DNA of 64,000 nt, from positions 1,426,001 through 1,490,000 of the forward strand of contig NZ_CP024870.1 of the NCBI RefSeq assembly GCF_002795265.1. Reading direction: 5' to 3'. A model generated the notes under the pieces. It saw nothing but the letters and a program-made list of their open reading frames with translations, was not told where the DNA came from and did not search any database. A program made the translations under genes and the position numbers. Within the stretch, counting starts at the first letter, position 1. Every line of letters begins with the position of its first letter. This document shows positions 1 through 64,000 of the stretch, one piece after another. The DNA is from Spiroplasma clarkii. Its GTDB lineage: Bacteria > Bacillota_I > Bacilli_A > Mycoplasmatales > Mycoplasmataceae.

Positions 1-154
1 TGAAAAAGTCTTCTCTGATTTATTAGAGCAAAAGCTAACTTGGGCTCAAATCATTAAAATCAACAACGAAGCTATCAGACAAAATATTTCACCTGGTGGT
101 TGTGCTGATATACTTGTTCTAATTTTGTTTTTAGATAACATTAATTATTCTTAA
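1..154 (+). CDS. citG: CitG C-terminus (triphosphoribosyl-dephospho-CoA synthase), partial
   Basis: Only the last 50 codons are in the window; the gene starts upstream. The end carries the motif NISPGGCADILVLILFL, which matches the conserved C-terminal NxSPGGSADLLALTxF block of CitG. CitG makes the triphosphoribosyl-dephospho-CoA precursor of the citrate lyase prosthetic group, which CitX then attaches to CitD. The TAA stop lies inside the convergent citC gene, so the two 3' ends overlap by 14 bp. It is the only cit gene here on the plus strand. The family call rests on a short fragment, but the motif and the neighbouring genes agree. Confidence 0.8.
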   Translation, partial: EKVFSDLLEQKLTWAQIIKINNEAIRQNISPGGCADILVLILFLDNINYS

Positions 155-1173
155 AGATTAATTCAGGATGAGCAATTGCTCTTTGATGATATTTTTGGTC
201 ACAAATTATTTTGTAGGTCTTGGTTGAAACTAAATTCTTCAAGCTTTCAAAATAATTTTCATAAATTAGCTTTCGAACCAATGAAGCACTGGTTGCTTTT
301 TTTGCTTCCGCTAATCTTGAAATTTGTTTTAACGCTAAACCATGTTCTTCTAAAACTTTATGTAAAGTTTCATTGTATAATTTTGTAGTTTCTGAAAAAG
401 GTTCATCACCAACATAGCGAGTGATGTTTTTTTTACCTTCTAGTAAATCACAAAATAAATTTGCATCTAAGTTTGATTGCTCTTTAATTGCTTGCAAGTT
501 AGACTGTAAAAAATAACTTGGGAAAAAGTTTTTAGAAATCAAGTACTCTGTACCTGGCAATAAAGTAACATTTTCAAATTCATTAATATTTGCCTTAATT
601 ATTTTGGTTCTTTCTGCATATGTAAAGAAAGAATTATCTTCTGCAACAGGAATTAAATAGACATGTTCATTTTCACTAGCTGCAGTTTTAATTAAGTAAA
701 GATGTCCCAAAGTTAAAGGATTTGCATTTAAAACTATAAAAGCAGTTTTGTCTTTATACTCTAAACTTTGGATCATTTTTTTTATAATCTAAGTAGGTTT
801 GGTTTTTTAATGCTAGAAAAACTATTACATCATTCTCATAAATTTTTTTAAAGTTTAAACTTGTAAAAATTTGTTTATTAATAAATTTTGTAATTACAAA
901 AGCATTATCATAACCATTTGTAAAAATTTCTTTTACCATCATTGTGATTAAGGAATTTGTTAAATTCATACCACTATATTCTTCACCAATGGCAATATTT
1001 TTAATTAAGTTATTTAACTTGCTGCAAACTCCCACAATTTCATTTTCAATGGTAGCAATAATTGTAGTGTCAACATCAGTATAATTTAAATCAAATTGAT
1101 TTAAAAAATCAGTTACTTGAATTTTTCTTTTTGCATTATTTAAATCCAGTTTTTCAAATTGAACTTGATCCAT
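141..1173 (-). CDS. citC: Citrate lyase ligase CitC, split by a frameshift in an A8 tract
   Basis: CitC ([citrate (pro-3S)-lyase] ligase) acetylates the CitD prosthetic group to activate citrate lyase. Two overlapping frames are seen: 1173 to 754 encodes a GNAT-like N-terminal domain of 139 aa, and 776 to 141 encodes the cytidylyltransferase-like domain, with NANPLTLGHLYLI as the nucleotide-binding motif. The frames meet at a run of eight A residues on the coding strand (plus-strand positions 776-783). Reading it as seven A residues joins them into one protein of 343 aa, the normal size for CitC. The cause could be sequencing error, pseudogenisation, phase variation or transcriptional slippage. 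The start ATG overlaps the citX-gntR stop codon (TAATG), so translation is probably coupled. Confidence 0.85.
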
Positions 1174-2297
1174 TAAAGATTAATGATAATTTCCTTTAAC
1201 TTAGCAAAATAAACTTGCAATGTTTCTAAAAAATTATTCCTGTCTTTATTCATAATGCATTCACAAATTTTCAAATGATATTGACCCATATTAAAACTCC
1301 CATCAATAATTTTTAAATCTATTTGATAATAGATGTGACTAAAAATTATCTCTAAATTTCTAAATAGATTTTTTGTATATTTTTTATTTGATAAAGCAAA
1401 AACCAAAACATAAAACTTTTTATTTCAGGTTTTCACTAAGTCAACATTTGCCTTATCAATTTTTTTTAATTTACTATGAATGGTTTTTATAATATAAAAA
1501 CCGCTGTTGTCAAGGTTTTCAAAAACATCCAAGAAGAGCATTTGCTTAATCTGAATTCTCAAGTCAGTAATTTCAATAACTTCTGCTTTGGAAAGCTCTT
1601 TGATTTCAGCACCCATTGATTTTTTTAAATTAATTACACCGTACTCACTAAGTTCTTTAAGAACTTCACGAATTTTAGTGCGAGAAACTCCATACTTTTC
1701 TGAGAGTTCTATTTCTTTCAAACGATCTCCTGGTTGTAAATCTCCTTGACTAATTTCTTTAACAATATCTTCTAAAATATATTTATGAGGTAAGACAAAT
1801 TTGACATCCTCATTTAATTTTTGTTCTGTAAAATCTAGTAACTCTTCATAAGAATGAGTTTGTTTGTAAGCACAAACTTTTGCAGGTTGTTCACACAAAA
1901 AACATTTTCTGGGGAACTCTGCTAAATCTTGACGAGATAGTTTGTCAAAAATACTTCTGTAAACATCAATATCTATTAAAACACTTTTATCTCCAATTAG
2001 ATCTTCAAATTTAAGAGACATTTTTTTAACTTCATATGGATCTGCATCATTCATTCAAATATAATAAACGTATCCTACCGAATCTTCAATGAAATCATAG
2101 TTAATACTTTCAAATCTTTTACTCATAAAGGAAAGGTATTCAAAAAAATACTTTTTAATAAATTCTTTTTTCTTTGGACCAGTTTTATTATCACCAGGAA
2201 TATTTAACCCAAAAGTAACTATAAAACTTTGAGAATTTAGTTTGCTTTCCAATAGTAATGTCCTTTTACTTCTAGCCTCTAAAATTTGTTCTAACAT
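1173..2297 (-). CDS. citX: CitX-GntR fusion: holo-ACP synthase plus FCD-type regulator
   Basis: One uninterrupted code-4 frame of 374 aa. Residues 1 to about 155 are CitX, which transfers the phosphoribosyl-dephospho-CoA group to apo-CitD: LEARSKRTLLL at the N-terminus, LNIPGDNK, an LIDIDVY block, then SRQDLAEFPRKCFLC and a following Cys/His stretch (KVCAYKQTH). Residues about 170 to 228 are a GntR winged helix (GDLQPGDRLKEIELSEKYGV, then SRTKIREVLKEL). The rest resembles an FCD ligand-binding domain; some usual FCD metal-ligand positions look altered. TGA codons fall at two points within the frame, but none lies between CitX and the helix-turn-helix, so the fusion does not depend on the genetic code. 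It lies between citF (4-nt gap) and citC (1-nt overlap). Known GntR regulators such as CitO of Enterococcus control cit operons, so autoregulation of this operon is a reasonable inference. Confidence 0.9.
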
Positions 2298-2301
2298 ATT
2301 T

Positions 2302-3849
2302 TTATCCTTTCACTTTATAGATAACATCAAGAACTGAACCATCTCGGGCTTCAACAATTGCCACTGGTGTTGAATAATCTCAATCAATTGGTTTTGGTTC
2401 ACCAACAATTGTTTTGGCAAATTCTTTCATCTCTTGTAAACTCTTTAATTTTACACCAGCAGTAGTCAATTGTTCAATTAAATCTTTTCTTAATGGGTTT
2501 ACCGCAATTCCAAAGTCTGTAACAACAATGTCCACTGTATTTCCTGGTGTAATGATTGAATTTACTTTATCAACCACACAACTTAATCGACCTCGAATTA
2601 ATGGTAAGCAAATTATTGAGACTTTTGCACCTTCAGCAGTATCAGAATGACCTCCTGATGCTCCTCGAATTACTCCATCACTTCCGGTCATAACGTTTAC
2701 ATTGAAATCAACATCAACTTCTAGTGCACTCAAAATAACAAAGTCTAATTTATTAACAAATGGTGATTTGTTGTGTGGGTTTGCATACATTGAGGCAGAA
2801 ATTTCATGATGGTCATCATTTTCATAAATTGACTCAACTGCTGTTAAATCAAAACATTGAGTGTCAAGAATACTTGTCACTAAACCTTGTTGATAGAGTT
2901 CAACTTGATGAGAAGTAATTCCTCCCAAACAAAATGATGCTTTAATTTGCTTTTCAATCATATGTTTTTTTAAATGCTTAACTGCTGATAGTGATGCTCC
3001 TCCAGTTCCCATTTGAATTGAAAAACCATTTTTAAATAAATCTGTGCTAGTAATAATTTTTGCAATACTTTCAGCAATGATTTCTTCTTTGGGGTTGGTG
3101 GTTAAACGAATGGCTCCACTCATAATTCCTTTTGGATCTCCAATTTCTTCAACACAAACAACAGCATCAACATGAGTTTGGGGAATTGAAATTACCTTAT
3201 TGGGGAATTCTACTAAATTATCAGTTAGAATAACTGTATATTTTGCATATTGGGCATCAACCATTGCATAACCCAAACTACCGCAACGTGATTTACCCAT
3301 CATTCCATTGGCATTTCCCATGCAATCGCTAGCACTAGCTGCCATAAATGCAACATCAATTTTTAAATCTCCAGATTCAATTGCTCGAGCACGGCCCCCA
3401 TGACTTCTAATAATTAATGGTTTTTTACATTTACCTGCAGAAACAAACTGTCCTAGGGTGTCTCGACACCCACTTGCTTGTAAACTAGTGACAATTCCAC
3501 TTTCAATATAACTTGTTAAAAAGTTGTGAGCATCTGTGAAACTACTGCTAGCAACAGTTAAATCTTTGATTTTTAATTCTTTAATTGCTTCCATCACTAA
3601 TTTAACAGTTTTGTCACCATTTCTAAAGTGATGGTGGAATGAAATTGTCATCCCATTCTTTAAACCACTATTTTTAATTGCAGTTTTTAAATCGACCACT
3701 TTGTCTCGCACAATTCCTTTATTTGGAAGTTGAGTCAAGATTGAACTAAAATTTGAGGTTTTAGCCTGATTTTTATTAAAAGGTTCTAGCTCATAGTTGA
3801 GTTGACCTATTTTTTGTAAGTATTCTTTTGTCAGTTCTGGTTTTTTCAT
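2302..3849 (-). CDS. citF: Citrate lyase alpha subunit (citrate CoA-transferase)
   Basis: The 515-aa product matches CitF in length and sequence. It exchanges the acetyl group on holo-CitD for citrate, forming citryl-ACP. Recognisable blocks are ISFHHHFRNGDKTV near the N-terminus, SHGGRARAIESGDLKIDVAF and the C-terminal RDGSVLDVIYKVK. One TGA-encoded Trp lies near the end; with the standard code the protein would lose its last 26 residues. Its ATG overlaps the citE stop (TAATG). The downstream fusion gene starts 4 nt after the stop, with AAAGGA as its ribosome-binding site. Confidence 0.96.
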
Positions 3850-4751
3850 TATTCTGCACCTACCATTCCAAATTCTTTTGCAAGTTCAATGATCTCTAAT
3901 TGTTTTTCAACAACAGGTTTATCAACCATAGCTCCTTTAAATAAGAAAACTCCTTTGTTGTTTTTTAAACTTTCTTCAAAAGCTGCTTTCATTTCTAGAG
4001 CATAATCTAATTCTGCTGGAGTTGGTTGATAAATTTTATTAATCAAATTAATTTGATTTGGGTGAATTACTGATTTACCATTAAATCCTAACCCTTTGAT
4101 AAATTTAAATTCTTCATTAAAGCCTTCCACATCATTTGTGTTTGCATAAATAACATCAAACGCATCTATTTTTAAGGCTCTTGCTACATGTACCAAGTGT
4201 TGACGAGCATACAGTAACTCTTGACGATTTGGCAGTCTACTTCCTTTTAAATCAAGTAAATAATCCATACCTCCAAGGGCCACCCCAACAATGCGGGGAC
4301 TAGATTTTGCAATTTCATAAGCATTTAAAATTCCTAAAGCACTTTCAAAAGCTAAAAAGATTTTAGTTTCACAAGTACTATGGTACTTTGTTTCATATTT
4401 TTTTAGCAATTCAATTAGTGCTTCTACATCTGCCACAGTTTCTACTTTTGGCATACGAATCATGTTTACTCTAGCACTAACACTAGCTTCAATGTCTTTC
4501 TCAAAGAAGGGAGTGTCAATTCCATTAATTCGCACACAAGTTTCTATTTGACTTGCATTGTAATCAATATCTTTTAAAATTTCAACCAACAACATGCGAG
4601 CAGCATCTTTTTCTGAAAAAGCCACTGCATCCTCTAAATCAAACATAATAGTATCAGGTTTGTAAAAGACAGCATCTCGGTATAGAGCAGGTTTATCTGC
4701 AGGTAAAAATAACATGTGTTTTCTAGGTTTAGTTCGAGAAAAGTTAGTCAT
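3849..4751 (-). CDS. citE: Citrate lyase beta subunit (citryl-ACP lyase)
   Basis: The 300-aa HpcH/HpaI-type protein cleaves citryl-ACP to oxaloacetate and acetyl-ACP. It begins RKHMLFLPADKPALYRDA, with DTIMFDLEDAV (the metal-binding acidic motif), VRINGIDTPF, IFLAFESALGILNA (second acidic metal ligand) and IHPNQI near the C-terminus, all typical of CitE. It overlaps citD by 8 nt upstream and the citF start by 1 nt downstream, so translation is tightly coupled. Confidence 0.97.
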   Translation of the reverse strand: MTNFSRTKPRKHMLFLPADKPALYRDAVFYKPDTIMFDLEDAVAFSEKDAARMLLVEILKDIDYNASQIETCVRINGIDTPFFEKDIEASVSARVNMIRMPKVETVADVEALIELLKKYETKYHSTCETKIFLAFESALGILNAYEIAKSSPRIVGVALGGMDYLLDLKGSRLPNRQELLYARQHLVHVARALKIDAFDVIYANTNDVEGFNEEFKFIKGLGFNGKSVIHPNQINLINKIYQPTPAELDYALEMKAAFEESLKNNKGVFLFKGAMVDKPVVEKQLEIIELAKEFGMVGAE

Positions 4752-5019
4752 TTTTTGCTAAATATCTTTCTATACCAGTTTTTACCCTTGCTCTAATTAC
4801 TGCTGGAATAGCACCTTGGTCGTTTATTTCCACAAGCACACCATTCACTTTATAATCTTTTAAAATTCCTGCTACAATTGTTTTAATTTCTTCACCAAAT
4901 TGTTGAATAAATTTTGAATCAACAATAATTTCATTTTCTTGAGTGGTGGTTGGAGTAATAGTTACTAACATGTCTCCACTTTCAACACTACCCACAATTA
5001 TTTTCTTATCTTTTGTCAT
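4744..5019 (-). CDS. citD: Citrate lyase gamma subunit (acyl carrier protein)
   Basis: The 91-aa CitD carries the phosphoribosyl-dephospho-CoA arm. Ser14 in GSVESGDMLVTI is at the expected attachment position. The end GIERYLAKND is usual for the family. A strong ribosome-binding site (TTAGGAGG) lies inside the end of the transporter gene, and the start codon is 4 nt after the transporter stop. Confidence 0.96.
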   Translation of the reverse strand: MTKDKKIIVGSVESGDMLVTITPTTTQENEIIVDSKFIQQFGEEIKTIVAGILKDYKVNGVLVEINDQGAIPAVIRARVKTGIERYLAKND

Positions 5020-5023
5020 AATT

Positions 5024-7036
5024 TTATAAAACTCCTCCTAAATTTGTTACAATTTCATTACCTTCTGGTGGTCATTGAGCAAAAGCAATAGCTGCAAAGA
5101 TTAGAATCATACTTCCAGCAATTCTACAAGTGATTTGTCCAAATGGCATTAAGTTCATTCTTTCACTTGCCCCTAAAACAGCAATAGCTCCAGATCCACC
5201 TTGGGCTGTCATACAAAGTCCAGCAGAAACTGCACTTTCAACAGCATTAAATTTAAACATTTTTGCAAATAACATTGGTCCAACTGTGGCACCAAGTACA
5301 AACAAGAATGAAATAAATAATGCTTCAGGGTTTAGGGCTTTAATAAATTCATCTAGGTGAATGTAAATAATTCCAACCCCAACCATTAATAATCAAGTTG
5401 TTTGTTTTGAAATAAATTTGTTAATTTTTTCAGCACTTAACTTCATATCAGTTGGAATTACATTGAATAAATTTAATAATAAACAAATAATAATCATTCA
5501 AGCAAAGTTCGGTACTAAAATTTTAATTCTTTCTTCTGTAAAAATAGCCTTTTCAAATAGATCACTTAGCATATAAATCATCAAAATCATTAATAAGGCT
5601 GATGCAATAGTATGATCATTTGCTTTGGCACTACGATCAACTGTATGAATATCATGAAGCATTAATTTTCCATTTCCTGATAGAGAAGGTTTTGCTTTAC
5701 CAACACCATTGATTACTGCTGCAGCAATTACAGACATAATTGAAGCCAGAGTTGAAATGGCTAATGCTCTAGTTACTCACAGTTCATTGTCATAACCAAA
5801 TTTCTCAGCAATTTTACCAATTGGTTGGATTCCTCCACCATTTCCATCACATAAAATTGGTAATGCATAATATAAGATTAAGTTTTTAACTGACATACCA
5901 GTCATTAATGATCCAACCAATCCCAGAGCAACCCCTAAAAGTGTTCCAGCAAGGATTAGTACAAAAAACCCTCCTGTGGCTTTGATAATCATTTTTCTTG
6001 GTATCAGCAATACTGCACCAACTAGTAAAACTGAAATATATAAACTCAAGAAATCTTGGTTTTTAAATCAAGCTTCAACTGATGCATAAACATGGTGTCC
6101 AACATTTCATTCAACACCTGCCAATTTACCAGGGTTTGAAATAACCCCAAAGTAAACTAGAAATGCTCCAACAAACATTGAACCCATAACTGCTCCACCA
6201 AAATATTTTTTTCAAATTGGGATTTTACTAAAAATAACCCCTGAAATGATTGCAATTGTAAGTAAAATTGCAGGACCATAAATCATATTGGCCTCAACAA
6301 TTCCAGTTAAAATTGTTGCCACTAAAATTCCCACAAATGATAGATACATTCATAAGGGAATGGTTCAGATTTTTAAATTGACTCATTCTTTAAAAGATCA
6401 TTGGCTACATTGGTGAATTTTAATTTGAGTATTGCTTTTTCATAATTCTCATCTATTTTTTAAACTCAAACAGTAGTCTTCTCAACGTAATCCCATAGGT
6501 TTTCAAAGCATATCACCACTTGCAAACAACTCTTTTTGAGCTGTACGAACCTTTTCTTGTTTTTCTTTTCCTTTATATTGAGAGAAATCTGCTTCTTTTT
6601 CGAGATTCTTTCAACTTCTTTTGTAATTAATTTTTGATATTTTATAATCGATGGTTGTCAAATTTATACGGATATTATTTTCATGAGCACTGGCAAGACC
6701 ATCAATCAAATCTTGCTTAGCTAATGAAAGGTTTTTGAGAGCTACCTCAACTCCCTCATTTAAGTAAGCCTTTCTATTAATGAAATAATTTTTAACCTCT
6801 TCAATAACTTTTGGATCAGCATTATTTGCTGTTAATTTGGCAATTTTTGCCTGGTGTTTATTGTCAAGTTTTTCATTACTCTTTTCAAACTTAGCTTGAG
6901 TTTCTAGAATCTGTTTTTCTAGGATTTGGATTTGTTTTGCCTCATAGCGATCCAACTTTTCTTTACTTTTCTCAACCTTAAGTTGTTTGCGTTGCTTTTT
7001 ATCCTTAAAAAAACTAGTTTCTTCATTGGTTAGCAA
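5024..7036 (-). CDS. 2HCT-family citrate/malate transporter with long N-terminal coiled-coil extension
   Basis: The frame runs 670 aa with many TGA-encoded Trp residues. From about residue 223 onward it is a 2-hydroxycarboxylate transporter (CitS/CitP/MaeN type): many membrane segments, one re-entrant-loop motif CDGNGGGIQPIGKIAEKFG and a second, CMTAQGGSGAIAVLGASERM, ending in LMPFGQITCRIAG. These proteins are usually about 440 aa. Residues 1 to about 220 are an extra hydrophilic region, highly charged and Lys/Glu-rich, probably coiled coil over 1-140, followed by a Trp-rich linker. The start is uncertain: TTG at 7036 is the first possible start after an in-frame TAA, but GGAGGA lies about 16 nt away, so a non-ATG start closer to it (ATA at 7045) cannot be excluded. 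As the first operon gene it probably imports citrate for the lyase. Confidence 0.88.
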
Positions 7037-7110
7037 TGACTTTATTTTTTATTCCTCCATTCTGAAATTCTTATCAAGAATCTACATTATTGTTATACGC
7101 TATTTTTCTT

Positions 7111-7126
7111 AAATTGTATACAATTT
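7111..7126. promoter_or_regulatory. Operator-like palindrome, copy 1 (AAATTGTATACAATTT)
   Basis: A perfect 16-bp palindrome. The core TTGTATACAA fits operators of the FadR/FCD subfamily of GntR regulators (TNGTNNNACNA). It lies just upstream of the probable cit -10 box. The GntR domain fused to CitX in the same operon is the obvious candidate to bind it. Confidence 0.7.
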
Positions 7127-7141
7127 TTAAGGAGAAATTGA

Positions 7142-7157
7142 AAATTGTATACAATTT
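7142..7157. promoter_or_regulatory. Operator-like palindrome, copy 2 (AAATTGTATACAATTT)
   Basis: Identical to copy 1 over all 16 bp and centred 31 bp from it, about three helical turns, so two dimers could bind the same DNA face. I saw no other copy in the window. Confidence 0.7.
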
Positions 7158-7170
7158 CTTAAAGTTGACA

Positions 7171-7200
7171 TAAAAAAACACCTAATTTAATTAAGTGTTC
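7171..7200 (-). terminator. Intrinsic terminator of crr
   Basis: On the minus strand AACACTTAATT pairs with AATTAGGTGTT (one G-U pair) and is followed by seven T residues. It sits about 10 nt after the crr stop. Confidence 0.85.
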
Positions 7201-7209
7201 AATAAACTC

Positions 7210-7686
7210 TTACACAATTTTGGCAATAGCTTCTCCCTGTTTTACCTTACCTGTTTTTAGAATTTCAATTTTTTTACCGTTCATTGATTCACTAGTGAAA
7301 ACTAGTGGTGTTTGAATTGAAGGTACTTTTTTTGCAATTAAGTCTAGATCAACTTCTACAAGTAAATCTCCGGCCATAACTTTTTTATCTTGTTTGACTT
7401 TTACATCAAACCCTTCTCCATCAAGTGAAACTGTGTCCATTCCAATGTGTAGCAATGCTTCTACACCACTTTTATTCTTAATTCCATAGGCATGACCTGA
7501 TGGAAAGACTGTTACAAGTGTTCCATCCATAGGTGCATAGAACTTACCATTTGCTGGTATAAAAGCTAGACCCTCACCTAGCATTCCTTCAGCAAATACT
7601 TCATCTTCTACTTTGCTTAATTCAATAATCTCACCGTCAACAGGTGCCATTATTTCTAAAGCTTTGTCTTTTGTAAATAATCCCAT
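7210..7686 (-). CDS. crr: PTS glucose-specific EIIA (Crr-like)
   Basis: The 158-aa single-domain EIIA-Glc accepts phosphate from HPr and passes it to EIIB. The phosphorylated His is in EALLHIGMDTVSLDGEGF; the second active-site His is in FPSGHAYGI. The N-terminal APVDGEIIELSKVEDEVFAEG block is typical. It is monocistronic: TATAAT and a GTGGAGG ribosome-binding site lie upstream and a terminator follows. The membrane EIICB partner is ptsG at 41-43 kb. Confidence 0.95.
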   Translation of the reverse strand: MGLFTKDKALEIMAPVDGEIIELSKVEDEVFAEGMLGEGLAFIPANGKFYAPMDGTLVTVFPSGHAYGIKNKSGVEALLHIGMDTVSLDGEGFDVKVKQDKKVMAGDLLVEVDLDLIAKKVPSIQTPLVFTSESMNGKKIEILKTGKVKQGEAIAKIV

Positions 7687-7817
7687 TTAAATTTCCTCCA
7701 CTAGGAATATTATAATAGAATTTTTGTTAAAAAAATATCCTAAGTTTAAAATATTTGAACAACAATGTGTCATTAATAATGGGAAATGTCCATGTTACTT
7801 AAGATAAAGTTCTTATT

Positions 7818-9563
7818 TTACATCTCATTTAATTCTGGTTCTAACATTAACTTTATTACACATAGTATGAAGTATACACAAAATCCATTGTCATTTAAAT
7901 CCAGTCCATGAGCAATTTTATTCCTGATATTCATTGGTTCTTTTGTCATCATCTCTTCAAACAATCAACATACATCTTCTCCGAGATAACTTTTTAATTC
8001 TGGTGATTTAAACATAAATGATAAAGCCTTAGTTTGTTCTATTGGAAAGCTATTTAAATTTGATGTTTGTCCACCATTTTGGTATACCACTTCTCTAAAT
8101 CAATACTCAATCTGTGGGACAATAACATATAGTGCAATATAAAAGTCCCCACTTAAAAATAGTTTAAGTCCTTTATTTATAAAATACAGTCTCTTCTCTA
8201 ATATTGATTCCTTTTTAAGCATATATTTTAATAAATCAACGTCAAAATGATTTTCAAACATCACTTCTGATAAACTGCCAAACACTATCATAATCTCATT
8301 AATATGATGAAACAAGGTATAACTCTCTTTGCTCTCTTCGCTATTTGTTGAGAATACTGTTTGTTCATTTTCGTTTATAATGCGTTTGTTAAAGAATTCA
8401 AAGAGTGGCATATTTTTCTTATTATGCTCTCTTATAGCTTGAATTTCTTTTCTAGTTACTAATGGTAAATGTTTAATAATAAATCTGATTTGATCAATTA
8501 AACTAAGGCAAGGAAATCCATTAGTAAGATTATTGATTATTGTCTTTGTTTCTTCAGGTAATAGATCTTTTAAATTTTCATTAAAAATAACCTTACTAGA
8601 ATTAGGTATTTCTTCAAGTTGTCTTTTTAAATCATCTAGTCTCTTTTTGGCAATTGCAAGTTTTTCTTGAATGCCACATGAGTGACACAGTCTAACAATA
8701 TCTTCATAAAGTTTAATTGCAACTTGCAGATTATTAGCATCTAAAACTTCAATTCTCTTTTGGGCAACTGTTTCATAAAATTCTGCTAGTTCTCTAGCAG
8801 TGTTTTTTTCACTTTCTTTATTTCCATTCTTTTGATAATACTTCATTTTTAAATCAAAGGCAGGAGGAAATATACAGTCAAATCCCATTTGGTTAAATTT
8901 TGAACGATTTGATTTTGCAGTATCTCCTTGGCCTTTAGAAAATTCAATCATATTGTCAATCTTTAACAATATATCTGGATTTTGATTAACATCTTTATAG
9001 TCTAATAAAGTGCTTATAGCTTTAACTAAAAATCAAAACTTCTTCACTGACAATTCTTCATCATCAGTAAAATTGGTTATCTCAACCCATTTCTTAAGTT
9101 TTTCTTTAATTTGAGTTTTCTCATCATTATTTGAGGTTCCCAGTACCATCCCAAGCATCTCTGAAATAAGTGTATACTGCACCTCGTTTTCTAATAAGAT
9201 ATCTACAATTTTTAAAAAGGCTTCCAAAGATTTTTTTGAAAATTCAACAAACCTTTTACCATCTTTACCCTTATAAATATCAAGTTTACCTGAAAAGTTT
9301 AAGTCATTTGGCATAAAGAAGATACCTGTTTTGAATGAAAATCCTATAATTGCAATCATAAAGTCATCAGTTGTGGTGTCAAATATCTTTTCCATTTCAA
9401 TATATAGTTGATTTGGCTTTTCTTGAAAAACCTTATCAACATTTTTGTCATTAGCAACTTTATTTACAACATCTTCACATGCTTTTACGGCTACAATATC
9501 TAAAAACAGATCCTTCTTACTTTCAATAAAATTATTTATTCAATTGTCTTTCACGCATATCAC
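7818..9563 (-). CDS. DUF4209 protein with HEPN-like RNxxxHG motif
   Basis: A code-4 frame of about 581 aa; internal TGA codons are at 9035, 8102 and elsewhere. The C-terminus holds NIRNKIAHGL, which matches the conserved RNxxxHG signature of DUF4209 and the R-x4-H pattern of HEPN RNases, about 30 residues from the end. The rest is mostly helical and hydrophilic with no signal peptide. The start is uncertain: GTG at 9563 or 9554 follows an in-frame TAA; neither has a strong ribosome-binding site. A possible promoter (TTGATA, then TATTAT) is at about 9583-9613. It stands alone between crr and ptsI and is probably an accessory gene. The molecular function of DUF4209 is unknown to me; RNase activity is an inference from the motif. 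Confidence 0.75.
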
Positions 9564-9666
9564 ATCACTTTCTTAATTAAGATAATAATATCACCTCAAT
9601 TAACTTATCAATATTTTTTACGTAATTTACTAAAAAATATTCTTCCTGCCTTAAAAACACAAATTA

Positions 9667-9692
9667 AAAAATCTCAAAATAATTTGAGATTT
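9667..9692 (-). terminator. Intrinsic terminator of ptsI
   Basis: On the minus strand AAATCTCAAA pairs with TTTGAGATTT, followed by a T run. It lies just after the ptsI stop. Confidence 0.85.
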
Positions 9693-9697
9693 ATGAA

Positions 9698-11416
9698 TTA
9701 TTTAGTTTGCATTAATTTATGTACAAGTGCTAAAACTTCATCAGTAGTATCACATTCAAGTGCTTTGTTAGCAAGTTCTGCTGTTTCTTTTCTAGTTAAT
9801 TTAGCCATAATGCTTCTAGCTTTTGTGATGCTAGTTGCAGACATAGAGTAAGCATCAAGTCCTAGCCCCATTAATAATGGTACTGCTTCAGGTTCTCCGG
9901 CCATTTCTCCACACATTCCAGCTCACTTACCATGTTTGTGAGCTCCATCAATTGTTAATTTTAAAAGTTTTAAAATAGCTGGGTTGTATGGTTGGTATAA
10001 ATAAGTCACATGCTCACTCATACGGTCAGCAGCCATTGAATATTGAATTAAATCATTGGTTCCAACACTGAAAAAGTCAGCATATTTAGCAAATTGGTCT
10101 GCCAACACTGCTGCTGCTGGAATTTCAACCATCATTCCAATTTGTAAATCTTTTCCTACTGCTACTCCAGCTTTTTCAAGTTCTGCTTTACAGTCTAAAG
10201 TAAATTGTTTGGCAGTCTTAAATTCATCAACTGTAGCAATCATAGGAAACATAATTCCTACTGGTCCAAAAGCACTAGCTCTTAATAGTGCTCTAATTTG
10301 GTCTTTAAAAATGTCTTTGCGATCAAGAGTAAAACGAATGGCACGATATCCTAAAAATGGATTCATTTCTTCAGGGAATTTAAAGTAAGATAGTTTTTTG
10401 TCCCCACCAATATCTAAAGTTCTAATAATGGTTACTTTACCTTGCATATCTGTAACTACTTGTTTATAAGCTTCAAATTGTTCTTCTTCAGTTGGGAAGT
10501 GATCATTATCCATGTATAAAAACTCTGATCTAAATAATCCAATTCCTTCTCCACCATTTTCTAAGACAGCTGCAACATCTTTGGGGCTACCAATATTTCC
10601 TTCTAACACAAAGCCATCGAAACCATCTTTTGTTACTGTTTTTTTAGTTTTAAATTGTTCTAATTCTGCTTTTTCCTTTTTAAAAGTTTCTGCTTTTTTG
10701 GTTCAAACATCTGTTTTTTGAGGATTAATTTCAATTTCACCAGTTGCCCCATCCATTGCTAAAACATCAGTTGCACTAACTGCACTTAAAATAGTTTTTA
10801 AACCTAAAACTGCTGGAATTTCTAAACTTCTTGCCATAATGGCTGCATGTGAAGTTCTACCCCCAACATTACATGCAAAACCTTTAACATAAGCTGGATT
10901 TAGTTGGGCAGTTTGACTTGGAGTTAAGTCTTCTGCCACAATAATTACTTCCTCAGCAATTGAAGCTAAGTCAGCTACTGGTAAGTTTAAAATATAACGA
11001 ATCAAACGATCTGTGACATCTTTTACGTCTGCAGCTCTTTCGCGGAAATAATCATCTTCCATTGCACTAAACATTGCAATGTATTTTTCAGCAACCTCTC
11101 CAATTGCTTTTGCACCATTATAACTTTGAGTTTTAATCAGGGTTTCAAACTCCTCTGTCAAGGCTGGGTCTTCTAAAATTGAAGCATGAGCTTCAAAAAT
11201 TGCTGCTTTTTCTGCTCCTAATTTTTCTTGAGCTATTTTTTGCAAATTTTCTAAATCTGCTTTTGCCTTTGTAATAGCTTGACTAACATTTGCTAATTCA
11301 GCTGTAACATCCTTTGCTGTATCTTGTGGAATTACAATTGGTTGTTCATCTAAAATATAAACTTTTGCTACTGCCACACCAGCACTAGCACCAATTCCCA
11401 TCATTTTATTTGCCAT
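9698..11416 (-). CDS. ptsI: PTS enzyme I
   Basis: The 572-aa protein transfers phosphate from phosphoenolpyruvate to HPr in the cytosol. The phosphorylated residue is His190 in [13 protein letters not shown]. The PEP-binding domain shows [41 protein letters not shown] and the catalytic Cys in CGEMAGEP. Two TGA-encoded Trp residues interrupt it under the standard code. The start ATG has AAGGAGG 10 nt upstream and a TATAAT box at about 11451. It is separated from ptsH by a terminator, so the two genes have their own transcripts although adjacent. Confidence 0.97.
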
Positions 11417-11489
11417 ATTATCTATGTCCTCCTTAAGTAATCAACTATAATTATACACAAAATCCTTACCATTAAAATCATTTCAACAG

Positions 11490-11517
11490 AAAAAAAATAC
11501 CTTTTCTCAGGTATTTG
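11490..11517 (-). terminator. Intrinsic terminator of ptsH
   Basis: AAATACCT pairs with AGGTATTT, with an eight-T tract on the minus strand. It separates ptsH from ptsI. Confidence 0.85.
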
Positions 11518-11526
11518 CATCATAAA

Positions 11527-11790
11527 TTAGATAATTGAATTATCTTTCATTGATTGCTCAATTGCAGTAATTGCTTCTTTTTCATCTGCACCTTCTGCTT
11601 CAACTGTTATTTCAGATCCAGTTTTTACTGCAAGTGCCATAACGTTCATAATTGATTTTAAGTTAGCTTCTTTATCTCCACATTTTAATTTGATATCAGA
11701 AGCAAATTTTGATGCTTCTTTTGATAATACAGAAGCTGGTCTTGCATGTAATCCGACAGGGTCGGTAATAATTGCTTTGAATGAAGTCAT
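11527..11790 (-). CDS. ptsH: Phosphocarrier protein HPr
   Basis: The 87-aa HPr has His15 in DPVGLHARPA (phosphorylated by enzyme I) and Ser46 in NLKSIMNVMALA (target of HPr kinase). HprK is encoded at 52-53 kb, so the Ser46 switch is likely functional. The gene has a strong AGGAGG site and a promoter (TTGTAA, 17 nt, TATATAAT) in the 85-bp gap upstream. Confidence 0.97.
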   Translation of the reverse strand: MTSFKAIITDPVGLHARPASVLSKEASKFASDIKLKCGDKEANLKSIMNVMALAVKTGSEITVEAEGADEKEAITAIEQSMKDNSII

Positions 11791-11875
11791 TTAATCTTCC
11801 TCCTAACATTTATATTATATAGGTTTACAAGCATTTTTTTACAAAAAATACTATTTTTTTCACTGTTTTTAAATT

Positions 11876-14053
11876 CTAGTGCTTAATTTTTGACCAAACA
11901 CTCGACTTTATTGGGATGCTTTTCACCCCAAAAGCAGGGTTTTTAAATGCTACTTTAATAAATCGGTCTAAAATTTGCTCAACCAGGCCATCACCAAACA
12001 TTAAATGGCTAATACAATCTCCAATTTCAAGTCCTGAATCTAGTTTTTCAGGTTCCTTTTCAACAACCCCAGAACTAAACTTCTGACTGGTCATAACTCC
12101 TGGTGAATGGAAAAAGATGTTTTTTTCAATGGTATAAAGTTCTGGATCTAATTCACCAATAAAGCGACTTGGTCCTAATTCATTTCCACCTGTAATGTAA
12201 GACCTTTCACCAACAACATAAGAGATATACAAGAGTTCTTGTGCTCTAGTAATGGCAACATAAAAGGCTCTTCTTTCTTCTTCAAGCCCAGCAATAGAGC
12301 TTAGGCTCATTCTAGATGGGAAAACTTCTTGATTTAATCCTGCAATAAAAACAACTTTATTTTCAAGACCTTTGGCAGAGTGAATTGTTAATAAGCTAAC
12401 TTTATTTGGCACTTCTGTTTCACTTTCTGTGCTTGTAACCAGGGAAATATCTTGTAAAAACTTGTTTACCCTAACAATTGATTGGGGTTCTTTTTCATAG
12501 TCAAAATCAAATTGGGTCATTTGGTCTAAAAAAGTTTTAATATTTTGCTCTACTTCAAAGTCATCTTTATTTTTAAGGTTTAATTTGTCTTTTAAACCTG
12601 ACTTATTAATTAAGATTTTAGCAACTTCAACAAGTCTTTCATCATTTAGGTAAGCTGTCTCTGCTAATTTTAACATTTGACAAAACTCTGCTAAATGTTT
12701 GGTAATGTCATTTACCAAATCAGTTCTTTGGGTTAACAATTCATAAACACTAATTTCTTGAATTCGAGCTGCATCAAAAATCTTTTGAGCTGTTACTGTT
12801 CCTATTTTGGGAACAAATTTAAAAACTCTTTCAATAGCAGTATCTTCATGCAAGGCAACCATTTTCAACAATGCTATAACATCTTTAATCTCTTTTCTTT
12901 CTAAGAAACGAAAAGCCCCGACTAAACCATAAGGAATACCTGCATTGGCTAACTCTTTTTCAAATTCAATTGATCAAGCATTAGTTCGGTACAAAACATA
13001 AATATCTGCATAAGTATATGCACCTGAGTCCACAAGTCTCTTAATTTCTTGGGCTACAAATTTTGCTTCAAAATTTTTTGAAGCTGCTTCTTTAATTTGA
13101 CATTTACTACCTTCACTATTAACTGTAAAAATATCTTTTTTAACTCTATTTTTATTGTTGTCAATAAATTTATTAGCAAGATCTAAAATGTTTTTTGTTG
13201 AACGATAATTTTGAGTTAGCATAATTGTTTTGGCATTCTTATAGTTTTGTTCAAAATCCAAAATAATACTTAATTTTGCACCTCTTCATGAATAAATGTT
13301 TTGGTCTGGGTCCCCCACCACTGTCAAACAATTTCGCGCACCAACAATTCAACGAATTAAATCAAATTGAGAATAGTTGGTATCTTGAAACTCATCAACC
13401 ATAACATAATCAAAACGATTTTGTCACTTGCCCCTAATTTCTAGATTATCTTTAAATACAGCATGAACTTTTAAAATCAAATCATCAAAATCTACTTTGT
13501 CATTTTGTTCTAAATGATTTTGATAATAACGATAAACTTTTGCATAACGTTTATCTGCTGGCAAAATACTTTCTTTTTCAGCTTCATTTGGTTTAAGAAA
13601 CTTATTTTTTCAAACACTGATTTTACCAATAATTCTGCTTTCTTCTTTTGCTTTGGGGTCATATGCATCAAGGTGCTTTAGACCATCTTTAACAATCCGC
13701 ACCTGATCTGCATGGTCGATAATTTGAAAGTTTGGTGTTAAACCTGCTGCTTGAAAATCTTCTCTTAATACCCGCACACAAAAGGCATGAAAAGTCATAA
13801 TATATGGTACAGTTGTTTGTTGAGTAAGTTTATATACTCTGTTCTTCATTTCATTTGCTGCCTTATTTGTAAATGTAACTGCTAGAATTTTTCTGGGATT
13901 AATTTTTTCATGGGCAATTAAGTAAGCAATTTTTGTTGTAATTACTCTTGTTTTACCACTTCCAGCCCCAGCAATTATCCTTAAAGGCACATCACTAGTA
14001 ATAACACTGGATAGTTGTTGGTCATTTAAATCTGCTAAAATATTACTCATCAT
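11876..14053 (-). CDS. pcrA: UvrD/PcrA-type DNA helicase
   Basis: A 725-aa superfamily 1A helicase for repair and replication restart. Walker A is AGAGSGKTRVITTKIAYL; other blocks are LAVTFTNKAANEMK (motif Ia), MLTQNYRST (motif IV), LTIHSAKGLENKVVFIAG (motif V) and EEERRAFYVAITRA (motif VI). Several TGA Trp codons lie within. The start overlaps the end of the RDD gene by 11 nt; a second Met codon directly follows the first. Family members are usually 700-750 aa, so it is complete. Confidence 0.95.
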
Positions 14054-14777
14054 TTTGTTCCTCCAATCTTTGTGTTTCTTCTTCTATTTCTGGTTCCTTA
14101 AAAATTTCTTCAACTGGGATAATCCCAGGTTTTTTGTCCTCTAAATGAACATGAAATGTGACAGGTTCTGCTTCATTTATTATTGTAAATTGTTTTTCTG
14201 GTTTTTTTACACAAAATATTTTTAATTTATAATCAATACTTGATTGGTGATTTTTTTGTAAGTAGATTGTCACACAAACAAATAAGTATCAGCAAACATA
14301 AATTAAATACCCAATTCTTTGAATTAAATTAAGAGTTTCAGAAATATTCTCTTGACTAATGTTTTGGTTTTTACTCATAGCACTATAAACCACTATTGTG
14401 GTAATTTGACAAATTAATAAGATAAAACTGGGAATAAAAAGGTAATAGGTTTCTCTAGCTAAAAGTGCTAAAAAACCAATTTTTTTCTCATGTCGATCCA
14501 AACGTAAACCCAAAATTAATTTACCTAAAGTCATTCCTGCAAAAAAACTTGGTATAGTAACAAAGTAAAGCAAAATTACTAATAACCCAACAGCAGTGAC
14601 AACTACTGCCCCAACTCAATCAGTAACTGGGTAAAAAATTAACAAAATTATTGATGGAATTGCTGTAATCACAACATCAAATAACCTAGCAAAAAAAATT
14701 CTTCCCAAGTGTGGTAGTTCTGCCCCTTGAGAAGTATTTTTGACTTCTAATTTATCAGTGTTGATTTCATTCATCAT
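14043..14777 (-). CDS. RDD family membrane protein
   Basis: The 244-aa protein has the RDD features: FARLFDVVITAIPSIILL at the start of the first membrane helix and GMTLGKLILGLRL in the second. Two further hydrophobic helices follow and the C-terminal ~75 residues are hydrophilic and end Glu-rich. The function of the family is not settled; some members act as ion antiporters. GTTGGAGA lies before the ATG-ATG start. It is between a glycosyltransferase and pcrA in one operon. Confidence 0.8.
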
Positions 14778-14794
14778 TATTTATCTCCAACTAC

Positions 14795-15754
14795 TTATTT
14801 TTGGATATCTTTAAGATATTTTAAATAATTTTTACAAATTTCTGTAAACTTAGCATCTTTACTTTGTAAGAAAATTTTGTTTGCTTGTGTAAAGTCCTCA
14901 ATTTTATTAACTACTTTTTTGTTAACAAAATCAATTGATTTTTTTAACAGAACTTTATTATCATAGTGTTTTATAGTTCATAATCAGATGTGTAACACTG
15001 ATTTATAGTAAGCATAATATAGCTCATCTTTATACACTTTAAATTTACCCATTCTGCGATAATAATTAAAAATATGTGCCCACTGATTTACTGTATCAAA
15101 AGCAGAGTAATCTGGTTGTTGAATAATAATTTCTTCAATATATTTATCAGTTGCAATGTGCAGATAGTACTTTGTTTGGGTTAAAACCTTGTAGGTAAAT
15201 AAAGCATCATATCTTACAAACCTTTGGAATTTAAAATTATATAATTGTAGAAGCTTAGTTCTAAATAATTTGTTAAACAAAATCAAGTTTGTGTATGCTA
15301 ATGGTTCAGGCTCTTGTTCGAGTGCATAAAGTTTATCTAATTGTAAATAAGTTACTGTACCCACATCAACCATTCCAGATAACTTACCACTATATTCTAA
15401 AACATCAATATTAACATCTGGGTACTTTGCAAGATTTTGTGCAATTGTTTGAACAAAGTTATCTTCTAATGTATCTCCTTCATTAACAAATTTTATGTAA
15501 TCACCTTCTGCAACAGAAATTGCAGTGTTGTAAGAAGCAGCTATTCCTTGTACTGAATTGTTCAAGACTAATTTAACATTTTCATGTTCTCAAAAAATAT
15601 CCTTACCAAAGTTTTGTTTGGCATTTTCAACAATGCTGCGATCAAGCACCAAAATAATTTCAAAATCTTGATTACTTTGGCTTAAAATGCTTTGAAAGGT
15701 TTTCTCAAATACTGGTGTATTTTCTTTTGTTGCAATAATAAATGATAGTAACAT
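14795..15754 (-). CDS. Family 2 glycosyltransferase-like protein
   Basis: The 319-aa protein starts MLLSFIIATKENTPVFEKTF and continues with FEIILVLDRS and EGDYIKFVNEGDTLEDNF, the nucleotide-sugar binding pattern of GT-A (GT2) enzymes; a canonical DxD is replaced by NEGD. There is no membrane helix. It could glycosylate lipids or surface polymers, but the acceptor is unknown. The promoter has TATAAT at about 15773-15778 and AAGGAG 11 nt before ATG. The RDD gene follows after 17 nt. Confidence 0.75.
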
Positions 15755-15925
15755 TGGACCCAACTCCTTTTTTTAATTATAACAAAAATAGAGTGTAAAT
15801 TTAGCAGGATTTGCGAATACCTCTATGATTGTGATTACTTTTAAATTAGTTTTAAATCTTAAAGTAAAGTAGCCAAAAAAAATTATTGTATTTTCTTGAG
15901 GTAATTTATTAAATAGCACCAATTT

Positions 15926-15950
15926 AAAAACCCACCACCGGTGGGTTTTT
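15926..15950. terminator. Strong GC-rich bidirectional terminator hairpin
   Basis: AAAAACCCACC pairs with GGTGGGTTTTT. It has T runs on both strands and suits the end of the secreted-protein gene on the minus strand. Confidence 0.85.
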
Positions 15951-15980
15951 CTAGTTGCTTTAAATTATCAAAGCAACTAG
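15951..15980. repeat. Second perfect inverted repeat beside the terminator
   Basis: CTAGTTGCTTT pairs with AAAGCAACTAG over 11 bp with an 8-nt loop, directly abutting the terminator hairpin. It lacks a T run of its own. Together with the 15755-15925 stretch, in which I see only the glycosyltransferase promoter, it fills the gap between genes. Confidence 0.7.
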
Positions 15981-16034
15981 ATTTGCTGTAATATGAAAGT
16001 TGTTTTTTAAGCTCTTTTAAATTAATTTACCATC

Positions 16035-17249
16035 TTAAATAAATTTAATATTTCCAATGTGCATTTGAGCCTCTGCTCTAGCTCAATAAGCATTTCAAGC
16101 AGTTGACCAAACTTTTGTTTCAACTGAAATCATAATTAATAACTTAGTATCTTCTTCAATTCAAGCAGTTGATAATGTTCCTCAAGTTTCTTCTTCATTA
16201 ACATTTTTATATGTTAATTTGAAAACTGATTTACTTGATCTACCATTCAAACTTATTTCTGAGTATTTAGGTTCATTATGACTAGCACCAGCAAAATCTT
16301 CGTTATCAATGCTGTCGCCATTTTCATTTTTTGAATCCTCAACTTTATTTACTAGATTTTCATCCTTGTTGATTGTAAAGTTATATTTATAATCACCTTG
16401 CACTCAATAGTAACCTGATAATTCATACTCCATTTTTGAGTACTTTTGCAAAAATTCTTCTCTTCCAAGATCAACATCAACTATAATTCAGTTGCTTTGA
16501 AAATCACTTTGTGTTGAATCATATGCATCACTTCTTGCAACATCAGTGCTAATTTCTGATATTTCACTCATTACATAGTCAAAGGTTATTTTCACCCCAC
16601 CAGTATATCCAGAATTACTAGTGGCTTTTATTATTGCATATTCATAGTTAAGAACACTTACAAAAAAGTCTGAGGCCTTTAAATCAGTGTGTTCATTTTT
16701 ACTTAAGACTCTGTCTTTAATTTCTTGGGTATTTACTTCAGAAATTTTACCTAAATCTTTGACATCAATAATACTGCTTAATTTTGGTAAGGCTTGTGTA
16801 TCTTTAAGAACAATTTTTAAATTCTTGACCAACAATACTCCTTCAAATTTACTTTCATCATCCATATTGAACATCATCAAGTCTCCTGATGTTTCACCAC
16901 CAACTTGTCGAGGTAAGTCTAGTAGTGCCACAAATCAACTATCATAGCTTTTAGTAAAAGATTTTGAAACTTCAACAAATTCTGCATTAGTTGAATTGTT
17001 TTTTAAAAGTTCACTCATAATATCAGTGGCAACAACCTTTTCATCATCTAACTTATCCATTATGTTGAATAAATTAATTTCCTGTGGTTCTAGTTTGATG
17101 TTGTTAAGATTAATTTTAGTTTTTTCATCTGGAGAGTAAATCTTGTCCTCAATTTTAAATGACTGATTTTCATTAGTTTTGCTAACTAAATTTGTTACTG
17201 TAGGTCCTGTCATTGACACTGCAGTTAATAATGATAATAATGTTTTCAT
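16035..17249 (-). CDS. Secreted protein of unknown function (signal peptide, no lipobox)
   Basis: A 404-aa protein with an N-terminal signal-like segment (MKTLLSLLTAVSMTGPTVTN) resembling spiroplasma lipoprotein leaders but without a lipobox Cys, so it is probably released or processed differently. The mature part is acidic and Asp/Ser/Asn-rich. I do not recognise a family. I prefer the second ATG because the first, two codons upstream, directly abuts the AGGAGG site. It is downstream of two lipoprotein genes and ends before a strong terminator. Confidence 0.75.
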
Positions 17250-17279
17250 AAACATTCCTCCTTATTTAGATTTATTTTT

Positions 17280-18410
17280 TTAGAAGTCCACAATAACAGA
17301 ACCACTAGAAAAAAATATAAATCAACCAAGATAAATATCTAAATACTCATTCTCTTGGTCTGTCAAGTTTTTTGACCAACTATGGTCAAAATAAATTTTA
17401 ATATGTAAATTGAAGACTCCAGTATCTCCATTTTCTAATAGTTTCTTTTTAATTATTTCAGTCTGTCCACAAAAATGCCTCTCACTAATCATTGCAGAAG
17501 AATCAACCACTTTGCAAAAATTGGTAGTTATTGTAGACTTCTCTTTAAATGGAGTTGGGTCATATCTGTTATACTCATCTTCTAACATAGAGTCAAACTT
17601 TTTAGTCAACTGGTTAAACGCTGGACTAATTGAAGTTGCTCTCATTTTAAGAATTTTTTTGGCAATATAATCTTCAATTTTTGTAAGAACAGAGTTATCA
17701 TTTTCAATATAACCAATTCCTACTTCTGTTTCTAAAAAATTCTTATAGTCAGGAAATGTGTACCTATTCAAATCACTATAAACTTCATGTTTGATCTTGT
17801 AATCATTTACAGAGTTGTGATTTTCAATATATTTAACAAGATTTAAATTAGGCGTATTGTAGAAATTTAAGACTGGGATTTTTAAGTCGATTTTAAATTT
17901 ATAGACTGTGCTTGTTAGTGTTGAAATTTGATATTCATATCATCCAAAATCATATTCTCCAATTGTTACAATTTTTTCATCATTAACGCTAGTGTTTAGC
18001 AATGTGCATTTTTTATTCTCGAAATTTAAACATTCACGCTTCTTCTCTTCACCAAGAAATTTCAGTGAGACTTTAACTGTGTTTGTTTTTTCAAAGCCGG
18101 TTTTTTCCAAGACTTTTTCTCAAGCTGAGGTGAATAAGTCCTTAACATCATACTTTGAACTACTAAGTACATCTCATCTGTTTAGTTGAGTGTAACTCCT
18201 CATTTTTGATGGAGAATGAAATGTATCATACAATTTTGATTTAATGTTGTCTACAGTTTTATTCTTAATTTCTAAAACAACCTCATCTGGAAGTTCATAA
18301 ATTTTATTAGTGATACTATGTTGTGGAGGTTTAGCACCACAACCCATTACAAGACTACACATAATTATTATTACTAAAAACAATCAACTATTTTTTTTAA
18401 ATCGGTTCAT
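17280..18410 (-). CDS. Lipoprotein, paralog A of a tandem pair
   Basis: The 376-aa protein begins MNRFKKNSWLFLVIII and has a lipobox LVMGC, so it is probably anchored on the outer face of the membrane. It is related along its length to the next gene upstream: shared blocks include CTLLNT/CSLLNT, IEDYIAKKI, FDSMLEDEYNRYD/FDSLLEDEYGRYD and FCK followed by HFCGQ. Four Cys residues are shared, which suggests disulfides. The Trp at position 9 is TGA-encoded. The ribosome-binding site AAGGGGG lies in a leader almost identical to that of its paralog. No known family is recognised. Confidence 0.8.
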
Positions 18411-18600
18411 TGTTCGGTACCCCCTTTATTTTTAAGAAACTTTGTTGTTGCAAAGTTCACTTAACTTTCAAGTAGGCAGATTAATACAGAGCTGTTTTTA
18501 AAACATACTTTCTTAAATTGATACAGCGCTTATATTTCTATAAGTAATTTTATCTTACCACTGTTTTTTATAAAAGTTTTTTTATTTTTAAAATTTTAGT
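18411..18600 (-). repeat. Duplicated leader/promoter region, copy 1
   Basis: About 150 bp upstream of paralog A is nearly identical to 19760-19940 upstream of paralog B. Conserved parts include AAAGGGGGTACC and a small hairpin AACTTTG/CAAAGTT (18438-18444 with 18451-18457), whose stem is unchanged while its loop varies (TTGTTG versus TTGGTG). Confidence 0.8.
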
Positions 18601-18613
18601 AACTATCATTTAG

Positions 18614-19759
18614 TTACATTTCAACACTCATATACTCAATAGTAAGATAATCTTTGTGGTTATAAAAACTACCAAAGTATAACTCAAAGTCTTTTTTTAG
18701 TGGTCAATGAAGTCAACCTTCATCAATCTTGGAACTAATTGTAAAGACAATTTTTGAAACATTTTCATCAAGGAAAAACTTGTTCTTGATGTGTTCAATC
18801 TGACCACAAAAATGGTTTTCACTAATTTTAGCTTCTGGATTTATTATTTTACAAAACCCTTCCTTATTCTCTACTTCTTTATCTTGAAATATTTTTGAAT
18901 CGTATCTGCCATACTCATCTTCTAACAAAGAGTCAAACTGCATAAATAAATGATTGAAAGCAGTACCGATTGATTCTGATCTCATTTTAATAATTTTTTT
19001 GGCAATATAATCTTCAATTTTTGTAAAAATTTTATAATCATTTTTTAATTCACCAAGTCCGATTTCAGTTTTAAGAAATTCATAATATCCACCTAACTGA
19101 TAACTATATAACTCATATTGACTTCCAAAAATTTTAGTTTCATTTCAAAAGTTGTGATCTTCAATGTAATCATCTAGAGTTAATCAGTAATAACTGCGAA
19201 AATTTAAAATTGGAATTTTCAAATTTATGGTCAATTTGTATACTTTACTCTTTTCAGTTGAAACTTCATACACATAACTTCTCATATCATAATCTGCTAT
19301 TTTCACTACTTGTGAATTTTTTAGATTAGTATTCAAAAGTGAACATTCTTGGTCATAGATAGTTACACACTTGTTTATTACTTTTTTGTCAACTTGTTTC
19401 ATGGTAACTTTTACAGTTTTATAATGGACAATGTCATTTTCTTCAAATATGCTCATTCGTGCTTCAAGGAATGAGTCATGAATTATTGACTCAATGTTTG
19501 GTAAAAAGTTTTCTTTAAAAGTGGCACTATAAGTGATTTGTGGTTTTTCATCATCTCCAAAAAGTTTATAAAATGAATTACTTATATTTGCTTTGGTTTC
19601 ATCTCTAATTTTTTCAACAATTTTATCTGGAAGTTCCATCAAAGGTCTTTCAGCTGGTGAACTGGCCTCAGTATCTCTTTTTGGTCCGCAACCAATTACA
19701 AGGCTACACATGATTATTATTACTAAAAACAATCAACTACTTTTTTTAAATCGGTTCAT
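18614..19759 (-). CDS. Lipoprotein, paralog B of a tandem pair
   Basis: The 381-aa product has the same leader (MNRFKKSSWLFLVIII) and a lipobox LVIGC. It shares the whole architecture with paralog A, including NKCVTIYDQECSLLNT and GFCK...HFCGQ with the same four Cys residues. The first ~20 codons and the upstream leader are more alike than the rest of the coding region, which suggests a tandem duplication followed by divergence of the exposed part. The function is unknown. Confidence 0.8.
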
Positions 19760-19940
19760 TGTTTGGTACCCCCTTTATTTTTAAGGAACTTTGTTGGTGC
19801 AAAGTTCACTTAATTTTCAAGTAGGTAGATTAATACAGAGCTGTTTTTTTAAAACATACTTTCTTAAATTGATACAGCGCTTATATTTCTATAAGTATTT
19901 TTATCTTATCACCATTATTCACAAAAGTTTTTTATTTTTA
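19760..19940 (-). repeat. Duplicated leader/promoter region, copy 2
   Basis: The partner of 18411-18600. Identity is clear from the start codon back through the stretch containing TACAGCGCTTATATTTCTAT and then fades near the asnS terminator. Confidence 0.8.
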
Positions 19941-19961
19941 AGAATTATTTGAATTTAAAAG

Positions 19962-19986
19962 CAAAAAAAGAGCAAAAGCTCTTTTA
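19962..19986 (-). terminator. Intrinsic terminator of asnS operon
   Basis: AAAAGAGC pairs with GCTCTTTT around an AAAA loop and is followed on the minus strand by a T tract, 10 nt after the asnS stop. Confidence 0.85.
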
Positions 19987-19995
19987 AAAATGTCT

Positions 19996-21360
19996 TTAAA
20001 ATAATAGATTTTTTGGTGTTCGAGGGAAAGCAATTACATCTCGAATATTTTGAGCTCCAGTAACATACATAATTAATCTTTCAAAACCAAGACCAAATCC
20101 AGCAGATTTGTAATAACCGAATTTTCTCAAGTCATTATATCAACCCAACTCTTTTGGATCAATTTTCATTTCATGACAACGAGCAATTAGTTTATCATAA
20201 TCATCTTCTCTTTGACTTCCACCAACTAATTCACCAATTCCTGGAACTAGTAAATCAACTGCTGCTACTGTTTTTTGATCTGCATTTAATTTCATGTAAA
20301 ATGCTTTAATTTCTTTTGGATAGTTTATGACAAAGGTTGGAGCTTTGTTAACTACTTCACACAAATAACGCTCATGTTCAGTGCCTAAATCTAACCCAAA
20401 GTAAACATTGTTATCTTCAAAAACATGGCCATTAGCAATGGCTGTTTGTAAAATTTCAATGACTTGTGCATATTCAGTGACAACAAATTTTGCATCTCTA
20501 ACTTTTTCAAGTTTTTCAATTAAACCTGGTTCTAGGTTTTTATCACAAAATTCTAACTCTTCACTAACATTTTCAAACAAGTACCTAATAACTGCTTTTA
20601 ACATAGCTTCAATTAGTTCAATGTTATCTTTTAGGTCACTAAAAGCCACTTCAGGTTCAATCATTCAAAACTCAGAAGCATGTCTTGAAGTATATGAATT
20701 TTCTGCTCTAAAAGTTGGTCCAAAAGTATAAACTTTTTTAAATGCCTGAGCATATGCTTCTGCATTTAATTGCCCAGAAACTGATAAAGCAGCTTTTTTA
20801 CCAAAAAAATCTTCAGCATAGTTTGCATCTGTGCGAGTTGTTACAATAAATGCTTCTCCAGCACCTTCTGCATCATTTTCTGTAATAATTGGTGTTTGTA
20901 CATATAAAAAATCATTCGAATTAAAAAATTGGTGTATTGCAAATGAAGCAGCACTTCTTATTTTAAAAATTGCTTGAAAAGTTTTTGTTCTTGCTCTTAA
21001 ATGAGCAATTTCTCTTAAAAACTCTGGTGAGTGTTCTTTTTTTTGCAACGGGTAATCTTCCACACATTGAGCTAACAATTCACATTTAGTGGCTTGTAGT
21101 TCAAATGGTTGAGGTTTTCCTGGAGTTAACACTACTGTTCCAGTCACAGCAACTATTGCAGCAACTCGGGCTTCACTAATTTTACTAAATCCAGCCACAT
21201 CAGCTTTATAAACTACTTGTACATCATTGATGCTTGTTCCATCATTAAGCACTAAAAAACCAATACTTTTTCCTTGACGATGGTTTCTTACTCGAGCTAT
21301 TAACTCCACTTGTTTGCCAACCAACTTCTGGTGCTTGGCATATAATTCTTTAATATCCAT
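19996..21360 (-). CDS. asnS: Asparaginyl-tRNA synthetase
   Basis: The 454-aa class II synthetase has an N-terminal OB-fold anticodon domain ([20 protein letters not shown]), then the catalytic domain: [16 protein letters not shown], motif 2 [20 protein letters not shown] and motif 3 [15 protein letters not shown]. The AENS and SRHASEFW features favour AsnRS over AspRS. It is the last gene of the deoD-tsaD-rpiR-manA-hydrolase-asnS series, 12 nt after the hydrolase, with AGAGGA as ribosome-binding site. Confidence 0.97.
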
Positions 21361-21372
21361 AAATTTTCCTCT

Positions 21373-22443
21373 TTATTCTAATTCTAGCGATTTTTTATCT
21401 TTTTTATCTGTTATTGTTAGCAATTCTCATTTATCAACTAACTCTTTAAACCTTTTTTCATCAGGTGAGAATTTATTAATAAAACTAGCTATTTCATAAT
21501 TAAACGATTTAAAATGTAATCTGATTGCTTGTGTATGCATTGAGTTGGTATAAATTTTATAATGATCTAAATCTATTTTTTTGGAACGAGCTAACATCAA
21601 CTCATAAGAATCAGTTGGTGGTGTCACTGCATCATCAAGACTATGAGTAAAAAATGTTGGTACTAATGGATCTGATCCTTTATTTACCAATTTCAAAACA
21701 TCAGTATTAATATAATCAGTATGGGGATTTTTTTTCTGGTGAACTTTAATTTGTTTAACAACAAAAGCATTACTTTTTCTTTTTCTAATAAATTTTAAGT
21801 AAACCAATTTAACATGTTTAAACAAAGTACCTATATTATTATAGGTACAATCTGAAATCACAAATTTTAAATTGAGTTCTTTTAACATATTTGCATAGCG
21901 AACTGAAACATAGTTGACTACAAAGGCACCCATACTTGTTCCCATTAAAGCCAATTCATCAACCTTTTTATTTTTTTTCAACCAAGCTATGGCTGCTAAT
22001 AAATCTTTATATTCATCAATTGCTGTGGTGGTGGCTTTTTGTGAATCCCCATGACCGCGAAAATCAAAGGTTAAAATATTTCAACCCATTTCAGCAAAGA
22101 CTTTGGCATGATGTAAGGAACAATTTTTATGTCCTGCAAATCAGTGGCAAGCAATAACTCACTTATTGCTACCAGGATTTGGTTCATAATCATAACCAAC
22201 TATTTTCAAGTTATCTTCAGTATTAAACTCAATAACTTTAATATTTTTAAAATCAGTAATTTCTAGTTCTGGTCGTTTATAAAATTTCTTCACGATATTG
22301 TTAGTTCTTAGAATTGATTGTACTTTTGGGTCGACACCTTTACGCTTTCTTCTTGAAGGTTTAAAGGGCCTCTCCAATGACATATAAAATATATATAAAA
22401 ACTTTCGAACATTATTCGTCAGTGTTTTTCCTTCCTTACCCAT
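21373..22443 (-). CDS. Alpha/beta hydrolase (serine-type)
   Basis: A 356-aa hydrolase with an N-terminal hydrophobic stretch (FLYIFYMSL), WVIACHWFAGHKNCS as the oxyanion-side HGxxG-like segment, NILTFDFRGHGDS, the nucleophile elbow LMGTSMGA (Ser), an Asp in HSLDDAVTP and a His in NSMHTQAIRLH. The catalytic triad therefore seems intact. It resembles the YqkD/FrsA-like family of membrane-associated esterases; the substrate is unknown. AGGAGA lies 12 nt before ATG. Confidence 0.85.
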
Positions 22444-22476
22444 AGGCCTACCATTCTCCTAACTTTCTGCCTAAAA

Positions 22477-23379
22477 CTATTTAATTCAAGAAATAATTAC
22501 TTTTAGATTTCCTGTGATTGCTAATTTTTGATTTTGATTAAGATAGATTGCAGATTCTCCCATCTTAAAGTCAACTCCATTAATTGTTCCTGAACCTGCA
22601 ATTACTGTTAATTGATATCATGGAATTTCAGGATTTACTGCAAAGTTTTGTCCAGGTTGATATAAAAATAATGAAAAATATGGTGAGTCAAAAATTGCCC
22701 CTTGTGCTTGTCTAACAATTACATCAGCACTATCTGGAATTTTAATATTTTTTAGTGAGTCTTCAATATGTAATTCCCTAGGTTTTTTTAAATCATCTAA
22801 ATGATCATAATCATACAATCGGTAAGTGATGTCACTTGATCTTTGTAATTCGTAAACTGTAACTCCAGGTGTAATAGCGTGAATCTTTCCAGGTTCAACA
22901 TATAAAAAGTCACCTGGAGCAATGTCTACTTCTTTTAAAACTTCTTTTCAAGCTCCCTGTTCAATGGCAGTAGTCATTTCTGCTTTGGTTTTGGCATTAT
23001 GACCATAAATTAATTTAGCTCCAACTGGACAGTCTAAGATGTATCAACTTTCAGGTTTACCCAAGGAATTATGGTGTTTTAAAGCATATTCATCATCTGG
23101 GTGCACTTGAACTGATAAGTAATCATTTGCTGTAATAATTTTTACTAATAGTGGGTATTCTGCACGACTATCAGCAAATAAAGCTTTATTTTGATAAAAT
23201 TCTTTTAAAGAAATGGTTTTTCCTAAATAGTCAACATAACCCATTCCATTTTCATGAGCTGATATAACTCATGCTTCACCAATTTTTTCATTAGGGATTG
23301 CAAAACCAAAATCTCTGAGTTTGCTTCCCCCTCAAATTCTTTCTGAAAAATATGGCTTAATTTTAAAGATACTGTTCAT
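22477..23379 (-). CDS. manA: Mannose-6-phosphate isomerase, class I
   Basis: The 300-aa enzyme interconverts mannose 6-phosphate and fructose 6-phosphate. Zinc ligands are in LSVQVHPDDEYA (Gln, His) and VEPGKIHAI (Glu, His), and ERIWGGSKLRDFGF marks the N-terminus. Its length matches the short Firmicute type. It lies 25 nt after a RpiR-type regulator that may respond to a phosphosugar. Confidence 0.93.
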
Positions 23380-23404
23380 CTTACTTTACCTCATAATTTA
23401 CAAT

Positions 23405-24190
23405 TTATTCTTCTGTATTTAAATAGTGATACATCAACAAGTCATTAAAGTAGTTGAATGGCACTGAGTGTGAAATATGTCCTTTGTAAATAGCACGATC
23501 TGGATTATCTACAATCAGTGTGTGAACTGATGATAGGTATTGAGTAATATCATTTGATGCTACTTTTCCAGAAACATAAATAATTTTTCTCCCTAGTTCT
23601 CCAATTTTTTCAATAAATTGATCTAATCTAGTCGAATTCCCATATCTTGTGAAAAAGACAAAGACATCATCATCTGATGATGAGTTGATTCTATCTTTTA
23701 ATATCTCTTGATCACTATCTAGTAAAAAGGCATTATATCCTTCTTTATAGAAGAAGTTTGATAACTCTGAAGCTGGTCCAGATAATAAGTTTTCTCAGTA
23801 ACAGAAGAAAATTCTTCCTTTATTACATGCTTTTAAAATGTTTAATGATTCAAAGATTGAACGCTTTTCAATCAAAGCATAGTTTTGTTTAATTAAGTTA
23901 ATATATCCTGAAACAACATTTTCATCATTTTTGGCAATGTTAATTTCTTGATTTTCCACATCATTTGCCAATGAAATGGCAAAGTCTCTAAATCCTTTAA
24001 TATTTAATTTTTTTAATAAACCATAAATTGCACTATAACCAGTTCCAGCTTCTTGTGCCATTCTTTCAATTTTCATATTTGTTTCTACAATTTCTTTTAG
24101 GTGTGTTTTGATGAAATTCACAATTTTTAACTCTTTAGTTGTTAAATCTTTTTCATCAATTGTTGTTAATTTACTTAAAAATGATCTCAT
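23405..24190 (-). CDS. MurR/RpiR-family transcriptional regulator
   Basis: 261 aa: an N-terminal HTH_6 domain (KIERMAQEAGTGYSAIYGLL, then KKLNIKGFRDFAISL) and a C-terminal SIS-like sugar-phosphate domain (DDVFVFFTRYGNST, RKIIYVSG). The position before manA suggests control by mannose/fructose or amino-sugar phosphates. It overlaps nothing but starts only 3 nt after the tsaD stop. Confidence 0.9.
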
Positions 24191-24193
24191 TTT

Positions 24194-25147
24194 TTAATTT
24201 TCTCTCCTTTGTAAATATTCTTGGGCCAATTGGGCCATCATTGCTGCATTATCAGTACAATATTGCAGACTTGGTAATGCTACAGTCAAATGATGTAATT
24301 TGGCAAATTTTTTGATAGTTTCTCTCAATTGCTTATTGGCAGAAACACCTCCAGCAAGTGACAATGTTTTTGGTTGAAAATTAGCTACGGCCTTCTCTAA
24401 TTTAATAAGCAAATTTTTAATAGCAGTTGTTTGAAAACTTGCACAAAAGTCTGCTAAATTGATTTTTTCTTGATTTTGGTTATGCTTGTTTATTAAATTT
24501 AAACAAGCAGTTTTTAAACCAGAAAATGAAAAATTATAAGAACCATCTTGCAACACTAGTGGTAACTTATATTTATTTGGGTCCCCTTGTGTAGCCAATT
24601 TGTCAATTTTTGGTCCGCCCGGATAAGTTAATCCAAGTGCTCGGGCAACTTTGTCATAACATTCTCCAACAGCGTCATCTTGGGTTGTTCCCAAGATTTC
24701 AAATTCTAGTGGTTTTTTAAGTAGTTGTATTTGGGTATGACCCCCACTAACAACTAATGATATAACTGGATAGTCGAAATTGTTTTCAATTTTAGCAGCA
24801 TAGATATGTCCTTGAATGTGATCCAAAGGCATCAGAGGCGCATTTAAATACATAGCCAAAGTTTGGGCTACTAGTTTTCCAACAATTAAACTACCTATCA
24901 AACCTGGATAAGCAGTGTAGGCAATCATTTCAATTGCATCAATTTCAAGTGCTGCAGTTGTTAAAGCTTCTTGCAGCACTCAAGCAAAGTTCTTCACATG
25001 TAATCGAGCAGCAAATTCAGGGATAACTCCCCCATATTCTTTGTGTTCATCAACTTGCGAGGAAACTATGTTTGCTCTTAAGACACCCTCAACAATGATG
25101 GCAACACTAAATTCATCACAACTTGATTCAATAGCGAGTATTTTCAC
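24194..25147 (-). CDS. tsaD: tRNA N6-threonylcarbamoyladenosine transferase TsaD
   Basis: The 317-aa enzyme installs t6A37 in ANN-decoding tRNAs. Seen are [28 protein letters not shown], the metal-binding HxxxH in [25 protein letters not shown] and [12 protein letters not shown]. The start is GTG at 25147, the only start placing the conserved KILAIESS strand at the N-terminus. Confidence 0.95.
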
Positions 25148-25171
25148 TTTGATTGGTAAAAAGTAGCTAAC

Positions 25172-25882
25172 TTATCTTGCTACTTTAACTCCAGTTTGTA
25201 AAGACAATTCAACCATGGTCATAAAGTTGTTTTGTCTTTCTTCTGCAGTTGTAACTTCTTTAGTAATAAAACTATCAGAAATTGTCAATAAACAAGCAGC
25301 TTGTTTATTGGTAACTATGGCATTTGCAAATAAAGCAAATGATTCCATTTCAACAACATCTAAGTTGTTTTTTGCTGCAAATGCCAATGAATCTTCATAT
25401 CTGTAAAATACATCTGAAGAATGTGCTGTTCCAGTATGGGTTTTAATATTTAACTCGGCTGCTGTTTGTTCAATTAAGTTAAATAATTTTTCCCCAGCTG
25501 GAACTATATTACCATCAAGATTGGCAGCAATTTTTGCATAATTGCTTTCACCAAAAGCATCTTTAACATTGTAAATGTCATAAACATTTATTCCTGCTTT
25601 GTAACTTCCAGCTGACCCAATCCTTATGATACAGTCAACATCATAAAATTTAAATAATTCATATGAGTAAATCCCAATACTTGGGCAACCCATACCGCTT
25701 CCTGCAATGGTTATCTTCTTGCCTTTATATGTTCCAGTGTACATAAACATATTTCTAACATCATTTACCAGTTTAACATCTGTTAAATAGGTTTCAGCTA
25801 TTTTTTTAGCTCTTAATGGATCTCCAGGCATTAAGACTACATTTGCTATGTCTTCTTTTTTTGCATTAATATGTGGTGTCAT
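25172..25882 (-). CDS. deoD: Purine nucleoside phosphorylase DeoD
   Basis: The 236-aa trimeric-family phosphorylase cleaves purine (deoxy)nucleosides. It begins MTPHINAKKEDIANVVLMPG, typical of DeoD, with GSGMGCPSIGIYSYEL, RIGSAGSYK, VVEMESFALF and TISDSF (catalytic Asp). I chose ATG 25882, eight nt after AGGAG, over the GTG three codons upstream. It precedes the nucleoside ABC transporter operon, which could supply its substrates. Confidence 0.96.
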   Translation of the reverse strand: MTPHINAKKEDIANVVLMPGDPLRAKKIAETYLTDVKLVNDVRNMFMYTGTYKGKKITIAGSGMGCPSIGIYSYELFKFYDVDCIIRIGSAGSYKAGINVYDIYNVKDAFGESNYAKIAANLDGNIVPAGEKLFNLIEQTAAELNIKTHTGTAHSSDVFYRYEDSLAFAAKNNLDVVEMESFALFANAIVTNKQAACLLTISDSFITKEVTTAEERQNNFMTMVELSLQTGVKVAR

Positions 25883-26073
25883 GTTTTTCACTCCTTATAC
25901 TAGTATTCTAACACTTTTTACAAAAAATTTTCCAACTATTTGTATAAATGAAACTTTATTTCACTTGTATATATATTTTACATAGAAAATGGGGGTTTCA
26001 AGAGTTTTTTTAAAATAATCATCCATTCTTTAATGATGCACTTTTCTACAAGAACTTGGAAAAAAATTTAAAT
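25883..26073. other. Intergenic region before deoD
   Basis: About 190 bp with no gene. It should contain the deoD promoter; TAGAAT and TATAAG are possible -10 boxes close to the gene, but no clear -35 is seen. Otherwise AT-rich and featureless. Confidence 0.4.
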
Positions 26074-26101
26074 AAAAAAGACCCTATTTAAAGGGTCTTT
26101 T
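26074..26101 (-). terminator. Intrinsic terminator of the nucleoside ABC transporter operon
   Basis: AAAAGACCC pairs with GGGTCTTTT, with a six-T tract on the minus strand, 11 nt after the last permease stop. Confidence 0.9.
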
Positions 26102-26111
26102 AATAGTCCAT

Positions 26112-27041
26112 TTATCTGGCTGATTTGTCATATGGTACCCCAGATGCTGCTGGTGGTTTTGACATTCTTGATATTGCCATCATAGCAATTAATGAGAAGA
26201 TAAATGGTAAAGCTTTAACTCAGTCTCCTTGTGGGAAACTTGTAACCATTACTGGTAATACATCAGCAATTGCAAAGAATAAGGCAAATATTGCTGAAAA
26301 TAATGTAATAAATTTAATTCTTCATTGTCCAGCAATCATAATTGCAAGTCCTAAGAATCCAAATCCATTAACAGATCCATAAAATGATCCTGAGGTTCTG
26401 TTCATAACATAAAATGCTCCAGCAATCCCAGCAATAGCTGATGAAAGCATTACACATCAAAATCTATATTTTAAGACACTTATTCCGGCAGCTTCTAATG
26501 CATTTGGGTTTTCCCCAGCTGCTATATGTCTTTTACCTGTCCTTGTTAGGGAGAAGTAAATTCCCATTACTGCAATAATTATCATTGAGATAATTAAGTA
26601 AATTGTAAAGATATCATTTGAATCTAATGATATCTTAAATGAAAAGGTGTCAATTTTTGTTGGGTCTCCAATAACTCCTGAAGTTACTACAAAAAGACCA
26701 ATTCCTTGTGCCAATAAGTTTATGGCAGTTCCTGAAATAATTTGATCACATTTCAGCTTCAATGAAGCAAAAATGTGTAATAGTGAAAATATTCCAGCAA
26801 CAATAAATGCTGTTAAGAAACCAACAACCTGGGTTCAATCTGAACCACTATATAGTTTATTGGTTGTAATAGCAAAAGTTAAGGCTCCAATTGTCATGTA
26901 TCCCTCAACCCCAAGGTTAACAACCCCAGATCTTTCAGAAAACATTGAAGCCAAAGCTGCTAGTAGGAAAACCACAAAGAAACTTGATGTTGTTCCCATT
27001 AAATAGGGAAATGTTCCTGAACTAAGTAGTGATATAGTCAT
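26112..27041 (-). CDS. Nucleoside ABC transporter permease (NupQ/YufQ-like)
   Basis: A 309-aa BPD_transp_2 permease. The typical block ASMFSERSGVVNLGVEGYM is near the N-terminus, RTGKRHIAAGENPNALEAAG in the middle and NGFGFLGLAIMIAGQW near the end. It has about eight to ten membrane segments. GGAGGT lies 5 nt before ATG, and the start overlaps the end of the first permease gene by 20 nt. It pairs with the other permease, the double ATPase and the Bmp lipoprotein. Confidence 0.92.
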
Positions 27042-29340
27042 TTTGCACCTCCGCTATTTTATTAAATAGTACTTCTTTTGCTTTGTTTTTATCAACAGTG
27101 TTTTTACCTTCGGCAAGTTGTTGTTTGCATTCAGTTTTAAAAGTTCCAATTTTTTTTCTAGCACTTACTAATGCTTCTTTACGTTTTTGGTTTTGCACTT
27201 TAATGTATTCATTAAGTTCAGCCACTTTTTTACCAAACTCTTGGTTTAGTCCATTCTTAATGGCTTTTGCTTGTGCTTTAAATTCTTCAATAGTAATTGA
27301 AGCATCTTTTGCTTTAGCTGCTTTTTTAAGTGCTACAATTTTTAAATTAGCTTCACTTTCTGCAATAACTGCTTGGTTTAAAATTACAATTGTATGATCT
27401 CTATTTAAGTTTTTAAAATATTTTGAAATTCCATACAATCCTGAGTTGTAGTACTTGTTGAAACCTTTTTCCTTCAACTCTTTGTTTTCAGCCTTTAACT
27501 CAGAAATAATTTTTGCATATTTGGTTATCTCATTTCTAACTTCTTCTTTAAAGATTTGTTTAGTGGTTTTAATTTCACCTTGAATTTTTGTAATTTCATG
27601 TTCAAAGTGAGCATTTGAAATTACAAATTTTGCATTGTTAATTTTAAACAACATATCAGCAACTAACTCATATTTTCCATCTTCATAATTTTCAATATAG
27701 TGAGCATAATCTTGCTTATATTCAATAATTGAAGATTTGAACATAATTTTATTTGCATTTAAGATTTTAATATCATTTTTTAATTCATTGATTTGTTCTT
27801 TTGAACCATTTTGTACTTTAACTTCTTTTAATTCTTTAGTTAAATCCAAAATTGATTGAGTATTGATTTTTTTGATTGAATCCATTTTTTCAATTTTTTT
27901 AGTTAAAATAGCTTTTTGTTCTAACTTAACTTTTTTAACATCTTCTTTGATTGTGGCTTTTAAAGCAACTAAACTATCTTTTAGTTCTTTTATTTTTTGA
28001 ACCCCTGCAGCCACAAGTTGTGCATAAGCTTCACTTTTTTTGTATTCTAAATAGTTAGCTTCTGCAATTAGTAAATCATTATTTAATAGTGCAATTTTTT
28101 CTTCTGTTTGTCTTTTTAAGTTTAAAATGTATTCATCATTTTTTACTTTACTAATTAAAGCTCGATTCTCTTTAATTTTTTCATTGTTTTGACCAATTAA
28201 TAATCTTAATTCAACATCCTTATTAATGTAGTTTTGGATTTTCATCATTAATATTGGTCTAAATTGCATAAACAGAATATAAATTGTGGCACAATACATA
28301 ATTACTCCAGTAATTACATAACTCATTTCTTGAGAGGACATAGCCTCATCAGCAGCAGCTTGTGCTCCTGAGTTGATAATTCCTCATAACAATGCTACTG
28401 GAATTATCCCAATAACATTATTAAAAGCTACTAGTGCTACAGAAATTGCATCAAAACCTATGGTTGGCACCATATCTGTATAAAATGTCTGCTGCTTTTG
28501 AACATTGAAGTAGTAAAATATTCCTCCAAGGCTTATAAATAAACCTTGGAATGCTGTAGTCATAATAATAAACAAATTACCATTCACACCTGCATATTTT
28601 GCAGCTGTTTTTTGCTTACCAACCATATTAAACTTGTATCCAACAGTTGTGTAAGATAAAACAAATCAAGTTATTGCCACTGATATAAGTGCCATAACTA
28701 AACCAATAATTCAGGTGTTATCACTAATTGCTAGTCAATTTTGTTGTAATAAGTTAGCATTATTTTCACTAATTAATCATTTCATAATGTATCAAATAGT
28801 TCAGTTTAACATAATTGATGTTGCAACTTCGTGGATATTAAAGTAAACCTTTAATATTCCTGTTAGCACTGAAACTCCAATACCACAAATTAAGAAAACA
28901 ACAAATACCATAAGCATAATTGATGAATCAAGACTTGTCACTGCAACTCCCTTATTTGTAGCAATATCTCTCAGAATTAAATAACATGCTGCAAATCCTA
29001 GAACAGCTTGTCCTGAACCTCCCATATTGAATAGTCCTACTTTGAACCCTAGCGCTAATCCCAGTCCCATAAAGATAAAGACTGTTGTGTAGTTCATTGT
29101 TCTTGAAACTTGGTTTCCTGTTTTTGAACCAAAGGTTGAAAATGCTTCTACAAACATTGTTGTAATGTAAGCAATCCCATTTCCACCAGTAATGTACACT
29201 GTGATACACCCTAAAACCAACCCAATTAAGATTGCTATAATTGAAGATTTTATATAGTGGAATTTATTTGTAAATCCAGGAGACTTAAGATATAAAGCAG
29301 TTTTTCGCTTTACAATTCATGTTTTTGTATTAAACTTCAT
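27022..29340 (-). CDS. Nucleoside ABC transporter permease with ~400-aa coiled-coil tail
   Basis: The first ~360 residues are a BPD_transp_2 permease (NupP/YufP-like): KVGLFNMGGSGQAVLGF, the EVATSIMLNW motif, then VGKQKTAAKYAGVN and a last hydrophobic helix YVITGVIMYCATIYILFM. Residues ~365-772 are hydrophilic, Lys/Glu/Ala-rich and predicted by eye to be long coiled coils, so the protein is twice the usual length. Since it follows the last membrane helix and the transporter is an importer, the tail is probably cytosolic. Its ATG follows the ATPase stop by 1 nt. The function of the tail is unknown. Confidence 0.88.
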
Positions 29341-29341
29341 T

Positions 29342-30871
29342 TTAATCTTCCCTTCCTAACATCATTTTTCCAACTTCTTCTCTTTTTGCACCTTTTCCAG
29401 GTAGTTCTCCAATTTTCTTACCAGCATTTAAAACAACAATTCTATCTGCAAGAGCAAGAACCTCAGAAAGCTCATAAGAAATTAATAAAATTGCTCGATT
29501 GTCTTTTTTTGCTTTTAAAATTTGAGCATGGATAAATTCAATTGATCCAACATCTAATCCACGGGTTGGTTGATAAATTACCAGTAAATCTGTTGGCCTA
29601 GTAATTTCTCGACCCAAAATAACTTTTTGTTGATTTCCTCCAGATAACTGTCTTGCAATTGCAAATCCAGCATCTGCATTTCTTACATCAAATTTTTGAA
29701 TAATTGTTTGAGCATAAGCTTGTACAGCTCCTGAATTAATAATTTTTGCCTGACTAAATTTTGGATTGTCAATATCTTGTAACACTACATTTTGTGATAC
29801 TGAAAAGTCTAAAACTAATCCGTGTTTGTGACGATCTTCAGGAACATGACTTATTTTTCATTTGCTATACCTTGAAGCGATTGAAGCATAGGTAATATCA
29901 TGATTGTGAATCTTGACATTTCCTGAATAAACTTTTGACATTCCTGTAATTGCTTCAGCAATTTCTTGTTGTCCATTACCTTCAACTCCAGCAATTGCTA
30001 CAACTTCTCCAGCATGAACATCTAAACTAAAGTTTTCTAAACCAATAACTTTGGTATTTGAAACTTTTTTCATTGTTAAGTTTTCAATTTTTAAAACAAC
30101 TTCTTCACTTCTTGGACTGTAGTCATTTTTAGTTTCAACAACTTTTCTACCAACCATTGCTTCAGATAATTGTTCAACTGAAGTTTCTTTCATATCAAAT
30201 GTTCCAATTACTTCTCCAAGGCGAATAACTGTAGCAGAATTTGCTACCTTTTTAATTTCTGCCATTTTGTGTGTAATTAGAATAATTGTCTTTCCATCTT
30301 TTTGTAATTCCAACATAACTTGTAATAACCCGTCAATCTCTTGGGGGGTTAGCACAGCAGTTGGTTCATCAAATACTAGTATATCTGCATCTCTATATAA
30401 GATTTTTAATATTTCTGCTTTTTGCTTCATTCCAACTGTAGCATTAGCAGTTGTTTTGTCTAAATCAATTCTTAAATTGTATTGATTCATTATTTTAGTA
30501 ATTTTGTTTTTAATTTTTCTTGAATTTATGATTTCACCAGCAGTAGTCATTTCTGCACCAAGGGCAATATTTTCTCATAAAGTAAAGATGTCAACCATTT
30601 TAAAGTGTTGGTGGACCATCCCAATTCCTAGCCGATTAGCTTTAACAGGATTTGAGATAATTTCCTCTTTACCATTAATTTTGATAGTTCCTTTTGTTTG
30701 CTGATAAATACCAAATAAAACTGACATTAATGTCGATTTTCCAGCTCCATTTTCACCAACCAAAGCATGAATTTCACCTTTTTTTACTTTAAAATTTACT
30801 TCTTTATTGGCAACAATGGTTTTGTTAAATACCATTCAAATGTCTTCCATTTCAACAGCGTATTTTCCCAT
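29342..30871 (-). CDS. Nucleoside ABC transporter ATP-binding protein (two ATPase domains)
   Basis: A 509-aa NupO/YufO- or RbsA-type double ATPase. Domain 1 has Walker A GENGAGKST and Walker B ILVFDEPTAVL with the signature loop degenerate (NATVGMKQK), as usual for these proteins. Domain 2 has a degenerate Walker A (VEGNGQQE), a good LSGGNQQK signature and LLVIYQPTRGLD, in which the catalytic Glu is not canonical. This mixed arrangement is normal for the family. AAAGGA precedes ATG 30871. Confidence 0.93.
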
Positions 30872-30975
30872 TCATTTTTCCTTTCTAAAATAAAAAAGAG
30901 TTCAATTTTTACTTATCTACTCTTCTTTATTTAAATTACTAAAGTATTTAAAATAATTAGATTATTTTTAAAATA

Positions 30976-32376
30976 TTATTCAGTACCTAAAACAGCATTT
31001 GCATATTTCACAATATTTTCACCACCAATAATGGTTGCTTTTGCCTGAGGATCCTCTGGAAGTTTACCCATAGCAGTAAATAATTCTTTTGATGCTACAG
31101 TTAATCTTGATAATACTGAACTTCCACCTTCATTATCAGTTATGAACTCTCATAATTTAGTATATAGACCATCTTTTACAATCAGGTTTTTTTCATTTGT
31201 ACCCATTGCTCCTCCAGCAAACAGTGTTTGATTTTCTCATGATTTTCCTTTTTCTGTTGCTGGATTAACTGCTACATCATCTCTTGTTAAAACAATATTT
31301 TCTTTATTTCAATATTCTTCAACAGCATCTTGAATTTCACTATTGTCTTTGTACTGACTTACATGTCCAAGTGCTAAAATAGTTGCTCCAACTAGATCTT
31401 TTTTTGCTGATGTGATAAAACGATCACTATAGTCGCTGTATGCTTCAACTTGATCAGTATCAACACCCACCACTTTTACATTCTTAGCACTATGCACTGG
31501 TGATGCTGCAGCCACTAATGTATCATATGTTTGCGGTCCAGCAACTGGCATTATAACATTTGCTCCTCGGTTAATTAGGTCATTTGAAATTGTTGCACCT
31601 TTACCTGCATCAAAACTACTTGTAAATCAAGAACTACTTTCACTAGTTGTTGTTCAGGCATTATTCCCAATAACAGCACTTTCATTTGCAAAATCAGCTT
31701 TTACGCGTTTATAACCTTGTGTTATTTGTGCTAATGCTGCTTGTTTAGTATCATCTAATTTGTTTCAATACTCTGCTGCTGCTAAGTAACCAACCATAAA
31801 GTTATCAACTGAACCTGGGAATGATTGTCCACCATATGTTCCTAACTTAACAGTTGGATTAGCTTCAGCTTGATTTTTGTTTGCATATCAAACAATTGAA
31901 GATAGACCTCCAAAGAATCCTGAGATATCCCCTCTAAATTGAATACCCACTTGATTTTCTTTTTCTGCATGGCCATTATCTAAAATAATTGTGCTTCCGC
32001 CAACAGTTTTCATTATGTCTGGTGCTTTATTTTTACCATCAAATGAATGGTGAAACCCTGGTAAAATTAGTGTTTTTGCACCTTTTTTAGCAGCATTATT
32101 GTATGCACTTTCCAATGCTGTTAAATCTCTTGGCTCAGAATAAGCAATTGAAGAGTAAATTTTTTCGCCTTTGTCATCTTTGTTTCCAATAAAATCATCT
32201 AAAAATTTGTTTCCTCCATTAAATGAACTTTCATTGAATGATTTATCGTTGATTTTTCCTGCATCTGTAATTAGTCAAATTTCGTTAAATCTGTCATTTG
32301 ACCCACAAGCTATTACGCTTGCTGAACTTGAAGCAACGATTGTTGTTGCCATCAATGCTGATAATAGTTTTTTCAT
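30976..32376 (-). CDS. BMP-family nucleoside-binding lipoprotein
   Basis: The 466-aa substrate-binding protein has a leader with lipobox SVIAC, then the BMP pattern: IWLITDAGKINDKSFNESSF, ILPGFHHSF, GIQFRGDISGFFGG, VGYLAAAEYW and VGVDTDQV. It would deliver nucleosides to the permeases encoded downstream. It is the first gene of the operon, after a ~200-nt leader with an internal terminator-like hairpin. The ATG has GGAG 11 nt upstream. Confidence 0.92.
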
Positions 32377-32576
32377 ATATTCATGTCTCCTTATTGAGTT
32401 ATGTTTTTCTTATAAATAGAGTGTAGATAAACTAAGAAATTTTTTATAAAAAAAGAGAAAGTAAGGCACCTTTTTCTCTAAAAGATAACAATATTTCCTC
32501 CCATTGTTTTAAACCAATTTACAATTTCTAAAACAACCTTTAAAAGTACGTTTCGTTTATTTACATTTTTATTATA
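32377..32576 (-). promoter_or_regulatory. Long structured leader of the nucleoside transporter operon, attenuator or riboswitch candidate
   Basis: A TATAAT box lies at 32571-32576. The leader then shows a stem TTGTTTTA/TAAAACAA (32504-32511 with 32529-32536), a competing stem ACAAT/ATTGT (32488-32492 with 32503-32507) that shares TTGT with the first, and then a terminator-like hairpin. About 70 nt remain before the start codon. I do not recognise a known aptamer; it lacks the purine riboswitch core. Confidence 0.55.
32446..32479 (-). terminator. Terminator-like hairpin inside the bmp leader
   Basis: On the minus strand AGAGAAA pairs with TTTCTCT, extended by an inner AAG/CTT-type helix, and is followed directly by at least six T residues. 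It lies between the promoter and the start codon, so it would cause premature termination unless prevented. Confidence 0.7.
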
Positions 32577-32713
32577 TCTTATCTAACAAGAATGTGTTGT
32601 AAATTTTAAAAAAAACTAAAAAATTTCCACCAATTAGTGGAGTTATATATTCTTTAAAAGGTAGCCCTTAAAACAAGTAATTACTATATAATAATTTCTA
32701 GGTGATTAAAATT
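32577..32713. promoter_or_regulatory. Divergent intergenic region with plus-strand promoter
   Basis: A plus-strand TATAAT lies at 32687-32692, with AGGTGAT before the next ATG. A short palindrome TCCAC/GTGGA (32626-32641) lies between the two divergent promoters and could be an operator. Confidence 0.5.
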
Positions 32714-33310
32714 ATGGAATTTAAAACAATAAAACCCTACTTGAGAAAAAACTTACTTTGAATGGGTGCTGTGATTTTCAGTTTGATTACAATTAGTTTA
32801 ATTGTAATCTTAGTTTTACCTTTAACAAAGCAAAATAAAGTGATTTTTGCTTCCCAATTTGCCTTAAATTTTTTAATAATGTATTTTGTGAGTTTTGTTT
32901 TAAATTCTAATCGTTCAGCTTTGACAATTTTTACAAATATTGAAACTACTACAGATTTAACTACAAATGAAGTTGAAGTTACTGTAAAAAAAAGTAACTT
33001 TGTTCACATTTTTATTCTTTTACTAACAATTGCAACTTTTTTTATTCAACTAACAAGTGGTGGGCTAATTCTCAAAATAGGTTTTGCCACTTATGCCCGT
33101 AATAACTGGTGAGTTTTTTTAATAGTTTTTGTTATAAACATTTTATATTTTTACCTATTTTTCAGTATTGATGTTTACTTGCTTGATAATAGTCCTCAGT
33201 TTAAAGCAGATTACTTAGAATTTTTAAAAGAATATAAAAGTCAAAAAGCAGCTTTTGAAGCAGCTCAAAAAATAGAGCAAGAAAAAGTAGAACCTAATTC
33301 AGAAGAATAG
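32714..33310 (+). CDS. Four-helix-type membrane protein of unknown function
   Basis: 198 aa with TGA-encoded Trp residues. Hydrophobic segments are at about 17-40, 47-67, 95-117 and 130-155, and the C-terminal 40 residues are charged (KADYLEFLKEYKSQKAAFEA). No family is recognised. It is a single gene divergent from the nucleoside transporter; its 3' end is folded into a terminator shared with trmB. Confidence 0.75.
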
Positions 33311-33322
33311 TTCTACTTTTTT
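33282..33322. terminator. Bidirectional terminator embedded in two coding 3' ends
   Basis: AAAAAGTAGAAC (33282-33293) pairs with GTTCTACTTTTT (33310-33321). The left arm is inside the plus-strand membrane-protein gene and the right arm inside the end of trmB. Both strands have T runs after the stem. Confidence 0.75.
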
Positions 33323-33960
33323 AAAATAATCTTGTAAATGTTTTTCCCTAGATTATGAAATTTTTCTTCATATTCAGTAGGAATATTTGTTTTTAAGATA
33401 TTTTGATCTGAATAAATATCTTGGTTATTATAAATAATTTCAAATTTTGAGTGATTAATTTGTTCTAAACTTGAAACATATAATTTATCATTATCTGTTT
33501 TAATTTCAATTAAACCCCCTGGTTTTAATAATTCATAATAAACTTCTAAAAACTTAATAAAAGTTAACCTTTTTTTAGCATGTCTTGCTTTAGGCCATGG
33601 GTCTGAAAAATTTAAGTAGATTCCAGCCAATGAATTGGGAGCAAAAATCTCTAAAAGGTTTTCAGCATAGCAGTTTAAAAATTTTAAATTACTAAAACCA
33701 CTTGGTAAAATGGTTAGCGCTTTTTTTAAAGCAACTCCAATTACAGTGGTTTCTTTTTCCATACCAATAAAATTACGTTCAGGATAAGTTAGGGAGTTAT
33801 TAATAATAAACTGTCCTTTGCCACAGCCAATTTCTAAATAACATGGCTTATTTGGGTCAGCAAATAATTTACTTGGTGTTAAAACACCTTCATTAAAAAT
33901 CATATATTGTTGATTAACTGCTATAAAATCTTTGGTTCAATTTTTATTTCTTAATCTCAT
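33313..33960 (-). CDS. trmB: tRNA (guanine-N7-)-methyltransferase
   Basis: The 215-aa SAM-dependent enzyme makes m7G46 in tRNA. The SAM-binding motif is CYLEIGCGKGQFI; FIGMEKE, YLNFSDPWPKARHAKKRLTF and TDNDKLY are family signatures. It begins MRLRNKNWTKDF, with a TGA Trp. AAGGAA precedes the start. It is the last gene after mgtE (12-nt gap). Confidence 0.95.
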
Positions 33961-33972
33961 AATATTCCTTTA

Positions 33973-35415
33973 CTATATTTGATTGATAAATGCTAATCCA
34001 ATTGAGAAGAAAGCTGTTGCTGATAAGATATCAATGATGGTAGTCACTATTGGTGTAGTAACAGCAGCTGGATCTAATTTACAAACTTTTGCAATAATTG
34101 GTAAAGTTCCCCCAATTAATTTAGAAACAACAATTGATAAAAACATTGAGACAGTTAGTGTTGAAATAGTAAATCATAAGATTTTTTCATCTAAGTTACC
34201 TTCAAATTGAATTGCATAAACAATAATCATTCTCAAAATATTTGTGACTGAAACTATGGTTCCACAAATTAATCCAACTCGAAGTTCTTTTCACATGACT
34301 CTACCAAAATCTCTGCTTTGAACTTCATTTAAAGAAATTGCTCGCACCAACATTGTTGAAGATTGACCTCCAGCAATTCCACTAGTACTTGACAAGACTG
34401 TAATTAAAGGTGCTAGCAAAATTGTCACAAAATCATTTGGGTTTCAATCATCTGCTTGTCTTGGACTTGCTTTTATGTAAATTGAAATAAAAACTGTAAT
34501 AATGACTTGTGTAATTGTTGCTGATAGCATTAAAAATAAGAGAGAAAAGATTCTTGAACGAACCATTTTTCAAACACTAGTTTTAAAGTAAGTGTCTTCA
34601 ATTGGAGCAATTCCAGCCATTTTGTGAATGTCTTCAGTAACTTCTTCATCAATTACTTCAATTACATCATCAACTGTAATTATTCCTACCAATTTATTTT
34701 CTGAATTAATTATTGGTAAGTTGTTTAAACCATATTTTTTAAATTGATTAATTACTTCTTCTTGGTCTGTAGTAGTATAAGCATACACTACCCTATCTTT
34801 CATAATGGTTTCAACACTGCTGTCACCATCTGAAAAAAATAAAGTTCTAATGTCAACATAACCCTTTAAGTTATTTAGTTCATCAACAACAAAAAAGTCT
34901 GTTACATTTTCAACATCATCTTTTTGTTTTTGAATTGTACTAATGGCTTCTTTTACTGTTTGACCTGTATTTAAAATTAAAAAGTCAACTGACATGATAC
35001 TTCCAGCAGTGTCATCATCATAGTTTAAGATATGATTAATATCTAAACGTGATTCAGGAGTTGTAGCTTTTAAGATTTTTTTAACAATGTTGGCTGGTAA
35101 TTCTTCAAGAATTTCAACCACATCATCTGTAAAGATTTCATCAAATAACTCTCTAATTTCAACACTTGTATACTGGTCAATTATTTCTTCTTGCACAGTA
35201 TTATCTAAGTAAGTGAATATTTCAGCACTATCTTCAGTGGGTAAAAACCTCAAGATTAAAATTAAATCCTTAATTTTAAAGTCTTTAATAGCTTCAGCCA
35301 CATCAGCTGGATAATACATTTCTGCTATATTTCTAATTCCAGCAATATTGTTGACTTTGAGGTGTTCTTCAAATTCCTCTTTTATCTTGGATGCTGGTGA
35401 TTCAATTTTTTCCAT
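33973..35415 (-). CDS. mgtE: Magnesium transporter MgtE
   Basis: A 480-aa Mg2+ channel. The N domain (DVAEAIKDFKIKDLILILRF), two CBS domains (TAGSIMSVDFLILNTGQTVK; NNLPIINSENKLVGIITVDD) and five membrane helices are in order. The pore-side motif is STSGIAGGQSSTMLVRA. Length is usual. It sits between a membrane GGDEF/EAL-like gene and trmB. Confidence 0.95.
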
Positions 35416-35433
35416 AAAATTCCTCTTTTCATA

Positions 35434-37380
35434 CTACTTGTTTAGTAAATATCTTAACTCATTGTCAATAACCAATTTTGGTTTTGTTCCTAAACCTATT
35501 AATTCGCCAAATAATAATTCAATTCCTAGGTTTTTTAGAGTTTTAAAGATCATATAACTGTTAACATCTGGAGCAATAACTTGTGCTTCAATTTTAACAG
35601 CAATTTTTGCTATATTTTGAACTATGTCTTTATTTTGTTTTAATAAGTTTATTTTATTACAAATACTTCGTTCAATGAATAAATAATTTGGATTATAAAT
35701 TGGAATTAATCCAAATTCAGTGTTTTCAGCTCCAAATTGCAATAAAGCTGTTTTAAGACCTTGATTTTTTAACAGTTTAATATTTTGACTCATGATTTTT
35801 GCATTGTCAACATCAACTTGGGCATCAAAACATAAAACTAATTTATTTGGATTAATTTTATGATACCTTAATTGAGCTAAAAACTTTTTAACATCAAAGT
35901 CTGAACTCGCTAAAAACCTTGCATCATACTCAACAAAGCATAATTGTTTTTGCAAACTATTTCTTTTAATATCTTTAACTGAGTTCATTGCTAAAAATCT
36001 TTTAAATAATGAACTCAAACCATATTCTTCAACTAGGTTTTTATAAACTTCAAAGTTTTGCGAAGAAACTTCATTTCCTTCAATCAAACTTCCCACAAAA
36101 TAAGCTGAATACTCCTTGGTTTTAGTATTATAAATTGACTCAAAATATGGGGTTGCATTATTTAAAGGTACTAATTCATTTAAAGTTAAAAGTTTTTTTG
36201 CCTTAATTTTTTCATTTAAAACTTCAAAAGGATCTACAAAGTAAACTGTCTCATCAGAATGATTAAGCTTTTTGAGATTAGCTGTGTGATTTAATTCAAA
36301 CAAATGCTCTAAATTATTTGAGTTAATTCCATAAATTGAAACATAACTATTAACTTTAATTGAAATTTTAAAGTCCTTAAAAATAAATTGTTTTTTAATT
36401 TCTGTTAAACAGTCTTCTACTTTTCTAGCAAATAATCTTTTTTCTTCTTCTGAAGTCACTTTTTCAAAACTATCAATTGGTACAAACATTGCATAAGTTT
36501 TGTAATTTGGTTTAAAAAATAAAGCCTCATTAAATTCATGACTTAAAATTTCATAAGAGTCATGAGCAAATTCAGTGGTGATTTTTTCTCGCACCACATT
36601 GCTTATTTTGTTTTCCAAAGTATCATAACCCTTAATAAAATAGGTCAAATACATTCCATAGCGAATTTTTTCGGCATCAATTTTTTTTAACAATTCATCA
36701 TGTGCAGACGATTGATTTAAGAAGTAATCATCATCATATTTAACCACTGTTTGTAATCTTAAAGCATGCACATAAATTTGTTCAACAATTGTTAAACACC
36801 CATAGGTTAAATAACCAACTGCTAATCAAACTAAAATTGTCATTAAAAAGTTAAAGTACTGAATGTCATAAATTTTTGTAGCTGTTGCAAATAAAGCAGC
36901 TACTAGTGAGACAATGGTTGTCAATGATCACATACTCCACTTTGAAAGCTTTTTAGTAAAAAACCCAATTCAATATAAAATAAAGGGAACTAGATAGGCT
37001 ACTACAACCACAATAATCAGTTCTTGGTTTTCAATAGCTCCATAATATTGAGGGAAAAGGTTGGGAAACAAAACTGTCCCTAGCACATTACAAGCAACAA
37101 CTCCAACTGAAGAATAAACTGAAATAAAGAATAAAGAAACTCAATATAAAAAAATAGGTAATAAAACTGTAAGGTTTAACCACTCAGGATTATTTAAAGA
37201 AATTGCTAAAACAATAATTCCAAATAAAGAAACCACTCCTAGACCAAATCCAAGTAAAAATTCATAATAAATTTTAATTTTTTCAAAAATATGTCGTGAA
37301 AGCCCTCAGGTAATCACATAAACTATAAAGGTGATTGTTGTGTAAGAAAGACAAGCAATTAAAGCAATAAAAATATTCAT
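35434..37380 (-). CDS. Membrane protein with degenerate GGDEF- and EAL-like domains
   Basis: 648 aa. Residues 1 to ~200 hold about seven hydrophobic segments (MNIFIALIACLSYTTITFIV onward). Residues ~215-390 resemble a GGDEF fold without the GGDEF motif. Residues ~410-645 follow an EAL domain pattern (FARFL, QLCFVEYDARFL, LKNQGLKTALLQFG, KIEAQVIAPDVNSYMIFKTL, ELIGLGTKPK). Usual catalytic positions are lost: the EAL tripeptide is not evident, DDFG is LQFG, and the following Lys-Ile-Asp is Phe-Ile-Glu. Enzyme activity towards cyclic di-GMP is therefore unlikely. It starts an operon with mgtE and trmB. AAGGAAA precedes the ATG. The domain call is by eye and needs profile confirmation. Confidence 0.65.
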
Positions 37381-37425
37381 TTTTGCTCACTTTCCTTTCT
37401 TAAATAACAATTAAACATAAAAAAA

Positions 37426-37837
37426 TGGTGGAGATGGCGGGAATCGAACCCGCGTCCAAAATACTCCGACCCATAACGTCTACAGTTTAGTCTCTTCTAA
37501 CTTACACTATAAACCAACAGAAGAAACTAGATTTAATTCATAGCGTTGATAATTAAATTTCAAAATCGCTTATTATCAAAATCACAATTTCTATTGTGCT
37601 AGGTAATACGTATCTAAATTGAAGCACAAGTACAATTCAATACGTTGAATGCTATTAATCTTAAAGATTAATTAAGCTGCTAAAGCAACCCCAGCTGATG
37701 CATTATTGATCATAAATGCTGGCATTTCAAATTCGTTTTTGTTTTTGTTTGCATTTTATCAAACCTAGAAGTATTAAGGTTTACCAAACCACTGCAGTCA
37801 TGGGTTAAACATATCCTGTCGAAGCCAGGACATCCCC
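37426..37837 (-). ncRNA. ssrA: tmRNA (SsrA)
   Basis: A 412-nt one-piece tmRNA. The 5' end GGGGATGTCCTGGC pairs with the 3' end CATCTCCACCA, and the T arm contains GGTTCGATTCC. The tag frame starts at GCA (37750-37752) and ends at TAA (37672-37674), giving 26 residues that begin ANKNKNEFEMPAF and end GVALAA. A TATAAT box lies at 37846-37851, eight nt before the 5' end. Its partner SmpB is encoded at 43.3 kb. Confidence 0.97.
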
Positions 37838-37901
37838 ATACATTAATTATAAAAGATTTTTGAACCTTTTTATAGGTTTTTTAAAAATATCTGAGTGAAA
37901 T

Positions 37902-37930
37902 TTGTAAACTATTAATGTGTTGTATATAAT
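37902..37930 (+). promoter_or_regulatory. Promoter of the 251-aa membrane protein gene
   Basis: TTGTAA (37902-37907), a 17-nt spacer and TATAAT (37925-37930), followed by GAAGGAG and the ATG at 37952. Confidence 0.75.
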
Positions 37931-37951
37931 AAGTTTAGAAGGAGTAAAAAA

Positions 37952-38707
37952 ATGTTTGAAAAAAGATTAAAAGTTGGAAAGACAATGATGATAACTGGCT
38001 TAGCACTGCAAATTGTGGCAGTTGCAATTCCATTGATATTTGCAATTGTACTACTTGCCACTATAGCAAATTGAAAATTTGGAGAATTTGATATTTTGAA
38101 TGATACATTAGTATTAGAATTATTGCTAACAGTTGCTTTGATAGTTTTAGTTTACACACTTGCCTTTTCCTTAGTAGCTACAATTGTAGTTTTGATAAAT
38201 GCAGCTCGACTTGCAAAATCAAACTACCGAGAACAAACAAGAGCTTTAGTAAATATTTGTTTTAGTATTTTTGGACTAACAGTATTTTCATCTTTTATTG
38301 GTTTTGTTGGAGGAGTTTGACCAACAGTGTTTATGATTATCCCAGCAGGAATAGGTTTTGGTGGAGCAATTATCGGACTTATAAATATTAAAGGAGCCCC
38401 AGTCAATGTTGAACCAGATAAAGAGACAACAAGACAAGAAGTTTTTAAAATGGCCTTTGTACTTAGTTTAGTGACAACTATTTTTAGTGCAATATTTATC
38501 ATTCCACTAATTTGGATGATTCCAATGACAATTTATTGTAATAAATACAGTAAAGATAAAGAAGATCATTTAGCATTTGCAATCTTAATGTTGATTTTTG
38601 TAAATACCCATTCAGGAATTATGTTACTTATCCCAACTGATGAAAATCAATCAAGTGTTGATGCTACTGGTTCTACTGAACCACCATTAATTGTTGATAT
38701 TGAGTAA
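37952..38707 (+). CDS. Integral membrane protein, paralog 1 of three
   Basis: 251 aa with about six hydrophobic segments and a short acidic tail ending PPLIVDIE. The C-terminal part (IPLIWMIPMTIY, then DKEDHLAFAILMLIFVN and SGIMLLI) matches that of the two following genes. GGAGTAAAAAA precedes ATG. No known family is recognised. Confidence 0.78.
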
Positions 38708-38734
38708 AAATCTCCCTTTTAAGGGGGATTTTTA
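38706..38734 (+). terminator. Intrinsic terminator of paralog 1 gene
   Basis: AAAAATCTCCC pairs with GGGGGATTTTT directly after the stop codon. Confidence 0.85.
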
Positions 38735-38831
38735 AATTAACCCTTAATAACCTAATTAATTAAAATATTTTATAGAAATTGCACTTTTTAAAATATAATT
38801 AAAATGTATTTAGTTATATTAGGAGGAAAAA

Positions 38832-39188
38832 ATGAATAAAGATAGAAAAGTTATGCTGATTATTGCACTATTATTAAATTTGATAATGCCAACTATTTTT
38901 TTATTGCTTACAATATGGTTTTTTATTTCAAGTGTCTCATCTGAAATGATGCTGTTACCATTACTGACACTAGTTCCAACAATTTGCTACTTGCCATTAA
39001 TTGCATATAACATTAAAATTTTTCGCGATGATAGTCCACATCTTATATTTGGCATATTAGTAATTATTGTTGGTAATTTTATTGCTGGGATTCTAATCTT
39101 AATAATGCCATCAACAACAAGAGGAGGAACAGCACCAGAACAATCAGTACCTCTAGAAGAACTAGAACTAGAAGTTGATTTAGATTAA
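38832..39188 (+). CDS. Small membrane protein, paralog 2 of three (short)
   Basis: 118 aa with three hydrophobic segments and a Glu-rich tail (LEELELEVDLD). It corresponds to the C-terminal part of its neighbours (CYLPLIAYNIKIFRDDSPH, then LIFGILVIIVGNFIAGILIL), so it may be a shortened copy. AGGAGG is 6 nt before ATG. A TATAAT box is at about 38797. Confidence 0.7.
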   Translation: MNKDRKVMLIIALLLNLIMPTIFLLLTIWFFISSVSSEMMLLPLLTLVPTICYLPLIAYNIKIFRDDSPHLIFGILVIIVGNFIAGILILIMPSTTRGGTAPEQSVPLEELELEVDLD

Positions 39189-39223
39189 TAAATAATTAAA
39201 TTTTAAATTTACAATCTCAAGAA

Positions 39224-39973
39224 ATGGAGTTGATTAATTTGAATTTTAGTAAAAAAGGCCTAAAAATAGACCAAATTTTTTCTATTATTGGACTAACACT
39301 AAATTTATTAGTTCTTATTTCTGCTTTCATTTTTTGATTCACTTATTTTATTAAGGCTCTTAAAAATATAGGTTCAGCCAACTATTTTGGGAGATGAAAC
39401 ATGTTTGATCCAAATTTTGTTGCAATCATAATGGGTTATGAGCTTGTTTTACTATTAGTATGTATTGGTTCAAATGCTTTGCTTTTCTATTGAATTACTA
39501 AAACTTTTAAAACAAAAAGTTACTCAGTGGTGAAAGCTGCTGGTTTAGCAACTAGTTCATTTTTTGCTATTATCTTATTTTTTGCTATTTTTGTTAATAT
39601 CTTGGCGATAAGTACGAATTATTTTCACAATTTAAGTGTCTGGGCAGCCTTACTACTTCCTTCAACAATCATTGGTCTAATTGGTGGGATATTTATGATT
39701 AAAAATGCTGGGGTAGTTTATAGTGAGAGTTGTCCTGAAGTAAATGTTAGTTCTGAACTCAGAACAATAGTTTATCTAAACAACATTATCTACACCTGCT
39801 TTTTGGCATGTTTTATCATACCTCTACTTTGAGTAATTCCCATGCTGATTTATACAAAAAGAAATATTAATAGTGATAAAGACCATATTGTTTTTGGGGT
39901 TTGTATGATAATTTTTTTAAATATTTTTTCAGGTATTCTCTACTTGATCTCAATGAAGTATCCAGAAGTTTAG
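39224..39973 (+). CDS. Integral membrane protein, paralog 3 of three
   Basis: 249 aa, several TGA Trp codons, about six hydrophobic segments. The C-terminus IPLLWVIPMLIYTKRN, then DKDHIVFGVCMIIFLN and SGILYLI, is clearly related to paralog 1. The start ATG 39224 has no strong ribosome-binding site; the 35-bp gap after paralog 2 suggests cotranscription with it. The function is unknown. Confidence 0.75.
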
Positions 39974-39987
39974 TTTTTAAAAATCAC

Positions 39988-40019
39988 AAAAAAACAGCAA
40001 TTAATTGCTGCTTTTTTTT
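39988..40019. terminator. Bidirectional terminator between paralog 3 and ldh
   Basis: CAGCAATT pairs with AATTGCTG, flanked by an A run and a T run, so it can end both convergent transcripts. Confidence 0.9.
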
Positions 40020-40971
40020 ACTCAAATGCTGATTTTGCATCATTGTAAAATTGTCTTAATTTGTCACATGATTTTTGAATACCTTCAAGTTCACTTGGTT
40101 CTAGTTTTCATTCAATTACTTGTTCAATTCCCTGAGAACCAATTACACAAGGTACACTAATGTAAATACCTTTTTGACCATACTCACCATTTAAATAAGC
40201 ACCAACCATTAAAGTTAGTTTTGAATCCTCTAAAATTGAATCCACAATTCTAGTTAAACAGGCTCCAATTCCATAATATGTAGCTCTTTTTAACTCAATG
40301 ATTTCATAAGCCAAGTTTGCAGCTTCATCTCGAACACTTTCAAGTTCTGCTCTTGAAATTTTACCTTCTTCAACATACTCATCAATGGTTTTACCCATCA
40401 CAACAGATCTACTTCAAATTGCCACAGATGAATCACCATGCTCACCTAAAAGGTAAGCTTTAACTGACTTTGGAGCAACTCCAAGTTTTTCTCCTAAAAG
40501 TTTTCTCAATCTTGATGAATCTAGTGTAGTTCCTGATGAAATAACCTTGTTTGGTTCAAATCCAGTTACTTTTTGATAAACCATTATTAAAATATCAACC
40601 GGATTTGAAGCAATTAATGTGATACCACTAAATCCAGATCCTTTAACCTGAAGACCAATTTCTTTCATAATTTTTGCATTATCTTTAATCATATCTAAAC
40701 GACTTTCCCCTGTTTTTTGGGGTCTTCCTGCTGTAATCACTACAACATCTGCATCACTACAATCTTGATAATTTCCTACCTTCATTGAACTAAAGGGTTT
40801 AGGTAATACTGAGTGAGAATCAGACAAGTCAATTACATTTCCTTCAGCAACATCCTCATTTACATCAATTAAAACATAATGTTGGGCAATTCCCTGGTTG
40901 ATTGCTGAATAAACAAAACTTGTTCCAACAGCTCCACAACCAATTAAAACTATTTTTCTACCACTTATCAT
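40018..40971 (-). CDS. ldh: L-lactate dehydrogenase
   Basis: The 317-aa NAD-dependent enzyme reduces pyruvate to lactate. It has the NAD fold IVLIGCGAVGTSFVYS, VVITAGRPQKTGESRLDM, LIASNPVDI, SSGTTLDSSRLRKLL and the catalytic His in LLGEHGDSSVAIW. The ATG at 40971 is eight nt after GGAG and is better placed than the GTG three codons upstream. It is transcribed alone, with TACAAT at about 40990. Confidence 0.96.
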
Positions 40972-41056
40972 TTTTATCACTCCTCATCCTTATTGTATCG
41001 TCATTGCTAATTTTTAACTGAATAAGATTTTCCTAATTTAGTCTCTAAAAGAATAT

Positions 41057-41083
41057 AAAAAAGCAGGATAAATCCTGCTTTTG
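41057..41083 (-). terminator. Intrinsic terminator of ptsG
   Basis: AAAAGCAGGA pairs with TCCTGCTTTT around a 4-nt loop, with more T residues on the minus strand. Confidence 0.9.
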
Positions 41084-41092
41084 CATTGTTTG

Positions 41093-42967
41093 CTATTTTT
41101 GAATCTTTTCTGCTCTTTGAGCTGCCAAGATTTCACGCATATGTGGTTTAATAACTTCTTGTTCACCACCATATACTACATGAACACTATCACCTTTAGC
41201 AATAATTCCTGTAGCTCCTCCCAGAGACATGATTCCATCTTTATTTACTATTGATGAATCAACCACTGTTAGACGAAGTCTTGAAGCACAAGAATCAACA
41301 GCTTTAATGTTAGCTTCACCACCTAAAAATTCAATGATTTTTGTAGCTTTAGCAATTTGATCTTCAGATTTTGAAGATTTACCACCTTTTTTAGCTTTGA
41401 AATCTGCTTTTTTAAATAGTTGAGCTTCACCACTTGAAGTGTCTCTTCCTGGAACCATAACTTTTCCATATTTAACAGCAAAGTAGAAGGCAAAGAAGTA
41501 GCATGGTGCCATCAACGCTGCAATTCATAATGCATGGTATCAGTTTGTTCCCATTTGGTTAGGAACTAGTCCAAAGACAATAAAGTCAATGAATCCTCCT
41601 GAAACAGTCATAGTAATATGCACTTGCATTAATCCCATTAATAAGAATGAAATTGATGCTAATGGCATATGCACTCCATAGAATAATCATGGAGCTAAGA
41701 ATAAGAATGTAAACTCTATTGGTTCAGTAATACCTGTTAAGAAACAAGTGAATGCTGCAGAGAAGTAAATTCCCATAACAGCTTTTCTATTTTCTTTAGG
41801 TACATTTAATCACATTGCAACTGCTGCTGCAGGTAATGCTAGTAGCATAAATCCAAATTTTCCTGATTGGAATCTTCCTAAATTTAGACCCATTTGGGCA
41901 ATATCAGTAAATTTAACTGTTTTTTGGGCTAAAACTGCAAACATAATTGTTTGGTCGCCCATTGTTCCCCATAAGTTACTTGAATCAAATGTGTCATAAA
42001 ATGCTTTTCGAACTACACTTAGTTGTGCAGTTCCTGTATCACTTAACCCTAAGGCTGCAAAGAATGATGGTGAGAAATCAGCTTTTAATTTTTCAAGATT
42101 TATCACTCCACTCTCTGCAATTTTATTCAAGTATGTATCTAAGAATGTATCAGAAATTGATCCTCCAGCTTCTGATCATCATAATGGTGCATAAAACACG
42201 TGGTGTAGTCCAAATGGAATTAATGAACGTTCAATAATTTCAAAAATTCATGAATCTACTCCACCTGGTAATTTACCAGAGTTAACTCCAAATCATTGTA
42301 ATCCAATGGCAATCCCTGGTCACACAAACATAAAAATGAATGCAAGTGGAATAACTGCCACAAATACAACAATTGGTACTAATTTACTTCCTGAGAAGAA
42401 ACTAATAAATGCTGGTAGTTGTGTTTTGTGAAATCTATTGTAAACAATCGCTGAAATTGCTCCAACAAAGATAGCGGCAAAAACCCCAGTGTTTAGTGAT
42501 GTAATTCCTACATTTTGTGTAATTGAAGCAGCTGGTATGCTATTTCATCATAACAATTTGTATGTAACTGAGTCATCTGTTGTAATTAAACCTCTTTGAA
42601 TTCCATTTAAAACTAGGAATCCTACAACTGCTGTAATTGCAGCAACTCCAGAATCTTCTGTATAGGCAATTGCCACAGAAATTGCAAATAAAATTGGCAA
42701 GTTTCCAAAACAAACATCACCCATCTGGTTCATAACAGATCCCAGATATCAACCAAATGAGCCTTGGTCAGTGTTAGCAGCAATAGTTGCCCCAACCCCT
42801 AAGAAAACACCGGCAATTGGTAGTAAAGCAATTGGCAATAAGAATGCCTTGCTTAATTTTGAAAAAATACCAGACATTGAGTTTCTAAAAGTAACCCAAC
42901 CATTATTTTTTACGCCTTCGGCCTTTACTTTTTTTTGGCCTTCAGTTTTTAAAACTTTATCTGACAT
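41093..42967 (-). CDS. ptsG: PTS glucose-type EIICB
   Basis: A 624-aa permease of the glucose/glucoside PTS family. The EIIC part has [32 protein letters not shown] and the conserved [15 protein letters not shown]; the EIIB part has the phosphorylated Cys in [11 protein letters not shown] and ends with [17 protein letters not shown]. There is no EIIA domain, which is supplied by crr at 7.2 kb. Many TGA Trp codons are used. TATAAT (43009-43014) and an adjacent palindrome lie upstream. Confidence 0.95.
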
Positions 42968-42988
42968 AATTTTTCCTTTTAACTTTCT

Positions 42989-43004
42989 ATGTACTAAGGT
43001 ACAT
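42989..43004. promoter_or_regulatory. Palindrome at the ptsG transcription start
   Basis: ATGTAC-taag-GTACAT lies 4 nt downstream of the -10 box, where a repressor would block transcription initiation. The regulator is unknown. Confidence 0.5.
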
Positions 43005-43081
43005 TTTAATTATATCGTAAATGGAAAAAATTCATTCTTTTAAAAATTTTTTGGTAATACACGTAAAAAAATAAAAATGTA

Positions 43082-43327
43082 TTAAGCTACAAGCCCCATA
43101 AAGCAAGCAAAGCCAAATACAAAACAAACTACTATACTAAACATTAAAAAATGTCTCTTGGTAAATGATCAAATCCCAGTTAAACCACCAACTTGGGCTT
43201 CTTTTAGGGTAACTCTTTGGTCAACAATCTCACGCCTGTTGAGAATAATTTTAATAATTGCTAAAATAACTCCAATTAAAATTAATACACTACCACTAAC
43301 TATATATATTATGTCTTTTGTGTCCAT
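43082..43327 (-). CDS. Small two-helix membrane protein
   Basis: 81 aa, starting MDTKDIIYIVSGSVLILIGV, with a second hydrophobic segment FSIVVCFVFGFACFMG at the end and a basic loop between (NRREIVDQRV). One Trp is TGA. It starts 11 nt after the smpB stop, so it is probably the last gene of the secG-rnr-smpB operon. No family is recognised. Confidence 0.65.
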
Positions 43328-43338
43328 AAAATCACCAC

Positions 43339-43779
43339 TTATCTAATTTTGTTTAGACGTCTTTCAACATCTCTTTTCTTAATTGTTTCTCTTTTATCAA
43401 TTAGCTTTTTACCTTTTGCTAAACCAATTTCAAGCTTAGCATAATTACCTTTTAAATACAATTTTAAAGGTACTAGAGTTAACTTTTCTAATTGAATTCT
43501 TTTTAGTATTTTTTTAATTTCATCTTTGTGCAGTAAGAGCACTCTATTTCTTGTGGGATCCAACTTAATATTGTGGGCATATTCATAGTTTTTTATATTC
43601 ATGTTCAAAATCTCAACTTGTCCCCGACGAATTAAAATAAAAGATTCATTAATGGCTACTTCTTTAGCTCTAATCGACTTGATTTCAGGACCAGTTAAAA
43701 CAATCCCAGCTTCTCAGGTTGCTAAAATTTCATAGTCAAAAAACGCTTTTTTATTTTTAACAATTACATGTTCACCCAT
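43339..43779 (-). CDS. smpB: SsrA-binding protein SmpB
   Basis: The 146-aa protein binds tmRNA and brings it to stalled ribosomes. Signatures are [52 protein letters not shown] and the basic tail [20 protein letters not shown]. It lies 20 nt after rnr. tmRNA is encoded nearby at 37.4-37.8 kb. Confidence 0.96.
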
Positions 43780-43799
43780 TAAGTTCACCTCAAAATTCT

Positions 43800-45893
43800 T
43801 TATGCTAAAACAAAGTCAATTACTCTTTTCTTCATATCAGCATTTTTAACTTTAATCTTGACTTTTTGACCCAATCTAAACACTCGGTTTTGTTTATCCA
43901 CCATGATATTCATTTTTTCATCAAAGACAAAATCTGGTAATTCACTAATGTGAATTAAACCTTCCACACAATTATCTAGTTGGACAAAAAGACCAAATTT
44001 TAAAACTGCAGCCACTATTCCTTCAAACTCAACTCCAATATATTTTGTCATATATTCTGCCATACAAACTTTATTAACTTCGCGTTCAGCATTGACTGCA
44101 TTTTTTTCAGTATCATTAATTATTGTACAGGCTTTTTGAATAAACTTAGCATTTTGTTCTAAACGAAATGGTCGCAAATCTTTATCAATTAGATATTGCT
44201 TTAAGTAACGGTGCACAATTAGATCACTATATCGACGAATTGGACTTGTAAAATGAGTGTAACACTCACTAGCTAATCCAAAATGGCCAATGTTTTCTAA
44301 GTCATACCTGGCCTTTTCCATAAATTTTAACAAGGTCACATTAATAACATCTCTTTCAGTCTTGTCTGCAACTTGTTTGTCAATTTGTTCTAAGGCATTT
44401 TTGATTGTTTTTGGATTAATTTTATCAAGTTCAGTTAATTTTACATTAATACCTAAAGCTCTTAAAATTTGGTGTCATTCTAGGAGGTTTTCTTCTTTTG
44501 GTTCACCATGATCTCTATACAAAAATGGTAGTTCTTTTTCAAAAACTATGCTTGCCACACACTCATTGGCACTAACCATAAAGTTTTCAATTAGTTTTTC
44601 ACTAGTTCCACGTTCTCTTTGCAAAATATCAATGACATTACTTTCACTATCTAAAATAATTTTTGGTTCTGGAATATCAAAATCTATTGAACCTCTACTA
44701 CTTCTTTCCATGTCAATTAATTCATGCAACTCTTTGGCAACTAATAACATTTCAATAATTTCAGGTTGTCTAGTTGATTGGTTTGAGGCAAATAGTTCAT
44801 TAACTTCACTATAAGTTAAACGAGCTTTTGAGTTCATAATTGATTCATAAACTCGGCTATTCACCATAACTCCATCTTTATCAAATTCCATTTCTGCCAC
44901 TAGACATAATTTGTCCTCATTTGGGTTTAAACTACAAACTCCATTAGATAACTTTTCTGGTAACATTGGAATTACCTTGTTTACCAAATAAACTGAGTTA
45001 CCCCTGAATAGAGCTGTATTATCTAAAGAACTTAATGGACGAACATAATAGCTAACATCTGCAATTGCTACAAGAAGTTTATAACCATTTTTGGTGCGCT
45101 CAACGTAAATTGCATCATCTAAATCTTTTGAATCTGATCCATCAATTGTCACTAAATTTAAGTCTTTGATAATTTTTTTACGACGAGTCACTAACTGGTC
45201 ATTGTAGTCAATTGGTTGAGCCACTTCATTGGCTTCACTAATTGTTAAATCATTGAAATCTGGATTAATATTAAATTCATAAGCAATTGAATAAATTCGG
45301 TCAACTGCCTTATTGGCATCACCAATTACTTTTTGAATTCTTGTAAATAGTTTCTTATCTCGAACCTCAAGAATTCTCAGCTTTACAATCATGTCTTTTT
45401 TGACACCAAAGTCTCTTGAATTAACCATAACTATGCGGTAATTTTTAAATCCTGGCTCATTGGAGATGAAATCTAAAAATCGCCCATCATAGCTGGGTTG
45501 AATTTCACCAATTAATGATGTTTTTGTACGGTTGGCAACTTTAATGACTTCAGCTTTTTCTCTTCCATCTTGTTCTTTTTCGATCTTAAAAATAACTTCA
45601 TCAGTTGTCAAACTGCCATTTAAAGAAGTTGGGGGTACAAAATAGTCATTTTCTGGGAGTCTTAAATCCTTAATAAATCCAAACCCTTTATCATTAATAC
45701 GAATGGTTCCTAGGTGAAATTCTTCACCAATTTTGAAAATATAATTGTCTTTGGTTCATGCCACAATGCGTTCATCATGCAATTCTCTCAAAGCATTTGT
45801 GACTTGGTCTTTGTCAAAGTTAAATTTTGTTATTAAAGTATTCAACTGCATTGGTGTATTGTTACTAATTTTTTCTAAAATTAAATTCTTCAT
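43800..45893 (-). CDS. rnr: Ribonuclease R
   Basis: A 697-aa RNB-family 3'-5' exoribonuclease. It has an N-terminal winged-helix region, a cold-shock domain (GTIRINDKGFGFI), the catalytic block DGSDSKDLDDAIYVERT, HFTSPIRRYSDLIVHRYL and a C-terminal S1 domain (FEGIVAAVLKFGLFVQLDNC). Internal TGA Trp codons are present. It lies between secG and smpB, as in many Firmicutes, where RNase R helps degrade tmRNA-tagged messages. Confidence 0.96.
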
Positions 45894-45929
45894 ATGATCA
45901 CTACATATCCTTCTAATAAAAAAACGCTA

Positions 45930-46229
45930 TTAACTAGCACTGATAACAACGTTTGTAATTATACCAATAACAATTGTAATGATAAACATAGCGATCCCTA
46001 AACCTAACATTCACATTGACAATGTTTTGTCGCTTCCTCTTTCTTTTGAATTAGAAAACAATTCATCATTTCCACCATTTAATGCACTTAATCCTGTTTG
46101 AGAGGTTTTATTTTGAATCATACCCACTGTAATCATCAACAATGAAACTACTAAGGCTACAATTTCAAATGCAAAAATTATGTAATTTGCTGATTTAATT
46201 TCTGCTGTACTTGCTAAAAAGTTAAACAT
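45930..46229 (-). CDS. secG: Protein translocase subunit SecG
   Basis: 99 aa with two hydrophobic helices (IIFAFEIVALVVSLLMITVG; MLGLGIAMFIITIVIGII) and the SecG loop SQTGLSALNGGNDELF. It belongs to the SecYEG channel. It is followed by rnr, a conserved arrangement. GGAGGCGAAGGT precedes ATG. Confidence 0.88.
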
Positions 46230-46552
46230 ACCTTCGCCTCCATTTCCTTATAATCATACTATAATTATTTAGTTTTTTCTAGAAAATATCTATCATTTCC
46301 AAGAAACTAAATTTGATAGGTTAATTCCTGGTTTTGGGTCTTTTAAAAATTAAATGTGAAATATTATGTTACTAATGAAAATTGAGTTTTTGATACAAGT
46401 AACAATTTTCATTCTTGGGTTGTTATTGGTTAATACTATCTAATTGTATCAAGACTTTACCTAAAAATGTTTAGGAAAAAAATATTTTTACAAGTTTTAG
46501 GTATCTTGTAATACCCCTAATTTAGTTTATAATCAAATCTAGGTGATTATTA
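46230..46552. other. Divergent intergenic region with nested inverted repeats
   Basis: The secG promoter (TATGAT/TATAAG near 46250-46262) is on one side and the rhodanese-like gene promoter on the other (TATAAT near 46528, AGGTGAT ribosome-binding site). Between them AATGAAAATTG (46374-46384) pairs with CAATTTTCATT (46403-46413), and TTGATACAA (46390-46398) pairs with TTGTATCAA (46444-46452). No gene is seen in it. Confidence 0.5.
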
Positions 46553-46948
46553 ATGCAATGACTTGATGTAGTCTTTAAATTTTTAGCAAAAATCTTCAAA
46601 AGTGATGCTTTTAAAAAAAAGTACAAGACCAAACCTGAGAAGAAATTTTTAAAGTGCTTAAATAGCAGTAATTGACAAGTTATTGATTTAAGAAATGAAT
46701 TAAGTTATCAAGAGAACCACATTAGTGGGACTATTAATATTTCAAAGCTCTTTTTTAGAAATAACTATTACAAAAAAATTGACCGCACTAAAAAGGTCTT
46801 AATCTTAAATCGTGATTTTCATAGTGATTTAGATATCTACAAGATTTTAAAGCAAAAAAGTTTTAAAGTTTATATCTTAACCAAAAACTACTATGATCTT
46901 GTGAATGATCCTATAATTGATCGCTTAGTTAATGTAATTGTTTATTAA
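46553..46948 (+). CDS. Rhodanese-like protein lacking the active-site Cys
   Basis: 131 aa, starting MQWLDVVFKFLAKIFKSDAF. The domain follows the rhodanese pattern: WQVIDLRNELSYQENHISGT, then INIS, and a loop LILNRDFHSDLDIYKIL where active enzymes have a CxxGxR-type loop. The Cys is absent, so sulfurtransferase activity is unlikely. Two Trp codons are TGA. AGGTGAT precedes ATG. Confidence 0.72.
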
Positions 46949-46971
46949 TGCATAATTAATTTGAAAAAAAT

Positions 46972-47000
46972 AAAAGGTGGTAAATAATTACCACCTTTTT
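46972..47000. terminator. Bidirectional terminator
   Basis: AAAAGGTGGTAA pairs with TTACCACCTTTT. It ends the rhodanese-like gene on the plus strand and the lgt-whiA-xre operon on the minus strand. Confidence 0.9.
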
Positions 47001-47036
47001 CTTAGTTGGGTCTTATTGTCCAGACCACTTTAAGAA

Positions 47037-47252
47037 CTATTTTTGTGAAAATAATTCGACTACAGGTACTCCAAGTCCCTCAGCGATTTTTTCAACAGCT
47101 TTTAATGAAATGTTTCTTCTACCTCTCTCGGTGTCAGAAATGTAATTTCTGTGTAGACCAACTTTAAAGCTTAATTCTTCTTGTGTTAAACCGCTTTTAA
47201 GTCTGATATATTTCATGTTTGAGCTAAATAATTCAATTAAATCTTTCTTCAT
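47037..47252 (-). CDS. XRE-family HTH regulator, single domain
   Basis: 71 aa consisting almost wholly of a Cro/CI helix-turn-helix (MKYIRLKSGLTQEELSFKVG, LHRNYISDTERGRRNISLKA). It begins 2 nt after the whiA stop and so is cotranscribed with it. The target is unknown. Confidence 0.9.
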   Translation of the reverse strand: MKKDLIELFSSNMKYIRLKSGLTQEELSFKVGLHRNYISDTERGRRNISLKAVEKIAEGLGVPVVELFSQK

Positions 47253-47254
47253 AT

Positions 47255-48196
47255 TTATTCACCAATGCTTTCTGCTATTTTGGTTATAATCTTAAATAAA
47301 TTACTAACTCCCGACTTTGTGATGTTAACCCCTTCTTCATTCATCTTTACTTCTAAATCTGAATATGAAGCTGTAGGGTTTTGTAAACGTAAATTTGCTA
47401 AAACTTGTGCTTTAACAGATAATTCCCCCAATAAGTGCTTGTTCTTTATTAATGTTATCTGTTGTACTTGTTTTAGACCTGTTGATGAGGTTTTTTGTTG
47501 GTTGTAAATGTCAATGTTTCCAACCCGGTTGATACTATTTGCTAAATCCCTGCTGATTCTAATATTTTCAAATTTCATTGCAGATTTTCCCGCATCTACG
47601 AATTTTAAGAAGTCCGACACATGTGTCGATTTCTTCACATAACAAACGTATTTGCTTTTTTTTGCAATTACTTTAAAGTTAAATTCAAAATCATTTAATA
47701 TTCTACAGATGTACTCTGCAGAGTGTAAATCTTTAAATTGAAATTCTAGGTGGTAATTACTAGTTTCTGGAGAGTTAACACTCCCTGATGCAACAAATAC
47801 CCCCGAAATATATGCTCTAATCAAACTCTTATTTATATCTTCATTATTAATTATTACCTCTATTATTTTATCACTATTTTCGAAATCATATAAGGAATTT
47901 TTAATAAGAAACTCTTTTATATTATCAACCAATGTTAGTTGAAAAATCTTTTTACGAGTTATCATCTGAGTTTGTAGAATGGAGATTTCAATTTTACCAT
48001 TGTAGACACTTTTAAGTAGCATAAAGATGTTTCTGATAATGGCATTTGATGTTGAAGTTAAAACCAGTTGAAATCCATTGTTTGTGTAAATTAATTCGCC
48101 ATTATGCTTAATAAATCCAGAAATAAACATTAATGCTTGTTCTGGGGAAAAAGTATGGGCAACTATTTCTTCTTTGACTTCCTTGGCAAACGACAT
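47255..48196 (-). CDS. whiA: DNA-binding protein WhiA
   Basis: The 313-aa protein has the WhiA N-terminal block (MSFAKEVKEEIVAH), LAGLIDADG-like repeats (LIRAYISGVFVASGSVNSPE, YHLEFQF) and the C-terminal HTH (LRLQNPTASYSDLEVKMNEE, ITKSGVSNLFKII). WhiA affects cell division in Gram-positive bacteria. It is preceded by lgt1 (18-nt gap). Confidence 0.95.
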   Translation of the reverse strand: MSFAKEVKEEIVAHTFSPEQALMFISGFIKHNGELIYTNNGFQLVLTSTSNAIIRNIFMLLKSVYNGKIEISILQTQMITRKKIFQLTLVDNIKEFLIKNSLYDFENSDKIIEVIINNEDINKSLIRAYISGVFVASGSVNSPETSNYHLEFQFKDLHSAEYICRILNDFEFNFKVIAKKSKYVCYVKKSTHVSDFLKFVDAGKSAMKFENIRISRDLANSINRVGNIDIYNQQKTSSTGLKQVQQITLIKNKHLLGELSVKAQVLANLRLQNPTASYSDLEVKMNEEGVNITKSGVSNLFKIITKIAESIGE

Positions 48197-48214
48197 GAAC
48201 TGCTACTCCTTAAT

Positions 48215-49651
48215 TTACTTATCTTTTTTTAAAGTTTTATCTAATTTCTCTTTTGCTTTTTGTTCTTTTAGCTTAATTTTGCTAATTTTTTCATTGTTGT
48301 CTTCACTTTTAACAACTTTAGTTCCAGCAGCTGCTTTAGCTGCATCTTCTGTATAAAAGTATTGTTTTTCAAAAATGAATCCAGGTTTTCTAAATAGATA
48401 TGGTGCAACAAATTGAGCAATAACTGCTAAAACTATCCCAAATAGGGCAGTCATTGCCACTAATAAGACTGAAAGTAAATGATGATCTTTAATAAATAAG
48501 TTATTGATTGGTCTTTCAATTTCAATAATCATTCTAACTAGGTTTCAAGCAAAGAAATACATTCCTGCTTCAACTCCAGCTTTAACCACATGATAATTAT
48601 TTGGGTTATTAGTATTAACTAAAACTTTCCCTTTTTGTCATTGAGATTTTGTTATAGTTGATATACTTTTTATTTTAGCCCAGATATTTTCATCTATCTC
48701 TGGTAGTTTGTTATTAATTTCATCAATTTTATCTTGATATTCTGCGACTGCTTCTAAATCAGTATTTTTATAATAGGCTTTTTGTCAGATATCAGTTTTT
48801 TTCATATAAAATAACTCTTCTTTAGTTACTCCATCTTTATTTGATTTTGCAATTACATTATATTTTTTTGGTTCAAATTTTTCACTTTTCACAATTTTAT
48901 CTAATGGAATTGCTGTTGCTTTCACTGGAAATGACAAAGGATCATTTCTTCAAGGTGTGTTTTTTGTCATGTATTTAATTGCTGGAATTAAAAACACTAT
49001 TAACGCTCAAAGAATCACAAAACTAATTGATTCATATAAGAAAATTGGTTGCATTACATACCATTCTCCACTAACTAATGAGATTCCATTAATTTCTGTT
49101 CCATCTTTACCCACAAATGCTTTTGTCATATTATCTCTAATAAATCCTGGCAATCAAGATAAGGCTCCTTCGTTGTATAAACCAGCTGGTTTTCCAAAAA
49201 TTTCATGATTGAAGAAGTTTCCTCAACGACCAACGGCTTGACTAACTAAAATTTGAGGAAGGATACAGTCCATATAGACTCAAATTGAGACTCTCTCTCT
49301 TCTCCCCATAAGGTAGAACACTAGGATTCCAAACCCTGCTCCAAATAAAATTGCTCCATGAATTGACATACCAGCTTCTCAAAAAGCAAATAAACTTCAA
49401 AATGAATTTGAAGAACCTAGTTTTCCAAAAAATGAACCACCAAATAGTCCGGCCGGAACTGCTCCAACTGCTCCCATCATTAGTCTTTCAATTTTGAGTC
49501 CTTTTCTCTTAAATTGATAAGCTGCAAATAAAATGGCAATAATTACCCCCATTGTCATTGTAAATGCATAGACATGAAATCCACCATAATCAGAACTAAC
49601 TGTCCTTAAACTTTCAACAGTAATAAAGCTATTATCATCTCATGTTTCCAT
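48215..49651 (-). CDS. lgt: Prolipoprotein diacylglyceryl transferase, paralog 1 (canonical active site)
   Basis: 478 aa. It attaches diacylglycerol to the lipobox Cys of prolipoproteins. The active-site motifs are intact: SIHGAILFG (His), QAVGRWGNFFNHE (Arg, Asn) and NLVRMIIEIER (Arg, Glu). Family members are ~280 aa; here about 130 residues are inserted in the loop between the YESI helix and the last Arg-Glu helix pair, and a Lys-rich tail of ~60 residues is added. The window has at least five lipoprotein genes as substrates. TTGACA at 49709-49714 (minus strand) may be its -35 box. Confidence 0.92.
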
Positions 49652-49736
49652 TGCTATCACTCCTAACTTATTAAGTTTAACATAAAAAAACTACTAAACC
49701 TTAGAATTTGTCAATGATTTTTTGTGTTTTTAAAAT

Positions 49737-49762
49737 AAAAACCTTGATTTAATCAAGGTTTT
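49737..49762 (-). terminator. Intrinsic terminator overlapping the trxB stop
   Basis: AAAACCTTGATT pairs with AATCAAGGTTTT and is followed by T residues. The trxB stop codon lies inside the stem. Confidence 0.8.
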
Positions 49763-50699
49763 CAATATAACGAACTGCATTTTGTCCTGCTAATGCACCA
49801 TCTGCAACAGCTGTAGCTATTTGTCTAAAAGGAGTGTTGCGGACATCCCCTGCAGTGAAAAGACCTTCAATGCTTGTTTGCATGTTAATATCTGCCACAA
49901 TTTGCTTGTCTTGGTTCAATAAATTAGTGTCTGTAATGTAATCTACAACAGGGTTTTGCCCAATAAATGGGAAAACTCCAACTGCTTTGATTTCTGAAAC
50001 TTCATTAGTTAAAACATTTTTAATTCTAACCCCAGTTACTCCTTCATTTGCAGTACCAGTAATTTCTTCAACAACACTATCATAATGGAACACTATTTTT
50101 GGGTTTTCTTCAGCTTTTTTAAGTGATTTTGTATCAACTCTAAACTGTTTACGACGATGAACAATGTGTACTACTGACCCAAAACGAGTTAAGTAATTTC
50201 CTTCTTCAATAGCAGAGTACCCACCCCCAACAACAACTATTGGTTTATCTTTAAATCTAGGACCAGGTCCATCACAAGTTGCACAATATGACACCCCTTT
50301 ACCATAATATTCTTTTTCACCAGGAACTCCTAAATGATTTTCTTTAGTACCTGTAGCTAAGATTAAGACTTTGCTGGTGATAACTCTACCATTTTCAAGA
50401 GTAATGTTAAAAATGTCAGTTTTTTCAAAACTTTTTAAACCTGAATATTCAATTTTAGCTCCCAATGCCAATGCTTGTTCTTCAAAGCTTTTTGCCAAAG
50501 TAAATCCATCAACTTTTTTAAAACCAGGGTAATTTTCAATTTCATAAGTATAGATAACCTTACCACCAACAACAGTTTTTTCTAAAATCAAGACATTTAA
50601 GCCTGATCTTCCAATATAAATACCAGCACTTAATCCTGCAGGACCTGCTCCTGCAATAACAACATCAAAGTCCGTTTCTACATTAATAAGATTTTTCAT
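49749..50699 (-). CDS. trxB: Thioredoxin reductase
   Basis: The 316-aa flavoenzyme reduces thioredoxin with NADPH. FAD-binding DVVIAGAGPAGLSAGIYIGR, redox pair CATC in GVSYCATCDGPGPRF, NADPH-binding VVVGGGYSAIEEGNYL and the C-terminal GLFTAGDVRNTPFRQIATAV are present. I chose ATG 50699 (MKNLINVETDF). The start lies 17 nt inside the end of lgt2. Confidence 0.95.
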   Translation of the reverse strand: MKNLINVETDFDVVIAGAGPAGLSAGIYIGRSGLNVLILEKTVVGGKVIYTYEIENYPGFKKVDGFTLAKSFEEQALALGAKIEYSGLKSFEKTDIFNITLENGRVITSKVLILATGTKENHLGVPGEKEYYGKGVSYCATCDGPGPRFKDKPIVVVGGGYSAIEEGNYLTRFGSVVHIVHRRKQFRVDTKSLKKAEENPKIVFHYDSVVEEITGTANEGVTGVRIKNVLTNEVSEIKAVGVFPFIGQNPVVDYITDTNLLNQDKQIVADINMQTSIEGLFTAGDVRNTPFRQIATAVADGALAGQNAVRYIENLD

Positions 50700-52080
50700 A
50701 CAATCATCTTTCCTCTCTTCATTTATTTGGTGCAATAAATTGTGCAAAACTAAACAATAATAATCCTAAAATAATGGCCAATCCTAAAACCACATGATTG
50801 CTAATTGGGGCATTTTTTAGTGGTAATTCAAATGGTGTTCTAAAACTATCTAACACTGATCGAATAATTCCATAAATTGTGACATAAAGTCCTGTTTTTG
50901 CTCCAATCCTTAAAATAGTTAATTGATATGGATTGTTAGCTTGGGTCAATTTACTTGAATCAGTTGTCCAGAGATTTCTTCACAAAGATTTATCCCTTTT
51001 TTCAGTTGCAAAATTTCTTTTAAATTCACTTTTTGCTATATTTTTAAATTTTTTAAATTCTGTTTTGTTTAATTTTTGTTTTGTAACTTTATCTTGTTTG
51101 GTAGCAATACTTTCAACCAACTTAGCTTTACCATCATTATACCTTTTTAAGGCCTTTAATCGATTTTCTCTATGTTGATTAATTTCTTGTTGAAACTGTT
51201 GAGCCACTGTCTCATCAACTTCATAAGCATAATATGCTTTTTTTCATATATTACTTTTGCTTAAAAAAAGTAATTCTTTATTAATCATATCACTTTGTTT
51301 TGTAGTTTTTTTACGATTATAAATTACTTCAAAATAATTTGGCAACACCTTAATAGCATCTATTGGTAATGGTTTTGCTCTTGTTGGAAAAGCCAGAGGG
51401 TCAAGTTTTCAAGGTTTTTTGCTAATTAATTTAAACAATAATGGTACTAAAAAAACTATGATAATTCAGGCTGTTAGTGTAGCAAAAGACTCATATAAAA
51501 ATAAAGGTTGACGATAAACTAGTGCATCAACAGGTGCTCCTGATGCAGAATCATAAAAGTAAAAGAGTCTTTGCCAAATAAAATTTGGCAACCATTGGTA
51601 TTTTTCAATATCAATTGGTTTTCCCAAAAGTTCATGGTTAAACAAGTTACCTCATCTCCCAATTGCTTGTCCCAAAAACATGTGTGGAATAATAGCATCT
51701 GCATAAACTCAAATTGAAATGTTATGACGATATTTTACTCGTGAAAATCATAAGTAACCAGCAAAACTACCAAATAAGAGTGAGGCAAAAATACTTAAAC
51801 CAGGTTCTCAAAAGAAAAAAACCCGATACCAGACAATATTTGTTCCCAATTTACCAAATAATGAGCCTCCAACTAAGGCAGCTGGAATCATAATATAAAT
51901 TGAGTGCATAAATTCTCTCATAGGTACTTTTTTGATAGCAAAAGTTGTAGCAGCTGCAGCAATGGTTGTTAAAATTCCTGCAATTGCTAAAACTCCATAT
52001 AGAAAAGAAAGGGTTTCACCATTCCCAGTATTAATTCACTGATCTCAATAAGGATTGTTTGTTAAAATATTAGTTTTCAT
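50683..52080 (-). CDS. lgt: Lgt paralog 2 with altered active-site residues
   Basis: 465 aa of the Lgt family. GQAIGRWGNLFNHE is conserved, but the usual His of the HGA motif is Phe (GLSIFASLLFGS) and the final Arg-Glu helix reads YGIIRSVLDSFR, with Asp for Glu. As in paralog 1, the loop before that helix is expanded, here ~150 residues and Lys/Glu-rich, probably coiled coil. The stop used here depends on code 4: TGA codons at 50721 and 50706 are Trp and the frame ends at TAA 50685. It overlaps hprK by 11 nt, the usual hprK-lgt pairing of Firmicutes. Activity is uncertain. Confidence 0.88.
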
Positions 52081-52999
52081 CTCGAAATTGTTGCAGCCTT
52101 TCAGTTAATAAATCTGCATCATCTTTATATAAACCACTTTGAGAGATTTTTAGTTTTGAAACAGCCACTTCAATGATATTTTGAATATTACGTCCAGATG
52201 AAACTGGAATTTTTATATAAGGGATGTTTTGATCTAAAATGCGGTAAGTTTGAAATGATTTACCTAAACGCTCTGAATCATCAACACCATCTTTTTTGAA
52301 AATAGATAACTCAATTACTAAGTCAATTGGTGACTCATCCATAATTACTTTATAACCATTAGTTTTAGCAACATCAATAATACCAATACCCCTAACCTCA
52401 ACTAAGTTTTTTAAAATTACATGACTTCTACCAAATAAACTACCATTCTTTTTGGTAATAACAATACGGTCATCACCAACAAACAAGTGGTTAGATTTAA
52501 CCAATTCCATTGCTAGCTCTGATTTACCAATTCCTGATTCCCCAATAAAAATTACACCTTTACCAAAAACATTAATTAATGAGGCATGCATTTCAGTTTG
52601 AGGTGATAAAAAATCATCTAAAATATCTAAAATAGCCTTTGAAAGGATTGCTGTTGAATCCCCACCCAAAACTACTGGGAAGTTTTTTTCTTTGGCAATT
52701 TTAAAGAAAAGTTCATCTGTAAATTTTGTTGTTAATAAAATTCCTGGGAATTTTTTTGAAAGTAACTGCTCATAACGAGCTCTTCTTTCTTGTTCATTAA
52801 ATTGCATTATGTAATTTAGTTCCTTTGTTGACATTAAAATTAATCGATGGGATTTTTCACCTTTTTCAAAATAACCTGTTAATTCTAAACCAGCCCTATT
52901 TAAACCATAAGTGTCTATTTGTTGATCCATTTTGTCAGCACCACTAATTATTTCAAGATTTAAGGTACTTACTATTTTATTTAAAGTTAACTTTTTCAA
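52070..52999 (-). CDS. hprK: HPr kinase/phosphorylase
   Basis: The 309-aa enzyme phosphorylates and dephosphorylates HPr Ser46. Walker A is GESGIGKSE; the HprK signature is VEVRGIGIIDV and VGDDRIVI provides an acidic motif. The start is TTG at 52999 (GGGGG upstream), with a good TATAAT about 20 nt further up. It is first in hprK-lgt2-trxB. Confidence 0.96.
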   Translation of the reverse strand: MKKLTLNKIVSTLNLEIISGADKMDQQIDTYGLNRAGLELTGYFEKGEKSHRLILMSTKELNYIMQFNEQERRARYEQLLSKKFPGILLTTKFTDELFFKIAKEKNFPVVLGGDSTAILSKAILDILDDFLSPQTEMHASLINVFGKGVIFIGESGIGKSELAMELVKSNHLFVGDDRIVITKKNGSLFGRSHVILKNLVEVRGIGIIDVAKTNGYKVIMDESPIDLVIELSIFKKDGVDDSERLGKSFQTYRILDQNIPYIKIPVSSGRNIQNIIEVAVSKLKISQSGLYKDDADLLTERLQQFRDEN

Positions 53000-53096
53000 A
53001 CCACTATCCCCCTACTAAATGTATTATAACTTAAATATTGTAAAAATAACTACTATCTATTTCAAAAAAGCAGATAGAATTTGCCATTTAGTGATT

Positions 53097-53122
53097 TAAA
53101 AACCCCACCAAATTGGTGGGGT
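53097..53122 (-). terminator. Intrinsic terminator of the 642-aa lipoprotein gene
   Basis: ACCCCACCAA pairs with TTGGTGGGGT, followed on the minus strand by five T residues. Confidence 0.85.
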
Positions 53123-53139
53123 GAGCTTAAATTTTTGCT

Positions 53140-55068
53140 TTATTTTGCAGTATCTTTCATAATAGGATTTCTTTCAACTGTTTGCTCTCTATTTTTATCC
53201 ATTGAATACTCTAAAATAAAAGTTACATCAATAAAATTCAATTTTAAATTCATTGCTGCCCTTTTCTCAATTCTAGTTCATCCACCAGACTTTATTATTT
53301 ACCCAAGAGCACTACTAGCTGATTTGGAAAACACTTGAGATGAATCACTTTGTGGATCAAAGTAGACTGTTCCATCAGTACCGACTTCTAACATTTGTAA
53401 TACAAAGGTTCCTTGAGAACCACTATTAAGCAAAAGATGTCTTTTAGTAGATAACTTATCAGTTTGCAATGAGAGTATTTGGTTGAAACTATTGATTTCA
53501 GTTGGTGTTTTACAATAATATACACCACCAAAACTATCTCAAGGATTAATACCTGTCCCATCATCACCAGTTGCTGTTAAAAAGACTTTTGGATTACCTA
53601 AATCTGGAAGATTTGGAACTACATATGTTGAGGGTATTACTCCTCAGGCCTTATGAAATGATTTAATCCCTTTAATTGTATTAAAGTAGATTGCAGATCC
53701 AAGTGCAGTTTCATGCAATTGTTGATCTTTATTAAATTTTTCACCTGATACTGCTAAAACTCATTCCATATTAATGGTATTTAGTTGAACTTGATAATCA
53801 TCAGTTACTTTAAGCACAATGTTTTGTAGTGCCACACTACCATTCATGAAATTGTCTCTTTCAAACAAGTCATTCATAGCTAGTTTTTCTGAATCATCCA
53901 AGGTTTGATAATAAGTTTTAAGATCAGTTTGATAATTGTTGATTTCTGTTTTTGCTTGGTCATTTAATAAACTGTAAACACTGTCATTAACCTTGGTTCC
54001 TGGTTTACCATCAAAATGGTAACTTGCACCATTAGTTTCTAACTTTGAAAAAAGAGGTTGGTGCAAAGGGTTAACTCCACTAGCATCATTATTTTCATAT
54101 GTTTTCACTAGTCTATCTGATGTACTCACTTTTGAACCAAGAGTTTCACTTAAAACTTCAACATCTTTCAAATCAAATTCTGACTGTCTAAATGGACCCA
54201 CAGATTCTTTTAAAATTGAGTCCAAACTTGTCTTAAATTCAGAACTTCCTTGGTAATGTCTTTGCAATTTTCCAGTTCTAGTAATATCGTAATACATTTC
54301 AAACATTTTAGATTTTTCATCAGTTCCAGCATACAAGTCCTCATGTTTTCATCAGGTCAATGTTGGCTTAGCTATATTTTTATAACTTTCTTGAACTTTT
54401 TTGTAAACATCAGCAAGATGCTTAATAATTTCTGCAGAATCAGAAATTACCAAACTTAAACCAGGTTTAATATCTTTTGATACTTGCCCACCATTACTAC
54501 CCTTGTGTTTGTAAGAGATTTTGACATTTGTTCTTACGTCTGCTAAAAATACACTTTTACTGTCTTCACCTGAAGCTCCTAATTCTTCAATAATGTAGTT
54601 TACTTTAATAGAATTTTCATCAAATCCAATTTCTGAAACTATTGACTCATTATTTGTCAGAACATCAAATTTGTTTGAATCAGTTGAAATTTTATTGATT
54701 GAACTTGTCAATACTTCAGTTTCTAAAATTCCTTTTAACTTAGTTGTAATTTTTTCAAGTTCAGCTGCTCCAATTGGGGGTTGTTCTGTAGCTTCAGTAT
54801 TAGACCTATTAACCCCATTTTTCTCTAATGAGTCCCTTGAAAATATGTCAGCTGAATTTGCTTCAGCTTTAAAATTAAATTTTTCAGAACGTGAAGTAAA
54901 GTGTTCAGTAACTACACGGGCAATTTCTGCATTAAATTCTGTTATTAGTTCATGTATACTTTCATCCTCACCCTCAACTATAGGTTTTTTAGGGCCACAC
55001 GCAAGTACAGTAGAACTTGTACCTGCAACAAGACCCACTATACCTAAAATACTTAATATTTTTCTCAT
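53140..55068 (-). CDS. Large lipoprotein, member 1 of a two-gene family
   Basis: 642 aa with a leader MRKILSILGIVGLVAGTSS and lipobox VLAC. The body is hydrophilic. It is related along its length to the lipoprotein at 62.2 kb: ELITEFNAE/QLITEFNAA, a TGA-TGA encoded Trp pair, ERDNFMNGSVALQ, VLAVSGEKF, GNPKVFLTATG and LKLNFIDVTFILEYS. No known family is recognised; it is probably surface-exposed. The leader has GGGAGG and a hairpin TTGGGAA/TTCCCAA (about 55090-55115). Confidence 0.85.
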
Positions 55069-55216
55069 TCATTTCCCTCCCGACGGTGTTTGGGAAAAAT
55101 AAAAAAAATTCCCAACACAATCACTCTTATTTTACACCTAAAATAGGGCTTTACACATAAAAGTTTTATATAGGCTCCCACTCCATTTTGACATTAATTA
55201 ATTTTGTAATATAAAC

Positions 55217-55245
55217 AAAAAAACTCACTTTTTAAAAGTGAGTTT
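55217..55245 (-). terminator. Intrinsic terminator of the uvrB-uvrA-folC-folT operon
   Basis: AAACTCACTTTT pairs with AAAAGTGAGTTT, with a seven-T tract on the minus strand. Confidence 0.9.
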
Positions 55246-55263
55246 CAAGGTTAAACCACCACA

Positions 55264-55932
55264 TTAGATTGACTGAACATCTTGAAAGTGGTTTTTTCTT
55301 TTTGTAGTCAAACACCACACCATTTCTTCAGGTCACATTTTTAATAATGGTAAAACTGCTTTATATGCAGAATATGTTAAAGTTACATAAATTGGTAATG
55401 CAATTGGTAACTTAATTAATTTAACAATTAGATCTAACCAGGCTGCATTACCTACATATGACATCATTCAAATTTGATTAAACAAAAGACTTTGGAATGT
55501 GAAAGGAAGAGCATACAAAACTAGAATTTTTAAAAAAACTCGGTTTTTGCTATTTGAAAAGAATACTAAAGCACCAAAGAAACCTAAAATTACTTTATTT
55601 AGCATATACCCAGCATGAAAACCAAAGGCATTTGGGATAAAATTCCCCATTGCATCAATTGAAATTGCAGAGATTACCCCACATAATGGACCAAAAATCA
55701 TTCCTAATAAGAAAATAATTCAATCTCCTAATGCTAAACGAATATTTCCAAAAATTGGAATTGAATAACTAATAAGATTGGTCAAAATTACACTGACCGC
55801 TGCAAATAAAGAGATTACTGTAATGTGTCTAATGGTAATCTTTTTAAAGGTAAAGTCCTCCATTGCTAAAGCTATTACAAAAACACAAACAATTAAAATT
55901 GCTGCGACAATATTGGTTATTAAATAAATCAT
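55264..55932 (-). CDS. folT: ECF transporter S component, probable folate type (FolT)
   Basis: 222 aa with about six hydrophobic segments. FGNIRLALGDWIIFLLGMIF, then GPLCGVISAISIDAMGN and AGYMLNKVILGFFGALVFF, follow the folate-family ECF S-component pattern. The ATG overlaps the folC stop (TAATG), which supports a folate substrate. It would need the shared EcfA/A'/T module, which is not in the window. Confidence 0.82.
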
Positions 55933-57026
55933 TATTTCTTTCCTCCAAACCACTCATATACTAAGGGGACAAAATATAAACTCCCACAAATTAAAAGATT
56001 TTTTTTGAAATTTTCTTGTAAAAACTCTTCTCAGTTCTCAACCTTGTTAACTTCATTAACTAGGCTTAAATCCCAAGCTTTTGGATGAGTAAAGGTAGTT
56101 ACAAAAAAATCTTTACAACTATTTTTTAGAAGTTTAACCATTTCACTTTGTTCTTTACCAGTACTAGAAGCAAATAAAATTGTAAAATCATGAATGTTTG
56201 GCAAGGAATTAATCAATTCTTGTGCTCCATTGAGATTGTGACAACCATCAATTATAAAAGCCGGATTAGATCTTAATTGAGTCATTCTCCCTAATGGTGG
56301 TTTTGTTTGCTGATTAAATTCTATCCCAAATATTTTTAAAACCTCTTGAGCAATAGCCTTGTTGTATTTTTGATATGAACTTTCAGGAACATAATCTGGG
56401 CAGTAAACAATTTCATTATTTGTAAACTTCTTTAAGAGAATATCATACTTTTGGTTGTTTGTTGAGGTAAATATTTTTGAATTTGCTTTTACGATTTTAA
56501 TCTTATTAGCAATAATGCTTTCAATATTTTTACCCAAAATTTCTTCATGGTCAAAACCAATTGATGTTAAACAAACTGCAATTTGGTTTGCAAAGCAATC
56601 TGTGCTGTCAAGCACTCCGCCAATCCCTGCTTCAACAATTGCAATTTTGATATTGCATCTATTAAAATAGACAATAGCTAAAAAAGTTCAAATTTCAAAA
56701 AAAGTTAATTCATATTCTTTAATTAATTCTTGATATTCTTCCATTAAACCCACTAAATCAGCATCACTAATCATTGTACCATTAACTTGAATGCGTTCAT
56801 TTTGATATAAAAATGCTGGGGAGAAAAAGAACCCCACCTTAAATTGATGTTCAACTAAATTTTGATAAATAAAAGTGGCTGTTGAACCCTTTCCATTGGT
56901 ACCAACAACATTTATCACTTGAAAATTATTTTGTGGGTCATTAAGTTTTGCTAACAATTTTTTAAGATTATAATTTTTTTTAAACAAAACAGAAGATGGA
57001 ATGAAATTATCTTTTACACTAATCAT
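55932..57026 (-). CDS. folC: Folylpolyglutamate synthase
   Basis: A 364-aa Mur-ligase-type enzyme adding glutamates to folate. The P-loop is [60 protein letters not shown] and [12 protein letters not shown] are conserved. It overlaps uvrA by 8 nt and folT by 1 nt. Retention of the folate by polyglutamylation fits the neighbouring importer. Confidence 0.93.
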
Positions 57027-59862
57027 TTAAAATTGCTCTCAAATATTTTGCTGTAAAGCTAGTTTGACTTGTAGCAACTTGTTCAGGTGTACCTGTAGCC
57101 ATAATTTGGCCTCCACCCATTCCACCTTCTGGACCTAAATCAATTAAATAATCTGAAACCTTAATGAAATCAAGGTTGTGTTCAATCGTTAGAACTGTAT
57201 TACCCTGATCTACTAAAATATTTAATACTTCAATTAAACGTTTTACATCATCAACATGTAAACCAGTTGTTGGCTCATCAAGTAAAAATAAAGTTTTACC
57301 AGTTGATCTTTTCAGCAAGAAGGTTGACAGTTTTACCCTTTGGGCTTCTCCACCTGATAAAGTGGTGGCATTTTGCCCCAACTTAATATAACCTAAACCT
57401 ACTGAAATGATTGTGTCTAACTTTTCTTTTATTTTAGGTACATTTTCAAAGAATTGACCTGCTTCATCAACTGTCATATTTAAAACATCTCAAATGTTTT
57501 TTGATTTAAATTTAACTTGCAAAGTTTCATCATTGTAACGTTTACCTTCACAAACTTCACAAACCACTTCAACAAATCCCAAGAATTGCATGTCAACTCT
57601 AACTAATCCATCTCCTTGACAGGCATCACAACGACCTCCAGTAACATTAAAACTAAATCTCCCTTTTTTATAACCACGAATTTTAGCTTCAGTGGTTTCA
57701 GCAAATAGATCTCTTATGTCATCAAAAACTGATGTGTAAGTTGCAGGATTTGATCGTGGAGTTTTCCCAATGGGGTCTTGAGAAATATAAATAATTTTAT
57801 CAATATTTTCATAACCTTTAATTTTTTTAAATTTTCCAGGTTTAATTAACTCACCATTAATTAATTTTCTCAAACCTTTGTAAACTATTTCTTCAACCAA
57901 AGTTGACTTACCACTACCACTAACTCCTGTAATTGTCACAAATTTACCTAAAGGAATTGTGACATCAATGTTTTTTAAATTATTTTCTGCAGCTCCAACA
58001 ATTTCAAGCTTTAAACCATTACCTCCACGTCTCTTTTTAGGAACAGGAATTTGTAATTTTTTTGAAAGGTATTGTCCAGTTAGTGAGTTTGGAGCTGCAC
58101 AAATTTGGTCAAAGTTCCCTTGTGCCACTATTTCTCCACCATTTAATCCAGCTCCTGGACCAATATCCACAATTCAATCTGCTTCTTTCATAGTATCTTC
58201 ATCATGCTCAACCACAATTAAGGTATTACCTAAATCTCTTAGTTTTTTTAAAGTATGAATTAACTTATCATTATCTCTTTGGTGTAAACCAATTGATGGT
58301 TCATCAAGTACATAAAGTACTCCTGATAATTTTGAACCAAGTTGTTTGGCAAGACGGATTCTTTGAGCTTCCCCACCTGATAAAGTGGTGGCACTTCTTG
58401 ATAAAGTTAAATAATTTAAACCAACTTCATTTAAAAAACTAATTCTTGAAAGTAATTGGTTTAAAACAAGGGCGGCAATCTTTGTTTGTTGCTCAGTTAA
58501 TTGTAAAGATAACAAAAATTGTAAATTTTCTTCAATAGTCATCTCAACAAACTCTGCAATATTTTTATCATTTATTTTGACACAAAGAGCTGTTTCATTT
58601 AAACGACGACCTTGACAAGTTTTACAAACTTTTGAAGCCATATATTTACCATAATATTTACGAGCTTCTTCAGATTTAGTTTCAACAAAACGTCGCTCAA
58701 TAATGCTGCCAACTCCTTCAAGATAGTCACTTGAACGAATTGTATTTCCCCCAGAAGTTTCAATTTTTACCTCAATTTTCTCATCACTACCTCATAACAA
58801 CATGTCAATTTGATGATCATTTAAATCACTTAGAGGTTTACTTAAATCAATTCTGTAATAGTTACATAAAATTTCAAATTTTTGTCATTCAATGTTTTGA
58901 GTATCTACTAAATTTTTATAATATATTACTCCACCTTGACGAATTGAAAGATTTAAGTCTGGAATAATTAAGCTTGGATCTGCTTCTAAATTAACTCCAA
59001 GTCCTGAACATATTTCACAAGCTCCTGATTTCTTATTAAACGAAAATAAGTTTGGTTCTAAGTTTGGAATTATAAAACCACATTTACTACATGAATATTT
59101 AGTTGAATATAGTTTTGATGCTGCATCATTATTTGGATAAAAAACCAAAATTAACCCATTTGAGTAGGTTAATCCAACTTCAATAGCTGAATAAATTCTT
59201 GATTGCAGTTCTTCATCTTCTGCTTTGTAAACTAGACGGTCAACTACAATTTCAATGTTGTGGCGTTTATTTTGTTCTAAATCAATATCTTCTTCAAGAC
59301 TTCGCAATTGTCCATCAATTTGAACTCTAATAAAACCTTCTTTTTTTAATTTGATAAATAAATCTTTAAAAGTTCCTTTTTTATCTCGCACAACTGGTGC
59401 TAAAATATAAATTTGTTCATCTTCAGGGGTTTCTCTTTTAATTGCATTAATAATTTCTTTTAGTGAAGAACTAGTAATGGCACCATGCCCATTTATACAA
59501 AATGGAGTCCCGACATTTGCATACATTAAACGTAAGTGATCGTGAATTTCTGTAGTGGTTCCCACAGTTGATCTAGGGTTATGACTTGTGGTTTTTTGAT
59601 CAATTGAAATTGCTGGACTTAATCCTTCAATATCATCAACATCTGGTTTTTCTACTGATTTTAAAAATTGACGTGAAAATGAAGAAAGTGATTCAATGTA
59701 TCTTCTTTCTCCTTCAGCATAAATTGTATTAAAAGCCAGTGATGATTTCCCACTACCTGATAGTCCAGTGAAAACTATCAATTTATTTTTTGGCAGCTCA
59801 ATATCAACATTTTTTAGATTGTGTTCTCTTGCACCTTTTACTATAATTTTGTCTAAAATCAT
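57019..59862 (-). CDS. uvrA: Excinuclease ABC subunit A
   Basis: A 947-aa ABC ATPase for nucleotide excision repair. First Walker [13 protein letters not shown], zinc-finger Cys pairs CSKCGF/CEICSG and CDACQG/CEVCEG, signature [15 protein letters not shown], second Walker [14 protein letters not shown] and second [12 protein letters not shown] are in order. Four TGA Trp codons split it under the standard code. ATG 59862 follows GGGGGA and gives the usual N-terminus [16 protein letters not shown]. Confidence 0.97.
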
Positions 59863-59875
59863 TTTATATTCCCCC

Positions 59876-61855
59876 TTATTCAGCTGAAACTTCAATAATT
59901 AAATCACGCAATTCTGCAGCTTTTTCATAATTTTGTTCTTTAGCAGCAGTTAACATTTCAACTCTTAATTCTTCTATTAATTTTTCCTTTTCTGTTAACT
60001 TAATTTTTTTCTTACCTTTTGCTAATTCTGCAACTTTGTTTTTTAAAGTTGCATTTAAACCAAAGTCACTAATTTTTTTAATAATAGTTTTTGGTGTAAT
60101 GTTATTTGTAACATTATAAGCTTCTTGTTTGCTACGACGACGATTAGTTTCTTCAATTGCTTCTTCCATAGCTTTTGAAATTGTATCTGCAAAAAAGATA
60201 ACTCTTCCTTCAGCATTACGAGCTGCTCGACCAACTGTTTGAATTAAACTACGAGCATTTCTCAAGAAACCTTGTTTATCTGCTTCTAAAATACAAACTA
60301 AACTTACTTCTGGAATATCAATTCCCTCTCTTAATAAGTTTACCCCAACAATGACATCATATACTCCTCTTCTTAAATCCAACAGAATTTGGTTTCTTTC
60401 TAAGGTTTTTAATTCTGAATGTAAATAGGCCACTTTAATATTTCTTTCTTGTAAAAAACTTGTAATATCTTCAGATTGTTTGATTGTAATTGCAGTAATA
60501 AAAACTTTTTGACTCTTTTTAACAATTTGGTGGATATTTTCAATGATGACTTCCATCTGATTGTGTGTTGGTAAGATATCAATAACTGGGTCTAGTAGCC
60601 CAGTTGGTCGAATAATTTGTTCAGCTACTTCATGGTTTGTTAGTTCTAGTTCATAGTCACCTGGTGTGGCTGATGTGTAAATTACTTGATCTAAGCGATT
60701 GCTAAATTCTTCAAAATTTAGCGGACGATTGTCAAGGGCACTTGGTAGTCGAAAGCCATGTTTTACTAAAGTTTCTTTACGACTAAGATCTGTATTATAC
60801 ATTCCTCGAACCTGAGGAATCATCATGTGTGATTCATCAATAATGGTTAAAAAATCCTTACCAAAAAAATCCAATAAACTATATGGTGCTACTCCTGGTG
60901 CTCGAAAGTCTAAATGAGCTGAGTAGTTTTCAATCCCAGCACAAATTCCAAATTCTGATAAAGTCTCCATATCATAGCGGGTTCTTTTTTCTAAACGATC
61001 AGCTTCAATCATTTTACCTTCATCTAATAGTTCTTTAACTCTGAGGTCAAGCTCAACTTCAATATTTTTAACAACCTTTTTAATTAAATCCATGTCTGTT
61101 ACATATGCTGAAGCTGGAAAGATTGTAAATAATCTTAGTTTTTCTTTAACTGTGTTATTTAAAACATCCACAATATCTAGGGCTTCGATTTCATCACCAA
61201 ACATTGAAATACGCAAATTATATTCATCAGTTCAACTTGGTGAAATTTTAATTACATCACCCTTAGTGGCAAAAGTCCCCATTTCTGTGGCTGTATCATT
61301 TCTTGTATAACCAGTTTGCACTAAAAAAGACAATAGTTCTTTTTTAGAGATTTTTTGTCCAACATTAAGTTCAAAAAAGATTTGACTGTATTCATCTGGG
61401 TTTCGAGTAGCATAAATTGCAGCTACTGAAGCCACTACAATAACATCATTTCTAGTAGTTAAAGCATTTAAGGCACTTAACCTCATCATGTCTAAGTCAC
61501 GGTTGATACGGGCATCTTTATCAATGTATAAGTCTCGGGCCGGTAAATAAGCTTCAGGCTGAAAAAAGTCAAAGTTAGAAACATAGTATTCAACCCTATT
61601 ATTTGGGAAAAGTTCTTTTAACTCAATGTACAATTGCATTGCCAAAGTTTTATTATGTGCTAAAACCAAAGTTGGTTTATTAATACTTTTAACAATATTT
61701 GCCATTGTAAAAGTTTTACCAGTACCTGTAGCACCAAGTAAAACTTGGTGCTTTACTCCAGCAGTTAATCCTTGTAAAAGTTTAACAATTGCTTGAGGTT
61801 GATCACCACTTGGAGTAAAATTACTAACAAGTTCAAATTCTTTATATTCTTTCAT
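59876..61855 (-). CDS. uvrB: Excinuclease ABC subunit B
   Basis: The 659-aa damage-recognition helicase. Walker A GATGTGKTFTM, YYVSNFDFFQPEAYLP, TIIDESHMM (motif II), VIYTSATPGDYE, GVNLLREGIDIPEVSLV and QTVGRAARN are all present, with the C-terminal UVR motif (LRVEMLTAAKEQNYEKAAEL). GGAGGTG is nine nt before ATG 61855. uvrA follows after 13 nt. Confidence 0.97.
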
Positions 61856-62172
61856 TAAATTCACCTCCAAAAAAACTAGAATCATTCAAACACTTACATT
61901 GTCTAATATTAGTGTTAAAAAAGCAACATATTTTAAGTAAATGTTACTTGAAATAAATCTTAATTAATTATATCTCTTTTGCTTGGATTAAATTGGAAAT
62001 CTATGAATTAAAAATATTTTTTCAGTTTTTTTGTTTTAACAATAACAGTGTTGTCAGCCAAGAAAACCAAAGTTCAATAGAAATTAATGGTTTTTTTATA
62101 TATAATATGAGTAATACTAGATTTGTATTACTAAACGTTTGAAAATTAAAATTTGTTCTAGGAGGAGATAGC
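61856..62172. promoter_or_regulatory. Divergent promoter region between uvrB and the second lipoprotein
   Basis: On the plus strand TATAAT is at 62101-62106. Immediately after it AGTAATAC (62110-62117) pairs with GTATTACT (62125-62132), a perfect 8-bp inverted repeat around the transcription start. AGGAGGAG precedes the ATG. No gene is seen here and the uvrB promoter is not obvious. Confidence 0.6.
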
Positions 62173-64000
62173 ATGAACAAATTATTAACTTTTTTAGGAA
62201 TTATCAGTTTAACTACTAGCTTTAGTGCTAGCGTTTTAGCGTGCTCGCCAAAAAGCACAAATAAGGAATCAGACAATACAAGTTTAAATCAATTAATCAC
62301 AGAATTTAATGCAGCTGTTTCTAAAATAGTTTCTGATCACATAATTGAAAAAGCTAAAAGATTCAATATTGAGACTGAAGCTACTGGTATTTTCTCAATT
62401 AATGGACTTGAGAAATACGGAAAGACAGTTATTGATGGTGTAGAAAAGGCACCAAGTACTGCACTTGGTCCAGCAGAAATTAAAAAAATTGTTGATAAAT
62501 TTATCCTACTTTTAGATACACAAACATTAGAAAAAGAAATTGAGAACTTAGCCAAAGGTTTAAACCAGTTTGACATTCTTATAAATAATGGTGTTATTGT
62601 TAAAGACATTGGTTTTGATACAAGCTCGATTGAAATTAATTACACAAGATCTACTGAAGTCACTATTGATGCATTGTTTATGGCAGATATTAAAACAAAG
62701 CTTTTAGTATCATACCAGTATATTGGTTTTAAAAATGAACTAATTGGAAAAACCCTTTCTTCAAATTTAAGTCTGGTTTTAACTAATAATTCAGGAGTAA
62801 AAGAAGAACTTGATCAAGTTTATACAGACCTTGAAAATGCTTATCTTTTAGGAAATGAATTAAGTTGATGAACAGATAAAACCTTAAATTATGCTGTTGC
62901 TGATAGAAGTAAAATATTTGAAATGTATAATGACAACATTAGAATTGGTAAGCTTAACACTTATTATAAAGATAAAAATTTTGAAACCTTATTAAACAAT
63001 AGTATCCAAGTTGAGGGTGAGTGATTAACAAATACAAAGTTTCTTTTAGAAAATGTTGAAATTTTAAATGAACAGATTGATGCAAAAGTTGGTGCTGATA
63101 CAAGAGAAGTTAGAACCTATGAAAAAGGAGCAAGTGGAGTTGATTCACTGCACAAACCATTATTTTCAAAATTTGAAGAAAACGATTCTGAAATCAGTTT
63201 TGTAAATAGTGGTAAACAAAAAAATAATAAAGAAATCTACAACTTACTAAATAATAATGACACTAAAGCTAGCATTCAAAATTACCAAAATACATTAAAA
63301 AATGATTTAAACAAGCAAAGTAAAGCAGTTAGTTCATTAAATGAACTGTTTGAAAGAGATAACTTTATGAATGGTTCAGTGGTTTTACAAAAGATCAAAT
63401 TAGAAATTAACAAAGACTACTCAATAGATTTAAATCCTGTTACTATGAAATGAATCCTTGCAGTATCAGGTGAAAAGTGGGATAAAAATAAAAGTCTTAA
63501 TCAAACTCAACTTGGTGATGCAATGTACTTCAATACAGCTATGGGAATTAAATCCTATCTAGATGTTTTGGGTGTAAAACCCTCAACCAAGTCAATTGAA
63601 AGTGCAGAACTGGGTAATCCAAAAGTCTTTTTAACAGCAACTGGAGGCAGTGGTTCGGGTAATAATATTTGAACAGACTTAAATGGATGAGTCATTCACT
63701 TATCAATAAGAAATTCTTATATCGAACTTCACAATATTCTTTCATTGAAAACTGATAAATTATCAGATAAAAGACAATTGCTACTGACTCAAGGCTATCA
63801 AGGTGTTTTTGAACTACTAATTTGGGGTGTGGATAAAGATGGTCAAGTTACTTTTAATACAAATTTCTTTAACTACACAATTACTGGTAAAAATGAAGGC
63901 AATCAATTAACTGTTGGAAACACTTCAGGAGATCCTCTAAAAGTTGCTTTCAATTTGAGACTAAACTTTATTGATGTGACTTTTATTCTAGATTATTCCA
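62173..64000 (+). CDS. Large lipoprotein, member 2 of the family, 3' end outside the window
   Basis: At least 609 codons, running off the window. Leader MNKLLTFLGIISLTTSFSAS and lipobox VLAC. It shares with the 53.1-55.1 kb lipoprotein ERDNFMNGSVVLQ, WILAVSGEKW, GNPKVFLTATGG and LRLNFIDVTFILDYS; from this, about 20-30 residues are missing. The function is unknown. The opposite orientation of the two copies around the uvrB-folT operon argues against a simple tandem duplication. Confidence 0.85.

What the first reader, a model, noticed from the sequence alone, without database searches (positions are those of the whole stretch)
7111..7157. Two identical 16-bp palindromes, 31 bp apart, upstream of the cit operon
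AAATTGTATACAATTT occurs twice with centres 31 bp apart, close to three helical turns, between the crr terminator and the first cit gene. The core TTGTATACAA fits FadR/FCD-type GntR operators, and the only GntR protein in the window is the CitX fusion. Enzyme-regulator, operators and operon thus form a self-contained circuit.
Basis: partly seen in the sequence, partly recalled or inferred. Interest (0 to 1): 0.75.

Follow-up and report, generated by a model that had tools for sequence, protein, structure and literature searches.

The report
Paired operator of citrate-operon enzyme-repressor
The two identical palindromes in front of this Spiroplasma-like bacterium's citrate-fermentation genes are almost certainly landing sites for a double-function protein made by the same operon, an enzyme that activates citrate lyase fused to a DNA-binding switch, so the operon appears to control itself.

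Summary
Observation confirmed. AAATTGTATACAATTT occurs at 7111-7126 and 7142-7157 and nowhere else in the 1.56-Mb genome, even as WTTGTATACAAW. The window uses genetic code 4. The operon (minus strand) is citS-citD-citE-citF-citX::gntR-citC.

A tandem TTGTATACAA pair occurs in 6 of 60 genomes of the family, each time directly before the first cit gene. Five of these carry the CitX-GntR fusion; the sixth carries citX and gntR as adjacent separate genes. Two more fusion-bearing operons have one site. The two cit operons whose CitX lacks GntR have none. Upstream neighbours, flanks and spacing (31, 13, 21, 19, 19, 14 bp) differ, so the 'three helical turns' point is not conserved; the site sequence is.

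The site fits the FadR-subfamily consensus with a 2-nt GT/AC gap. Recognition-helix contacts known from VanR are invariant. Sites overlap the predicted core promoter, so I favour autorepression by the fusion. No binding or expression was tested.

The site type is known. A CitX holo-ACP-synthase fused to a GntR repressor of its own operon was not found in the papers searched, nor outside this family in the genomes sampled: a new variant, formally BirA-like.

The parts
7142..7157 (-). Operator O1 (distal to citS), AAATTGTATACAATTT
   Evidence: exact palindrome; paired site conserved in relatives
7111..7126 (-). Operator O2 (proximal to citS), AAATTGTATACAATTT; overlaps the predicted -35 region
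7092..7120 (-). Best predicted cit promoter: TATACA (7120-7115, inside O2), 17-nt spacer, TATAAC (7097-7092); weak consensus match, not shown
   Evidence: the generic scan did not pick it
7177..7199 (-). crr terminator hairpin AACACTTAATTAAATTAGGTGTT followed by a T run
   Evidence: palindrome listing; the A+T-rich stem falls below the G+C threshold of the scan
7210..7686 (-). crr, glucose-type PTS EIIA; upstream neighbour, not part of the circuit
   Evidence: PF00358
5024..7036 (-). citS, 2-hydroxycarboxylate (citrate) transporter with an N-terminal extension of about 220 aa; first gene of the operon
   Evidence: PF03390; CitS-type
4744..5019 (-). citD, citrate lyase acyl-carrier protein (substrate of CitX)
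   Evidence: PF06857
3849..4751 (-). citE, citrate lyase beta subunit
   Evidence: PF03328
2302..3849 (-). citF, citrate lyase alpha subunit
   Evidence: PF04223
1173..2297 (-). citX::gntR fusion, 374 aa: CitX holo-ACP synthase (residues about 2-163) plus GntR wHTH (174-230) plus divergent FCD-like helical domain (237-373)
   Evidence: PF03802 and PF00392; six relatives aligned; model matches CitX 7dcm and FCD regulators 3sxy, 9isw, 6za3
141..1173 (-). citC, citrate lyase ligase, split into two overlapping frames (754-1173 and 141-776)
   Evidence: TIGR00124 and PF08218; single ORF in relatives

Best explanation
The two palindromes are operators for the CitX-GntR fusion encoded as the fifth gene of the operon they precede. 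A dimer of the GntR winged helix sits on each TTGT-AT-ACAA. With both sites filled, the fusion covers the core promoter of citS and represses transcription of the whole cit operon, itself included. When citrate fermentation is called for, DNA binding is released, either by a small effector in the FCD-like domain or by engagement of the CitX part with apo-CitD or its cofactor. Status of each step: the sites, their uniqueness, their conservation and their coupling to GntR are shown; GntR-site recognition is strongly inferred; repression is inferred from overlap with predicted promoters; the inducing signal is unknown.
For: (1) The sites are unique in the genome. (2) The tandem pair occurs in 6 of 60 family genomes, always immediately before the first cit gene, and in none of the 50 genomes without citF. 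(3) All 8 cit operons whose CitX is fused to or adjacent to GntR have one or two exact sites there; the two with CitX but no GntR (G021, G024) have none. (4) In G035 citX and gntR are separate adjacent genes with the same paired site before citC, although operon order and upstream genes differ. (5) Upstream neighbours, flanks and spacings differ, so the match is not leftover synteny. (6) The site has TKGT/ACMA boxes with a 2-nt gap, a recognised FadR-subfamily class (PMC4494728). (7) Residues matching VanR Ser44, Arg45, Thr46, Arg49 and Glu34 are invariant (contacts from PMC7797058). (8) In the operons with sites the proximal site overlaps or abuts the best plausible -35/-10, as VanR repressor sites do.
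Against: No binding or expression data exist. Promoters are predicted weakly: the generic scan found no more than shuffles do. The best studied cit-cluster GntR protein, CitO of Enterococcus faecalis, is an activator that binds O1 and O2 with citrate (PMC3198936). The window protein does not reach the Pfam FCD threshold. Variable spacing argues against a single fixed higher-order complex.
Confidence: 0.8

Rival explanations
1. Same operators and same protein, but the fusion is a CitO-like activator: citrate-bound protein on O1/O2 recruits RNA polymerase.
For: CitO of E. faecalis is a GntR-family activator with two sites in the cit intergenic region (PMC3198936); -35 hexamers here are poor, as in activator-dependent promoters.
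Against: Sites lie on or inside the predicted core promoter rather than upstream of -35, and in G031 the single site follows a TATAAT directly. None of 20 Bacilli cit loci inspected, two with a GntR gene nearby, contains TTGTATACAA.
Confidence: 0.15
2. The sites serve another regulator, such as the second GntR protein of the genome (TreR/HutC-like, near C1:1329167), and their link to CitX-GntR is incidental.
For: A second GntR-type protein exists.
Against: HutC-type sites have a 4-nt GT/AC gap; across 60 genomes the sites track the CitX-linked GntR and are absent without it; the pair exists nowhere else in any of those genomes.
Confidence: 0.03
3. The pair acts as RNA: the two self-complementary copies form a 17-bp hairpin in a cit leader (attenuator, processing site or part of the crr terminator).
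For: The strand folds at -14.8 kcal/mol, z -4.4.
Against: Any two copies of one palindrome must pair. Two operons have a single site and so no such hairpin; loop length varies; the core never shows compensatory change, as sequence readout predicts; no U run follows; crr has its own terminator.
Confidence: 0.03

Closest known systems
FadR-subfamily GntR operators with a 2-nt gap (GntR, MdcY, UxuR, PrpR, HypR group in PMC4494728)
   Same: A+T-rich palindrome with TKGT/ACMA boxes and 2 nt between GT and AC. From memory and not verified here, MdcY of Acinetobacter (malonate decarboxylase operon, whose ACP carries the same prosthetic group) and GntR of Bacillus subtilis were reported to bind this same TTGTATACAA core.
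   Different: The cognate protein here is fused to an enzyme; sites come as close tandem pairs of variable spacing.
Atu1419/VanR of Agrobacterium fabrum (FCD repressor, ATGTATACAT)
   Same: 10-bp palindrome with GTATAC centre, sites over -10 and between -10 and -35, autorepression; identical recognition-helix contact residues; the model matches its DNA complex 6za3.
   Different: VanR carries no enzyme domain and has a complete Asn/His3 zinc site; the window protein keeps two of the four ligands. VanR is a tetramer with sites about 190 bp apart.
CitO of Enterococcus faecalis
   Same: GntR-family regulator of a cit cluster with two operator sites.
   Different: Separate gene, divergent operons, activator; no TTGTATACAA in the Bacilli cit loci inspected.
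BirA (biotin ligase/repressor) and PutA, trigger enzymes
   Same: One protein that installs a prosthetic group on a carrier protein (BirA) or runs the pathway (PutA) and represses its own operon.
   Different: Unrelated folds; here the DNA-binding half is a GntR regulator at the C-terminus; catalytic control of DNA binding is untested.

Membership tests
FadR/FCD-subfamily GntR operator | Palindrome with TKGT...ACMA boxes and 2-3 nt between GT and AC | tested here: met
   TTGT-AT-ACAA, invariant in 14 sites; consensus from PMC4494728
FadR/FCD-subfamily GntR operator | Bound by a cognate FCD-type GntR protein | not testable with these tools
   needs EMSA or footprint; co-occurrence 8/8 vs 0/2
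GntR family regulator | GntR winged HTH above the Pfam cut-off | tested here: met
   PF00392, 50.1 bits vs cut-off 27
FCD subfamily regulator | FCD effector domain PF07729 detected by sequence | tested here: not met
   no PF07729 match in the window protein; fusion G020 and unfused G035 do pass (38.7 and 40.4 bits, cut-off 24.3)
FCD subfamily regulator | All-helical FCD fold after the wHTH | tested here: met
   AlphaFold model, pLDDT 77: helices 237-373; Foldseek to FCD protein TM0439 3sxy, E 1.4e-7, TM 0.81 by target length; profile match over residues 165-374
FCD subfamily regulator, metal-binding type | Asn/Asp plus three His metal ligands | tested here: not met
   window keeps Asn292 and His341 but has Tyr at the other two His positions; G005 keeps none; G020 and G035 keep three of four
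CitX holo-ACP synthase | Full-length CitX domain | tested here: met
   PF03802, 110.3 bits vs 25, positions 3-163 of 165; below the NCBIfam equivalog cut-off (90.8 vs 105.25)
CitO-type citrate regulator | GntR regulator linked to cit genes with two operators | tested here: met
CitO-type citrate regulator | Citrate-dependent activation | not testable with these tools
   promoter overlap suggests repression
BirA-like trigger enzyme | Enzyme activity or substrate engagement controls DNA binding | not testable with these tools
   domain architecture only

The most novel reading that the evidence does not exclude
CitX-GntR is a BirA-like sensor of its own product: while unmodified CitD engages the CitX half, the GntR half cannot hold the paired operator and the operon is on; once all CitD carries its cofactor, the free fusion dimerises on O1/O2 and shuts the operon. 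The weakening of the FCD metal pocket in the fused lineage would reflect transfer of sensing to the enzyme half.
Probability: 0.2. Interest if true: 0.8.

Novelty: new variant of a known kind. Interest (0 to 1): 0.6.

Why it matters
Mollicutes have few transcription factors and few defined regulons. This gives a complete, testable one: one regulator, one paired site and one operon in the genome. It also gives a natural case of an enzyme that installs a prosthetic group being fused to the likely repressor of its own pathway, with an unfused homologue (G035) and divergent fusions (G020, G031) for before-and-after comparison.

Tried and rejected
Helical phasing: rejected, since spacings are 31, 13, 21, 19, 19, 14 bp. 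Regulation of citG: no site upstream; best 12-mer match has 3 mismatches. RNA hairpin or second terminator: see rivals. Restriction-site reading (GTATAC) rejected because conservation extends to 12 bp and is tied to one locus. Pseudogene worry about the fusion in G003 and G005 (stops) was an artefact of an over-long start; the real ORFs are intact. The site string was not found in GntR papers of the library. A CitX-GntR fusion outside this family was not found in 392 phylum genomes, 30 class CitX loci or plasmids.

Full report
The window lies in a 1.56-Mb, single-contig Mollicutes genome (TGA = Trp). Read with code 4, the minus strand carries crr (7210-7686), then citS (5024-7036), citD, citE, citF, a citX::gntR fusion (1173-2297) and citC in two pieces. 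The fusion's listed ORF starts far upstream inside citF; relatives align from about residue 40, so the real start is probably ATG at 2297.

AAATTGTATACAATTT is at 7111-7126 and 7142-7157. In the whole genome it occurs only there, and so does the looser WTTGTATACAAW. Perfect 16-bp palindromes as such are common in this A+T-rich DNA (7 in the window, 2.75 expected), but an identical pair within 60 bp did not occur in 60 simulated windows.

Conservation. Of 60 genomes of the family, 10 have citF. Exact pairs TTGTATACAA-N(0-30)-TTGTATACAA occur in six genomes and only once in each. In every case the pair lies just before the first cit gene. Five of the six have the fusion; the four relatives are 44-60% identical to the window's. 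The sixth, G035, has separate adjacent citX and gntR genes and a different gene order, citC first, and its pair precedes citC. G031 and G020 have fusions at 43% and 32-35% identity and one exact site each, at citS. G021 has CitX with an unrelated tail and G024 has CitX alone; neither has a site. Pair versus CitX-linked GntR over 60 genomes gives Fisher p = 6e-7, and any site versus GntR among the ten cit operons gives p = 0.02. These p-values treat related genomes as independent and are only a guide. Upstream genes differ: crr here, unrelated genes elsewhere, with pyrG (by its sequence) in G020. Flanks and spacing differ too, so selection on the site is the simplest account.

The site. Across 14 sites the ten core bases never vary and the outer A/T pair is kept in 27 of 28 half-sites. 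TTGT-AT-ACAA has the TKGT/ACMA boxes of FadR-subfamily sites with the 2-nt gap of the GntR/MdcY/UxuR group; HutC-type sites have a 4-nt gap (PMC4494728). The only other GntR protein of the genome is TreR/HutC-like. From memory, MdcY of Acinetobacter and GntR of B. subtilis were reported to bind this same core; I could not verify this in the library.

The protein. Residues 2-163 are CitX and 174-230 a GntR winged helix. The model (pLDDT 77) shows a helical domain at 237-373 and matches FCD regulators and CitX 7dcm. VanR contacts its palindrome ATGTATACAT through Ser44, Arg45, Thr46, Arg49 and Glu34, with Arg45 reading the guanine (PMC7797058). The equivalents Ser205, Arg206, Thr207, Arg210 and Glu195 are invariant in all fusions and in G035. 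Of VanR's four zinc ligands (Asn137, His141, His192, His214) the window keeps two, G005 none, G031 two, and G020 and the unfused G035 three. The effector pocket thus looks weakened in most of the fused lineage. That is an observation; what it means for sensing is inference.

Mechanism. In the operons with sites, the proximal site overlaps or abuts the best plausible -35/-10: -35 inside the site in the window, G003, G005 and G035, site within the spacer in G009 and one reading of G004, site straight after TATAAT in G031; G020 is unclear. These are weak predictions, but the arrangement is that of a repressor, and VanR's sites are placed likewise. Because the fusion is the fifth gene of the operon, this would be negative autoregulation. 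CitO of E. faecalis, the known cit-cluster GntR protein, is an activator (PMC3198936), so activation remains a rival at about 15%. Twenty Bacilli cit loci, two with a GntR gene nearby, showed no TTGTATACAA, so this operator is not a general feature of cit clusters.

The 31-bp, three-turn spacing is not conserved. citG is convergent, mostly outside the window (C1:1425390-1426136), and has no site, so the circuit does not include it. No binding or expression has been measured.

Novelty. The operator type and each protein domain are known. A CitX-GntR fusion was found only in this family, and the papers on Mollicutes citrate genes that I could read do not mention it. I rate it a new variant of a known kind, comparable in logic to BirA.

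Noticed in passing
window 754-783: citC is split by a frame change at a run of eight A (776-783); relatives have one continuous ORF. Could be a real mutation, a sequencing indel or a slippage site.
   Followed up: partly
window 7036-7058: citS has no ATG: the codon aligned with the ATG of relatives is ATA (7045-7043), 8 nt after GGAGG (7058-7054); the next start-like codon is TTG at 7036.
   Followed up: partly
window 6360-7036; also L047, L048, L050: CitS carries an N-terminal charged, probably coiled-coil extension of about 220 aa before the 2HCT domain, conserved in relatives and longer in G020, G021 and G024.
   Followed up: no
L048:11312-12196: CitX of G021 has a C-terminal tail of about 100 aa without a Pfam GntR match, at the place where the fusion partner sits in others.
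   Followed up: no
L168:14949-16450 and L169:6558-8061: In two other Bacilli a separate GntR gene is directly followed by a citG-like gene rather than fused to citX; no TTGTATACAA in either region.
   Followed up: partly
L018:4144-4833 (G000 C1, about 1329143-1329832): Orphan TreR/HutC-like GntR protein, the only other GntR gene of the genome, beside a transposase-like ORF.
   Followed up: partly

Follow-up and report, generated by a model that had tools for sequence, protein, structure and literature searches.

A probable aptamer-less remnant of a purine-riboswitch leader upstream of the bmp operon of Spiroplasma clarkii

What controls the nucleoside transporter operon of Spiroplasma clarkii, and does its leader still sense a ligand? 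In the stretch of 64,000 nucleotides analysed here (the window), the bmp leader lies on the minus strand between a TATAAT sequence (32576-32571) and the bmp start at 32376. An earlier note on this DNA had read it as a ligand-controlled terminator of a nucleoside transporter operon, perhaps of an undescribed class with a purine-related ligand. The nature of the operon was confirmed by domain searches. The bmp gene (30976-32376, minus strand) encodes the substrate-binding lipoprotein of a nucleoside-type ABC transporter (PF02608, 32.4 bits, cut-off 24.1), and the same operon contains genes for an ABC ATPase with two ABC_tran stretches (29342-30871, minus) and a BPD_transp_2 permease (27022-29340, minus). 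The permease has a long C-terminal extension: the domain covers residues 79-351 and is followed by about 400 K/E-rich residues with a coiled-coil-like look. The source genome is 1.56 Mb in size and uses genetic code 4, and its family also includes Mesoplasma. A bmp relative is present in all 20 genomes of the genus, the source genome counted. Descriptions of riboswitches usually treat them as complete units.

The TATAAT sequence, already pointed out in the earlier note, is read as the -10 box, and the same reading applies ahead of the bmp aptamers of sibling leaders. The string from this promoter to TGTAAAT is common to purine-riboswitch leaders. At what is presumed to be the mRNA 5′ end lies one strand of a candidate outer helix, P0 (TGTAAATAAAC, 32565-32555), with 10 of 11 pairs to a 3′ strand (GTTTATCTACA, 32432-32422) which alignment and pairing tests place past the terminator. 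Downstream of the 5′ strand lies hairpin H1 (32554-32530, -3.2 kcal/mol), a prediction from a single sequence. Folding and alignment then give a P1-like stem, H2 (32536-32504), formed by TTGTTTTA (32536-32529) and TAAAACAA (32511-32504); it has 11 pairs with its extension and a 13-nucleotide loop, and it occupies the position of the purine aptamer in the siblings. H1 and H2 are predicted to compete for 32536-32530. A further predicted stem, H3 (32508-32487; AACAAT at 32508-32503 with ATTGTT at 32492-32487), is antiterminator-like and reaches into the terminator's 5′ arm. H2 and H3 would be mutually exclusive, both using 32507-32504, just as the earlier note had it.

The hairpin with a U tract that had been described is also present (AGAGAAA at 32479-32473 with TTTCTCT at 32460-32454, followed by T at 32453-32448), but it is only the short form of the terminator. 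A longer hairpin (about 32502-32453) begins where H2 ends and is more stable, at -11.1 kcal/mol versus -5.4 kcal/mol for the short form. The intrinsic terminator is thus placed at 32502-32448, with its U tract at 32453-32448. By sequence and folding, the leader has what is expected of an attenuator, a hairpin directly before a U tract and upstream of the start codon. A scan with a strict terminator consensus did not include the bmp terminator in its output and reported another hairpin at 32641-32626 (minus). The latter (TCCACTAATTGGTGGA) is short, has a T run, and lies in the gap that separates the bmp promoter from the divergent gene. A possible leader peptide, starting with ATG at 32504 and reaching TAG after eight codons, was rejected; no Shine-Dalgarno sequence was seen and, as judged by eye, it is absent in the siblings.

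Is the leader of S. clarkii typical of its genus? I compared the 21 other bmp leaders of the genus (L004-L024), using the Rfam models and R1, a genus-specific covariance model of the purine aptamer built from 20 aptamers of the genus. R1 matched 14 of the 21 leaders (L004-L016 and L024) with 67.5-84.4 bits; 12 of the 14 belong to the training set, while L007 (67.5 bits) and L013 (82.9 bits) lie outside it. Outside the genus, 8 of 13 loci (L033-L038, L040, and L077) were matched at 34-52 bits, and 12 of all 34 loci given had no match at E values up to 1. At the Rfam gathering cut-offs (37 bits for RF00167, 51 bits for RF01510), RF00167 was found in six and RF01510 in one of 20 genus loci, and RF01510 in eight of a second set of 17 loci. 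The guanine-type RF00167 is present in 50 of 60 genomes of the family; at bmp it scores above the cut-off in some genomes and just under it in others (36.0 bits in G005 and 34.8 bits in G009). The 2dG-I aptamer (RF01510) precedes bmp in all seven g7 loci read and in Mesoplasma grammopterae. In the aptamer-bearing leaders of the genus, the purine-class aptamer (RF00167/RF01510) follows the same promoter and precedes a terminator, and the sibling terminators have a hairpin and U tract at the same place as that of the window. Nine of the 14 reach -13 kcal/mol or lower, and those of L004, L009, L010, L012, and L013 are weak in the 66-nucleotide frame used.

The aptamer is not universal, being missing from 7 of the 21 leaders, and four of these (L017-L020) belong to a separate bmp clade. 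These four leaders, like that of the window with its candidate P0, have a U-tract hairpin (of the GGAGG type there) and a 5′-end helix without a purine aptamer; they differ in lacking a P1-like stem and in folding better than shuffles (z of -3.5, -6.5, -2.1, and -3.7). Their AAAGGAGG hairpin and U tract are nested in the 5′-end helix. The window leader is undescribed among the matches listed from the open-PMC literature on riboswitches in Spiroplasma or Entomoplasmatales and on vestigial riboswitch terminators, as far as the available parts of these texts go. No paper on a purine riboswitch in Spiroplasma was found in the open-PMC literature.

No aptamer was detected in the window leader. The Rfam covariance search that the earlier note had proposed gave no RF00167 or RF01510 match in the window at the gathering cut-offs, and none up to E 10 in 32300-32700. 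With its filters off, R1 gave at most 5.7 bits on the transcribed strand between the promoter and the start codon (search range 32300-32720), and nothing up to E 10 over the whole window. As a positive control, R1 matched two sites elsewhere in the source genome at 70.4 and 67.8 bits, both members of the training set; these purine riboswitches precede hpt and a gene for a PhnD-like lipoprotein (genes named by eye). Some low-scoring matches were dismissed as chance. The Rfam matches up to E 10 in 32300-32700 (GibS, two snoRNAs, PreQ1, and mir-5) were nowhere near a gathering score. Two R1 matches were absent from the whole-window search and in the wrong location or strand, and were therefore taken as chance: one of 14.6 bits at 32654-32599 (minus), a plain hairpin and T run upstream of the promoter, and one of 13.8 bits at 32438-32511 (plus).

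Aligning 15 leaders of bmp genes, an approach also proposed before, shows what the window leader has kept and what it has not. Its promoter, TGTAAAT, terminator, and 3′ strand TTTATCTACA (CTACA) stand in the register of the siblings. Its interior is shorter than theirs and is without the conserved aptamer core; L2 GGG, J2/3 UCUAC, and L3 ACC, invariant in the 20 genus aptamers, are absent from the window row, in agreement with the previous remark that no known purine aptamer core is seen. Compared with the RF00167 leaders at sibling bmp genes, the window leader thus shares the gene, the promoter string, the terminator after a P1-like stem, and perhaps the outer helix, but it lacks both the P2/P3 core and the conserved joining regions. 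The 20 genus genomes yielded no homologue of the interior. A search for related loci with the single bmp protein found nothing in genome contigs, and one with a bmp alignment returned only M. grammopterae and a Spiroplasma MAG, no closer relative.

Where does this leader come from? A tree of 33 bmp proteins puts the window inside a fork of 19 rows, with the aptamer-free L017-L020 in a separate clade. The other 18 rows of the fork all have purine-type leaders (17 as labelled, and L077 by Rfam). The simplest history, although unproven, is therefore that the aptamer was lost in the lineage of the window. The fork has less than full support (90/92), and the window sits on a long branch (0.9). This exact leader is represented by one sequence, so that homology does not distinguish loss from replacement. 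The purine link suggested earlier thus holds by descent, with RF00167 or RF01510 at the same place in the siblings; a working ligand switch in the window copy itself is not supported.

How much do the stems themselves tell? The folding energy of the whole leader is like that of its shuffles (z of 0.01, with 99 of 200 shuffles equally good). Among 1000 dinucleotide shuffles, judged by criteria chosen after the real sequence was seen, an exclusive stem pair arose in 155, a stem followed by a U tract in 78, and the two features together in 20. On their own, the stems are thus near chance and are weak evidence. The terminator and the layout of the leader gain weight from the homologous leaders, which show the same arrangement. 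In thermodynamic predictions for a growing transcript, the best fold contained H3 at 80-100 and at 110 nucleotides (-13.1 kcal/mol at 110, the last fold with H3), and at 115 nucleotides it contained H2 and the terminator instead (-17.7 kcal/mol).

On balance, I regard this as probably a decayed purine-riboswitch leader of bmp that has lost its aptamer and now acts as a leaky attenuator independent of any ligand. The ancestor would have been a terminator leader of bmp under the control of a purine riboswitch. The aptamer core (P2, P3, and J2/3) would then have disappeared in the window lineage, leaving the promoter, the P1-like stem, the terminator, and P0. With H2 and the terminator forming side by side, part of the transcripts would end near 32448 and the rest would read into bmp. 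Since no ligand site is seen, termination with some read-through may be the default, and constitutive, leaky attenuation is the most likely outcome without an aptamer. However, the mutual exclusion of H2 and H3 keeps a switch-like layout, which a purely dead leader need not have, and P0 of the window is weak in the wider of two pairing tests described below. The switch-like layout could be taken to mean that, on the conserved expression platform, the purine aptamer has given way to a new and small ligand-sensing one, with H1, H2, and H3 as the switching stems: H3 overlaps the terminator arm, and exclusive stems and a terminator coincided in so few of the shuffles. I consider such a replacement improbable, given the loop of only 13 nucleotides in H2, the ordinary folding energy, the lack of an Rfam class, and an interior without a homologue among the genus genomes. 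The earlier idea of an undescribed class is accordingly not supported; of the proposed ligand-controlled terminator, the terminator leader of the bmp operon is supported and the working ligand switch is not.

A purine aptamer that has diverged past recognition and still functions would fit the descent of the leader and the existence of variant purine riboswitches such as 2dG-I in Mollicutes. Nevertheless, R1 recognizes even the distant 2dG-I leaders with scores far above anything in this leader (34-52 bits versus at most 5.7), the three conserved motifs are absent, and there is no room for P2 and P3, which makes this explanation very improbable. A plainer thought is that there is no regulation, the terminator being weak or inactive, the stems being accidents of an AT-rich leader, and bmp being simply constitutive. 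The shuffles, which fold as well as the leader and contain exclusive stems in 155 of 1000 cases, speak for it; the hairpin and U tract at the position of the sibling terminators speak against it, most of those reaching -13 kcal/mol or lower and that of the window -11.1 kcal/mol. I hold this to be unlikely. If the reading as a decayed, aptamer-less attenuator is right, a leader with a promoter, an expression platform, and an outer helix but no sensor would form, with its siblings, a natural before-and-after pair for the loss of riboswitch control.

The outer helix is a more general lead than the window leader itself. The 5′ end of sibling leaders (TGTAAAT...) forms pairs with a strand ahead of the ribosome site. 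Tested with 12-nucleotide strands against shuffles, the pairing had p < 0.05 in 11 of 15 bmp leaders including the window (p of 0.016), the others being L007, L008, L011, and L024. In a wider duplex test, in which the 5′ strand was extended and its partner sought past the U tract, p was below 0.05 in 12 of 15 leaders (12 of 14 siblings) and not in the window (0.249), L008 (0.076), or L011 (0.113). For L010, L012, and L013, the best partner in the 12-nucleotide test was a copy within the terminator region. The 5′ strand of these three leaders (TGTAAATTAAA) has two candidate partners, one in the terminator hairpin (11 pairs) and one past the terminator. A motif-free test gave p < 0.05 in 22 of 28 genus purine leaders (the two of S. 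clarkii counted) and in 6 of 12 of the genus g8, where a thirteenth stretch (L147) was left out because of a contig end.

For covariation, 29 rows were used: the 15 bmp leaders plus 14 other purine leaders, which were what was left of 28 once the 14 without the motif on both sides had been dropped. Of 348 cells, 308 were paired, while 10,000 re-deals of the 3′ strands gave a mean of 264.5 and a maximum of 294; given the relatedness of the rows and their selection by motif, this result is not to be read as a probability. Without the four motif columns, 192 of 232 cells were paired (re-deal mean 148.5, maximum 177), and the 15 bmp rows alone had 155 of 180 (mean 142.4, maximum 154). These comparisons strongly support base-pair covariation of P0 across the purine-type leaders of the genus. 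A reading of TGTAAAT/ATTTACA as a DNA operator was rejected, since the pair changes on both sides and the G-U pairs fit RNA better.

An antiterminator helix P0 is described for the 2′-dG switch before the ribonucleotide reductase of M. florum (nucleotides 9-23 with 107-121), where it uses the 5′ strand of P1, according to the available part of the report (PMC12268651). Several leaders of the genus likewise use the P1 5′ strand for P0. Compared with the 2dG-I leaders of M. florum and its relatives, the window lacks an aptamer, and in the genus bmp leaders P0 has its 3′ strand after the terminator U tract. P0 is therefore presumably not the antiterminator of that terminator in the bmp leaders. 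A covarying P0 past the terminator in the sibling bmp leaders would be a testable addition to the mechanism of purine-class switches in Mollicutes. A speculative idea, which I would not favour as yet, is that P0 in the bmp leaders of the genus adds a further level of regulation that does not depend on the aptamer, such as a 5′-end clamp protecting the read-through mRNA or a helix presenting the ribosome site, and that it has outlived the aptamer in S. clarkii both at bmp and in a second leader, ahead of a noncoding stretch adjacent to trxB, both being stripped-down riboswitch leaders.

A further copy of the bmp promoter string (TATAATAAAAATGTAAAT) stands next to trxB, a gene named by eye, in the source genome; the loci concerned are L002/L164 (G000:C1, about 1317797-1317518, minus), L123, and L130. 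The trxB-side leader has TGTAAAT...ATTTACA without an aptamer and is followed by a stretch without a long ORF, a hairpin with a C-rich loop, and a terminator. At the same place in G005 and G008, a 2dG-I aptamer precedes a similar noncoding stretch, these being 2 of 20 such loci. The stretch beside trxB may be a noncoding RNA headed by a riboswitch, or else a gene in decay.
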